Shown: positions 1-49,791 of the stretch, piece after piece
How positions within the stretch are numbered: the stretch's first letter is position 1
Layout: every line of letters starts with the position of its first letter
Source: Rubripirellula sp.
GTDB taxonomy: Bacteria > Planctomycetota > Planctomycetia > Pirellulales > Pirellulaceae
Assembly: GCA_012270065.1 (NCBI GenBank)
Contig: JAAXJB010000111.1
Span: forward strand, 1-49,791
Reading direction: 5' to 3'
Length of the DNA: 49,791 nucleotides
Position numbers and translations under genes: made by a program
The notes under the pieces: generated by a model
Databases searched by the model: none
Seen by the model: the letters and a program-made list of their open reading frames with translations, nothing else
Told to the model about the DNA's origin: nothing

Positions 1-47
1 CATGTCTGTTGACAGACTTGATGCTGGCAACAGCGCATGCCTGTCCG

Positions 48-824
48 TCACTGGCTTTCACCGCGTGGTTCAGTAGCACTGGCTTCTGGCTCACTGGCTT
101 CTGGCTCACTGGCTTCTGGCTCAGCAGTTTCAGGGTTGTTGCCTTCAGGGTCTTCATTGGACTGCGTTGGCTCAGTCTCGGAATCGCTTTCCTCTGCATC
201 GTCCGATGGTTCGGCTGTCTCTTCATCCGACTGGTTTGTTTGCTCCTCTTCGGCTTGTTCACTCGCTTCCTGGCTGGCATCGGAGCTCATGCCTGCATCA
301 CCATCCATACTATTCGACTCCGCATCAGCACGTGACATTTCAGCGAGGTCTTCCTCAGTGAGTTGAACCACGGTTGGTTTTCTGGAGTTTCCACCGCCTT
401 GTTTCATGATTTCGTCGTAGTCTCCCGTTCCCGTTTCTTGGAACATGAGTTTTCCATCCATCTCTGTGTAAATGGCATAGAGGTCAAAGGTACGGATCGG
501 CAAGCCTGACCTCCACTGGTAGATCTCGACGGTGTTGCCATCAGGATTCGTAAATGTTCTGGCAGGTTTTCTGCCAATCAGTTCCTGAACATCCGTATTC
601 GTGAATACAGCATTGGGAGTCGCATTGATCTCGACATTTTTTGCCGCAATCGCTGAATAGGCTGCGTCCACAGCTGGTCTGGCCACCAAGCGGTCATAAC
701 CCATCGCGACAAGCGCTAGGGCAAGGATGCAAAGAAGAACGACCAGGCGGGCTGAGCTGCCTTTTTGGGCGTTTGGCTGGGAGGGATCAGCAGGTTGGTC
801 AGCGCTGGTGTTTGATTCCGACAT
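48..824 (-). CDS. Membrane-anchored acidic protein of unknown function
   Basis: I do not recognise the family. The ATG at 824 is preferred over a TTG six bases upstream. The protein (258 residues) has a short polar N-terminus, one hydrophobic segment at about residues 27-43, then a folded-looking domain to about residue 145 and a long tail very rich in Glu, Asp, Ser and Pro. The tail ends in near-identical EPEAS units encoded by a 15-bp tandem repeat. The topology suggests a single-pass inner-membrane protein whose soluble part lies outside the cytoplasm, with the acidic tail as a flexible spacer. It stands alone and divergent from the ABC cluster. Confident as a gene, not as to role. Confidence 0.8.
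   Translation of the reverse strand: MSESNTSADQPADPSQPNAQKGSSARLVVLLCILALALVAMGYDRLVARPAVDAAYSAIAAKNVEINATPNAVFTNTDVQELIGRKPARTFTNPDGNTVEIYQWRSGLPIRTFDLYAIYTEMDGKLMFQETGTGDYDEIMKQGGGNSRKPTVVQLTEEDLAEMSRADAESNSMDGDAGMSSDASQEASEQAEEEQTNQSDEETAEPSDDAEESDSETEPTQSNEDPEGNNPETAEPEASEPEASEPEASATEPRGESQ
78..122. repeat. 15-bp tandem repeat, three copies
   Basis: The 15-base unit actggcttctggctc occurs three times head to tail. On the minus strand it encodes repeated Glu-Pro-Glu-Ala-Ser units in the tail of the acidic membrane protein. Exact copies imply recent slippage, so copy number probably varies between strains. Confidence 0.9.
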
Positions 825-1607
825 GAGCAATTCTTTGCATGAGGAGTGAGGAAATAGGCTGTGATATGTTGTGTTGGGTAGCTCAGGCTCGTTGGAACAG
901 GTTGGCTGTCGATCAACGAAATTGAGCTAACGCCCGTTGCAGCCCATGATGATATCAACCTTTTTCGCGTCATTCATGCCGGATGTCCATGAGAATAAAA
1001 ACATTCTTCAGACAGTGACATGCATGCACTCATGAGGGATCAATGCGCTGCGTTTGCCTTTCCCAAAACATCCCCGACTTTGTCGGTGGACGTCTTTCAT
1101 TTGCGTCATGTGACCGTAGCGTTCAGTTGGTTTCCGGCTTGGGCAAGGTAAATGTGTGAGGGATCAACTTTTTGCCTCTGTTTTGTGGTGAATGCTTCTC
1201 GGTGGTGTTGGATGTGCGTTATATTGACGACGGACGTGAAAACCCAGATGTCTAGCCGGAATCGCTTTTGCGAGTTGGAATTTGCGGTTTGTTGAACCGT
1301 TGTGTCCAACAGCCTGCATGGCACGATGCGATGGTTTTTGTTCATCGAGTCAGGTGTTGTTCCAGAACAATTTGCGGGTACCGCTACACTTGCGCAGGCA
1401 CTTTTCGGATGGTCATTGTCGATTTCTTTGATCCTGACTGTCGTTTGTAGGGCGTTTGTTCACCAGTTCACGTCCAACCACTTGTTCCGGAGCGACGCTC
1501 GAAAAAAATTGTGATTTGGCTGGGGCGTTTTCAATCGCCCGACTTTCGTGCAAATGATTTGGGTAATGGGAAAAAGGATTGTGAATACACCTTCTGTTGA
1601 ACCGGTC
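825..1607. other. Gap between divergent genes
   Basis: About 780 bases separate the divergent acidic membrane protein and the ABC cluster. No open frame here looks like a real protein. Visible structure: an 11-base direct repeat tgagggatcaa at 1033-1043 and 1157-1167, and a small hairpin CCGAC-ttt-GTCGG at 1074-1086. Promoters of both flanking genes must lie here, but I cannot place -35/-10 boxes with confidence. Confidence 0.5.
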
Positions 1608-1907
1608 ATGAAAAGCCGATTTTTGCCTCGGTTCTCTTTTCGCTTTCTGTTTTTATTGACTTTCATCTGCGCTTTGGTGGGAGCAATTCTTCAGGCAGCG
1701 GGGGCCGGATATGCCATCGCCATCAGTGTGGTTGTATCGTTGTCCTATTTTCTCGTCTTTTTCGCATTGTGCATACTTCTGTTCCTGGTTTTGTGGTCGT
1801 TGTCATTCTTGCAAAGACATAAAGCAGACGAGCAGAATGCAGGCAGCCCATTTGCCGAAGGGCAACTGCCACCACAGATTTTGCCACCACGTAACCCTAC
1901 CGCGTGA
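1608..1907 (+). CDS. Small membrane protein
   Basis: A 99-residue protein from the ATG at 1608, with basic residues (MKSRFLPRFSFRF) before the first hydrophobic stretch; an ATG at 1566 would add 14 residues. Two membrane helices are visible, at about residues 12-32 and 35-60, followed by a short polar, proline-containing tail. No family recognised. It sits directly before the ABC cluster on the same strand, so it may be co-transcribed, but nothing in the sequence ties it to transport. Confidence 0.55.
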   Translation: MKSRFLPRFSFRFLFLLTFICALVGAILQAAGAGYAIAISVVVSLSYFLVFFALCILLFLVLWSLSFLQRHKADEQNAGSPFAEGQLPPQILPPRNPTA

Positions 1908-2100
1908 GATTCATATTTTGGGTGGTTTACCAGTACAACACCGCGCGCCGACAAGACGCGGCGCGGCGATAAGACACCGTGCTGCCGGTGCCGGAACCAT
2001 TGCATGCCCGATCACAAGCGTAGCTGGGCATGTGGCAATTTCATTTCCCTGCTCGATCTTGTTGCGTTTCCGCGATGGAGGTAGATGTGTCCGTTTCCTG

Positions 2101-4383
2101 ATGGTCGCCAGCTTGCTGCTGAGTGGCATGTTGCAGTGTCAATTGAGTGCCCAGGCAATTCCGGGTGGTGCCCGTCACTCGATTGCGTTTCCAAATCCAC
2201 CGGGTCGCGCAGCAGCCGGATTCCTGACGTCGGTCAGGTTTTCCGATTTTTCAAGTTTCGGATACCAGCCAGTCGAAATTCTGTTCGAGGTCCCTGTTGC
2301 TACATCAGCTGATCTGCGTCTGGTTTATCGGGTGGTCAATCTCGCTGAAACTCAAACGCCGGACGATAATCGTTTGTCGGTGGACATTCCCATTCTTGTT
2401 CCTGAGGGAACGAAGAACGGCCGCTGGGTGCGATATTTGCCGAAGTGGATGTTGGGTAACGGCTATGAAGTCAGTGTGATTCGGGATGGTCAGCCGATTC
2501 CGGGCTATCGCGGCGTAACGGGTGACACGACTAAATACATGCAGTTGGGCAGGTATTTGGACTGGCGACAGCAGGCCGTTGGTGAATTGTCCACGAATCT
2601 TCTGTTGATCACGGATACCCCGCAGCTGAGTTCCGCTGACCGGCTTGCGTTGGCTGGTTTGAATTTGCCATGGCGTTTTGTGCTCGATGGACCTTGGGTG
2701 TCAGCGAGTGACGCTCTGAAAATGAGCTCATCAAGGACGAGGTATAATGTGCTACCCGTTACTGCACATGCCTGTGGTAACAAAGGTTTGCCTCATGACT
2801 GGCGTGGTTATGAACGCTGGGACCTGATCGTTTTGAGCAAGTCTGGCATCGAATCATTGAAAGGCCAGCAGTCTGAGTGGGATGCTCTGTACGGTTGGAT
2901 CTTGTGTGGAGGAACGGTCGTTGTCTGGGATGCCGAATCACAGGCTGAGTTGGATGGACTGTTTGCGCAGCCCGGCAGGAAGCCCGGAAAACCGAGCAGG
3001 GACCAGATTCGGGGGCTGGGCATCGATGTGAGCGACATGTTTGTGCCTGGTCTGGAGTTCTCCCCGGGGCAGGATTCAGTTCAGTCACCGAACCCGAATC
3101 CACCCACGGCAAAGTCTCCAGCAAATTACCCCTCGGCAGGTCAGTCGCCAGACAAGTCGGCTCCAGGTTCTCCCCGTTTTTATTTTGTGTCACTGGGCGC
3201 AGGAAAGGCCATCTCCGTCGATGGTTTGCCAGGCACCTCCGCTGGCCAGAAAAATTTGCAGCCGCCCAAGGCAGTGAACCGAGATGACTTTGGTGATGAG
3301 TCACGGTGGAAATATTACACCAAGCTCATGAAAAGTGATTCGTCCTACGCGTTGAGGCGCGGTGCTGATCCTGTGCTGGGGAATGTGCAGTATTACAATT
3401 GGCTGGTTCCGGGCGTGGCGCAGCCACCGGTGTATGCTCTGGTTGGATTTTTGAGCGTTTTCATCGTTGTTGTGGGGCCCATCGCCTATCGGCGGACTTC
3501 GAAAAGTGGTCGTACCCACTTGATGTTTGTGATCGCACCCGCGTTGGCGTTGTTCACCACGGCCAGCATGTTTGCTTATGGAATCGTGGTAGATGGATTT
3601 TCAACCGTGGGACGCATGCGTCAGGTGACTTGGGTCGATGGAGCAACCGGGAACGCAGGCGAAAGGGTCCTCGAAACCTATTTTGCTCCCATCAGTCCCC
3701 GGGATGGTGTGAGCTTTCCCGGAGACGCTGAAGTTTTTTCCGTCGAACAGCCAGCGGAGAAGACATGGGAGTTTCGACATAATTCAGATGCTGCGCCGCG
3801 GGGCTCTGTGGTGGTCACGCCGGAGTTGCAACGTTTCAGTTCGAGTTTTTTACCCTCACGCGAACAGCGGCAATTCGTTTCTCACCGGCCGCGTTTCAAC
3901 GTGGGGCGTTTGAACACGCGTCTTGACGGATCCGTGCAGCCGTCGTTGGTTGTTACCAACGAATTCAAGTTCCGGGTTCAAGATGCAGTGCTGCGAGATC
4001 ATTCCGGGGCTTACTGGCGGATCCAGGACCTGGCACCGGGGTCGACCGGAACAGCTGACGCCATTGGGCCATCAACCGCGTCGAAACTGTTGGGGAGTTT
4101 TTACCTCGATCATCGGCCCGTTGCTTCGGGCGGCGTTTCTCCTTCGCTCAATCGTCGGGGGTACGGTATTCGAGACTTGAACTCCGAGCTGGCCAAATGG
4201 GTAGGAAGCGCTAACGCGAGAGAAGGTAGGTTTGAGGGTCAGCTTCGTGAACAGCTGCAGATGACGTCAAGTCTGCCAATGGGAGGGTTCACTGCAAAAT
4301 GTGATTTGGAAATGGAGGTGCCTGCGGTCAAAGGAGCAATTTTGGAAGATAGTGTTCACTACGTCATGGGGACGCTGCCATGA
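2101..4383 (+). CDS. Large envelope protein of ABC export cluster
   Basis: The open frame extends upstream to 1711 but overlaps the small membrane protein; the ATG at 2101 opens a good signal peptide (MVASLLLSGMLQCQLSAQA), so I start there (760 residues). A beta-rich N-terminal region follows, then a stretch resembling a GATase/ThuA-like fold, then a low-complexity Pro/Ser/Gly linker near residues 320-365. Two membrane helices (around FLSVFIVVVGPIAY and IAPALALFTTASMFAYGIVV) precede a second beta-rich domain that is probably periplasmic. Its stop overlaps the ATPase start by four bases (ATGA), so the two are translationally coupled. By position it resembles accessory envelope subunits beside gliding/export-type ABC-2 transporters, but that is inference. 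Confidence 0.75.
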   Translation: MVASLLLSGMLQCQLSAQAIPGGARHSIAFPNPPGRAAAGFLTSVRFSDFSSFGYQPVEILFEVPVATSADLRLVYRVVNLAETQTPDDNRLSVDIPILVPEGTKNGRWVRYLPKWMLGNGYEVSVIRDGQPIPGYRGVTGDTTKYMQLGRYLDWRQQAVGELSTNLLLITDTPQLSSADRLALAGLNLPWRFVLDGPWVSASDALKMSSSRTRYNVLPVTAHACGNKGLPHDWRGYERWDLIVLSKSGIESLKGQQSEWDALYGWILCGGTVVVWDAESQAELDGLFAQPGRKPGKPSRDQIRGLGIDVSDMFVPGLEFSPGQDSVQSPNPNPPTAKSPANYPSAGQSPDKSAPGSPRFYFVSLGAGKAISVDGLPGTSAGQKNLQPPKAVNRDDFGDESRWKYYTKLMKSDSSYALRRGADPVLGNVQYYNWLVPGVAQPPVYALVGFLSVFIVVVGPIAYRRTSKSGRTHLMFVIAPALALFTTASMFAYGIVVDGFSTVGRMRQVTWVDGATGNAGERVLETYFAPISPRDGVSFPGDAEVFSVEQPAEKTWEFRHNSDAAPRGSVVVTPELQRFSSSFLPSREQRQFVSHRPRFNVGRLNTRLDGSVQPSLVVTNEFKFRVQDAVLRDHSGAYWRIQDLAPGSTGTADAIGPSTASKLLGSFYLDHRPVASGGVSPSLNRRGYGIRDLNSELAKWVGSANAREGRFEGQLREQLQMTSSLPMGGFTAKCDLEMEVPAVKGAILEDSVHYVMGTLP

Positions 4384-5456
4384 GTCATGAGCAGACAGAC
4401 GACAACGCCGGGGCGGTTTCGCCATCCGAAAGTCAGCAGGCTGCGTTCTCGATGCAGCAACATGCTCAGGGCCACGAGGATCATGAGCAGAGACGTGCTG
4501 TTCCGGCCGTGCACGGGCAGTCAGATGATTGCATCGAAATGCGACGCTTGCATCGTTTTTTTGGAACGACCAAAGCTGTCCAGGACATTTCCTTCAGTGT
4601 CAAGCGTGGGCATGTATTCGGCTACATTGGACCAAATGGCGCAGGGAAGACCACTTCCATGCGTATCATGGCTACTCTGGATCTGCCAAGTTATGGTGAT
4701 GTTTTCATCGATGGTCTCTCTTGTGTGAATGATCCTGAGCTGGTGCGGAATCGTCTCGGATTCATGCCGGATGCATTCGGTACCTATCGGGATGTGAATT
4801 GCCGCGAGTACTTGGACTTTTTTGCCAGAGCCTACGGATTGGCTGGCGCCGAACGAACCCGTCGACTTGCCTGGGTGCTCGGTTTTACCGGGACCGAAGG
4901 AATGGCCAATAAACCGATTCGAGGTTTGAGCAAGGGCATGAAACAACGTCTTTGTCTTGGGCGTACTCTGATTCATGATCCCGCTGTTCTGATTCTTGAT
5001 GAGCCTGCTGCCGGTTTGGATCCCCGCGCACGGATCGATCTGAGGCGGATGATTCGTGATCTGGCCAATCAGGGAAAGACAGTCCTGATCAGCAGCCATA
5101 TTCTTACCGAATTGGCCGAGATGTGTGATTCGGTTGGGATCATTGAGCAAGGCAAGTTGCTCGCAACCGGTACGGTTGAGGAAATCGAGCAGCAGCAGGT
5201 CGCAACCAGTGAACTGACTCTGAGAATTCTGGATCGGGCTGAGCAAGCGTCGACTGTGCTGAAAGATCTGCCGCTGGTATCCAACTTGTTGTGTGACGGA
5301 GATCTGGTGCGATTTGAGTTTTCGGGCGACACCAGAGAGCAGGCTGAACTCCTCGCGATGCTCATTCGCAAGGATTTCGCCGTGGCCGAATGTACTGCAC
5401 ATCGCAAGAGTCTTGAGGATGTGTTTCTGCAGGTCACGGAGGGGTTGGTGCAATGA
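4380..5456 (+). CDS. ABC transporter ATP-binding protein
   Basis: Cytoplasmic ATPase of an ABC-2 type exporter. After a polar N-terminal extension of about 50 residues, the nucleotide-binding domain shows Walker A GPNGAGKT (84-91), the signature LSKGMKQR (183-190), Walker B LILDEPAAGLD (204-214) and the H-loop SSH (238-240). The C-terminal 80 residues form the small domain common in the CcmA/NatA branch. The start overlaps the upstream gene by four bases. The permease follows about 260 bases downstream, so the pair forms one transporter. The substrate cannot be read from sequence. The long hydrophilic extension before the domain is unusual; an internal start could remove part of it. Confidence 0.93.
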   Translation: MSHEQTDDNAGAVSPSESQQAAFSMQQHAQGHEDHEQRRAVPAVHGQSDDCIEMRRLHRFFGTTKAVQDISFSVKRGHVFGYIGPNGAGKTTSMRIMATLDLPSYGDVFIDGLSCVNDPELVRNRLGFMPDAFGTYRDVNCREYLDFFARAYGLAGAERTRRLAWVLGFTGTEGMANKPIRGLSKGMKQRLCLGRTLIHDPAVLILDEPAAGLDPRARIDLRRMIRDLANQGKTVLISSHILTELAEMCDSVGIIEQGKLLATGTVEEIEQQQVATSELTLRILDRAEQASTVLKDLPLVSNLLCDGDLVRFEFSGDTREQAELLAMLIRKDFAVAECTAHRKSLEDVFLQVTEGLVQ

Positions 5457-5713
5457 TGTGTAACGCAAAGCTCAGTACACAGAACACGAGGCACGTCACT
5501 CCGGGGGCATTTCAGCCGGCCTTGGCAGGAAAGAGTGTGGCTTCTTGCGCCGTGCAGCTGTTTGGCTTGCTGCCAGGATGCAGGTCCGTTCACATCAAGG
5601 TCGCTCACAGTTCGTTGGCAGTGATGCAGGGTGTGGTGACTGAACCTTGCAGCACACAACTGGCACTGTTGGGTGAAGGAAGCATGAGTGCTTTCAAGAG
5701 GAGTGACTTGTGA
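5453..5713 (+). CDS. Possible small ORF linking ATPase and permease
   Basis: An 86-codon frame starts in an ATGA overlap with the ATPase stop and ends in a TGATG overlap with the permease start, so it fills the gap between them exactly. The predicted product is polar with no signal, helix or known motif. The end-to-end fit is what a real coupled gene would show, but a frame of this length can arise by chance and the composition is not convincing. Reported at low confidence because otherwise this is a roughly 250-base gap inside a tight operon. Confidence 0.22.
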   Translation: MMCNAKLSTQNTRHVTPGAFQPALAGKSVASCAVQLFGLLPGCRSVHIKVAHSSLAVMQGVVTEPCSTQLALLGEGSMSAFKRSDL

Positions 5714-7401
5714 TGTCCAGTCTGGTGCCGTCAAAGAGTTCTGTCAGTTCGGATGAAGATACCGTTGCTCAGTCCCTGCGTGGTCGTGGCATGGAAAAAC
5801 TGGATGACTGGTGCGGGAAATGGAGCGATGGTTGCAATCCCATTCTGATCAAGGAAACTCGCCAGGCGCTGAAGAGTCGCCAGTTCATCGTCACGTTTTC
5901 GCTGTTATTGTTTGTCGCTCTTTCGTGGACGATCATCGGCACTTTTTCGTTGATGCCGGCTATTTACACGACACCATCAGCACCTCCGATGATGTTGGGT
6001 TATTACTTTGTGTTGGCCTTGCCGATGCTCCTGGTCGTGCCGTTGGCAGCGTATCGGTCTCTGGAGTGTGAAATCGACGATGGGACTTTGGAACTGTTGT
6101 CGATCACTTCACTTTCACCGTGGCAGATCGTGTTGGGAAAGCTCGCCAGTGCGATGTTGCAAATGATGTTGTATTTTGTCGTGCTGTTCCCGTGCATCGC
6201 CTACGCTTACACCCTGAGGGGAGTTGATTTTCCGACAACCGTTGCCTTGCTGGTGATGTTGGTTTTCGCCGGTGCGATGATGACCGTGGTGGCTTTGTTT
6301 TTTGCTCCCATGTCGCGTTCGCGGACGGGGCGTGTGGCGATGCTGTTGGTGATCATCTTTCTGTTGTTCGTTGCGGAGTGGGTTCTGGGGCTATTTGCTT
6401 ATGACTTGATTGAATACGGTTTTGATCTGTCGATTGGCTTTGATGAGGGCTGGGTTTTTGTGGCTGGTCTCGTTCTGGTGTGTCCAGCATTTGCTTATCT
6501 GCTTCTTACTTTAGCCGCGGCTCAATTGACGCCAGCCAGCGAGAATCGGTCCACTGGCATTCGCTGGGCTCTTCTTTTTCTTACGGCAACGAGTGCCGCG
6601 TGGGTTGCACTTGGCAGCAACAGCGAGGAGTTCTCCAGGGGCTTTGCGGAAGAGTTACTGTATATCGCTGGAGTAATTCTGGTCATTGTGTGGACTTTGG
6701 CTGGCAGTATGTTGGTTTCTGAGTCGGCTGTTGTGACACCGAGGGTGAGAAGGGATCTGCCTCAAAGTTTTCTGGCGCGGGCCACTCTTGGTTGGCTAAC
6801 GCCGGGGCCGGCGACAGGTTTGGTGTTTTCCGTAATCAACATGGTCGTGCTGGCAAGCTTGGTAAGTTTCTTCATGTTTGCCACGGACCAATGGGGTGGC
6901 GGGTTTTCGCCGCGATCGAGTCGGATCTTGAACCAGTTCATCTTCGCACTGGTTGCCTACCAGACTTGTGGTCTGGTGCTTGTGTACTTTTTGATGCGAC
7001 TTCTGCGTCGAAACAATAATCCTCGTGTGGAGGTAGGTGCCGCTGCTCTTGCCGTCGTGGGCGTGTTTTCTGCGCTGACACCTTTTGGAATTGAGCTTTA
7101 CTCGAATGATTTTCGGCAGTTCCCTTACTCGAATTTGCAGGCGACCAACTGGGTTTGGACGCTTTACAGCATTTTGGATGGAGATGATCGTTCCGGCGTC
7201 GTCAGTTGTTTTGCTTTTCTGGGTGTCATTGGCGTAGTTTGGGTTTTGTACCTCAACCCTATGCTGGTTCGTCCCCTTCGCACTGCCACACCTGAGCGTG
7301 TGAAGCAGGAACTCGAAAAGGCAAAGCTGGCCCGCAAGAAAAGCAGGATCCGAAGTAGCCGTCAGGAGCTTGCCGACGACATTGAAAACGAATTCGGCTG
7401 A
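5713..7401 (+). CDS. ABC-2 type transporter permease
   Basis: Integral membrane partner of the ATPase at 4380-5456. The 562-residue protein has a cytoplasmic N-terminus (about 45 residues) with the NPILIKETRQALKSR segment typical of ABC-2 permeases, where the coupling helix lies. About twelve hydrophobic segments follow, and a basic, coil-like C-terminal tail. Twelve helices is double the usual six of a single ABC-2 subunit, as in related fused permeases. ATG at 5713 is chosen over the GTG immediately before it. Cargo unknown; likely membrane or envelope-related given the large exported partner upstream. Confidence 0.88.
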   Translation: MSSLVPSKSSVSSDEDTVAQSLRGRGMEKLDDWCGKWSDGCNPILIKETRQALKSRQFIVTFSLLLFVALSWTIIGTFSLMPAIYTTPSAPPMMLGYYFVLALPMLLVVPLAAYRSLECEIDDGTLELLSITSLSPWQIVLGKLASAMLQMMLYFVVLFPCIAYAYTLRGVDFPTTVALLVMLVFAGAMMTVVALFFAPMSRSRTGRVAMLLVIIFLLFVAEWVLGLFAYDLIEYGFDLSIGFDEGWVFVAGLVLVCPAFAYLLLTLAAAQLTPASENRSTGIRWALLFLTATSAAWVALGSNSEEFSRGFAEELLYIAGVILVIVWTLAGSMLVSESAVVTPRVRRDLPQSFLARATLGWLTPGPATGLVFSVINMVVLASLVSFFMFATDQWGGGFSPRSSRILNQFIFALVAYQTCGLVLVYFLMRLLRRNNNPRVEVGAAALAVVGVFSALTPFGIELYSNDFRQFPYSNLQATNWVWTLYSILDGDDRSGVVSCFAFLGVIGVVWVLYLNPMLVRPLRTATPERVKQELEKAKLARKKSRIRSSRQELADDIENEFG

Positions 7402-7651
7402 CGCATTGCCAGTTTTTATGCGGGGAGTGTTTCAGGCATTGTTGTTTTGGTAGAGGTGGTGAACCAGGTGATATCGTGCAGGTCTCCGGTTTCTTGGGAA
7501 AGTAAGAGGTTTGGGGTGTTTCGTGGCGGGGTGGGCGTTCTTGCCGGGATGTTTAGAATGGAGCTTGCGGCATGAGAGGCATTCGGGTGTCTTCAAAGTT
7601 TCGTGCAGCGGATATACGGATCATTTCTCACAACACGGATTGATGCATCGC

Positions 7652-8404
7652 ATGTCATCGGATTCACCATCGCCGGCTGACCGGCCTGACCCCAATGACG
7701 GGAATCCTGCTCTCAGGGCACGCGTTCCCGATCACGTTGCCGACGGCTGTTTTAGCACAGGGGCGATCGTGATGACCGGACCCAGTGAATATGTGGTCGA
7801 CTTTTTGCAGACGATCGGTCGACCGCATCGCGTCGCACGTCGGGTGATCGTGCCGCACCCGGTCATGCCGCAGTTCATTGATGCGCTGAATACCAATCTG
7901 GATCTTTACAAATCCCGGTTTGGTGACCCCCCTGTGCCGCCACAAAACCAGAATCAGGCTCGGCGTCCCACACCACAGGAAATCTATGATGACTTGAAGC
8001 TGCCAGATGAAGTGCTCAGTGGTGTTTATGCCAACGGAGTGATGATTGGTCATGGTGCAAGTGAGTTTGGCCTCGACTTTCTCACCAGCTTTTTTCCTCA
8101 ATCGGCTGTCAGTGCGCGGGTGTTTGTTTCTGCCGGACAAGTGCCCAGACTGTTGGAATCTTTGAAAAGTGCAGTCAGACAGCTCGAACAGCGTCAGCAG
8201 GCTGCTGCCTCAGGCGTGACTGCGACCATCGAGCCAGTGGGGGATCCACCTGTTCCGAAAGACCCGCCACCATCGGTCGGACCATTGCCAGACAATGCTT
8301 CTGATGGTCTGGATGGAGATTCACCTGGTGACGGATTGCCGCCAGCTGGTGAAGACGATTCTCCACCGGGTACGGAAGACCCACCCAAGAATCTCGATCT
8401 TTGA
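7652..8404 (+). CDS. Tandem DUF3467 protein
   Basis: Two copies of the DUF3467 pattern are visible. The first, about residues 28-92, contains GAIVMTGPSEYVVDFLQT and a conserved V-P-H-P turn. The second, about 112-172, contains GVMIGHGASEFGLDFL and ARVFVSAGQ. DUF3467 proteins are small bacterial proteins of unknown role that normally carry one copy; here two are joined by a Pro/Gln linker and followed by a disordered tail rich in Pro, Asp and Gly. No signal peptide, so probably cytoplasmic. The frame is open up to 7511, but the ATG at 7652 (or 7643) fits the domain start best. Confidence 0.75.
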   Translation: MSSDSPSPADRPDPNDGNPALRARVPDHVADGCFSTGAIVMTGPSEYVVDFLQTIGRPHRVARRVIVPHPVMPQFIDALNTNLDLYKSRFGDPPVPPQNQNQARRPTPQEIYDDLKLPDEVLSGVYANGVMIGHGASEFGLDFLTSFFPQSAVSARVFVSAGQVPRLLESLKSAVRQLEQRQQAAASGVTATIEPVGDPPVPKDPPPSVGPLPDNASDGLDGDSPGDGLPPAGEDDSPPGTEDPPKNLDL

Positions 8405-8443
8405 TGTCTGATTAGTGATTGTCACGCCAGCCGCAGGTTGCGA

Positions 8444-9121
8444 ATGAGCGAAACCAGTAGAATCCCATTGATGAATGGGTTGATGTCAACTTCGTTGCCG
8501 ACGGACGAGGATCTTGTGCTGGCGAGTGGCTCACCCCGAAGAGCTGAATTACTCACTGCGGCCGGCTATCGGTTTCGTGTGATGGTCGCTGGTGATGAGG
8601 CTGAGTGTGGCATGTGTAGCCGTGAAACGGCACCCGAACTGGTTGCCCGCTATGCCTACAGGAAAGCGGCCGATGTTGTTTCACGAATTGACCAGGGGCT
8701 TGTGCTTGCCGCAGATACGGTGGCTTCCTGTGTCGGGCAGATTCTTGGGAAACCCCGCGACCAGGATCATGCAGAGGAAATTCTTCGCCTGCTCAGTGGG
8801 CGGAAGCATGACGTTTACACCGGAGTCTGTCTCTGGTCAGCCAGGCAGAACCGGTGTCTGGTCGATGTCGTCCGAACAGAATTGGAAATGCTGCCGTTAA
8901 CAGATGACATGCTGGACGAGTACCTGGATTCCATGAAATGGGAGGGCAAAGCAGGGGCATTCGGGTATCAGGATGGCCATGATTGGCTCGTCGTCACCAA
9001 CGGAAGTGAGAGCAACGTCGTTGGACTGCCAATGGAGCGTTTGACGGAATTACTGGAAAATTTCAACTCGATAGCCGAAACCGTTAATACAGGAAGTATC
9101 AGTTCACCCCGCAAATGTTGA
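8444..9121 (+). CDS. maf: Maf-family nucleotide pyrophosphatase
   Basis: Maf proteins hydrolyse non-canonical or methylated nucleoside triphosphates to monophosphates in the cytoplasm (dTTP/UTP or m7GTP types) and were first linked to septum inhibition. The substrate loop SGSPRR lies at about residues 28-33. LAADTVAS carries the conserved metal-binding Asp, GKPRD follows, and the C-terminal signature KAGAFGYQD is clear. Length (225 residues) is slightly above the usual 190-200 because of an N-terminal extension; ATGs at 8471 and 8483 are plausible alternative starts. It follows the DUF3467 gene at 39 bases and may be co-transcribed. Confidence 0.92.
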   Translation: MSETSRIPLMNGLMSTSLPTDEDLVLASGSPRRAELLTAAGYRFRVMVAGDEAECGMCSRETAPELVARYAYRKAADVVSRIDQGLVLAADTVASCVGQILGKPRDQDHAEEILRLLSGRKHDVYTGVCLWSARQNRCLVDVVRTELEMLPLTDDMLDEYLDSMKWEGKAGAFGYQDGHDWLVVTNGSESNVVGLPMERLTELLENFNSIAETVNTGSISSPRKC

Positions 9122-9175
9122 CTTTCGGGGCATTCATGGCGGTTTTGCCCAGTTCAGTATCGGTAGAGTACTCTC

Positions 9176-10192
9176 ATGGTTAATTTCGAGCGTCGAGGTC
9201 TGTTCTTGATCTTGCTTGCATTCGGAATCTTTTTGCCAGCATTCGCACAGGAGCTTTCTGCGCAAAACTGGGCTGAAAAAATGTTCCAGAAGAAAAACCA
9301 CGATTTTCGGATGGTCGGGCGCGGTACCAAGAGCGTGTATCACTTCGACTTCAGCAACTTGTACGAAGAGGATGTGCATGTTGCGGCGGTCAGGAGCAGT
9401 TGTGGTTGCACTACCCCGACAGTAAGTCAAAAAACACTGAAGACCCACGAAACGGCTTCGGTCAAGGCGACTTTCAACACCAGTAGTTTTGTCGGGCAGA
9501 AGTCAGCCACCATTACCGTGGTATTCGACCGACCTGCCTACGCGGAAGTTCAGCTGAAGGTAAGCGGTTATATCCGAACGGACATCACGTTTGATCCACC
9601 TGAGATCAACTACGGTGAGTTGGCGTCTGGGACGAGTCGAGAGCAGGAGGTCACGATCACCCATCGCGGTAACAGTAACTGGGAAATCACTGATGTGCGT
9701 AGTCATTGTCGGCATTTGGAAGTGCGTCTGGATCCGCCGCGGCGTTCTCCGGGGCAGGTGCAATATCGTATGTTGGTCAAAATTGACGATTCAATGGATG
9801 AGGGTGACATTCGCGAGCGTTTGACTCTGATCAGCAATGATCCACAGTTTCCTACGACTGAAATGGCGATTGCGGGCCGGGTGCGTCCTTCGGTGAGTGT
9901 TTCACCCGCTGCTGTCAGCCTAGGCACCACGTCACCCACTGGCAAGATTTCCCGTCGTCTGGTGGTTCGCGGTGAAGAGCCTTTTGAGATCATGGACGTT
10001 CAGTGCGTGGACCAGAGATTCCAGTTCAAGGTTCCGTCGGGCCGCAAAAAGGTGCACTTGATGACGGTTGAATTCGAGGGTGATGGCAGTGATGATCGCA
10101 TCTCGCAGCAAATCCGCATCGTCACCAGTTTGCCTGGTCAGAAGTCGGCATCCTGTGTGGTTACGGGGACGGTCGCAGGCACTGCGAATTAA
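9176..10192 (+). CDS. Secreted DUF1573 protein
   Basis: Starts with a signal peptide (hydrophobic run about residues 8-24, likely cut near FAQEL). Three immunoglobulin-like beta modules follow. The first contains the DUF1573 hallmark SSCGCTTP, with the paired cysteines at residues 76 and 78, then FVGQKSATITVVFD. Later modules repeat the pattern with LISNDPQFP, another DUF1573/ASPM-SPD-2-Hydin-type trait. DUF1573 proteins are abundant in Bacteroidetes and Planctomycetes and lie in the envelope; function unknown. The CxC pair may bind metal or form a redox pair, which is inference. The gene follows maf by 54 bases. Confidence 0.87.
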   Translation: MVNFERRGLFLILLAFGIFLPAFAQELSAQNWAEKMFQKKNHDFRMVGRGTKSVYHFDFSNLYEEDVHVAAVRSSCGCTTPTVSQKTLKTHETASVKATFNTSSFVGQKSATITVVFDRPAYAEVQLKVSGYIRTDITFDPPEINYGELASGTSREQEVTITHRGNSNWEITDVRSHCRHLEVRLDPPRRSPGQVQYRMLVKIDDSMDEGDIRERLTLISNDPQFPTTEMAIAGRVRPSVSVSPAAVSLGTTSPTGKISRRLVVRGEEPFEIMDVQCVDQRFQFKVPSGRKKVHLMTVEFEGDGSDDRISQQIRIVTSLPGQKSASCVVTGTVAGTAN

Positions 10193-10553
10193 CGTTCTGC
10201 TTGCCGGATGCGGGGCTCGCATGATCGACTCATGGAACTTCACCTCGTGACGGTTCGTGGACGCTGATCTGGTCACGCTTGAAATCACGCTGCAATCTTG
10301 GGATTTTCTTTCCTTCCATTTGCTGCTTTGGGGAAGTTTGGTGCCGCATCTTTGATGCGTTCGTGCCCTGAATTGTTGCCGGGGTTCTTTGATTGGGGTC
10401 GTCATGCTATCGCCGTTGCGCTAGACTCTCACGCATGGCGGGCGCATTCAAAATGTGCTTGCAGTGCATTGCCGCCTGTTCGGGTAATTCAACGCCTGAA
10501 CACGGGCATGTGAACCTTTTTTACCGGTTACAGAGCTACCACGAGTCAGTGCC
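10193..10553. other. Gap upstream of pckA
   Basis: About 360 bases between the DUF1573 gene and pckA. I see no credible open frame, repeat or strong hairpin. It probably holds the pckA promoter and leader. Confidence 0.4.
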
Positions 10554-12152
10554 ATGAGTGTCAACCCAATCGATCTTTCGTGCTACGGTCTGCACGCCGA
10601 AGACATCATTCATAACGCAACTCCAGCACGGCTCTATGAATTTGCGATCACGGATCATCATGCCGTAATCGCTGCTTCGGGAGCCTTGGCAACGAGAAGC
10701 GGAGACAAAACCGGACGAAGCCCCAAGGACAAGCGCATTGTTGATGATCCGGCCTCCTCGGATGATATCTGGTGGGGAGACGTGAATATCAGAATGACGG
10801 AGAGATCGTTCTTGATCAATCGTCAACGCGCTCTGGACTACCTCAATACACGGCCAAGGATTTTCGTATTTGACGGGTATGCTGGCTGGGATCCGAAGTA
10901 CCAGATCAAAGTCCGGGTGATTGCCGAGAGTGCCTATCACGCATTGTTCATGCATAACATGCTGATACGGCCAACATCAGAGCAGTTGCAGGAATTTGGC
11001 GATCCCGATGTGGTGATTTTCAATGCCGGTTCATTCCCTGCAAATCCTTACACGGCGCAGATGACCAGCACGACGAGCATTGATTTGTCCATTGAAAATG
11101 GTGAGCTGGTCATTCTGGGAACGCAGTACGCCGGGGAAATGAAAAAGGGTGTATTCACGGTCATGAATTACCTGATGCCCAAGTTGAATGTACTGAGCAT
11201 GCATTGCAGTGCCAACACGTCGGATGACGATGACGTCTCTCTGTTCTTTGGACTCTCAGGGACCGGGAAAACCACTCTGTCAGCCGACCCGCGTCGACAG
11301 TTGATCGGTGACGACGAGCACTGCTGGACCGATGACGGGGTCTTCAACATCGAGGGGGGGTGCTACGCGAAGGTGATCAACCTCAGCAAGGAAAGTGAGC
11401 CTGAGATTTTTGGCGCAATCCGGTATGGTTCGGTTCTGGAGAACGTTGTTTTTGATGAGGCAACACATGAGGTCAATTATGACGATGCTTCAATCACGGA
11501 AAACACGCGGGTCGCGTATCCGATTGAGTTCATCGAGAACGCAAAAGTCCCCTGTCTGGGCGCCCAACCCAGCAACATCATTTTCCTCACCTGCGATGCC
11601 TTTGGTGTTCTGCCCCCGGTTTCCAGACTGACGCCCGAGCAGGCGATGTATCATTTCATCAGTGGATACACCGCGAAGGTCGCTGGAACGGAAATGAATG
11701 TGACAGAGCCGACCGCAACCTTCAGCGCCTGTTTTGGCGCTGCGTTTCTGGTGTGGCATCCTGCCAAGTATGCCGAATTGCTGGCTGACCGGATTCGCAA
11801 ACATGGAAGTCAGGTCTGGCTCGTCAATACCGGCTGGACCGGAGGAGGCTATGGGGCTGGCGAGAGAATGAGCCTTCAGCACACGAGGGCGATTATCGAT
11901 GCCATTCACGATGGATCGTTGGCAACACGAAAAGGGCGTACAGACCAGTTGTTCGGCTTTGACGTGCCAGTGGAATGCAACGGCGTCCCTTCGGAAATAC
12001 TTTGGCCCAGTGATGCATGGGGCGACAGTGAGGCATACGAAAGTAGCGCCCGGAGACTTGCTGATTTGTTCCAGCAGAACTTTCTGAAGTTTGAGGCAGG
12101 CGCAAGTGAGGCCATTCGCAAAGCTGGTCCAGCATTGGGTCGGGGTGATTGA
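10554..12152 (+). CDS. pckA: Phosphoenolpyruvate carboxykinase (ATP)
   Basis: Cytoplasmic enzyme (EC 4.1.1.49) converting oxaloacetate and ATP to PEP, CO2 and ADP at the entry to gluconeogenesis. Length 532 matches the family. Substrate-binding GRSPKDK is at about 54-60; the kinase P-loop GLSGTGKTT at 233-241, followed by DDEHCWTDDGVFN with the metal-binding aspartates; and TNTGWTGGGYGAGERM near 420-440 in the C-terminal lid. All key residues look intact. The ATG at 10554 begins a typical N-terminus. It stands alone with long gaps on both sides, so it is probably regulated on its own. Confidence 0.97.
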   Translation: MSVNPIDLSCYGLHAEDIIHNATPARLYEFAITDHHAVIAASGALATRSGDKTGRSPKDKRIVDDPASSDDIWWGDVNIRMTERSFLINRQRALDYLNTRPRIFVFDGYAGWDPKYQIKVRVIAESAYHALFMHNMLIRPTSEQLQEFGDPDVVIFNAGSFPANPYTAQMTSTTSIDLSIENGELVILGTQYAGEMKKGVFTVMNYLMPKLNVLSMHCSANTSDDDDVSLFFGLSGTGKTTLSADPRRQLIGDDEHCWTDDGVFNIEGGCYAKVINLSKESEPEIFGAIRYGSVLENVVFDEATHEVNYDDASITENTRVAYPIEFIENAKVPCLGAQPSNIIFLTCDAFGVLPPVSRLTPEQAMYHFISGYTAKVAGTEMNVTEPTATFSACFGAAFLVWHPAKYAELLADRIRKHGSQVWLVNTGWTGGGYGAGERMSLQHTRAIIDAIHDGSLATRKGRTDQLFGFDVPVECNGVPSEILWPSDAWGDSEAYESSARRLADLFQQNFLKFEAGASEAIRKAGPALGRGD

Positions 12153-12603
12153 TCGACTCAGACGAACTGATCCTGACCGTTGCTGTATTTGTGGACTGGT
12201 TGAGGATGGGGATCATTGCGCTGACGAAGCAGGTGAATTGCCTGCCTTTTTTCTGTCAGAGTCGCTGCTCTGTGCGGACTGAAGATGCGTTGCCGATCGT
12301 TGAATGCTCCGCTGATCCAGGCTGTCTTTCGAAGTTCTGTGATCGCTGATCCTGATGCGAAAACAGTCAGCGCCAGTCATGAAAAGTGCCCGGTTCCAGC
12401 GGGGATTGGTCGGGCCGATGGGGAGAACAGCCCGGCATTTCCCAATCAGTCGTACGCGGTGATCTACACCCGCCCGGCGGAACCGCATGGATGAATCTGG
12501 TACATTGATGACAGGTGTTCAGAACGCGGCAGTGGCCGCCGTAGCCGGGTGAACACGGCGGTGTAATCATCGCTGAAGTCTTTCTCGATCTCGTACATGT
12601 ATC
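12153..12603. other. Gap between pckA and sialidase-like gene
   Basis: About 450 bases with no convincing open frame. The one clear structure is a 7-bp inverted repeat CCGCCGT / ACGGCGG at 12536-12542 and 12555-12561, enclosing 12 bases. It is 43 bases before the next start codon, so it could be a leader hairpin or operator for that gene. Confidence 0.45.
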
Positions 12604-13839
12604 ATGTTCAAGAAATGTTATTCCAGACGTACTCTGGGCCGCGTGCTCGGTGGGGGCTTGGTCGTCTCGTTGGGAGGAATGGGTGATCAGGAGGGAAGAT
12701 TCTCCAGCACCGCTCTTGGGCAGGAGGGCGGGTCGAACCCGCAGTCACAGATCGGACCAGTGGCTCGCGTGCATCAGACGAGGGTGATCAGCCGTCAGGA
12801 TCACCACTACTGCGGCTGGCCAACTTTGACCCGACGTGCCGATGGGCAGCTTTGGGTGGTCTGGTCGGGAGGCAGAGAGCAACATGTCTGTCCCTTTGGT
12901 CGGGTTGATGCCATGCGATCCGATGACGATGGCAAAAACTGGACTTGGCCACGAACACTGCTTGATGGTGCGATTGACGATCGGGATGCGGGAATTCTTG
13001 AGACTGCCGATGGGACCCTGTTGGTGACCACCTTCACTTCTTTGGCCTATGTTGATTATCACCTGAAGAAAGCGATCAGGGAAAAGGGTACAAAGCAAGG
13101 TTGGCCGGACGACAGGCTGGACCGCTGGCTTGCGGCACATGACCGCCTGAATGAGAACCAGCGACAGCAGGAACTTGGTCAGTGGATGATACGTTCGACT
13201 GACGGTGGGGTTACCTGGTCGGAGCGATATTCCAGTATCGTCAATAGTCCGCATGGCCCTATCCAATTGGCAGATGGACGACAGTTGTATGCCGGAGTCA
13301 AAATATGGGACCCAGACCGTGGGGTAGGCGTTTGCCAATCCGAAGATGACGGTGCCAGTTGGACCTGGTTAGCGGCAATTCCCACACGTCCGGGCGATGA
13401 TCCGAAGAGATACCATGAATTGCATGCGGTTGAGGCAGTTGATGGAACGATCATTGTTCAGATCCGCAATCATAACTCCGCCAACGATCGAGAGACTCTG
13501 CAGTGTGAATCGAAAGATGGGGGCAAGACGTGGTCGGTTCCTCGCTCCATTGGCGTTTGGGGGCTGCCTTCACACCTGCTCAGGCTGACGGACGGTCGTT
13601 TATTGATGAGCTATGGGTATCGCCGTAAACCTTTTGGCATCCAAGCTCGTATCAGTTCCGATTCCGGCAAGTCCTGGAGTGGTCCGCTGACAGTTGCAGC
13701 GGACGGTTCCAATGGAGACTTGGGGTATCCAAGCACGGTGGAGCTGAATGGCGGAAAACTGCTTACCGTCTGGTATGAACGATTGGATTCGTCGCCCCGA
13801 GCTGTATTGAGGCAGGCAGAGTGGAGTATTCAGTCGTGA
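12604..13839 (+). CDS. Exported sialidase-like (BNR) beta-propeller
   Basis: Five Asp-box repeats (S-x-D-x-G-x-T/S-W) are visible: SDDDGKNW (106-113), STDGGVTW (198-205), SEDDGASW (246-253), SKDGGKTW (303-310) and SSDSGKSW (351-358). They mark the six-bladed fold of sialidases and related glycan hydrolases. The N-terminus has basic residues then a Gly/Val-rich hydrophobic run, consistent with export, possibly Tat-like (SRRTLGRVLGGG). The catalytic Arg triad and Tyr/Glu pair cannot be assigned by eye, so it may be a true sialidase or one of the many planctomycete 'exo-alpha-sialidase' homologues acting on other acidic sugars. A likely role is polysaccharide breakdown beside the sulfatase downstream. 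Confidence 0.85.
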   Translation: MFKKCYSRRTLGRVLGGGLVVSLGGMGDQEGRFSSTALGQEGGSNPQSQIGPVARVHQTRVISRQDHHYCGWPTLTRRADGQLWVVWSGGREQHVCPFGRVDAMRSDDDGKNWTWPRTLLDGAIDDRDAGILETADGTLLVTTFTSLAYVDYHLKKAIREKGTKQGWPDDRLDRWLAAHDRLNENQRQQELGQWMIRSTDGGVTWSERYSSIVNSPHGPIQLADGRQLYAGVKIWDPDRGVGVCQSEDDGASWTWLAAIPTRPGDDPKRYHELHAVEAVDGTIIVQIRNHNSANDRETLQCESKDGGKTWSVPRSIGVWGLPSHLLRLTDGRLLMSYGYRRKPFGIQARISSDSGKSWSGPLTVAADGSNGDLGYPSTVELNGGKLLTVWYERLDSSPRAVLRQAEWSIQS

Positions 13840-14008
13840 ATGGTATTTCAAATCGAAAACGGTTTGGTGAAATGTACGAGAGTGGATGGATCGTGCTTGC
13901 GGAACCTGAAGTGCGAAAGCGACTGGATGGTTTACAGAGCCGGCAGTGCTCCTGGAATCAGCTTTTGTTTTGCTGCTCTTTTCTGCAATCGTCGTCTGAG
14001 GCCAGAGC

Positions 14009-17000
14009 ATGAAATTGATTTTGTCACTCTTCGTGACCTGTGGCTTGATCGCGGTCTGTTGCAAGTCAACCCGAGGTGAAGAACCTGCCCAGGCGTTCCT
14101 CGATGGGTTGCGAGCTCGTGGTTACCACGACACGGCTCTGGAGTATTTGAAAAGCCTTGAGTCCAGTCGCATGGTTCCAGCTGGAATGCGTGACGTTCTC
14201 GGGTATGAAACGGCATTGACACTGGTGATTGCATCTCGCTCTTCGGGCGAACTTGAAGAGAGATATGCGATGCTTGACAGGGCACAGAACCTGTTGCGCG
14301 AATTCATTGAAAAGCAGGGAAGCCATCCAAGGATGTATGCAGCTCGCAGTCAACTGGGAAACCTGATTGTCGAGCGGGCGCGGATCAAAGTCGAGGAAGC
14401 GAAATCCGGAAATGCCGAGGTTCTGAAAGCGGAGGCCAGAAAGCTCTATGACCAGGCATTTAAAGAATGTGGTTTGCTGGAAGCAGCGGTCACGAAAGAA
14501 CTGGATTTGATTCCCAAGGTGCTCAACACGAGAGACCGTGAAGAAGCGAAGCTTGCAGAGAGACGCAAGCAGTTGCGGGCAGATAATCTGCAAACGGAAC
14601 TGCTGGCAGCGGCTATTCGAGAGGAGGCAGCGGATACTGTTCCGGCTGGCTCGAAAGAGCAGACAGATTATCTTGTTGATGCTGCGGCTTTGTACGATGC
14701 GATCTACAAGAAGTACCGAAGCCGTCTGGCTGGGCTTTACGCCCGCATGTATCAGGGACGCTGTAACCATCGCCTTGGACGTACCAAGGATGCTCTCGGC
14801 TACTATGGTGAGCTTCTTGATCAACCCAGTGAACCGCAGGCTTTCTGGGAACTGAAGACCAGGACTTTGCGTTTGGCAATGGAGTCCTGGTTGGATCCAC
14901 AGGAACGTAAGTACATGGAGGCGATCAAACAGGCGACAGCCTGGATTGACGCAGCACCTCGTAGCTCCCAGCGGTCGCCCGATATGTTGGCGATTCGTCT
15001 GAGTCTGGCCTTGGCCCTGCAGATGCGGGCGGAGGAATTTGAAAAACGCCAGTCGCCCGACGTTGCTACCATCCGTAGTTCGTACTCCGATGCGCTCGAC
15101 AACGCGGAATTTGTTGCTGCCGAAGAAGGTGATCTTCAAGACAAGGCAGCGGAACTGGTGCTGTCTCTGGGGGGGCGAACCAAGGTGGATCCCGCGGCTC
15201 CGCCGGAAAACTTCGCTGCAGCACAGAAAAAGGGGAAGGAGTCGCTCGACCAGATGGGGCCGGCTGCACAGGAAATCGTCAAGCTGGAGAGATTGCTGGG
15301 ACGATCAAGTCCGGCGGATCAACCTCGAGTGAAACAGCAGCTCAACGCAGCACGTGAGCGTCTGAACGAGTTTCAGGACAATGCACTTGCGTCCTACCGG
15401 CTCGCCATGCAGCTGGCAGATGACGACACACTCCCGAGCGAATTGAATCTTGTGCGTTACTTTGTCTGTTATTTGTATTTTGCAAAGAACCAGCTTCATG
15501 ACGCGGCAGTGGTGGGTGATTTTGTTGCCCGGAGATTTCCTCAGAGCGCTGGGGCCAAACAGTGTGCCAAGATATCTCTGGCCTGCTATTTGAAACTGCT
15601 GGACTTGCAAGGCGAAGAACAGAACCAATTTGAAATCCAGCGTGTTGCAGATGCGACACGCTGGCTTGCAAATCAGTGGGCCAATACACCCGAGGCAGTC
15701 GAATCACTGTCAACGGTAGTCCCCGTGATGGTAAACGCTGGTGCTCTTGATTTGGCATGCGAATTCACGCAGGCATTGCCCGACGGTTCACGCGAACGGG
15801 CAATGGCCGACCTGATCACTGGCCAGGCATTGTGGGCTGAACAGTTGCGTGGACAGAACTCTGTTGCCAATTCGGGCAAAGCCGGGAACGTTGCGGTGGC
15901 GCCAGATACTGCGGTGGCGCCAGAGAATGCGGTGGAGCCGGAGCGGCCAGGTGGTAAACCTGATGCGGTGACTTTTTTGCTGTCCGGTTACGAGAATCTA
16001 CCCGAGGACACGGTGGTCGATGCGTCAGTTGCTACTGCCATTCTTTCATTGGCGCAGGCATTGATGGCGAGCAGTGGAGTGCAGGCCAATGGTGCTGAAA
16101 AAGGCACGTTGCAAACAGGGAAAATTCTGGAGATCCTGGAAAATCCAACATTCGGGCCACTGGTTTTGATCGCCCAGGAAGATGAATCGGCTGCAAATCC
16201 GCTGTTTGTTCAAGAAGCATTGAGAACTGCTTTGCAGGCCTATGTTGCATCCATGGAAAGTGATCCCGTTGGCATGATGGAAAAAGCCAAGCAGACAATG
16301 ACACGTTTGCGCGAGGCAGTCGGCACGGATGTTGTGGGCAAGAAGCGAATGTTGGCAATCTACGTTTCGCTGGCGCAGACAATGGAGGCCAAAGTGCTTC
16401 AGGCATCGCCCGAATCCAAGAAGCAAATGACGGGTGTCTTTGAGTCATTTTTGGGTGCTTTGAGTGCAGATGCATCTGACCCGGGAACACTCAACTGGGT
16501 CGCTGAAACATTTTCAAGTCTAGGTTCCGGACTGGACACTGGAGCACAAACCTTGAACGAGGATGCCAGGGTCTACTATGACAAGTCGATCAACGCTTTC
16601 CAGAACCTGCTCACCACAAGCGAATTGTCTCCTGCGTTGAAGACGCAGATCAGGGCAAGGTTGGCTGCTGTGAAAGCCAGGAAGCGGGATTTCGCAGGCG
16701 CGATGGCGGACATGGAGACGCTTCTGCGTGATAATCCGAAAGCCGTGAATTTGCAGGTGGAAGCTGCCAGAATTCTGCAGAGATGGGGAGCCAGGGATCC
16801 CAGCAAATTGTCTGAGGCCATCCGGGGCACAGGGACCGGAGAATCTGCCGTGGTGTGGGGATGGGGAAAGATCGCCAATGCGACCATGCCGCATCAGCAG
16901 TTTCGTGACACTTTCTTCGAGGCCAGGTATGAGATTGCGGTATGTCAGTTGGCACTGGCCCGCACGCTGCAAGCAGGATCACGACAGAAACAGTTGGAAG

Positions 17001-17101
17001 CAGCCAGAAAGACACTTGAGGTTACCAGCAAGTTGTACCCGGATCTCGGTGGTGAAATCTGGACAACGAAGTATCAGGAACTGATGCGAAGTGTTCAGTA
17101 A
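14009..17101 (+). CDS. Large secreted TPR-repeat protein
   Basis: A 1030-residue protein with a signal peptide (MKLILSLFVTCGLIAVCCKS) and an almost entirely alpha-helical remainder, with many TPR-like pairs (for example around ALYDAIYKKYRSRLAGLYAR, and near the C-terminus ALKTQIRARLAAVKARKRDF). Such proteins scaffold protein complexes in the periplasm; partners unknown. A low-complexity Val/Ala/Pro stretch near residues 629-646 is coded by an 18-bp tandem repeat. It is followed after 46 bases by a second secreted TPR protein, so the two form an operon and may act together. Confidence 0.82.
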   Translation: MKLILSLFVTCGLIAVCCKSTRGEEPAQAFLDGLRARGYHDTALEYLKSLESSRMVPAGMRDVLGYETALTLVIASRSSGELEERYAMLDRAQNLLREFIEKQGSHPRMYAARSQLGNLIVERARIKVEEAKSGNAEVLKAEARKLYDQAFKECGLLEAAVTKELDLIPKVLNTRDREEAKLAERRKQLRADNLQTELLAAAIREEAADTVPAGSKEQTDYLVDAAALYDAIYKKYRSRLAGLYARMYQGRCNHRLGRTKDALGYYGELLDQPSEPQAFWELKTRTLRLAMESWLDPQERKYMEAIKQATAWIDAAPRSSQRSPDMLAIRLSLALALQMRAEEFEKRQSPDVATIRSSYSDALDNAEFVAAEEGDLQDKAAELVLSLGGRTKVDPAAPPENFAAAQKKGKESLDQMGPAAQEIVKLERLLGRSSPADQPRVKQQLNAARERLNEFQDNALASYRLAMQLADDDTLPSELNLVRYFVCYLYFAKNQLHDAAVVGDFVARRFPQSAGAKQCAKISLACYLKLLDLQGEEQNQFEIQRVADATRWLANQWANTPEAVESLSTVVPVMVNAGALDLACEFTQALPDGSRERAMADLITGQALWAEQLRGQNSVANSGKAGNVAVAPDTAVAPENAVEPERPGGKPDAVTFLLSGYENLPEDTVVDASVATAILSLAQALMASSGVQANGAEKGTLQTGKILEILENPTFGPLVLIAQEDESAANPLFVQEALRTALQAYVASMESDPVGMMEKAKQTMTRLREAVGTDVVGKKRMLAIYVSLAQTMEAKVLQASPESKKQMTGVFESFLGALSADASDPGTLNWVAETFSSLGSGLDTGAQTLNEDARVYYDKSINAFQNLLTTSELSPALKTQIRARLAAVKARKRDFAGAMADMETLLRDNPKAVNLQVEAARILQRWGARDPSKLSEAIRGTGTGESAVVWGWGKIANATMPHQQFRDTFFEARYEIAVCQLALARTLQAGSRQKQLEAARKTLEVTSKLYPDLGGEIWTTKYQELMRSVQ
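15893..15946. repeat. 18-bp tandem repeat inside TPR gene
   Basis: Three consecutive 18-base units beginning gcggtggcgccaga, the third diverged. They code for repeated Ala-Val-Ala/Glu-Pro-Asp/Glu units forming a flexible linker between two helical parts of the TPR protein. The frame is preserved by the unit length. Confidence 0.8.
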
Positions 17102-17147
17102 GTTGGTGTTCGATCCAGATGACTCTTTTTATTGCGGGAATGGGTTC

Positions 17148-18203
17148 ATGACCATGAAGACAGTTTCATTGCTGACTCTCGGATTGTTTTCCGGATTGTT
17201 TTCTCTGGCAATCGGACAGGCGGCATTGGCAGAAGATGACCAGATCTTTCTGAATCAGGGTGCATCTCTGCGTGGAAAAATTGGTCAGGTCTCGCCGTCC
17301 CAGATCGAGATCATCGTTGGTGGAGAGAGTCGACAGTTGAAAACCAATGAAATTCGATTGATCAATTTCGCTGATGAACCGGATGAATTGAGGCAGGGGC
17401 GAGCCCGTGCCGTTGCTGGAAAATATGGTGCCGCTCTGAGTGACCTGAAAAAGGTCGATGCAGAAGCGATCAAACGTCCCCTGATCAAACTGGATTTGCA
17501 ATTCTACCAAGCGTTATGCCAAGGCCGATCTTCTCTGGAATCAGGCTCAGGCAGATCGCAGGCAACGGAGGCCATGCTGGCATTTGTGAGAACAGCTGCC
17601 AACAGTCATCATTTTTTCGATGCTGCAGATTTATTGGGGGATCTTGCTGTTGCACAAGGCGACTATGAAAATGCTGTGAAGTATTACAGCGCAATTTCCA
17701 GCAAAGCACCCTGGGCTGATTATCGGATGCGAGCGTTGATGTCCGAAGCAGATGCGTTGGTGAAGCAACAGCGTTTTGCCGATGCCCAGCAGAAGTATGA
17801 GAGTGCAGCCACACAAGCCGCTGATACGCCTGAAACAAAACGACTGAAACTGATGGCAGCAGTCGGGCGAGGAAGATGTCTCGCCGAAACCAGTGCGGCG
17901 GCGGATGGCATCAAGGTCATCGAGCAGTTGATTCTCGAAAATGATGCCACGGATACAGAGCTTTTTGGACGGGCTTACAATGCCCTTGGCGATTGTCTGC
18001 AGGCAGCCGATCAGCCCAAGGAGGCGTTGATGGCCTATTTGCATGTTGATGTGCTGTTTTATGGTGAAGCGGACATACACGCTGAAGCTTTGTATCATCT
18101 CAGCAAACTTTGGCTCGAGGCCAAGAATCAGGATCGTGCTGCGGCCGCGAAAAATCTGTTGCAAAAGCGTTATGCTGGAAGCATGTGGGCTGGCAAACCG
18201 TGA
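17148..18203 (+). CDS. Secreted TPR-repeat protein
   Basis: The frame is open from 17091, inside the upstream gene, but ATG at 17148 (or 17154) starts a clean signal peptide ending near QAALAEDD. The mature protein (about 325 residues) opens with a small beta domain (residues about 32-70, G-K-I-G-Q-V...I-R-L-I-N) of the SH3-like kind that often precedes TPRs in planctomycete proteins. TPR pairs follow to the end (YENAVKYYSAISS, ADAQQKYESAATQA, ALMAYLHVDVLF). Its neighbour upstream is also a secreted TPR protein, 46 bases away. Probably a periplasmic scaffold or chaperone-like factor; no enzymatic motif. Confidence 0.82.
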   Translation: MTMKTVSLLTLGLFSGLFSLAIGQAALAEDDQIFLNQGASLRGKIGQVSPSQIEIIVGGESRQLKTNEIRLINFADEPDELRQGRARAVAGKYGAALSDLKKVDAEAIKRPLIKLDLQFYQALCQGRSSLESGSGRSQATEAMLAFVRTAANSHHFFDAADLLGDLAVAQGDYENAVKYYSAISSKAPWADYRMRALMSEADALVKQQRFADAQQKYESAATQAADTPETKRLKLMAAVGRGRCLAETSAAADGIKVIEQLILENDATDTELFGRAYNALGDCLQAADQPKEALMAYLHVDVLFYGEADIHAEALYHLSKLWLEAKNQDRAAAAKNLLQKRYAGSMWAGKP

Positions 18204-18414
18204 TTGATCTGAATTGCAATCGTGTACACGGTTTGCAAACCGGTATGGTTGACGTTCGTGAGTTCCATGCAGGCAGGCTCGACACAAGGTCAGACTGGAA
18301 GTGCTGCGTCATGCGCGGCTGATGATGAATTGAGTTGATTCTCAAGTGAGCCATGGACGAGGTGTCCGGCGGCAACGTTGGGGTGTCTGAATCACAGGTA
18401 GTGGGTTTTTCAAT

Positions 18415-19875
18415 ATGTTGAATCGTGTTTTTTTGGCGTGTTTCTGCTGTGTTCTTTTCTGTGTCAGCAAGTGCGTTGCAGCCGAAGAGGGACGCAAAGG
18501 TGAACAACTAACAGGGGAGGCGCGCACCAACGTTGTTTTGATTTTGATTGATGACTTGGGCTGGAGTGATTTGGGATGTTATGGCAGTAACTATTATCGA
18601 ACGCCGAATATTGATGCGCTCGCAAAAGGTGGAATGAAATTCACAGATGGTTACGCTGCCTGCAATGTTTGCTCACCAACTCGCGCAGCCATTCTGAGCG
18701 GAAAATATCCAGCCCGCTTGTTGTTGACCCAGTGGTTGCCGTCAGGAAGGTGGAGTCCACAGAAGAACCGGATGCGCGAAGCGCGTTATCTTTCGAATTT
18801 ACCTCTGGAAGAGGTGACGATTGCCGAAGCGATGCGAGAAGCGGGATATCGCACTGCATTCATGGGAAAATGGCATCTGGGTACCGAGACCTATTATTAT
18901 CCAGAGCATCAGGGTTTTGATTTCAATGTAGCCGGGCGTGATTATGGAGCGCCCGGTAGCTATTTTTTCCCTTTTGAAGGTTCGTGGAAGATTCCCACGA
19001 CCGGTAAGGTTCTGCGAAAGTCGAGCCCGCTCGGTGGAAAGGATGGTGATTACCTTGTTGATCGCCTGGCCGAGGAAGCGGAAAAGTTCATTCTCTCCAG
19101 CAGCAATGAACCTTTTTTCCTCATGCTCTCGCACTATGCAGTGCATTCGCCGCTCCAGGGAAAGCCCGGCAAAGTGGAGCGTTATGAAGAAACTCCTGAG
19201 CCGCAACGCCAGGGAAAACCTGCCTACGCAGCAATGGTCGAGAGTGTGGATGACAGTGTGGGACGGGTCATGGGAGCACTGCGGCAGTTGAAAATACTGG
19301 ACAACACGCTGGTGATCTTTACAAGCGACAATGGTGGATTCGCAAAAGCAACGAATAATTCGCCACTGCGTGCTAACAAAGGATCAAATTATGAAGGCGG
19401 AATTCGTGTTCCTGTAATCATGCATTGGCCAGGGCATATTCCTTCCGGGAGTGTCTGCTCGGAGCCAGTGATCAGCAATGATTTCTATCCCACGATTCTG
19501 GAGGCTGCAGGCGTTGAGGCCAGGCCGTTTCAGCATATGGACGGCCTTAGTCTGTTGCCTCTTGCGAAAAATGATGGGGAGTTGAAACGGGATGCCCTTC
19601 ATTGGCATTATCCGCACTACAACCAGCATCCTCAGAGTTTTCCCTCGGGGGTCATCCGTAAAGGTGACTGGAAGTTGATCGAGAATTACGAGACTGGGGA
19701 ATTACAACTCTTCAATCTTGCGACTGACCTTGGTGAAACGACCAATCTGGTTCAGCAGAAACCGGATTTGGCGACCAGCTTGTTGGCTGACTTGAAGCGT
19801 TGGCGAGATTCTGTCGGAGCTGATCCCATGCTCCCAAATCCACAGTATCAAGGCCGCAGCAAGACGAAAAAGTGA
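18415..19875 (+). CDS. Secreted sulfatase
   Basis: Type I sulfatase releasing sulfate from esters, likely of algal polysaccharides. The signal peptide ends near CVAAEE. Metal-binding IDDLGWSDLGCYG is at about 45-57. The active-site Cys86 lies in C-S-P-T-R (86-90), the form matured to formylglycine by a sulfatase-modifying enzyme, followed by AAILSGKYPAR. Further conserved pieces: MGKWHLG, FTSDNGG and EGGIRVP. Full length at 486 residues with no lesion. No modifying enzyme is present in this window. Belongs to the arylsulfatase A-like group; exact substrate unknown. Confidence 0.95.
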   Translation: MLNRVFLACFCCVLFCVSKCVAAEEGRKGEQLTGEARTNVVLILIDDLGWSDLGCYGSNYYRTPNIDALAKGGMKFTDGYAACNVCSPTRAAILSGKYPARLLLTQWLPSGRWSPQKNRMREARYLSNLPLEEVTIAEAMREAGYRTAFMGKWHLGTETYYYPEHQGFDFNVAGRDYGAPGSYFFPFEGSWKIPTTGKVLRKSSPLGGKDGDYLVDRLAEEAEKFILSSSNEPFFLMLSHYAVHSPLQGKPGKVERYEETPEPQRQGKPAYAAMVESVDDSVGRVMGALRQLKILDNTLVIFTSDNGGFAKATNNSPLRANKGSNYEGGIRVPVIMHWPGHIPSGSVCSEPVISNDFYPTILEAAGVEARPFQHMDGLSLLPLAKNDGELKRDALHWHYPHYNQHPQSFPSGVIRKGDWKLIENYETGELQLFNLATDLGETTNLVQQKPDLATSLLADLKRWRDSVGADPMLPNPQYQGRSKTKK

Positions 19876-20017
19876 GTGGCAGAATACTCATGGAACTATT
19901 GAAAAGACCACGCGAATTTTCCATTGAGAACGGTCACAACGGAATTTGTGGTGAGCTGTATTGCCAGGTCATGAACCGGAGCCAGTCTTGCCATCGTCTG
20001 TGGGATGGATGATGGAT

Positions 20018-20572
20018 CTACTCATGCTGAGAGCCAAGCCATTGAGCCAGTTCTTTAAGGTCCTTGGCTTCCATCGAGAGCACAAGTTCCTGACGATGGA
20101 TTCCGTGAATTGCGAGAATCTGGTCCGTAGAGAAGAACACTTCATCTCCCTGTTGGATTCCGTGCAATCTGCTCTCGTACAACGGGTTGTCGACACGTCC
20201 CGCAAAGAAATCGCCATCGCGTTCGGTGATTCGAACCCAGAAATCCTCACCCCAACCACGTGACGGCACGTTCTGCGTAGGGATAGGGACCAGAGAGGCT
20301 GGGTTCTCATGACGCAGGATGGGTTTGCTGGCTTCTCCCTGGCACGATTCACAGTAGCATTTCTCAGGAGAATCTTCGTGCACTGAAAAACGGGACGAGT
20401 CGATGCGAAGTTCTACAAACTGGTCGCTCGTGATGTGTCTTTTGATCACATCGGGGGGGATCAGGAAACTGTCGCTGTTTTCTGCATGCATGGCCACTCC
20501 ATCGACAAAGTCATAGTCGTTGGGGAATTCCTGTTGGCGAAAACGGGATTCGAGCGATTCCTGACGTTTCAT
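20018..20572 (-). CDS. DUF2314-like hypothetical protein
   Basis: The ATG at 20572 overlaps the cupin stop by four bases, which fixes the start (184 residues). The N-terminal half includes two cysteines in CYCESC (a possible metal or disulfide site). The C-terminal half, WGEDFWVRITERDGDFFAG and QQGDEVFFSTDQI, resembles the DUF2314 pattern of a W-V-x-V core plus a G-D-x-V strand. No signal peptide, so probably cytoplasmic. Third gene of a tight operon with a metallophosphoesterase and a cupin. Family call tentative. Confidence 0.65.
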   Translation of the reverse strand: MKRQESLESRFRQQEFPNDYDFVDGVAMHAENSDSFLIPPDVIKRHITSDQFVELRIDSSRFSVHEDSPEKCYCESCQGEASKPILRHENPASLVPIPTQNVPSRGWGEDFWVRITERDGDFFAGRVDNPLYESRLHGIQQGDEVFFSTDQILAIHGIHRQELVLSMEAKDLKELAQWLGSQHE

Positions 20573-20958
20573 TCTGTTTCGCTGGTCGTGGGGGAAAAGT
20601 AAACGGCCAACCACACGGTTGGTTTGTCCGGTGTGGTCCATTCAACGCGGTGACGTTCGTGAGGGGATATTGTAATGTGGTCGCCCTTGCGGAGGTGCAC
20701 GACTTTGTTTCCCGCCATGAACCGGATTCGAGCTTCGCCGCTCAACACAGTAACCCATTCAGCCTGAGGTTCGTCGTACCAGAAGCCTTCGTCACTACAG
20801 TGGCCATGAGAAACGATGCGTTCGATACGGACATTTCTGCCGCTTGCAATGACATCGATTAATTCGGTGTCCTTGTCTGAATTTTCAACCGGTAAGAAAA
20901 GGCTGGCGACATCCTGAGGTGCAGGATGGACGCCGTGTTTCATGGGTTCCCGGTTCAT
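20569..20958 (-). CDS. Single-domain cupin protein
   Basis: A 129-residue protein that is essentially one cupin barrel. The first motif is near EWVTVLSGEARIRF and the second near HLRKGDHITISPHERHRVEWT, where the histidines suggest a metal site. The open frame extends up to 21096, but the ATG at 20958 overlaps the preceding stop by four bases (ATGA) and the domain begins there. The stop overlaps the next gene by four bases too. Small cupins of this type bind metals and act as isomerases, dioxygenases or sugar-binding regulators; the role here is unknown. Confidence 0.83.
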   Translation of the reverse strand: MNREPMKHGVHPAPQDVASLFLPVENSDKDTELIDVIASGRNVRIERIVSHGHCSDEGFWYDEPQAEWVTVLSGEARIRFMAGNKVVHLRKGDHITISPHERHRVEWTTPDKPTVWLAVYFSPTTSETE

Positions 20959-21851
20959 GAAGTTGGATCCGTCCATTGATACGTGTTCTGCTTCACAAAT
21001 CCCTGAACCTCGATGCTGGAGTCGGCTCTGATTCGCACCAGTGAAAAACCACTGTTCTTGACGCCTTTGCCTTCGACCATTGCGACCAGTGTGCAATAAT
21101 GGACACCGTTGATGTCTTTATAATCATTCTTGTGGCTGTGTCCTTGGAAAACGGCTTGAACCTTGCCGCTGGCTTCGAGGACCTGGCGTACTGAGGCTGC
21201 ATTGCGAACTCCGTGGTTGTCTTCGGTATCGAGACGTTGATGTGCCAGGACGATGGTTGGGAGTTCGGTTTCGGAGAGGTCGCTTCGAAGCCATTCCAGT
21301 TCGTGCGGGGGCACATTGGCATCAGTCCATTTGAAGTTCTTCCGGGCGTAAGGTGTTCCATCGCTGCGAAAACATGAGTCCAGAACCACGAAGTGTGTCT
21401 TCCCGGTGTCAAACGAATAAAACGACTTGGCCTGCTGCACTTCGGCGAGAAACTCTTCTTTCTTCAGTGTGTCGACACAGTGATTTCCCAGCACATAGTG
21501 CCGTTGTTTTGCAAGTTTTGAGAACTCCCGGTTGATTGTCCTCAGATAACTGATTTCTGTTTCGACGGAGTCGGCGGCATCAATCAGATCCCCAAGTTCC
21601 ACCATGAAATCAGGCTTGGCAGCCCGGATCTGTTCCGAGGCTTCTGCGAGTTTTGAAAGCGTGTCTCGATAATGTCGTGTGCCTGACGGTGGTTTGTCCG
21701 CGTAATGCAGATCTGTGATCATCGCAAAACGGGTCTGCTCAGCATTCTCGAACGTGGGGGCATTGCCGTACGCGCGAGGTGCAAGCATCAGTGTTGTGCC
21801 TGTCAGGAAAGCACGTCGTGACAAACACATTTGCCTTTTTTGATGGTACAT
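20955..21851 (-). CDS. Tat-exported metallophosphoesterase
   Basis: Calcineurin-like phosphoesterase of 298 residues. The twin-arginine signal SRRAFLTGTTLMLA is at about 11-24, which is why ATG 21851 is chosen over an upstream frame extending to 22004. Motifs in order: D-L-H (47-49), VELGDLIDA, VLGNHC, LAHQRL and the terminal QGHSHKND, together forming the two-metal centre. Tat export suits a folded metalloenzyme. Substrate not predictable: a phosphomonoester, phosphodiester or nucleotide. First gene of the three-gene operon with a cupin and a DUF2314-like protein. Confidence 0.9.
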   Translation of the reverse strand: MYHQKRQMCLSRRAFLTGTTLMLAPRAYGNAPTFENAEQTRFAMITDLHYADKPPSGTRHYRDTLSKLAEASEQIRAAKPDFMVELGDLIDAADSVETEISYLRTINREFSKLAKQRHYVLGNHCVDTLKKEEFLAEVQQAKSFYSFDTGKTHFVVLDSCFRSDGTPYARKNFKWTDANVPPHELEWLRSDLSETELPTIVLAHQRLDTEDNHGVRNAASVRQVLEASGKVQAVFQGHSHKNDYKDINGVHYCTLVAMVEGKGVKNSGFSLVRIRADSSIEVQGFVKQNTYQWTDPTS

Positions 21852-22451
21852 GAGCAGCACCTTGGAGTAGAGAGTTGGCAGGGGAAAATTTCTTGCGTCA
21901 CTGGTTTCAAGGTCGGAGCTGGGTTGTTCTGTCCACCGGAGAGAATATGCAACCCGGGACTCACCGGTTGCCCTCAGTCTAGTGTGTGTCTTCCGATCAG
22001 ACATCTATCGAGACAAACACTTTTTGCCGGAATCCAAATTGCAACGGTTGGTTGTCGCTGGTACACGCCCGTGTCTTGAATGAGGTTCATTGATTTGTTA
22101 GCGGTTGCCCAGGAATGAGTCGGGGGGATTCTCGGGCCACTCCGAACGCATGACTGGCAAATGGAGCCATTTGGCTGGAAACGCATGATTCCCGTATTTT
22201 GATTCAGCGTTCACCCGGCCAGACTGGTGTGAGGTTGCTGCTAAATCACACGCTTTTGACTACAGTTTAGATTGTCGAATTGGCTCTTGAAAAGGACGCC
22301 TCGCAGTTTTGGCGGTTCGATTCGTGTTCACGGTAGTTCGTTGATATATGCTGCTGTTTGTAGATATGCGGTAATTCGAGTGGCTTCATGGTAATGGAGT
22401 CAACTGATTTCAAGCTTGTTCCCGTTATTTCATTTCAAGGTAGGTTGGTCG
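21852..22451. other. Divergent promoter region
   Basis: About 600 bases between the metallophosphoesterase operon (-) and a secreted protein (+). No credible gene. A hairpin GCAACC / GGTTGC sits at 21949-21954 and 21966-21971, with inner GG/CC pairing, about 100 bases upstream of the phosphoesterase start. It could be a leader structure or operator. Promoters of both directions lie in this gap. Confidence 0.4.
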
Positions 22452-23201
22452 ATGATTCGATTTTATGTGGTTTGTGCAGTTTTCAGTTCAGCCTGTTTTC
22501 TGGTTGGGCAGGCCATTGCGCAGGAGCAGGTCACGAAGAGGACGAAAAGTACCGACCGGGGATCCCTGTTGTTCAAGGATGACTTTGAGCGAACAGAGAC
22601 TGATGACAGTAAAGAAGAGCTCGGTAATGGTTGGGCGACCAACAGCAAGAAGCGGGCGAAGGGTAACAAACAGGCCGACTTGAAAGACGGAGCAATGTGG
22701 ATCAGGCGGCATCCTTCTGCAGACCATGCCGTTTCCGTGGTCAAGGATCTCGAGTTTCGTAACGCGCGAATCGAGATGCGGTTTAAAATTGGGGAAGGTG
22801 ATGATCTGGGGGTCAATCTTGCAGACATGCAGGAAAAGTCGGTTCATGCGGGGCATCTTTGTGTAGCGCGAATTCGACTCAACCGGGTGGAAGTGACCGA
22901 CTTGAAAACTGGACGGATGAAACTTGAGAATCGCGAGTTGAAACTGGCAGGAAAATTGGGGAGTGATCAAAAGAAGGCGTTGAACATGAAGACAAAATAC
23001 TTCAAGGTCAGTCTCAAACCGGATGTGTGGCACCAACTGGTGATTGAAGTTCGAGGTGATTCAATGAGTGTCGATATCGATGGACAGGATGTTGGCGAGT
23101 TTCAGTCTCCCGGTATTGCACACCCGACGAAGAGGCGTTTGCGGCTTTCTGTCGCCAAGACTGCGGTCGTTGATGACCTGCTGGTTTTTGGGAACCCCTG
23201 A
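22452..23201 (+). CDS. Secreted LamG/DUF1080-like protein
   Basis: A 249-residue protein with a signal peptide (hydrophobic run about 5-20, likely cut near AIAQEQ). The rest looks like one concanavalin-like beta sandwich of the DUF1080/laminin-G superfamily: LFKDDFERTE near the start, then NARIEMRFKIGEGDDLGVNL, then VIEVRGDSMSVDIDGQDVG, and the closing RLSVAKTAVVDDLLVFGNP. Such domains bind or cleave carbohydrates and occur in large numbers in planctomycetes. The frame opens at 22416, but ATG 22452 gives the signal peptide. It may be co-transcribed with the PQQ-like protein 69 bases downstream. Confidence 0.75.
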   Translation: MIRFYVVCAVFSSACFLVGQAIAQEQVTKRTKSTDRGSLLFKDDFERTETDDSKEELGNGWATNSKKRAKGNKQADLKDGAMWIRRHPSADHAVSVVKDLEFRNARIEMRFKIGEGDDLGVNLADMQEKSVHAGHLCVARIRLNRVEVTDLKTGRMKLENRELKLAGKLGSDQKKALNMKTKYFKVSLKPDVWHQLVIEVRGDSMSVDIDGQDVGEFQSPGIAHPTKRRLRLSVAKTAVVDDLLVFGNP

Positions 23202-23270
23202 GATTCGAGGGTTTGTCAGGTTCATGTTTGCGTCGATACCAGATGGCTTTTATCAATCAGGGAAATATTC

Positions 23271-24827
23271 GTGCTAGGAAAAAATCATTTGCAACGTCTC
23301 ACATGTTTGTGGTTTGGGCTGTTGATAATGAACTGGAATGTGAGCCTCACGCACGCTGACTGGCCGCAAGCATCGGGACCGGACGGCAACTTTCAGATTG
23401 CTGGAGAAGCGGTCACGGAGTTCAGTGTGTCCCTCGGGAAAAACGTCAAGTGGAAAGCTCCATTGCCAAGTACCGGGCAAGGAGGTGTCGTTGTCGTTGG
23501 CGACCGGATTTTTGTCACATCGCATGAAGAAGTCCACGCGGATACGGAGCTTGGTTCTGGGATCCTTGGGCTCTGCTTTGACGCCAGCAATGGTGATGAG
23601 CTATGGAGAAGGACGATACCCGGTGTTCGTGAGACGGACCTGTCCAGTCTTTTCAGTGACAATACAGCCGCAACACCAGTCGCAGATCAGCGCAATGTTG
23701 TGTTTGTCAATGTCGGAGGTAGCGTGCAGGGGTTTGATCACAGCGGCGAATTGAAATGGTCGCAGCGGTGGACACCATTCGGAAGGCATCACGCGAGGCA
23801 ACATGAACCGTTCATTCTGGGTGATTCGGTGATCATCAGCCGGGTCAATCTTGATGATCTGCCGCTGGTAGTCACCACCAAGCCGGGAGCCGCCAAGCTT
23901 GGGCGTGGTGTTGAATACTGGAATCGCCTTCAAGCACGCGACCTCGGCACTGGGGAGCTGAAGTGGATTGGTGCCGCCGGTAGCTCGGTCCATTCGACTT
24001 CGATGAGTGGCCGTTTCGCCGATGGCAACGTCGGGATCGTGACGGGGCGAGGTGGGGGGCATCAGCCACCGGAGGAGCCATATGGACTGTCAATGTTGAA
24101 TGGGGCTGATGGGACAATCCGGTGGGAACGGTCAATTCCGCGTTATGCAGCTCACCAGAACGCTGTCTGGAATAGCGACTGTGTTACCGCCTTTGCCGGG
24201 GATGAACATTTGACGCTGGATGCCTCGACTGGGAAAACAATCCAGAAGGTTTCGTTGCGACAGGATGTCTTTGTGACCAGGCAGGTCGATGGCGATTATG
24301 AAACGCAGCGCGTCAAACAGCTGGCCAGATTCCGGAAGCCTTTGACGTATCAATCCAATGTGCTTGTCGGAGACTATCACTATTTCCGTGCTCATCAGGA
24401 CTATCTTGTCGGTCGAGTTCACATCCCCAGCGGAAAAGTTGAATACCTGCAGGTGCCCGTGCAAGTGAATCGTAACCCGGGTGAAAATGAAGTCGTGTCA
24501 TGGGACGATCCAGTCGAAAATGACATGAAGAATGTAGATGGATTCCGCGTCACACGGGATCGGCGTAATGCGGGGGACGGCTGGGGACATGTGTCAGCAG
24601 CAAGCCCCATTGTGGTAGGCGATTACCTCTACATGCCAACAATGTTAGGTATTGTCTATGTCTTGAAATGGCAGGCTGAACGACTGGATGGTAACGCGCT
24701 GGTTTCAGTTTCCGATCTCGGCCCACTTGGTCAGACATGGTCGCTGTCAAGTCTTTCATTCGCCGATGGATACCTTTACGCGAGAACCCTCAAGCACCTG
24801 ATCTGCATTGGTCCAAATAGCAATTAG
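23271..24827 (+). CDS. Secreted PQQ-like beta-propeller protein
   Basis: The GTG at 23271 opens a signal peptide (hydrophobic to about residue 25, likely cut near THADWP). The first mature residues, DWPQASGPDGNFQIAGE, match the DWPQWRGPNRDG-type start of secreted PQQ-like propeller proteins, which are numerous in planctomycetes. Repeats with paired aromatic/Gly strands follow, such as LCFDASNGDELWRR and WKAPLPSTGQGGVVVVGDR. These proteins rarely bind PQQ; they act as extracellular scaffolds or BamB-like factors, or are of unknown role. Length 518 is typical. Confidence 0.83.
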   Translation: MLGKNHLQRLTCLWFGLLIMNWNVSLTHADWPQASGPDGNFQIAGEAVTEFSVSLGKNVKWKAPLPSTGQGGVVVVGDRIFVTSHEEVHADTELGSGILGLCFDASNGDELWRRTIPGVRETDLSSLFSDNTAATPVADQRNVVFVNVGGSVQGFDHSGELKWSQRWTPFGRHHARQHEPFILGDSVIISRVNLDDLPLVVTTKPGAAKLGRGVEYWNRLQARDLGTGELKWIGAAGSSVHSTSMSGRFADGNVGIVTGRGGGHQPPEEPYGLSMLNGADGTIRWERSIPRYAAHQNAVWNSDCVTAFAGDEHLTLDASTGKTIQKVSLRQDVFVTRQVDGDYETQRVKQLARFRKPLTYQSNVLVGDYHYFRAHQDYLVGRVHIPSGKVEYLQVPVQVNRNPGENEVVSWDDPVENDMKNVDGFRVTRDRRNAGDGWGHVSAASPIVVGDYLYMPTMLGIVYVLKWQAERLDGNALVSVSDLGPLGQTWSLSSLSFADGYLYARTLKHLICIGPNSN

Positions 24828-24843
24828 CCTGTTGATTCAGGCT
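24826..24843. terminator. Possible hairpin between convergent genes
   Basis: A perfect 6-bp inverted repeat AGCCTG / CAGGCT with a 6-base loop overlaps the stop of the PQQ-like gene, in the gap before the convergent CPBP gene. There is no downstream T-run, so a factor-independent terminator is only weakly supported. Confidence 0.3.
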
Positions 24844-24999
24844 TGATGTCATATTTCATGAATGACCTTTTGTGGCCATGCATGAAAGTAAACGCGGTAG
24901 CTGCCGACGCTGAACAGGTGGCACGCGAGTAACGGTATATCGCCCTCGGTGCATTTGAACCACTGTGTTTCAAGCCTGAATATCTCGCGGATGCCCGGG

Positions 25000-25782
25000 C
25001 TAGTTCGAGAAGACTGCCAGATCGAAACCGATGTACATGATGCCGAGATCGACCAGGAGGTGGCTCACCCAGGGGCCGTAGAGCGTTTTGTAACGGTCGT
25101 AAAGCCAAGCCCATAAGCCGCCGCCCACTGCGACACACAGTGAAAAAAAGAGGGTTACTTCCCAGCCCTTGTCGAGAAACTGGTGAATTACGATCACGTG
25201 GTGGGACATGAACCCCAGGCTTGAAATCACCATCGCAGTCTTGAGTCCGGTGATTCGTTTGGTCTGACCAAACACAAACCACCGCCAGTAATACTCTTCC
25301 AATAACGAATGGGGTACCGCCAGAAAGAGAGCGAAGGCAATGTAGAGTGCTGGAGTCGTTAAACCCATTTCGCTTACCTTCGCCGTGATCAGTGCAGGAG
25401 CATTGGCGAGATAGGCACTGTCTTTGAGGAAACCATAATAGGCCAGCAGCCCCGTTGCTACGATTCCCATGCCCATCAGTAAGCCTGCATTGATGCTTTT
25501 CCAGTTTGGACGCAGAATGCGGATGCGATGGCGTTGAACAGCCAGTACCCACAGCAGCGGAAAAGAGAACTGCAGAACTTTGCTGCCAAAGTAAACGACC
25601 TGCATCAACTCGCTTCCCGACAGGAAAACAAAGTACAGCAGGGTTGCCGCGGTTGGCAGGATCATTGCAAAACAGATCGCCGCGATGTGTGCGGTTCTCG
25701 ACGTTTCCAGCGGTCGTGTTTGCTGTTCGCAAGACTCGTTGTCATGCTTGCGCAAGTCGATATTTTTGTCTGTTTTATCCAC
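25000..25782 (-). CDS. CPBP-family intramembrane protease
   Basis: Multi-pass inner-membrane metalloprotease of the CAAX-prenyl/Abi (CPBP) family. About seven or eight hydrophobic segments are visible. The glutamate motif is LLEEYYWRW (E162, E163 and R167), the second motif SHHVIVIH (H194/H195) and the third HLLVDLG (H241). The N-terminal 30 residues are polar. The start is a GTG at 25782. Related proteins are linked to CAAX processing, bacteriocin immunity or signalling; the role here is unknown. It lies 101 bases downstream of the thioredoxin-like/SHD1 gene on the same strand, so may be in the same transcript. Confidence 0.85.
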   Translation of the reverse strand: MDKTDKNIDLRKHDNESCEQQTRPLETSRTAHIAAICFAMILPTAATLLYFVFLSGSELMQVVYFGSKVLQFSFPLLWVLAVQRHRIRILRPNWKSINAGLLMGMGIVATGLLAYYGFLKDSAYLANAPALITAKVSEMGLTTPALYIAFALFLAVPHSLLEEYYWRWFVFGQTKRITGLKTAMVISSLGFMSHHVIVIHQFLDKGWEVTLFFSLCVAVGGGLWAWLYDRYKTLYGPWVSHLLVDLGIMYIGFDLAVFSN

Positions 25783-25883
25783 GACATGCTCGTTTCATGG
25801 CAGGTCACCGAAAGACTCGGGCTTGAAAAAAGTGAATGTATTGCTGCTGACCAGAGCCTGTCAAAGTGGCATGGCCACGCTGT

Positions 25884-27086
25884 TCATTCACTTTTCGTAC
25901 GTCTTTCGGCAAGATATGCCTGATCGGCACTGCTGAGAATACTGATGTCCACAACTACCGTTTCACCATCGTCTTTCATCAATTGGACTTTACCAGCCTT
26001 TTGACGCAGGTATCGGGCTCTCGTTTTAAAATCGCCCTTCTGGGTTGCCCAGGTGCGAAAAGTCGATGTTGTGGGCGTCTCTGGGGGGACGTCTGGAGAC
26101 GGTGTGCTCAGGATTTTCGCATCCGGCGATACCAGTGCCAGTTCAGTTCGAGCCAATTTGTCCGCTTCTGTGTTGGGGAAACGGCGAATGACACTCGTGT
26201 AGATGCTCTCTGCACGATTGCGTATTCTCGGTGACAGCGAGGCTGCGACGAGGCGCGCTTTCACAACTGCTTCTGCCTGTTCGGACAGGTCGGCATATTC
26301 AGGCTGCTTGTTGATTTCGCGCGCGATGCTTGATGCTGAACTTTTCCACTGGGGGTATAGCTTTGAAATGGCCTCTCCCTCATGGATCGTGAGCAGTGGT
26401 TCGAACGCGGGTTCTGAGTTTGAATCCAGCAATTTGGATTTGGCCGCCGTCAGGCCCGTTTCAGTTTTCTGTTTTAATTCAGTGTAAATCTCTTTTGATC
26501 TGATGGCTGGCGTGGCATAGCTGCCAAGATTATCCAGGGGGCCGAGCTTTCCTGCTTCCGCCAGCACCACTCCTGTTTTCAGCAGGTTGCCGGACTGCAA
26601 TGCGAGTTCTGCGGCGCGGACTGTTTTTTGAAGGAAGTCTGCTTCCTGGTTGGTGAACGCCCTGCCGGATCGTTTCAGGCTGGCAAGCAGCATTGTTGGC
26701 AGGTCATCACCTCGCAAAGCTCCTGCGCCACCATAGATCTGTTCCCCGTCAGCACGGACCACATAGAGCTGTGGAATTCCGTTTCCCGTCATTGGGTATT
26801 TTCTGGACCATTGTGCCCAGTCGGGGTTGTTGTCGGTTGTGATTTTCAGCGGAACAAACTGTCCCGCGAACGCTGACAGAGATCGATCATTCTGCAGTCG
26901 ATCGAGCAACGCTACGCAAGGCGGTCAGGTCTCCTGACCTGCCATCACAAAGATCGGACGACCCGTCGTGGATGAAATCTCCAATGCCTTTTCCACTGAG
27001 GTCTGCTTGGTTTGCCCCGATAGGATTCCGGACGGCAGGCTGAGAGCTGTCAGGAAGTAAACGGTTGATTTCAGAACTGAATTCAC
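25884..27086 (-). CDS. Candidate selenoprotein: exported thioredoxin-like/SHD1
   Basis: A 400-residue reading frame with one in-frame TGA (26925-26927) at codon 54. The GTG at 27086 has an AAGG Shine-Dalgarno about 7 bases upstream and opens a signal peptide (hydrophobic run about 8-22). A thioredoxin fold follows: TGRPIFVMAGQET, then the TGA, then P-P-C (C57), and GIPQLYVV with the cis-proline loop. The TGA sits where the first Cys of C-P-P-C is expected, giving U-P-P-C. The middle is helical, and the C-terminus (about 342-392; FRTWATQKGDFKTRARYL) is an SHD1 domain. No frameshift over 346 codons after the TGA, and the next frame would end early. If TGA is not selenocysteine, this is a pseudogene or a Cys-to-stop allele. 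No selA/B/C/D in this window. Confidence 0.72.
26883..26905 (-). promoter_or_regulatory. Candidate bacterial SECIS hairpin
   Basis: On the mRNA strand the first base of this stem is 20 bases after the UGA: TCGATC, an 11-base loop GACTGCAGAAT, then GATCGA, a perfect 6-bp stem. The loop begins with G and lies 26-36 bases after the UGA. Published descriptions of bacterial SECIS elements call for an apical loop with a G in its first positions roughly 16-37 bases downstream, so it fits by inspection. The structure overlaps coding sequence, as bacterial SECIS elements do. Not energy-tested. Confidence 0.5.
26923..26939 (-). repeat. Perfect inverted repeat around the in-frame TGA
   Basis: On the mRNA strand GGTCAGG, loop AGA, CCTGACC: a 7-bp perfect stem whose 3' arm contains the in-frame TGA. 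It is not where a SECIS loop would be. It may be a pausing structure, or the trace of a palindrome-mediated mutation that could itself have made the TGA. Confidence 0.85.
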
Positions 27087-27441
27087 GGTTGGACCTTCGC
27101 AAGAGTTGAATTGAAAATGCCGGCTTGCAACGCTCATTCAATCAATGAACAGAATTGGCTTGGGAGCTTGGCTCGGGACACTGTCCTGCGACGCTGGGAA
27201 TTTCTGTAATCGTGTCGAATTGAACGCCAGTCCAATTCGCTTGTTCCGAATCACTCATGCGGAAGCAGCTACGTCAAAAATTCAGCTAGCGCCGTTCTCC
27301 TCATTCTAGCCAACCCGGGCAACGGTTGTAGTTCGAATCGTCATGAATCCGGGATTGCATCGATTGTTTTGATGTTTGATTCCCTAAAACTGATACGTGG
27401 CTGCCATCAGGCCATGTTTGGGCGACATCGACGCTGTCTGG
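27087..27441. other. Gap with promoter of candidate selenoprotein
   Basis: About 355 bases between the PLD-family gene stop and the thioredoxin-like gene start, both on the minus strand. No convincing open frame or terminator. It likely holds the promoter of the thioredoxin-like gene. A short GTTCGAATC near 27332 resembles a tRNA T-arm but has no accompanying arms. Confidence 0.4.
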
Positions 27442-28128
27442 TCACTTCAGCTTTTGCCAAAGTTGTTCAAATTCCGAGTCAAAACGTTGGACCAGATGGC
27501 GATCGGCTGTCACGATGAAATTCTCTTCATTATTCCGCGCAGCCGAGCGTGTCCAGTTGTAACTGCCGGTTAACAGTGTCTTGTTGTCAAAGATCGCGAA
27601 TTTATGATGCATGTGGTAGTCGGTTCGATCGCAGCGGACGGGGATTCCTGCACGTTCAAGCTGATAAATGTCTGATCCTAAGTCGTTTGATTTGTCATTG
27701 TCGGAGATGATCCGGACCAGAATGCCGCGCTGGTGGGCGTCGAGAATTGCGTCTTTGATCCGATCGTCAGTGATCGTGAACACACAGACGTCCGCTCTCG
27801 AACGCGCGGTTTGGAACAGGCGGATGATCTTGTTCGTACAGTTGTCAGTCGGGCTGAAGAAGGCTTCCGGTTTGGAATCAGCGGATGGATCCGGTCTCTC
27901 GTTGAGTAACTTGGTGGCTTCTTCCAGCCAGTCGAGGATCGCCTGTGCTTCCGGATCACGGATCTGTTCACGTGCAAGTTCAAACGGTAAGGTACGCGCG
28001 AAGGATAAATCGTGATCAGATTTGACATGCTGTTTGATCACCTGTGCCAACGCACGTTTTTCACCCCGCGACATGCGGTGGTCTTCGAGCGTGATTTTCA
28101 ACGCGTCCCGGATTTTCGAATCGACCAT
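27442..28128 (-). CDS. Phospholipase D-like protein, single HKD domain
   Basis: A 228-residue cytoplasmic protein. The N-terminal 100 residues are helical and charged; the C-terminal half is a PLD domain with the catalytic HKD-type run HMHHKFAIFDNKTLLTGSYN near residues 184-203 and the NEENF strand after it. A single domain would dimerise to form the active site, as in the Nuc/mitoPLD group of endonucleases and phosphodiesterases. The helical N-terminus could bind nucleic acid or a partner. It begins 42 bases after the epimerase stop on the same strand and in the same frame, so it is probably in that operon, though its function does not obviously match. Confidence 0.82.
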   Translation of the reverse strand: MVDSKIRDALKITLEDHRMSRGEKRALAQVIKQHVKSDHDLSFARTLPFELAREQIRDPEAQAILDWLEEATKLLNERPDPSADSKPEAFFSPTDNCTNKIIRLFQTARSRADVCVFTITDDRIKDAILDAHQRGILVRIISDNDKSNDLGSDIYQLERAGIPVRCDRTDYHMHHKFAIFDNKTLLTGSYNWTRSAARNNEENFIVTADRHLVQRFDSEFEQLWQKLK

Positions 28129-28170
28129 CAATTTGCCTTGTACGAGAACTGGATCAATCGTGGAATTCTT

Positions 28171-29172
28171 CTACTGGATCATGTCCTGGCGAAGCCAACC
28201 CTGCTGGACATAATGCAGGAAGGTTCGCAGTGAAGAGCGAACAGCGGTGTCCAAGTCGGTGTGCGGAGCGTCAGGGAATGCGTTTTGGAAGTTGCTGTAA
28301 TCCAGATCGCAGATGAACGGCACTTCCTGATTTCCGAAGGTGATGTCGCACTGTGAATTGATACCGAGTGCTTCGGCTGCTTCATTGATGGCTTGAACGA
28401 AGCGTGACGTATTGACGGTATGGCTGGGAAGTGTGAACTCTGCGTATCCTGAAAACGCATCACGAATCGCATGACCAAATGCGGCGCCCACGTCAGGTGC
28501 GTACAGGTAATCCTGACGATTGCAGAACGGAATCTCGTAGGCCATGCCCAATGCGACAGATTTCAACGCTGTGGTTGGTGTTGATGTCAGACCCGCATCT
28601 CTTCCGGGGCCAAAGAGGACACCCGGGCGGACACTGATCGCATCAATCCCGGTTTCTTCGTGGAAGATGCGAGTGATGTTCTCTCCCGCAAGTTTCCATG
28701 CACCATAGACGTTCACGGGGTGAGGCTTGGCGTTCAATGGAACCCGGGATTCAGGATAAAAATCCCGTGGGCCGTATACTGCGATGGAACTGGCGAAGAT
28801 GAATCTTTGAATCTGCGTTCGGTGGCATTTGATCGCTTCAATCAGATTTTGCGTACCACCCAGATTGATCTGCATACCAAGGTCTCGATGCTGGTTGCAG
28901 TCAGGAGTTTGCAGTGCTGCCAAATGGATCACATGCGTGATTGCCTCCTTTTCAATCGTGTCTGCAAGTAGCGTCTGGTTGGTGACATCAATCGATATCG
29001 CCTTCAGCCGTGTTCGCGGTGAGTCATGGAAAACCCGCTCAATGCGTTCGGCGTTGACGTTGCGCCCACAAATCACGATGCGACTGTTCGTGTTGTCCAG
29101 CAGCCATTTTGTTGTCTCAGCGCCTATGCATCCGAGCCCACCAGTCACAAGAAAACAATCCGTTGTAGTCAC
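28171..29172 (-). CDS. NAD-dependent epimerase/dehydratase
   Basis: Extended short-chain dehydrogenase of 333 residues. The Rossmann motif is GGLGCIG (11-17), the NAD-binding Asp is near IDVTN, and the active-site Ser/Tyr/Lys are seen as FASSIAVYG and YGAWK (Y156, K160). These enzymes interconvert nucleotide or free sugars, or uronate-type intermediates. The start is a GTG overlapping the DUF1080 stop by four bases (GTGA), so the two are coupled. The close partners (DUF1080, Gfo/Idh) suggest sugar catabolism rather than envelope sugar synthesis, but the substrate is unknown. Confidence 0.88.
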
Positions 29173-29975
29173 TTGTCTGCTCCCTCTTGTTTCTCTGTCT
29201 CCTGTTTCTCAGTGATCAGTGGTGCCGTGTTGGTTTCATCAGCAAGACCGGGCGGGAGTTCCATGATGCGTATTTTCCGGAAATGAATCTCTTTCCCCTC
29301 CGATTCCAGACAGATGTAGCCTTTTTTATAGGAGGCATCACGGATGCCGTTGACAAATTTTCCATTGACTGACAGCTTGACCATGCCGTCGACAGCCACA
29401 AAAACATAGCGATTCCATTGGCCAACCCCTTTGCAGCGGTTTTCCAGTGACTTACTGCGTACGCCTCGTGGGTTGTCAGGAATCGCGGTCATGCCGCCGG
29501 CTCCGAACAGCTCGCCATGCACGTAAGCAATCGGTGGCAGTGTGCCATCCTTGCGTTTGTGCTGATTGACCCAGTCAAGTTCGAGCATCTGGACTTCCAT
29601 GCCGCGTGGCAAGCGATTGCCCTCGGGTTTGGCATCTGACCATAAAAACATGCCGGAATTGCCTCCCGGTTCCATGTGACGCCACTCGACTTCGATGATG
29701 AAATTTTCATACTGACGATCGGTTCGCATGACGCCAATCGGCTGCCCAGTGCAGATCAAAAGACCGTCTTTCACTGACCAGGTTTCCGGGGAGGTATTGA
29801 CGTCGATCCAGCCTGACAGGTCTTTGCCGTTGAAAAGGTCTCGGAATTCCATGTCTTGCGTCTGTGCCTTTGCTGCCTCGGCAGACAAAGCGAGTAACAC
29901 CATGCAGAGAATCGGAACCCGATAGGAACAGACGCGGAGATCGCGGGGCGAAATGGAAAACAAGGCCAACTCCAT
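29169..29975 (-). CDS. Secreted DUF1080 family protein
   Basis: DUF1080 (3-keto-disaccharide hydrolase/lyase-like) proteins are concanavalin-fold proteins, very frequent in planctomycetes; recent work ties some to 3-keto-glycoside cleavage. After a signal region (possibly starting at an internal ATG at 29903) comes [15 protein letters not shown], the standard opening, then a W-x-V-K-D-G-L-L-I-C strand, [17 protein letters not shown] and the closing [15 protein letters not shown]. Length 268 is normal. The gene lies between a Gfo/Idh oxidoreductase and an epimerase, a context that fits a pathway oxidising and splitting a sugar. Confidence 0.9.
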
Positions 29976-30102
29976 CTTGGGAAAAACGAATCAGGGAGGA
30001 CGGGAGTAGAAGGGAGTACAGGAACAATTGATACGAAAGTACTGCAGCAAAGCAGAACGATTCAATTCAGTTTGTCAAACCGGCTGGATCCCACCGGTCA
30101 GG

Positions 30103-31473
30103 TCAGCTGGTTTTAATCTCGAAGCCTTTTCTCGCCTCGCGGGCTATGAAACTCTGGGCAACGGGGTCATCGATAACAGTTTCGTTCTTGGGGTTCCAGC
30201 GAATGGGGCGACCCAGTCTTGCTGCGATGCCTGCCAAATGGCAGGTTGAAAGAGCGCGATGATGGCTGAAAACATCCGAAACCGGCTCCCTTTTTGCGAC
30301 GACCGATTCAAAGAAGTTGCGAAAGTGGTCCGTGGGTTCCTGCCCTTTGTAGACATCGCGAAGCGCGTTCCCGGGTAGCGGATTCCTGGTCAGATCTTCG
30401 ACGGGCTGTCCCGTCAGGCGACCACGGTTGACGAAGATCCGTCCCTTGGTTCCTTCGAAGAGAATCCCATTGCCCTGATCGTGCCGGATTTCAAGTTCCT
30501 GACCGTCTTCGAACTTTGATCGAATCAGGAATGCAGTTGCCGTGTTGAATCTTGTGGGATCGACCGGCATCCCATCGCGGAATTCCACCGGGTGCTTCAC
30601 CATCACGGGGTTCACCTCTATCGGGCCGGTTGCTGTCTTTCCCATCCCCCACGTTGCGATGTCGACGTGATGAGCACCCCAGTCTGTCAGTTTTCCGCCC
30701 GAGTATTCGTACCACCAGCGGAATTCATAATGACACCGCGACCAACTCTTGGTCTCGCCGTGGTTGCCTGCCAGATAGTGGTAGTCAGCCTGGGGAGCCG
30801 GACCCAGCCACTGGTTCCAGTCAAGTTCTGACGGAGGTGCAACGCTGGGTAGCTGGGGACTGGTTGGTGAGCCACCAATGCTGCAGGTCGCTTTTTTAAT
30901 TTCGCCGAGACGACCAGCGCGAATCAATGCGATCGCTTGCAGGAACTGCCGGCCACTGCGTTGCTGTGTGCCCACTTGAACGACACGGCCGGTGCGTTTG
31001 CAAACCTCGCACATCTGACGTCCCTCTTCAATCGTCAGCGTCATCGGTTTTTCACAGTAAACATCTTTGCCTGCCAACATTGCTTCGATGGCTACCTTGG
31101 CATGCCAGTGGTCCGGCGTTGATATGTGAACGATGTCGATGGAGTCATCGTCGAGTACTTTGCGGTAGTCCAGCATGGTGGCAGGTGCCGAGCCGGTCCA
31201 GCCTTTCACGATTTTTCCCGCTGATTCACGACGCCGTGAGTCAACATCGCAGATCGCTACATAGTCTCCGAATTGGCGCATTTGGGGTGCTGACCCGTAG
31301 TCTGCATCGATCCCGGTTGCTCGGATGTACCAACGACTCCCTGCCCCGACGACTCCAATGCGAGGACGCGAATTCGGGCTGATAAAACCGTGGGCCCTGG
31401 GATGACGGGAGAGCAGAAAGGTGGCACCTGCAAAAGAGAGTGTGCTGCGGAGCGCGTCGCGGCGGGAAATCAT
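30103..31473 (-). CDS. Tat-exported Gfo/Idh/MocA oxidoreductase
   Basis: The frame extends to 31527 but ATG 31473 opens a twin-arginine signal (MISRRDALRSTLSFAG). The NAD(P)-binding motif GVVGAGSR follows near residue 40. The C-E-K-P-M-T element around 140 is the catalytic Lys motif of this family. The C-terminal substrate domain includes GKLTDWGAHHVDIATWG. Planctomycete genomes hold many such exported Gfo/Idh enzymes. Together with the DUF1080 protein 127 bases downstream it likely oxidises a sugar or its keto form outside the cytoplasm. Full length (456 residues), no lesion. Confidence 0.93.
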   Translation of the reverse strand: MISRRDALRSTLSFAGATFLLSRHPRAHGFISPNSRPRIGVVGAGSRWYIRATGIDADYGSAPQMRQFGDYVAICDVDSRRRESAGKIVKGWTGSAPATMLDYRKVLDDDSIDIVHISTPDHWHAKVAIEAMLAGKDVYCEKPMTLTIEEGRQMCEVCKRTGRVVQVGTQQRSGRQFLQAIALIRAGRLGEIKKATCSIGGSPTSPQLPSVAPPSELDWNQWLGPAPQADYHYLAGNHGETKSWSRCHYEFRWWYEYSGGKLTDWGAHHVDIATWGMGKTATGPIEVNPVMVKHPVEFRDGMPVDPTRFNTATAFLIRSKFEDGQELEIRHDQGNGILFEGTKGRIFVNRGRLTGQPVEDLTRNPLPGNALRDVYKGQEPTDHFRNFFESVVAKREPVSDVFSHHRALSTCHLAGIAARLGRPIRWNPKNETVIDDPVAQSFIAREARKGFEIKTS

Positions 31474-31680
31474 TCGGAATCCGGGATGTTGAGAACGGGA
31501 TGTTGAGAAATGGAGACTTTTGAACACACTAGAGTTTAAGCGATTTGCGCGGGCTTGGCCGCTGTCCCAAAAAACATCTCACTCTTCTGTTTGAGCATCT
31601 CTCAATACCGCATTCGGGTATGTATCGCCCTTGCCAGAAATCATGCTGACGGAACTGGGAAGCTGTGGAGCGATGCGTTC

Positions 31681-31720
31681 CAGTCATCTGCAGTACCAGT
31701 CACCTGCAGTCCCAGTCAGG
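31681..31720. repeat. 16-bp tandem repeat, 2.5 copies
   Basis: Units cagtcatctgcagtac and cagtcacctgcagtcc, then a partial third copy. Non-coding as far as I can see. The two differences suggest it is not very recent. Confidence 0.7.
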
Positions 31721-32128
31721 CCTTGTGCAACCGAACAACGACTGATCGTTGAACTCCCCAAGCGTTTCGGATTCGATACCAATGTCATTCGCGGAACAAA
31801 GCAGGGGTGGAATCGTGAAAACCTTTCACAACATCCCGTTTCCAGATCTTGAAATCGAAGCCTTTGCGTGCTGTTTCGGAACATCGGATCAGGACGAAAG
31901 AAGTTCATTTCATCGACTCTGAAAAAACGATCTGCCGCCAAATGATGGCAATCAGCCGTGAATCAGGCATATCAGCCGATGACCGCAGATGTCGAAAACT
32001 GATCAGGTTTTTAAACGATCAATACGCAACTGGTTCTCCTGCCGGTGTCGGTTTGGTTTTGCCGGTCTGCCACCAGATCTCCCCTTCCTGAGGCAGAAAT
32101 GCCTGAATCAACGAAGTGGCTTGGAATC

Positions 32129-32148
32129 ACCCCTCTTTGAAGGGGTGT
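32129..32148. terminator. Strong hairpin upstream of sugar transferase
   Basis: A 7-bp stem CACCCCT / AGGGGTG with a 6-base loop. No T-run follows, so it is not a classic terminator; it may be a leader element for the sugar transferase at 32347 or a dispersed repeat. Confidence 0.35.
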
Positions 32149-32346
32149 GAGGGGGTTGGTTCACGTTTGGCAAAAAAGGGTAATTGGGAGGTTTGTGCTT
32201 GTTGTATCGATTATTCGATTTACTCTCGAAGACTGGAAAGCAGGTGTGAGGTGCATCGCCAGCCGATCAGGAGGCAAGTTGAGCGGGATCGAGGCAACGC
32301 ATCGCAGATCAACGTTGCCTCTTGTATTGATGGGAACACTTAGCAA

Positions 32347-33045
32347 GTGATCGTAAGAAACCCCGCCTTGGAACTTCAGGTACCCATTGGCAAGCGTCAG
32401 TATCCTTCGATGGAGCCGAAGGTTCTCGTCGCCACGCGTCGGCATCCGAGGTGGAAACGCTTCATGGACGTGATTTTGACTTTGCTTCTCTTGCCATTGC
32501 TCACGCCACTGATGGTTTTGATTGCGGTCTACATCCGAAGCGTGTCGCCGGGGCCAAGTCTGTTCGTGCAATCACGTGTCGGTCATGGAGGCCATGTTTT
32601 TTGGATCTACAAGTTTCGCACCATGCATGTGAGTTGGTCTTCCAGAGATGAGAAGCATCGCCGCTATGTCGCGGACCGTGCCTTGTCAGACGGCCCTATT
32701 CTCAAACCCTGGTATCGGAACGAATTGATTCCCGGAGGCCGTTTGCTGAGAAAGTTGTCGCTGGACGAGTTACCACAGTTGTTCAACGTACTGCGGGGGA
32801 ACATGAGCCTTGTCGGACCCAGACCGGATTTGTTGCAACTGGAAGACTACAGCCCACACCAGGCGCGACGTTTCGAAGTCATGCCTGGAATGACTGGGCT
32901 TTGGCAGGTGAGTGGAAAAAACAGTCTCAGTTTTGATCAGATGATCGCTCTCGACCTCGATTACATCGATCGCATGTCAGTCTGGATGGATCTGGTCATC
33001 CTCTTTCGGACAATTGGTTTTCTGATCAATTCGCGCAACGAATAG
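32347..33045 (+). CDS. Polysaccharide-initiating sugar transferase
   Basis: Bacterial sugar transferase of the WbaP/PssY-type family, moving a sugar-1-phosphate from a nucleotide sugar onto undecaprenyl phosphate to begin exopolysaccharide, O-antigen or glycoprotein glycan assembly at the inner membrane. The N-terminus is a re-entrant hydrophobic helix (KRFMDVILTLLLLPLL near 39-54). Catalytic pieces follow: FRTM, then ELIPGGRLLRKLSLDELPQL, then MSLVGPRPD, and GMTGLWQVSG. Length 232 is a minimal catalytic form lacking the N-terminal transmembrane bundle. GTG at 32347 is used; ATG 32410 is an alternative. The next gene, a giant surface protein, may be a target for the glycan made, but no other glycan genes are here. 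Confidence 0.92.
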   Translation: MIVRNPALELQVPIGKRQYPSMEPKVLVATRRHPRWKRFMDVILTLLLLPLLTPLMVLIAVYIRSVSPGPSLFVQSRVGHGGHVFWIYKFRTMHVSWSSRDEKHRRYVADRALSDGPILKPWYRNELIPGGRLLRKLSLDELPQLFNVLRGNMSLVGPRPDLLQLEDYSPHQARRFEVMPGMTGLWQVSGKNSLSFDQMIALDLDYIDRMSVWMDLVILFRTIGFLINSRNE

Positions 33046-33623
33046 TCGACCTGCTGTGGGACTGACCGGCGGACTTGATGTCAGTGCAGTGATTCCCAGA
33101 GTCACGAACTGATGCGCCGTGAAATGATTTGTCACGGTGGTTTGCCTGATGTGCTGCCCTGTTCGCGAAATAAATTTTCGAAAAACGGCATTTTTTTGGT
33201 GCTAAAAACCAGAGGCGAAAAATCTTGCCTATCTTTCCCTGCTTCTCATTCGATGAGTTTTGGGTCTATCCTATCTGCCCGTGATTCGCCGTTTGACCTG
33301 GCTTGTGCATTCTTTTCATTTGTGTCGTTGGCTTATGCTTTGTTGTTTAGGTCAATCGTCGATGGAGATCGGTTTTTACGATGTTCTGAGAGATTTTGAT
33401 CTCTTCGTCCCTCGCATCGTGACGCTGGTTCGTTTGCCATGAAGCATCGCATGTGGCCATGGAAACCCATTTCTCGGGTGCATTGGTTGTCGAATTTGTC
33501 AACCCAGATCTTAGATAACGTGCATTGCATCCAAATTGCCTAGGCCTCTTGTTTTTTGCTTTTCGGTGTGTCACACAAACGACAACTTGGAAAGTGGTTT
33601 CTTCTGTAGAGAGCAGGATAGCG
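33046..33623. other. Leader region of giant DUF11 protein
   Basis: About 580 bases with no trustworthy gene. It contains a TTCGCGAA palindrome and an AT-rich CGAAA/TTTCG hairpin around 33162-33180, followed by a run of seven T about 10 bases on. This could be the terminator of the sugar transferase gene. The rest probably holds the promoter of the large gene. Confidence 0.4.
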
Positions 33624-36600
33624 ATGCGAAGAAAACGGAGAAGAGACGCAATGATGCGTCCACGGCGGCAGCTCTTTCTTGAGGCTCTTGAGAATCGCCG
33701 TCTCTTGGTGGCGACGGATCTGGCATCTGTTTCCGGTCTTGTCTTTGATGACTTCTCGGGCAATGGATATGACGCGGGGGAGGAGGTCGCTTCGGCAGCG
33801 TTGTCGTTGTACCGCGACAATGGAGATGGGGTTTTTCAGCAGAGTTCCGATGAGTTGGTAAGTTCGACTACCACTGGGGTGGATGGTCGGTACGCGTTCA
33901 ACCGTTTGACAGCGGGTGAGTATTTTGTCTTTCAGGGATCTCAGTCGGTTTCTGGAAGCAATCTTTCCCAGATGGTCTCTCCGCTGATTACGTTCAGTGC
34001 TGATGCTGTCGCCGGCACGATCGTAACTGCGATTGATACATTCAATCAGACAACACAACAGGTTACCGACACCACGAACGACGGCGTGCCCGTCACAGCA
34101 TCGGTGTCTGCGCCTGAGGTGATTGGTGGCGAGCGTGATCTGTTCGTGAATTTGACGAGCAGTACTGGGTCCATTCAGTTGAGTGTCAACGACACGACTT
34201 TGGGATTGCCGGGCTTGCTGGTTTTTGGTTCTTCAGGGCAGGGTGATGGGCAACGTCGTGTCAGTTGGGATGGATTTGATAATGATGCGACGGTAATCGA
34301 CGACCGAGGACTCAATTCCATTGATGTGACAAATGGAGGATCCGCTCTCGGATTGCAGTTGCAAGTCGGGGCGGATCTGGCGGGTAGCCAGGCAGTCGTT
34401 CGACTTTACTCCGATGATGGGGTCTTTGGATCGGCGACCCGGTACAGCACGGCGACGCTGGCAATTCCACAGACGGGTGGAAATGTATCTCAGAAGGAGT
34501 TTCTGGCGTTTTCAAGTTTCACTGCCACCAGTGGCAGTGGAGCGGATCTCACAAAGGTCGGTGCGATTGAGCTTGAGATCACCGGTACTGCCAACATCGA
34601 TGGTCAAGCAGATATCGTGGGTACCGTTGGTCAGACCACCACCACGCAGAACTTTGCAAACTTCAGCCAGGCCGATCTCGGTCTCTCGATGGCGATCGAC
34701 AATGCAACGCCGAACATTGACGAGATTGTCAAGTTCACGTTGACCCTGACCAACAACGGACCCGACGCAGCCACCAATGTTTCGGTGACAGATCAATTGC
34801 CTGATGGCCTGAGCTTTGTTGCAGCCACTCCTTCGCAAGGCAGTTATGACAGCAGCACCGGGGTTTGGGCTGTTGGTTCAGTCAACGCAGGAAGTGCGGC
34901 TTCGCTGGAGCTGAGTGGACGTGTTCAGTCGGCCGGTTCCCGTGTGAATTTTGCGGAGGTAACGGCATCGGACCAGTTCGATCCCAACAGCACGCCGGGC
35001 AACGGGCAGCAGACGGGCGAAAATGATCAGGCCTCGGTTTCGTTCCAGACCGAGTCGATCGATTTGTCTTTGGTGAAGACTGCTGATCCAACGTTGGTCA
35101 TTGTCGGTAATAACGTCACTTACACGTTGGTGGTCAGTAATGCAGGCCCCAACACCGCAACGGGTGTAGAGATCAGAGACGAGTTGCCGAGCGGGGTTGC
35201 TTTTTCGAACGCGACTGAAACGCAGGGTAATTACGATGCCGGAACAAGTTTATGGACTGTTGGTGCCATTTCCCCCGGTTCCAGCCAGACGTTGACACTT
35301 GTCGGAACAGTGGAAGTTCCTGGTCCGAAGACAAATACAGCGGAAGTGGTTGCTGCAGATCAGGTCGACATCGATAGCACGCCCAACAACAACGCAGGTG
35401 GCGAAGACGACCAGAGTTCGGTCACCATTCAAGCACCCGAAGCCGACTTGGCTTTGACGATGGCGGTGGATAATAACTCGCCATCAGTCGGTGATACGAT
35501 TGCATTCACGTTGAATCTGTCAAACGCAGGGCAGGATGCAGCCACCGGGGTTGTGGTTCGTGATCTCTTGCCTGCGGGATTGGAATACGTATCGAGTAAT
35601 GCAACCTCTGGGCAGTACACCAGTGCAAGTGGAATCTGGGATGTGGGAGGGCTCAGTGCGGGTGGAAATGTGAGCCTCACGATCAACGCAAGAGCCACCA
35701 GTGCCAATCAGCTGACCAATACCGCGGAGGTCTTTGCGAGTGATCAGTGGGACCCCAACTCGACGCCCAACAACAATGTCCCCGGTGAAAACGATCAGGC
35801 ATCTCAAGTCATCGGTGCCACCCAGATTGATCTCTCGGTAGGCAAGACGGTTGATAATCCGACCCCGAATCTGAATGACACCATTACCTTTACCGTGCTT
35901 GTCAGCAATGCCGGGCCGAGTGACGCAACAGGGGTCGAGGTGCAGGATGTTCTTCCTGCAGGTCTTTCATTTGTTACAGCCACGTCCGATTCCGGTACCT
36001 ATGTGTCTTCGACGGGACAATGGATTCTCGACACGATACCGAATCAGGGGTCTGCGCAGTTGCAGATCCAGGCACGGGTCGACGATATAGCTCCTGCCAC
36101 CAACACAGCTCAGGTCATGAAGGCCGATCAACAGGATGCCGACAGTTCGCCGGGGAATGGCATTGCATCGGAAGATGATCAGGCGAGCATCACGGTCACG
36201 CCGCAGCAGGCGGATCTGCAACTTTCCAAGACGGTCGATAATGTGCAGGCGAATGTTGGTGAAAATGTCACGTTCACGATCGTGGTCAGCAATTCGGGGC
36301 CGGACGCTGCGACGAACGTGGAAGTGATGGATGAGTTGCCTGCGGGCATTACCTACAGGTCAGGCATTGTTCCTCAGGGAAATTACAACGCAGGCTCTGG
36401 TGTGTGGAATGTCGGGACAATTGCTGCCGGGTCCCAGGTTGCATTGACGATTGTGGGCAGCGTCGACAATCCCGGGGCAAAGACCAATCTGGCTCAGGTG
36501 TCATCAGTCGATCAGTTCGACCCCGACAGCATTCCTGGTAATTCCGTCGGTTCAGAAGATGATCAGCAGTCTGTCACCATCACTCCGCCCATCATTGATC

Positions 36601-39600
36601 TCAATCTGACCAAAAGCATTGATGTTGATCGACCAGTTGTCGGCCAGCAGATCCGCTATTCCGTTGTGGTCAGCAATGCTGGTCCCGATGATGCGACGAA
36701 TCTGGTGATCAAGGACGACCTGCCAAATGGCCTCAACTTTGCGGGATCGGAATCAATCACGGGAAGTTACAACGTGGCAACGGGTGAATGGTCTGTGGGG
36801 AGTCTTGCCAGCGGGGCCCAGGCAACCCTGACCATCGATGCGGTTGTTGATACTGTGCAGTCGACCACAAACATCGCCCAGGTCTGGGCGGTTGATCAGT
36901 ATGATTCTGACAGCTCGCCCGGAAATTCGGTTCCGTCCGAAGACGATTACGCCTCGGCAAGTTTTGAACTCGCCCAGGCTGACCTGTCGGTCACGAAGGC
37001 GGTCGATAACCCCACACCCAACGTTGGTGACGATGTGCATTTCACTGTCACGGTGACCAATGCAGGAGTTGATCCAGCGACCGGTGTTACACTGCTTGAC
37101 GCCCTGCCTGACGGGCTTGCGTATGTTCGTTCCGGTGCTGGGGTGGGAGCGTACGACTCAGGAACCGGGATCTGGGATGTTGGTGATCTGGCGGTGCAGC
37201 AGACCGCGACGTTGACGATCACTGCAAAGTCGACAAATGACACTCCATTGATGAACGTGGTGGAGGTTCAGACGTTGGACCAGCAGGATCCGGATTCAAC
37301 ACCGGGAAACGGTTCGGCAAGCGAAGACGATCAGGCTTCTGTGAGTGTCGTTGGGCAGCAGATTGATCTGTCGATTACCAAAAGCGTCGACAATCAACGA
37401 CCCAACGTTGGCGACCTGGTGCAATTCACGATTGAGCTCACCAATTCGCGGGTTACCGAAGCGACGGGTGTCACGGTCAAGGACGTTCTGCCGCCCGGCC
37501 TGACCTACCAAAGTTCGATTGCAACCCGAGGTGCTTACAATGCGACCAGTGGCGTCTGGAATGTTGGCAGGGTGGCAAATGGCGAGGTTGTTACAGCCAA
37601 CATCACTGCCGAAGTCACGGCGACGGGTAACTTGGTGAATGTCGCTGAAGTACTCACCGCGAACCAGCCAGACATCAACTCCACGCCGAACAATGATGAC
37701 CCGAATGAAGATGATCAGGCATCGGCATCTGTCACCCCACAAGTTGCTGATCTGGTCCTCGTCAAAGCGGTCGATAACGAGCGTCCCGATGTCGGGCAGG
37801 TTTCCGTGTTCACGCTCACGGTGACAAACATGGGACCTGACGCGGCGACAGGTGTTGCTGTTACCGACCAACTGCCTCAAGGCTTGGCTTACACTGCATC
37901 GCAGCCGAGTCGGGGCACGTATGACAGCACAACGGGTGTTTGGACGATCGGTCAAATCGACCCTCAGGAAGTTGTAACGCTTGAACTGAGAGCTCTTGTC
38001 GAAAGTATCGGTGTCAAAATCAATTCCGCGGAGATTACAGCTGCAGACCAGGCAGACCCGAATTCCACCCCGGGGAACAATGTCCCGGAAGAAAATGATC
38101 AGGCTTCCGTTTCCATTCAGCCCACCATCATCGATCTTTCACTTGACAAGACAGCCAGTCCTTTCCGTCCCTCGGTCAATGGGCAGCTGGTTTACACATT
38201 GACTGTTTCCAATGCTGGTCCGGACACAGCAACCGGTATCATGATTGAAGATGAATTTCCCGAGGGCGTGACTGTTGCCAGCAGTGATCCGTCGCTCGGC
38301 ACCTTTGCCAATGGAGTCTGGTCGGTGCCGAGTTTATCGCCGCAAGCAAGTGCGACCGTGGACATTGTTGTCGATGTCAACTCACCAGGAACGTGGACCA
38401 ATCGGGCTCAGGTGATCGCTGCGGATCAATTCGATTTCGACAGCACACCGGGCAATGATGATGGAATTGATGCCAATGGAAATGATGAAGATGATCAGGC
38501 ATCGGTGACAAACACGACGGCCAGTTCAGACCTGTCCGTAACCAAGTCCGTCAGCGATGATCACCCCGGTCTTGATACCGAGGTCGTTTACACGGTCGTC
38601 TTGAACAATGGAGGGCCTGACGAGGCTCTGGATGTTCAGGTTCTCGATCAGATTCCAATGGGTTTGACTCTCGTTTCTGCGGATGCAACGGCGGGAACTT
38701 ACAACGCATCAGGCAATGGTATCTGGCAAGTTCCCAGTATCCGTGAAGGCGGGCAGGAAACACTTGAACTGACTGTGCTGGTGAGCGAGTTGGGTGAAAA
38801 GGTCAACACGGCTGAGGTGATTGCCTCCAGTCAGTACGACCCCGACAGTACGCCCGGCAACAACGATCCGGCGGAGGATGATCAGGACAGTGTCAGCCTC
38901 ACTCCACAGTTGGTCGATCTGGCTCTGACGAAAGTAGTCGATGACCCCACACCAAATGTGGGGGATATTGTGACTTTTGAGCTTGCCCTTACCAATCAGG
39001 GGCCCTCGACCGCAACGGGTGTGGTGGTGCGTGACCAATTGCCCGAGGGACTGGTTGCCGCCGAAATCGTGGCCAGCCACGGTGTTTATGATTCCGTTCT
39101 GGGATTGTGGCAGGTCGGTGAAATTCCGGTTGGTACACGTCCGACTCTGGAAATCGATGCTCGTGTTGAAGTTCCTGATCCTCTGGTCAATCAGGCAGAA
39201 GTCATTCTGTGCGATCAACCCGATCTTGATTCGACTCCTGATAACGATGTGGAGTCGGAAGATGATTACGCCTCGGTTGAGGTGACACCACAGATTGCCG
39301 ATCTGCGAATGTCAATTGATGCAAGTGACATGACGCCAAACCAGAACGAAGAGATGTTTTACACGCTGATTGTGTTCAACGATGGACCTTCTGCTGCATC
39401 GAATGTTCTTGTCCGATCATTCCTGCCGGATGGACTCAACTTTGTTCGGGTTGCCAACGGGACGGGGGAGTATGACCTTTTCAATGGTTTATGGACGATC
39501 CCCGAAATTGGAGCCGGTTCCGCTGCTTCAATGCAGTTGGTCGCAACCGTTGACTCCAAGGCGCCAATCACGAGTACTGCCGAGATCATTGCTTCGGATC

Positions 39601-40190
39601 AATATGATCCGAACAGCACTCCGGATAATGGAGTGACCACTGAGAATGACTACAGTCTCGTTACTGTGACCCCCAAACTGATTGATCTATCAGTGACTGC
39701 CAGCGCCGCGAATCCGCGTCCAGCTCTCGGCGAAACTGCTGAAATGCGTTTCACCATTGCCAACCAGGGACCGGAAACTGCAACCGGTGTGTCGGCTGCC
39801 ATCGCCTTGCCACCTGAACTCGAGTTGATACGGGCTGTACCCCAACGCGGAACATATGGTTTGCCTGGTTTCGAGGAAACCTGGGTCGTTGGCGAACTTG
39901 CTCCAGGAGAGAGTGTTGATATCCTGATTCAGGCTCGAACGCTCAAACGCGGCAAGATATTCGTTGACATGGAGGTCATTGCCCATGATCAAGCTGATGT
40001 TGATAGCGACCCGGACAACCATCTGGATTCCGAGGACGATCAGACCCAGCTTGAAATCGCAGTCCCTCTGTTCTCAAAGAGGATGTTCCTGTCCAAGGGT
40101 AATCAGGAGACCACTGCAGAGTCGACGTCGCCTCAGTCAACCGGTCCCGCTTCTGCGTCGATTTTCAGTCGGCTGCTTGGAGGAGGCTGA
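33624..40190 (+). CDS. Giant surface protein with 14 DUF11 repeats
   Basis: A 2188-residue secreted protein. ATG 33624 has an AGGA Shine-Dalgarno nearby; the frame is open upstream to 33525. The basic start and RPRRQLFLEALENRRLLVAT match the LEPR-type N-terminal export motif of large planctomycete surface proteins. A Cna-B/SdrD-like beta module (about 37-100) and a further beta region follow. From residue 350 there are 14 DUF11-type Ig-like repeats, starting A-D-L or I-D-L and including the core N-x-G-P-x-x-A-T. Each repeat ends with an acidic D-Q-x-D-x-x-S-T-P-G-N...E-D-D-Q motif that may bind Ca2+ (inference). The C-terminus is short and disordered with no anchor seen. Probably an adhesin or cell-surface scaffold. 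Confidence 0.9.
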   Translation: MRRKRRRDAMMRPRRQLFLEALENRRLLVATDLASVSGLVFDDFSGNGYDAGEEVASAALSLYRDNGDGVFQQSSDELVSSTTTGVDGRYAFNRLTAGEYFVFQGSQSVSGSNLSQMVSPLITFSADAVAGTIVTAIDTFNQTTQQVTDTTNDGVPVTASVSAPEVIGGERDLFVNLTSSTGSIQLSVNDTTLGLPGLLVFGSSGQGDGQRRVSWDGFDNDATVIDDRGLNSIDVTNGGSALGLQLQVGADLAGSQAVVRLYSDDGVFGSATRYSTATLAIPQTGGNVSQKEFLAFSSFTATSGSGADLTKVGAIELEITGTANIDGQADIVGTVGQTTTTQNFANFSQADLGLSMAIDNATPNIDEIVKFTLTLTNNGPDAATNVSVTDQLPDGLSFVAATPSQGSYDSSTGVWAVGSVNAGSAASLELSGRVQSAGSRVNFAEVTASDQFDPNSTPGNGQQTGENDQASVSFQTESIDLSLVKTADPTLVIVGNNVTYTLVVSNAGPNTATGVEIRDELPSGVAFSNATETQGNYDAGTSLWTVGAISPGSSQTLTLVGTVEVPGPKTNTAEVVAADQVDIDSTPNNNAGGEDDQSSVTIQAPEADLALTMAVDNNSPSVGDTIAFTLNLSNAGQDAATGVVVRDLLPAGLEYVSSNATSGQYTSASGIWDVGGLSAGGNVSLTINARATSANQLTNTAEVFASDQWDPNSTPNNNVPGENDQASQVIGATQIDLSVGKTVDNPTPNLNDTITFTVLVSNAGPSDATGVEVQDVLPAGLSFVTATSDSGTYVSSTGQWILDTIPNQGSAQLQIQARVDDIAPATNTAQVMKADQQDADSSPGNGIASEDDQASITVTPQQADLQLSKTVDNVQANVGENVTFTIVVSNSGPDAATNVEVMDELPAGITYRSGIVPQGNYNAGSGVWNVGTIAAGSQVALTIVGSVDNPGAKTNLAQVSSVDQFDPDSIPGNSVGSEDDQQSVTITPPIIDLNLTKSIDVDRPVVGQQIRYSVVVSNAGPDDATNLVIKDDLPNGLNFAGSESITGSYNVATGEWSVGSLASGAQATLTIDAVVDTVQSTTNIAQVWAVDQYDSDSSPGNSVPSEDDYASASFELAQADLSVTKAVDNPTPNVGDDVHFTVTVTNAGVDPATGVTLLDALPDGLAYVRSGAGVGAYDSGTGIWDVGDLAVQQTATLTITAKSTNDTPLMNVVEVQTLDQQDPDSTPGNGSASEDDQASVSVVGQQIDLSITKSVDNQRPNVGDLVQFTIELTNSRVTEATGVTVKDVLPPGLTYQSSIATRGAYNATSGVWNVGRVANGEVVTANITAEVTATGNLVNVAEVLTANQPDINSTPNNDDPNEDDQASASVTPQVADLVLVKAVDNERPDVGQVSVFTLTVTNMGPDAATGVAVTDQLPQGLAYTASQPSRGTYDSTTGVWTIGQIDPQEVVTLELRALVESIGVKINSAEITAADQADPNSTPGNNVPEENDQASVSIQPTIIDLSLDKTASPFRPSVNGQLVYTLTVSNAGPDTATGIMIEDEFPEGVTVASSDPSLGTFANGVWSVPSLSPQASATVDIVVDVNSPGTWTNRAQVIAADQFDFDSTPGNDDGIDANGNDEDDQASVTNTTASSDLSVTKSVSDDHPGLDTEVVYTVVLNNGGPDEALDVQVLDQIPMGLTLVSADATAGTYNASGNGIWQVPSIREGGQETLELTVLVSELGEKVNTAEVIASSQYDPDSTPGNNDPAEDDQDSVSLTPQLVDLALTKVVDDPTPNVGDIVTFELALTNQGPSTATGVVVRDQLPEGLVAAEIVASHGVYDSVLGLWQVGEIPVGTRPTLEIDARVEVPDPLVNQAEVILCDQPDLDSTPDNDVESEDDYASVEVTPQIADLRMSIDASDMTPNQNEEMFYTLIVFNDGPSAASNVLVRSFLPDGLNFVRVANGTGEYDLFNGLWTIPEIGAGSAASMQLVATVDSKAPITSTAEIIASDQYDPNSTPDNGVTTENDYSLVTVTPKLIDLSVTASAANPRPALGETAEMRFTIANQGPETATGVSAAIALPPELELIRAVPQRGTYGLPGFEETWVVGELAPGESVDILIQARTLKRGKIFVDMEVIAHDQADVDSDPDNHLDSEDDQTQLEIAVPLFSKRMFLSKGNQETTAESTSPQSTGPASASIFSRLLGGG
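34671..40065. repeat. 14-copy DUF11 coding repeat, 384-bp period
   Basis: Repeat starts by reading: 34671, 35058, 35442, 35826, 36210, 36594, 36978, 37362, 37746, 38130, 38526, 38913, 39297, 39681. Ten of the thirteen intervals are exactly 384 bp (128 codons); the others are 387, 396 and 387. The opening residues alternate strictly A-D-L / I-D-L for the first ten repeats, then Ser, Val, Ala, Ile. The DNA has diverged much more than the spacing. Confidence 0.9.
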
Positions 40191-40317
40191 GCTGCCAGTT
40201 CCGGGTTGTTGGGGCGATGACAATCGCTGTTGCCACACTGTGTGGCATGAGAACTGATGGGCCAGAATCCTCGGCCTCAACACGCTCGCACTGCCTGTCA
40301 GGTGGAGGTTTGTCCGG

Positions 40318-41802
40318 CTACTTGGCTGAACCCAGCAATTCTTTGATTTTGTCGTGGATTTCTTTTGCCGTCTCCGGGCTGGCACCTGTTTTCACAAGCT
40401 GCACTGTCCCGTCGCGATCGATCAATACGGCATGAGGGATTCCCTTCACGCCATAATTGCTGCCCATGTCACTGTTCTTGGGTGAAACCATCACGGGGTG
40501 CTCAAGTTGATGGTGTTGAAGAAAACTCGCGATCGCTTCCCGCTCCAGTTGGGGACTTATGGTTTCGCTGGACCGAGATGCGCGTTTCTGTTCCTCGTCC
40601 CATTCGAAATTGTAATACTGCGTGACACCGACAATTTCAAAACCCTGGTCGCCGAATTCCTCACGCCATTCACGCAAGTGGGGAAAGGTTGCAATGCACG
40701 GACCGCACCACATGGCCCAGAAATCCAATAGTACAACTTGGCCCTCGAAGGTCTTGCGGGTCACGCCAACGGTGTTAGCCCATCCATCGATGTCCCAATC
40801 CGGAGCGGCTTGTCCGACCAGAGTTGCGACAGGTTTTGCTGCCTGCATCTGTTCGCGATGAACCTCGATGCGTCTCAGGATCGCGTTGACCGAGCGGTTG
40901 GTGATGGCAGGAAGACTGAGTTTTGCAAACGCATTGTCAATCCGTTTCTCATTCGCCTCGGGATCATCCTGGCCCCACTGAGTGATCATCAGGTACTGTG
41001 TTTCCGCATAATCATTCTGCAAACGCATTGATTTCGGAAAACGCTCGAAACCCTGCTCGCACGCGGCCTCCAGTTTTTTGATGTACTCGTCACGCCATTG
41101 GTCGTTATTGCGGTTGGGGCTGGTCAGATTTTTCAACAGGGAAACATGTGCGTGCATGGTTGATTCATCGCTGGATTTTGCATTGCACGCTTCCTCGATT
41201 CTCTGCACGTGCTGTTTGACTGCATTTACTGCCTCGTCATTTTGTTTGTCATCGATCAATGCATGTGCCTTGAGCACTACCAGTTGTGAAACAGGTGCCC
41301 AGGCTTTGGGTGTTTGTTTGGGGAGATTGCGAAAGGCTTCCAGGCATCTTTCGACCGCTGTGTTTACATCAGCGGTGCGATTTGCGATCTCACCAAGTTC
41401 ACTGATGCTTCGGATGGTCATTCCCAGGCCGTATTGCTGATCGGTGCGTTCCAGACTTGCGATCTGGAAGTCGAGCAGTTTCTGGTACTGAGTCATGGCA
41501 TCGGCGTAACGCTGGTCGTCTGCCAATTTCGATGCCAGACTGTGACGCAGGACCTGGACATCTGATGAATCAGGTTGCTTCTCCGTTTGTGCCTCGAGGT
41601 AAGTGATTGCCTGATCGAGATCGTTGGCCATCTTTTCACGCAATTCCGAATGCATTCTGCGAAATTCATCGAGCGACACATCCTGGGCTCGGGATGTGAG
41701 CAGAGACGCGAACGACAATCCACCCAACAGGCAGATCGCAGCAATCGTGTTGAAAGCCTGGTTTCGCATGTTCATCTGTATTTGTGTCAGGAGAGAAAAC
41801 AT
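40318..41802 (-). CDS. Exported TlpA-like thioredoxin with helical domain
   Basis: The frame is open to 41904, but ATG 41802 gives a sensible N-terminus with a hydrophobic segment (about 17-34) that may be a signal or anchor. Residues about 42-310 are helical and charged with TPR-like features. A TlpA/AhpC-like thioredoxin domain follows: FWAMWCGPC with the redox pair C366 and C369, and KGIPHAVLID with the cis-Pro. Both cysteines are present, in contrast to the TGA-bearing thioredoxin-like gene at 25884. Likely periplasmic thiol-disulfide reductase. Divergent from the esterase fusion, with a perfect palindrome between them. Confidence 0.87.
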   Translation of the reverse strand: MFSLLTQIQMNMRNQAFNTIAAICLLGGLSFASLLTSRAQDVSLDEFRRMHSELREKMANDLDQAITYLEAQTEKQPDSSDVQVLRHSLASKLADDQRYADAMTQYQKLLDFQIASLERTDQQYGLGMTIRSISELGEIANRTADVNTAVERCLEAFRNLPKQTPKAWAPVSQLVVLKAHALIDDKQNDEAVNAVKQHVQRIEEACNAKSSDESTMHAHVSLLKNLTSPNRNNDQWRDEYIKKLEAACEQGFERFPKSMRLQNDYAETQYLMITQWGQDDPEANEKRIDNAFAKLSLPAITNRSVNAILRRIEVHREQMQAAKPVATLVGQAAPDWDIDGWANTVGVTRKTFEGQVVLLDFWAMWCGPCIATFPHLREWREEFGDQGFEIVGVTQYYNFEWDEEQKRASRSSETISPQLEREAIASFLQHHQLEHPVMVSPKNSDMGSNYGVKGIPHAVLIDRDGTVQLVKTGASPETAKEIHDKIKELLGSAK

Positions 41803-42249
41803 GACGGGTTCTCTTGTTGGGTGATTGAAACTGCCGCAGGCAGCATGGTGGGTTTCAAAGTCGAGATCGCATGGATAAGCCCTGTTCAAATGACGCCGCT
41901 TCATTCATGAACCGCTAAGTTGCCTTTATCGGGGGGGGCTACGTCCTTCTCGTTATGATCATAACGAAGATGTTCTGATTTTGCAGGTGAAGGTTTTTCT
42001 GTGGTCATTTGCCTGATTCGGATATTTGGGAGGGGAGGGGTACATTCAAAATCAGCATTCTCTGTTTGCCAAAATGGTTCGCGTTCGGTTTCGACGGAGC
42101 GATTCCAGGTTAGTCAGTGCAAAATGCAGTAGTCTTCGCGAGCCTCGTGCCAGATTGGTATAAGATCGTGTGCGTGCCGTACGTTGGATCTGCAGGTGGC
42201 AGGTTGATGGACGGCGACAACGACTCTTTGAATCCTGCTGAGATTTGCC
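41803..42249. other. Divergent promoter region with palindrome
   Basis: About 450 bases between the TlpA-like gene (-) and the esterase fusion (+). No credible gene. The main feature is the 18-bp palindrome at 41950-41967, listed separately. A run of eight G lies just before it. Confidence 0.5.
41950..41967. promoter_or_regulatory. Perfect 18-bp palindrome, candidate operator
   Basis: TCGTTATGATCATAACGA is its own reverse complement across all 18 bases. Its size and symmetry suit a dimeric regulator such as a LacI, GntR or similar helix-turn-helix protein. It lies in the divergent gap between the TlpA-like gene and the esterase fusion, so it could control either. No regulator gene is adjacent. 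Confidence 0.5.
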
Positions 42250-44292
42250 ATGAAATTCTCTTCCGTGATCCTGTTATTGTTCGCGTTGGTGCTTGCTTTG
42301 AAGCCATCCGGAGTGGTCTCAGGTCAGGGGTGGACCTATCCGCCCGAGTTTGAAGGTGCCCGCGTTGAGACTTACAAAAAAACTCCCCAAACTGATTTGA
42401 AACTGTGGATTTTTGATCCCCCTGAATTGCGGACAGGTGAAAAGCGACCAGCCATCGTATTTTTTTTCGGAGGTGGCTGGAGAGGCGGGAGTCCTGCCCA
42501 GTTTGAGCATCAGTGCCGTGATCTTGCAGCGGTTGGGATGGTTGCCATCACCGCAGATTATCGTGTCTTGAATCGACACAAGACGCTGGCAGACAGTTGT
42601 GTTGCTGATGCGAGGTCGGCGATTCGTTGGGTGCGTGCTAATGCTGAGCGTTTGCATGTAGACCCGAACCGCATTGTGGCGGCTGGTGGATCGGCTGGGG
42701 GGCACATTGCCGCCTGCACTGGCATCCTGCAGAGCCTTGATGATCCCGCTGATGATGTCGGAGTAAGCTGCTCTCCGAATTTACTGGCATTGTTCAATCC
42801 AGCCCTGATCCTGGCGCCGATGGAAGACCTGCCTGCAGATGAGAAGGCAGCGGCCAATCTGGCAGAACGTCTGGGTGTGCCCGCCAGAAGTATTTCTCCC
42901 ATTCATCAGTTGCGCGAGAATCTTCCGCCCACCATCATCTTCCATGGAGAAGACGACCCGACCGTGCCGTTTGCGACCGTCAAGAAATTCACCCAGGCAA
43001 GCACGGCCCTTGGCAACCAGTGCAAACTCGTCGCCTATCCGAAAATGAAGCATGGGTTTTTCAATTACGGCCGCAATGGAAAGCCGGGTCAGTATTACAC
43101 GGCCACCATGAGTGAATTGAAAACGTTTCTTGGTGAGCATCGCTACATTGCCGCTGCGAAACGAGACAGGCATACCTCAGCCAATGTTCATTTGCGCGGA
43201 CACTTTGATAACTCCTGGGATCAATTCACAAACAAGAAGAAAGGCGTGGTCGCGTTCATCGGGGGATCGATCACTGAGATGAATGGTTATCGGGTGATGG
43301 TCTCGCAGGATTTGCAAAAACGATTCCCGGATACAGAATTCAAATTCATCAATGCAGGGATCAGCTCAACCTGTTCAACCACTGGCGCACATCGTTTGGC
43401 TCGAGACGTCCTTGCTGCCAGGCCAGATCTGCTTTTCGTTGAATTTGCGGTGAATGATGATCAGGATGCAGCTCACGCAGATCGCGAATGCCGCCGGGGG
43501 ATGGAAGGCATTCTACGTCAGGCACGTGAGACTGATCCGACTTTGGATGTGGTCGTCACCCATTTCGTGAACCCACCAATGCTCGATTTATTATCGAATG
43601 GAAAAACTCCGGTGAGCAGCAATGCTCATGAGGCTGTCGCGGATCACTACGATGTATCTACGATTGACCTCGCGAAGGAAGTTGCTGAGCGGATCGATGC
43701 AAAAAAACTGACATGGAAAGAATACGGAGGAACGCATCCGGCACCCGCAGGAAATCGTGTCGCTGCCGATATGATCAGAGAACTTCTTGATGCTGGTTGG
43801 GCTGAGTGTGAATCCCAATCATCAAAGGTGCCTGGCAAGCACCCTTTGCCTGAATCACTTGATCAGGGTAATTACGCCCGGGGAAAACTGATCGCGGTAT
43901 CAAACGCCGATTTCGACAAGAGCTGGGTGTTGGGGGTGCCGGCCTGGGATGCGCTTCCCGGTGGAAAACGTCAACGCTTCAAACAGCTCGATCTGTTGTG
44001 TGCGGAAGCGGCGGGGGCGGAGTTGAAGTTCGAATTCCAGGGGCAGGCTTTTGGTCTGTATGTTCTTGCCGGACCGGATGCGGGGCGTGTCGAGTATTCG
44101 GTTGATGGATCAGAATTCAAGACTGCGGAACTTTATCATCGGCACAGCAGTGGATTGCATTACCCCCGTACGGTCATGCTGGCAACCGATCTTGAACAAG
44201 GACAGCATCAAGTGACGTTGAAAGTGTCGGAAGATCGGCATGCGAAGAGCAAGGGAAACGCAGTTCGAATTCTTGAGTTTGTGACAAATTGA
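42250..44292 (+). CDS. Esterase: alpha/beta-hydrolase fused to SGNH hydrolase
   Basis: A 680-residue secreted protein with two catalytic domains. After a signal peptide (hydrophobic to about 24) comes an alpha/beta hydrolase: oxyanion FFFGGGWRGG (71-80), nucleophile GGSAGG with S148, acid near GEDDPTVP (D236) and KHGFF with H268. A second domain of SGNH/GDSL type follows from about 330: GGSIT (S340), NAG (G370), VNDD (N402) and GGTHPAPAG (H496). The last 150 residues look like a beta-sandwich of the kind appended to SGNH esterases. Both sets of catalytic residues are present. The pairing suggests removal of two different acyl groups, for example acetyl and methyl/feruloyl, from polysaccharide. 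Length fits a true fusion. Confidence 0.88.
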   Translation: MKFSSVILLLFALVLALKPSGVVSGQGWTYPPEFEGARVETYKKTPQTDLKLWIFDPPELRTGEKRPAIVFFFGGGWRGGSPAQFEHQCRDLAAVGMVAITADYRVLNRHKTLADSCVADARSAIRWVRANAERLHVDPNRIVAAGGSAGGHIAACTGILQSLDDPADDVGVSCSPNLLALFNPALILAPMEDLPADEKAAANLAERLGVPARSISPIHQLRENLPPTIIFHGEDDPTVPFATVKKFTQASTALGNQCKLVAYPKMKHGFFNYGRNGKPGQYYTATMSELKTFLGEHRYIAAAKRDRHTSANVHLRGHFDNSWDQFTNKKKGVVAFIGGSITEMNGYRVMVSQDLQKRFPDTEFKFINAGISSTCSTTGAHRLARDVLAARPDLLFVEFAVNDDQDAAHADRECRRGMEGILRQARETDPTLDVVVTHFVNPPMLDLLSNGKTPVSSNAHEAVADHYDVSTIDLAKEVAERIDAKKLTWKEYGGTHPAPAGNRVAADMIRELLDAGWAECESQSSKVPGKHPLPESLDQGNYARGKLIAVSNADFDKSWVLGVPAWDALPGGKRQRFKQLDLLCAEAAGAELKFEFQGQAFGLYVLAGPDAGRVEYSVDGSEFKTAELYHRHSSGLHYPRTVMLATDLEQGQHQVTLKVSEDRHAKSKGNAVRILEFVTN

Positions 44293-44306
44293 AACCTGGC
44301 TTGCCG

Positions 44307-44332
44307 GCACGCAAGTGCGAACTCGAGAGTTC
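44307..44332. terminator. Two small hairpins after the esterase gene
   Basis: GCAC-gcaa-GTGC (a GNRA-type tetraloop) at 44307-44318, then GAACT-cgag-AGTTC at 44319-44332. They sit 15-40 bases after the stop codon. No T-run follows, so this is only a weak terminator candidate. Confidence 0.3.
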
Positions 44333-44371
44333 CGCCGGACCGTACATGTTATTTGACAAGAGAGTGATCCG

Positions 44372-45079
44372 ATGGAAACGCTACCATTATTGATCTCGCT
44401 CGTGCCAACATTTGTCCTTCTTGGCCTGGTCGGCGTTTTCTGCTTGCGCGATCACATGGGGCCGGTAATCGGCGTTGGCGTTGCAGTCGGTGTTGTTGTC
44501 TGTATTCCAGTCTATCTGATGGAGACGGTCATTGAAGATTTTGGGGCAGGATTGCCTGGTTTGTATGAAAGAGCGTTTGTTCAACAGGTTCTCGGTGCTT
44601 CGGTATCCGAGGAATTGGCGATTTTTGCGGGCTTTGTTCTTACCTTCACATTATTTCGGAAGACTCGGGTCAAGAGCGAAAGAGAAGTGGTTGCTGCAGC
44701 GGTTGCAGTTGCGATCGGTTTTACCACAATCGAAAATGTCACGGCGGTGATTGCGTCGCAAACACCCATGTCAACCGCCGTCAGTCGTTTACTTTCAATT
44801 GTCGCTGGACACGCCAGTTTGCAGTTGATGATGGGTTATTTTGCCTCAAAGTTCCTGATGGGTAATGGCAAACGGCTATGGTATGGATGTCTGGTGTTCA
44901 TCGTGCCAATTACGGTCCACGGTTGGGGAGATTTTTCGGAAGCGGTGTTTCAGGCGGTGGATGCTGACAGTCCGCAATCGCAGTGGTTTTTCTCGGCGTG
45001 GATATTTGGGGTCTTTGCTTATATCGCTGGTGCCGCGATTGTTCTATTCAAGCTGAATGATCCAAAAGCCGCTGCATGA
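44372..45079 (+). CDS. PrsW-family intramembrane protease
   Basis: Seven or eight hydrophobic segments in 235 residues. The PrsW motifs are in order: E-E at 80-81 (SVSEELAIF), F-x-x-x-E at 117-121 (FTTIE), a conserved H147 and H-x-x-x-D at 183-187 (HGWGD). PrsW cleaves anti-sigma factors in Bacillus; targets in planctomycetes are unknown. It is the second intramembrane metalloprotease in this window, besides the CPBP protein. Gap of 79 bases from the esterase gene; possibly same transcript. Confidence 0.86.
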   Translation: METLPLLISLVPTFVLLGLVGVFCLRDHMGPVIGVGVAVGVVVCIPVYLMETVIEDFGAGLPGLYERAFVQQVLGASVSEELAIFAGFVLTFTLFRKTRVKSEREVVAAAVAVAIGFTTIENVTAVIASQTPMSTAVSRLLSIVAGHASLQLMMGYFASKFLMGNGKRLWYGCLVFIVPITVHGWGDFSEAVFQAVDADSPQSQWFFSAWIFGVFAYIAGAAIVLFKLNDPKAAA

Positions 45080-45358
45080 CATTGATGGCATCCACTGGGC
45101 ATGCCAGATCACCGTCGCCCGTTCTTGTGTCGATGTTTTTTGCCTGCGTCGACGGATGTGATTGCAGCATGGAGTATACTGTGGGCGATTTCGGGCGGCG
45201 TCATGTCTGGCGTGCCTCCGGTTTTGAGGCCATGACTGGTTTGTTTATGGTTTGTTTCTGTTCGTTCAATCAGTCTGCCTCGGGACGTGCGTTTCCATGT
45301 TTTTATTTTGTTCGGTAACTGTTCCGAGCAGGTCCTTCAGTCGGTGTTGATCTCCATC

Positions 45359-46888
45359 ATGCGTTTGTTTCTCAGCGTTTTCGTTCTCCTGGTTTGTCAT
45401 TCTTGCGCGTTTGCGGCGGATAAACGACCGAACGTTGTTTTGATCATGGCAGATGATCTCGGTTTCTCCGATCTGGGTTGTTATGGGTCCGAGATTGAGA
45501 CTCCGAATCTTGATCAGTTGGCCGGTCGGGGTTTGCGTTTTAACCAGTTTTACAACACGGCAAAGTGTCATTCGTCACGGATTTGTCTGCTGACTGGCCT
45601 TTACATGTATCAAGCCGGTAATAAGGAAATGGCTAAGGGAGTGACGTTGGCTGAAGCAGTCAAAACTGCCGGATACCACACCATGATGGTCGGCAAGTGG
45701 CACCTTGATAGTCATCCAGTTGAGCGTGGATTTGATCGCTATTTTGGGCATTTGAGTGGAGCAACCAATTTCTTTACCGGGGACAACACGTTCAGGCTTG
45801 ACGAGAAACCATTCGTGGTGCCTTCGACCGGTTTTTACACAACGGATGCGAAGACTGACTACGCCCTTGAGTTTCTGGATGAGGCCAAGGCCACGCAGAA
45901 ACCATTTCTGTTGTACATGGCATACAACGCGCCTCACTATCCATTGCATGTCAAAGAAAAAGACTTTCGCAAATACGAAGGGCGATATGACATTGGGTGG
46001 GACAAAATCAGAGAGCAGAGATTTCTCAGACAAAAGCAGCTCGGGATTGTGCCTGCGGAAACCGAGCTTTCGCCAAGGCCAGACGAGGTGGCCGCCTGGG
46101 ATTCACTCACTCCACAGGAGCGTGAATGGGAATCTGAACGCATGGCTGCCTACGCAGGGATGGTTGATTGTCTTGACCAGAACATCGGTCGGCTCATGAA
46201 ACGTCTTGAAGAGATGGACGTTCTGGAGAATACCCTTTTCATGTTTTGCAGTGACAATGGAGCCTGCCCCTTTGAACGGACACGGGGAAAGGAATACCGG
46301 CCGTGGAATCCAAAATCATATTGGACTTATGATGTTGGTTGGGCGCATGTGGGGACTACTCCCTTTCGGTGGTCCAAGCAGAATCAGCACGAAGGCGGTT
46401 TCGCATAGCAAATGATCGTTGCATGGTCGGGCCTGAAAACAAAAGCTGGCAGCGTCACAGATCAGCCTGCTCACCTGATCGATTTCATGGCGACATGCGT
46501 GGATGTCACTGGTGCGAGTTATCCGGTGTCGTATCAAGGCAGAGAGATCGCGCCTCTGCAGGGACGCTCGCTGTTGCCAATTTTTTCCGGTCTTACCAGA
46601 GAACCACATCCCTGGTTGTACTTCCAGTTTTCCAACAATCGCGCCATCCGGAAGGGAAACATGAAGGCTGTCAGTGTAAAAGGTCGTCCGTGGGAGCTAT
46701 ATGACCTGTCGACAGACCGCACTGAACTGCAGGATATGTCAAAGAGTCACCCCGAGCTATTGACGAGCATGAAGGACTTGTGGCTCGATGTTGCCAAAAA
46801 CGTTGAAAATGCTCCTGCAAACCTGCGAAAGCCAGTGGGACAAACTGGTAAATCCAGGAAAAACCCTGCGGCTAAGAAAAGCAAGTGA
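45359..46888 (+). pseudogene. Sulfatase interrupted by in-frame TAG
   Basis: ATG 45359 opens a signal peptide (MRLFLSVFVLLVCHSCAFA). Sulfatase features follow: MADDLGFSDLGCYG, the active-site Cys70 in C-H-S-S-R (70-74), VGKWHLDSHP and FCSDNGA. At codon 350 a TAG (46406-46408) lies inside HEGGFA-stop-QMIVAW, which aligns with the conserved HEGG-I-x-T/S-P-x-I-V-x-W element. The same frame then continues to 46888 with the C-terminal sulfatase region (509 codons in all). A single C-to-A change from TCG (Ser) would produce this. An ATG 4 bases after the TAG could restart, but the split falls in the catalytic domain. Probably a recent nonsense allele or an assembly error; no readthrough signal seen. 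Confidence 0.72.
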
Positions 46889-47161
46889 TCGTGTGATCCA
46901 AACATGTGAGGGATGGCTTCACCTGCCCGAAACGGATTTGCTGGCATGCGCAAGTTTCATTCGTGCGCCCGTTCTCCCATGCTTCTCATGCTCTGCCGTT
47001 GGGGCGGTCAAATCCCGAGCCATCGGTGTTGCGGAACGACAGGGCTGATCACGCAACTGTGGTTGCCAGAATTCACGTCAGTGATCATGTTGTGAACCTG
47101 AGAGTGCAAGGATCGACTGCTTCCTGCTGGAGGTGGTGCCACCGGTGGAGTTGTTTGCTGC

Positions 47162-48391
47162 ATGTTACCAATCGAAACACTCGTGCTGATCGGTGGGATA
47201 CTGTTGTTTGCTGGTGTCGTCGCCAGCAAATTGTCGGACTGGGTGGGGATACCTACTTTGCTCGTCTTTCTTGTGGTGGGGATGCTGGCAGGCGAAGATG
47301 GAATCGGGCAGATCTCGTTTGATTCACCACTCGTTGCCCAGGCGACAGGAACGGTCGCCCTGCTCATCATCCTGTTTGCAGGTGGCCTTGATACCCAGTG
47401 GTCCTCCGTTCGCACTGTACTTGTTCCCGGGTTGGCACTTTCGACTGTTGGTGTGCTGATCACTACGCTTTCATTGGGGGCCTTTGCATGGTTCATGCTT
47501 GGGACCTATTCCACGTTCGACCTGGGTGAAGCCGGTCTGGGTTGGTCTGAGGCATTGCTGCTGGCGGCAATTGTTTCGTCCACGGATGCCGCAGCGGTTT
47601 TTTCCGTTTTCCGAACCAGCGTGACCAAGCCGATCCCCCGGATCAGACACTTGCTGGAATTCGAGTCCGGCAGCAATGATCCGATTGCAGTTTTGATGAC
47701 CATGGCTGTTCTTGGCGTCATGACTTCGGAAAACGCTTCTGTTGTCAGTGTTGGCGCGGGTTTATTGACCGAACTGGTTGCTGGTGCAGTGGCAGGTTTT
47801 GTCATTGGCTGGGCTGGAAGTTGGATTGTCAATCGTCTGTATCTCTCAGCTTCCGGCCTGCGTCCTATTCTCGTGCTTTCGATTGGTTTGATGACGTTTG
47901 GTTTTGCAACTGTGATTGGCGGAAATGGGTTTCTCGCTGTTTACGTCTGCGGGGTAACCATTGGTAATCGGATTTCCAGTGATCACGATGGCGTGTTGCG
48001 GTTTCACGATGCGCTCAGTTGGCTAGCCCAGCTCGGAATGTTCATTGTTCTTGGGCTGTTGGTGGTTCCTTCGCGGTTGCCATCCGTAGCTTGGGTAGCA
48101 ATCGCTCTGGCACTGTTTTTGATGTTGGTCGCACGGCCACTGAGCGTCATGGCTTGCTTGTTGCCATTTCGGACACCGCGTCGGGAAGTTGCCTATGTTT
48201 CGTGGGTTGGGTTGCGCGGATCTGTTCCGATCGTGCTTGCAACATTCCCCATGTCCTATGGGATCCCAGGTGCGGAGGATGTCTTTGATGTCGTCTTTTT
48301 CATCGTTCTGACTTCGGTTCTGGTTCAGGGTTTGACCCTGGTGCCGTGCGCCCGTTGGCTGGGAGTGAACGAAAAAGAACCTGTGTCCTGA
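47162..48391 (+). CDS. CPA1-type cation/proton antiporter
   Basis: Inner-membrane antiporter of the NhaP2/CvrA-type subgroup, exchanging K+ or Na+ for H+. About twelve hydrophobic segments are visible. The family motifs are FLVVGMLAGEDGIG near the N-terminus, LLIILFAGGLDTQW, SSTDAAAVFSVFR and the ion-binding ESGSNDPIAV near residue 165. The C-terminal cytoplasmic TrkA-C domain of longer homologues is missing, so the protein (409 residues) is the membrane part only. ATG 47162 is in good context (GGAG upstream). It lies after the interrupted sulfatase with a 273-base gap; no obvious shared function. Confidence 0.9.
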   Translation: MLPIETLVLIGGILLFAGVVASKLSDWVGIPTLLVFLVVGMLAGEDGIGQISFDSPLVAQATGTVALLIILFAGGLDTQWSSVRTVLVPGLALSTVGVLITTLSLGAFAWFMLGTYSTFDLGEAGLGWSEALLLAAIVSSTDAAAVFSVFRTSVTKPIPRIRHLLEFESGSNDPIAVLMTMAVLGVMTSENASVVSVGAGLLTELVAGAVAGFVIGWAGSWIVNRLYLSASGLRPILVLSIGLMTFGFATVIGGNGFLAVYVCGVTIGNRISSDHDGVLRFHDALSWLAQLGMFIVLGLLVVPSRLPSVAWVAIALALFLMLVARPLSVMACLLPFRTPRREVAYVSWVGLRGSVPIVLATFPMSYGIPGAEDVFDVVFFIVLTSVLVQGLTLVPCARWLGVNEKEPVS

Positions 48392-48495
48392 AAGCCATGT
48401 TGAACCCGCTGGTGCGATTTGCCGGTTCATGGAAATGCACATTCCGCAAAACAGGATTCATGCTGCGCACAATGACATTGCCGCAATGCACCAAT

Positions 48496-49653
48496 TCAGC
48501 TGACCTGGACGGGGAGCTGGAACCATGAGTTCTGCAAATACCCCTTGGCGTTCCATGGAACACGGTAGGGCATGAATCCACCTGAAGTATCGAGCGCACG
48601 CACCATCAAACGCTTTGTATCGGAGGTCACTTTGACTTGGGCCTTCCAAAGCTGCCAGCAGAATTCACTGTCTTTACCTGTCATCGTGGCCTCCGTCCAG
48701 CGTTTCCCCTGATTCGTGGAGACCAGGACTTGTTTGACTTTCGATTCGGGTCGACCCGAGGGAAGGACATACCCGGTCAACTCGATCTGCCCAGCCGCAA
48801 CTTTTGCATCAGCCGCCGGCGTGCAAATCGCAGCATTGATCGGATACCGGTAAATCGGACCTGATTCTGCCCATGAAATCGGGGCCGTGTTTTTGACGAT
48901 TTTGTATGCGGTCGCCACATAGTGGTTGGGTGATGGACGGTCACTTACAACGATTCGGCCAAGCCATTTGACGCTTCGTGCCCCGATGTAACCGGGCACA
49001 ACGGTACGAAGAGGAAATCCATGGTCAGCCGTCAGGATGGCATCGTTCATCCGGTCTGCCAGCAGAGGCGCGGCTGCCCCGTTTTTGATCATTGCCTTGG
49101 CGATCGGAATCGACCCACCAAACGGGATAATGCCACCACCTTTTTCGATTTGATCCAAGCCTTCAAACCAGACGTATTTTGCGTCTGGCATCACTTCAGC
49201 TTCTGCCAGGACATCGGCAAGGGCGACGCCTTGCCATGTCGCATTACCAATTGCTCCTGCCTGCCACTGCACACCACCAACTTTTCCCTCCTCGTTGTAT
49301 TCGGATCTTCTGTTTCCCGCGCAGGTGAGCGTTGCGGTGGTGGAGTGTGTTTTAAAGCGTTTCAAACTCTTGAGTGACAGGGAGGATGGACGGTTGACCA
49401 TCCCCTCAATTTTCAGTTGAAAATTATCCGGGTCGATCACTGGGTTGGGGGCGTGACTGCGAACATAAAAATGTTTGGTGGGCGTAATCCACGATTTGAC
49501 AAGGTCGTTCAGATGCGGCTCAGCATTGTCGGGTGCAGTGGAGTGATAGATGAGTTGCTTTGGTTCCGCGGCACCGCTGGTGCTGTGCTGTAGCATGCCT
49601 CCTGAAATTACGATTCCGCCGCTGGCCAGAAGCATGTCTCTTCGTGTAATCAT
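48496..49653 (-). CDS. Tat-exported sulfite-oxidase-family molybdoenzyme
   Basis: Molybdopterin-dependent oxidoreductase of the sulfite oxidase family. The twin-arginine signal ITRRDMLLASGG begins at residue 2, consistent with export of a folded cofactor-containing protein. The molybdenum ligand Cys111 lies in TLTCAGNRR. The HGFPLR segment and VKWLGRI are typical of the Mo-pterin domain, and the C-terminal third is the Mo-co dimerisation Ig-like domain (VLVSTNQGKRWTEA). There is no heme or separate cytochrome domain, so it resembles YedY/SorA-like forms that use an external electron partner. Natural substrates may be sulfite or a methionine sulfoxide-like compound; unknown. All key residues present. 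Confidence 0.92.
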   Translation of the reverse strand: MITRRDMLLASGGIVISGGMLQHSTSGAAEPKQLIYHSTAPDNAEPHLNDLVKSWITPTKHFYVRSHAPNPVIDPDNFQLKIEGMVNRPSSLSLKSLKRFKTHSTTATLTCAGNRRSEYNEEGKVGGVQWQAGAIGNATWQGVALADVLAEAEVMPDAKYVWFEGLDQIEKGGGIIPFGGSIPIAKAMIKNGAAAPLLADRMNDAILTADHGFPLRTVVPGYIGARSVKWLGRIVVSDRPSPNHYVATAYKIVKNTAPISWAESGPIYRYPINAAICTPAADAKVAAGQIELTGYVLPSGRPESKVKQVLVSTNQGKRWTEATMTGKDSEFCWQLWKAQVKVTSDTKRLMVRALDTSGGFMPYRVPWNAKGYLQNSWFQLPVQVS

Positions 49654-49754
49654 CCGGATGATGTCCTTGATCTTGGTGCTCGACTGGAGTCTGGGTCGGT
49701 ATGGAAAACCCGGGCTGCAATTTTAGTCGCTGGACTTTGTCGACAATGACAGCC

Positions 49755-49791
49755 CAGGGATATAAAAGTCAGGGATATAAAAGTCAGGGAT
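49755..49791. repeat. 15-bp tandem repeat running off the window
   Basis: The unit cagggatataaaagt occurs twice in full and again for 7 bases at the window edge, identical throughout. It lies about 100 bases upstream of the molybdoenzyme start. The number of copies beyond the edge is unknown. Confidence 0.88.

What the first reader, a model, noticed from the sequence alone, without database searches (positions are those of the whole stretch)
25884..27086. Candidate selenoprotein: UGA at a thioredoxin U-P-P-C motif
Seen: one uninterrupted frame (minus strand) from GTG 27086 to 25884 except a single TGA at 26925-26927. The TGA replaces the first Cys of C-P-P-C in a thioredoxin fold and is followed by 346 good codons, a cis-Pro loop (GIPQLYVV) and an SHD1 domain. 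The stretch before the TGA (signal peptide, TGRPIFVMAG strand) belongs to the same fold as the part after it. Established: Sec commonly replaces the first Cys of C-x-x-C in bacterial thioredoxin-like selenoproteins. Inference: this is a selenoprotein with an architecture I do not know to be described (exported Sec-thioredoxin plus SHD1). The alternative is a Cys-to-stop mutation.
Basis: partly seen in the sequence, partly recalled or inferred. Interest (0 to 1): 0.92.

Follow-up and report, generated by a model that had tools for sequence, protein, structure and literature searches.

The report
Exported selenocysteine thioredoxin-like protein of planctomycetes
A planctomycete bacterium carries a gene whose in-frame stop codon is almost certainly read as selenocysteine, giving a probably exported thioredoxin-like enzyme; dozens of relatives keep the same codon, and the family is absent from the newest list of bacterial selenoproteins that was read.

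Summary
The TGA at 26925-26927 is the first position of a thioredoxin UxxC motif in a 400-codon minus-strand frame. It is not a private mutation: the same site is TGA in 16 of 18 homologous loci from 60 genomes and in 40 of 44 loci from another collection; the two sets overlap. The genome has tRNA-Sec(UCA), selA, selB and selD. Across 396 genomes of the order, 22 of 23 with the TGA form have a strong tRNA-Sec match, against 78 of 373 others. RNA after the UGA folds better than synonymous controls in TGA genes but not in four Cys genes. A confident model shows a thioredoxin domain, a helical region and SHD1. Table 1 of a 2026 review (119 families) lists no such family; NCBIfam has no fitting model. 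I read it as an exported Sec-dependent thiol oxidoreductase. Sec insertion, export and redox role are inferred; the substrate is unknown.

The parts
25884..27086 (-). selenoprotein gene, 400 residues, GTG start, terminal TGA
   Evidence: start codon not certain
26925..26927 (-). in-frame TGA read as selenocysteine (residue 54, U of UPPC)
   Evidence: TGA at the same site in 16 of 18 loci, 40 of 44 loci and 23 of 32 order-level matches, one of the 32 not read; the sets overlap
26871..26911 (-). bSECIS-like hairpin: inner stem 26899-26903 with 26881-26885; outer stem, partly conserved, 26907-26910 with 26872-26875
   Evidence: inner stem paired in 12 of 12 genus-level sequences, covariation not above shuffles; excess stability over synonymous controls in TGA genes
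27015..27086 (-). likely signal peptide (residues 1-24)
   Evidence: read by eye: Lys, hydrophobic stretch, small residues before QTKQ; several relatives end in SAQTKQ; low model confidence at residues 1-24
26757..27002 (-). thioredoxin-like domain (Thioredoxin_7, residues 29-110)
26772..26774 (-). proline of GIPQ (residue 105), the cis-proline position of the thioredoxin fold
   Evidence: invariant in 44 of 44 rows; its role as cis-Pro is recalled knowledge of the fold
26106..26705 (-). all-helical, TPR-like middle region (residues 128-327)
   Evidence: model; TPR_6 in 3 of 44 members; best Foldseek matches are YbbN-type proteins (that they are thioredoxin plus TPR is recalled)
25899..26078 (-). 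SHD1 domain (residues 337-396)
   Evidence: Pfam 37.3 bits; PDB 2hbp by sequence and by fold

Best explanation
The gene encodes a selenoprotein, probably exported. SelB carrying Sec-tRNA(UCA) reads the UGA at codon 54 with the help of a hairpin just downstream. The product has a thioredoxin fold whose active site is Sec-Pro-Pro-Cys, then a helical TPR-like region, then an SHD1 domain. Most likely it is a thiol-disulfide (or peroxide) oxidoreductase outside the cytoplasm: Sec54 attacks the substrate, the resolving Cys57 releases it, the helical region binds the client and SHD1 holds a partner. Supported by computation: conservation of the UGA, presence of the machinery, folds and co-occurrence. 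Inferred: insertion of Sec, export, redox activity and the roles of the two C-terminal regions. The confidence given is for the selenoprotein claim; the redox role is less sure (see the fourth rival).
For: (1) TGA is conserved at one column: 16 of 18 loci, 40 of 44, 23 of 32 order-level matches with one unread; these sets overlap. The other codons read at the site are Cys. (2) Own genome: tRNA-Sec 70.8 bits, anticodon tca; selB 296.7, selA 515.4 and selD 259.9 bits, all over cut-off, clustered with overlapping frames. (3) Co-occurrence: strong tRNA-Sec (E<=1e-11) in 22 of 23 TGA-form genomes versus 78 of 373 others, Fisher p 2e-13 (not corrected for relatedness, threshold chosen after seeing a gap in the scores). 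(4) RNA: codons +1..+19 after the UGA fold better than synonymous controls, mean z -1.72 in 41 TGA genes (33 below -1) versus 0.06 in 4 Cys genes. (5) dN well below dS on both sides of the TGA. (6) Model with pLDDT 91.4 and pTM 0.78 in which the Sec residue lies just before the first helix after strand 1 of a thioredoxin fold.
Against: No protein or selenium measurement. The window gene's own hairpin is only modestly stable (z -1.03 for 19 codons, +0.15 for 17), and covariation is no better than shuffles (105 to 280 of 500 do as well, by measure). Reduced synonymous change is not confined to the hairpin: the lowest windows start at +19 (12 sequences: +19..+45; 8 close ones: +19..+33), and folding is also unusually stable at codons +16..+30 (mean z -1.64), which a simple SECIS does not explain. 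In the 60 relatives the link to tRNA-Sec is weaker: 14 of 16 versus 22 of 44, p 0.015. G687 has the TGA gene but gave no tRNA-Sec (E<=1e-8) and no selB (E<=1e-60) match (91% complete). G008 gave no tRNA-Sec, selA or selB match (77% complete); G004 gave no tRNA match but has selA. Substrate, partner and exact location are unknown; the window's neighbours are shared mainly with the seven closest loci.
Confidence: 0.95

Rival explanations
1. The TGA is a nonsense mutation and the gene is a pseudogene.
For: TGA is a stop in the standard code, and the gene's own terminal codon is also TGA.
Against: The same TGA in dozens of genomes down to about 22% protein identity; dN well below dS on both sides; 346 codons after the TGA in 8 of 8 closest genes.
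Confidence: 0.01
2. Two proteins: a short one ending at the TGA and a second one restarting at TTG 26909.
For: A TTG is the sixth codon after the TGA and opens a 341-residue frame.
Against: That codon is CTG or CTC in 8 of 12 genus-level genes; the thioredoxin domain spans the TGA; the second active-site Cys, which a restart would leave out, is invariant in 44 rows.
Confidence: 0.02
3. UGA is read through as another residue (Trp, or Cys by a near-cognate tRNA), or the whole genetic code is reassigned.
For: A tRNA-Sec does not prove its use here. Some genomes with the TGA form lack detected machinery (G687, G008).
Against: TGA ends this very gene and those of three genus-level relatives (L015, L017, L020), so it is not reassigned throughout; Cys replaces it in relatives; strong co-occurrence with tRNA-Sec.
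Confidence: 0.03
4. It is a selenoprotein, but not an oxidoreductase: a selenium- or metal-binding or storage protein with a thioredoxin fold.
For: No substrate is known, and the genomic neighbours give no hint. Two distant Cys members (G449, G608) have lost the second Cys.
Against: UxxC at the active-site position, an invariant Pro, and replacement by Cys in relatives fit redox chemistry.
Confidence: 0.1

Closest known systems
Bacterial Sec-thioredoxin and Trx-like selenoproteins with UxxC (PF00085; thiol:disulfide interchange protein PF13098), as listed in PMC13188914 Table 1
   Same: Thioredoxin fold, Sec as the first residue of UxxC, Cys forms in relatives.
   Different: Here the domain is Thioredoxin_7, preceded by a probable signal peptide and followed by a helical region and often SHD1; PF13098 matches below its cut-off (17.3 versus 27).
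Trx7/PDZ domain-containing selenoprotein, NF041199
   Same: Thioredoxin_7 domain, selenoprotein; the only NCBIfam model listed for the window protein up to E 10; weakly matched by 18 of 44 family members, best E 0.00036.
   Different: Listed with CxxU (Sec second) and a PDZ domain; the window protein scores 14.7 bits against a cut-off of 300.
CnoX/YbbN (PDB 3qdn, 3qou)
   Same: Thioredoxin domain followed by helical repeats (recalled); best Foldseek matches of the model, E 7.8e-6 and 1.3e-5.
   Different: TM-scores are low (0.23-0.32), so the placement of the domains differs; here there is Sec, probable export and SHD1.
DsbH / AGR2 / TXNDC12 type thioredoxin-like proteins (2ju5, 9i3u, 1sen)
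   Same: Thioredoxin-like domain matched by sequence profile and by fold; exported or secretory (recalled).
   Different: No Sec, no helical region and no SHD1 (recalled).
SHD1 of yeast Sla1 (2hbp)
   Same: C-terminal domain matches by sequence and by fold.
   Different: Sla1 is a eukaryotic endocytic adaptor (recalled); here the domain sits on a probably exported bacterial protein.

Membership tests
Bacterial selenoprotein | In-frame UGA aligned with Cys of homologues | tested here: met
Bacterial selenoprotein | tRNA-Sec, SelA, SelB, SelD in the same genome | tested here: met
Bacterial selenoprotein | Hairpin (bSECIS) directly downstream of the UGA | tested here: inconclusive
   Family-wide excess stability and an inner stem paired in 12 of 12, but covariation no better than shuffles and a weak signal in the window gene itself; the bSECISearch program was not run
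Bacterial selenoprotein | Selenium present in the protein | not testable with these tools
   needs labelling or mass spectrometry
Thioredoxin_7 (PF13899) | score above the gathering cut-off | tested here: met
   31.9 versus 27 bits
Thioredoxin-fold oxidoreductase | CxxC/UxxC active site and the conserved Pro | tested here: met
Thioredoxin-fold oxidoreductase | redox activity | not testable with these tools
   needs purified protein
SHD1 (PF03983) | score above the gathering cut-off | tested here: met
   37.3 versus 23.7 bits
NF041199 trx7_PDZ_seleno | score above the curated cut-off | tested here: not met
   14.7 versus 300 bits
CnoX/YbbN chaperedoxin | thioredoxin domain plus TPR repeats with chaperone activity | tested here: inconclusive
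   fold match with low TM-score; activity not testable

The most novel reading that the evidence does not exclude
A selenoprotein family of Pirellulaceae and kin, missing from the review list and from NCBIfam, in which Sec is the prevailing and probably older form and Cys the derived one. The enzyme would be an exported chaperedoxin: a Sec-thioredoxin domain joined to client-binding helical repeats and an SHD1 domain that binds a partner outside the cytoplasm.
Probability: 0.3. Interest if true: 0.75.

Novelty: new variant of a known kind. Interest (0 to 1): 0.6.

Why it matters
A gene caller that takes every TGA as a stop cuts such a gene in two (as the ORF listing does here), and searches that start from Cys homologues would tend to miss a family in which Sec prevails (40 of 44 loci); both are inference. 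Planctomycetes are common in the sea (recalled); tRNA-Sec reached the threshold in 250 of 392 sampled genomes of the phylum (the threshold also admits weak matches that may be tRNA-Ser). A probably exported Sec enzyme joined to helical repeats and SHD1 gives selenium chemistry in the planctomycete cell envelope a concrete gene to test.

Tried and rejected
A UAG-for-Sec case looked possible in G679 (one search listed one TAG inside the match). Reading the locus showed TGT at the active site and the TAG elsewhere: rejected. G588 was listed with a TGA inside, but its active site is TGT.

Operon context: the window's neighbours are shared with the seven closest loci (L039-L045; one of them also with L068) and with none of the other loci compared, some of which are short contigs, so no functional partner follows from context. 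In G760 the tRNA-Sec gene lies about 490 bases from the selenoprotein gene, a single case.

The phylum-level sample held few genomes near the window (4 of 392 with the family at E<=1e-20), so the order-level sample was used for co-occurrence. Covariation of the hairpin gave no support on its own. A hairpin spanning the UGA itself, with an arm upstream of it, is seen in full only in the window among the 8 sequences folded with upstream sequence (L011 keeps part of it) and was dropped.

PMC4807772 names selenoprotein candidates of two marine planctomycetes in its table S9. I saw only passages of the main text, and supplements are not available here, so I cannot exclude that this family is in that table.

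Full report
Observation. The minus-strand frame 27086..25884 is open from GTG for 400 codons except for TGA at 26925-26927, residue 54, with a terminal TGA. Pfam places Thioredoxin_7 at residues 29-110, across the TGA, and SHD1 at 337-396, both above cut-off. The start codon is less sure: 5 of the 7 closest relatives have ATG four codons further in, where the window has CTG. The bare pattern is common: the window holds 17 TGA-interrupted frames with a Cys within three codons, 9 of them UxxC, this one included. The case therefore rests on comparison.

Conservation of the TGA. A search of 60 genomes (own genome included) found the protein in 17, with 18 matches at E<=1e-10. The active-site codon is TGA in 16 of 18 and TGC in 2 (L023, L026). 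All 12 genomes of the window's genus that have the gene (of 22 searched) carry TGA. A scan of the genome-contig collection (84,980 species) returned 44 loci, all titled as Planctomycetota or taxa within it: 40 have TGA and 4 have Cys. In an order-level sample, 31 of 396 genomes gave 32 matches at E<=1e-20: 23 TGA, 8 Cys, 1 not read; in two of the 8 Cys members the second Cys is lost. Three further matches outside the order have Cys. A tree of 40 Sec and 5 Cys rows needs 3 changes of state, 2 of them forced by well-supported branches. The root is not fixed and some Cys rows are on long or weak branches, so 'Sec first' is inference.

Machinery. The genome (7.0 Mb, 122 contigs, 99.5% complete) has tRNA-Sec with 70.8 bits and anticodon tca, and selB, selA and selD above their cut-offs, side by side with overlapping frames, selD being fused behind an oxidoreductase-like part. 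Across 396 genomes, 136 reach the tRNA-Sec threshold and their scores fall into two groups; I took E<=1e-11 as strong (100 genomes). Of 23 TGA-form genomes 22 are strong, against 78 of 373 others; Fisher p is 2e-13, without correction for kinship. The exception is G687, which also gave no selB match. In the first 60 genomes the contrast is smaller: 14 of 16 against 22 of 44, p 0.015; of the two exceptions G004 has selA, and G008, 77% complete, gave neither selA nor selB. Of 11 genomes with family members but none of TGA form (G506 not read at the site), 3 have selB above the cut-off.

RNA element. In the 60 bases from the UGA, an inner stem of five pairs is formed in all 12 genus-level sequences, one with both sides changed; an outer stem is partly kept. 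Covariation does not exceed shuffles (105 to 280 of 500 as high, by measure). Against controls that keep the protein and draw codons from the same gene, the 17 codons after the UGA have mean z -1.15 in 41 TGA genes versus -0.15 in 406 control windows, p 1e-8 without correction for kinship. In a finer scan the lowest mean is at codons +4..+18 (-1.96), and +1..+19 give -1.72 (33 of 41 below -1), versus 0.06 in 4 Cys genes. Windows further off mostly lie between -0.6 and +0.2, but a second dip at +16..+30 (-1.64, 31 of 41) is unexplained. The window gene alone is weak (-1.03 for 19 codons; +0.15 for 17). Synonymous change in codons +1..+19 is reduced (137 of 20,000 stratified shuffles as low for 12 sequences), yet the very lowest windows start at +19. 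I call this a likely bSECIS, not a proven one.

Protein. dN is well below dS on both sides of the TGA. A model from 44 sequences has pLDDT 91.4 and pTM 0.78: thioredoxin fold, helical region, SHD1. Its best PDB matches are YbbN-type proteins with low TM-scores, then AGR2, DsbH and thioredoxins; SHD1 matches 2hbp. Thioredoxin_7 is found in 43 of 44 members and SHD1 in 26 (L074 not scanned). The window's neighbouring genes are shared with the seven closest loci and hardly beyond, so context gives no substrate.

Mechanism. Shown by computation: a conserved UGA at an active site, a full decoding machinery, and selection across the UGA. Inferred: SelB-dependent Sec insertion, export by a signal peptide, attack on the substrate by Sec54 with Cys57 resolving, client binding by the helical region, and partner binding by SHD1.

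Literature. Table 1 of PMC13188914 (2026; section 7, parts 1 and 2 of 3, which hold the whole table) is said there to cover 119 families and subfamilies; none is given as Thioredoxin_7 with UxxC or as SHD1; the nearest is Trx7/PDZ with CxxU. Of PMC9312934 I saw passages and one section; of PMC2398784 12 of 23 passages; of PMC4807772, PMC5330540 and PMC1242214 passages only. Searches for SHD1 with selenoprotein or with planctomycetes found one unrelated paper and none. Searches for selenocysteine or selenoprotein with Planctomycetes, Planctomycetota, Rhodopirellula and Pirellula listed no paper that, by title, start of abstract or the passages I read, describes this family. 'Trx-like 3' of PMC2398784 (212 Sec, 183 Cys sequences) could overlap with it; I could not test that. 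Subscription papers and supplements were not seen.

Verdict. A real selenoprotein, with high confidence; a new variant of the known kind 'thioredoxin-like UxxC selenoprotein'.

Noticed in passing
L118 (G760:C82): tRNA-Sec at 2286-2384, selenoprotein gene about 490 bases away: In one relative the tRNA-Sec gene lies next to the selenoprotein gene on the opposite strand.
   Followed up: partly
L116 1176-3323 (-): selD of the window's genome is the C-terminal part of a 715-residue protein whose N-terminal part looks (by eye) like an NADH-dehydrogenase-type oxidoreductase; it has Cys, not Sec, at CRGCGCK.
   Followed up: no
codons +16..+30 after the UGA, window 26835-26879: A second stretch with unusually stable folding in TGA genes (mean z -1.64, 31 of 41 below -1), near the lowest windows of synonymous change.
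   Followed up: no
G687, locus L107: A TGA-form gene in a genome without a tRNA-Sec or selB match: missing contig, or a gene stranded after loss of the machinery.
   Followed up: partly
G033, loci L021 and L026: One genome holds both a Sec form and a divergent Cys form of the family.
   Followed up: no
(no single locus): Many planctomycete genomes give borderline tRNA-Sec matches of about 84-86 bases at 49-55 bits, perhaps tRNA-Ser; counts of Sec users at the Rfam cut-off may be too high.
   Followed up: partly
window 45233 (+): Another TGA with UxxC (LRPULVC), 49 open codons before and 390 after it; probably just the stretch upstream of an ordinary gene.
   Followed up: no
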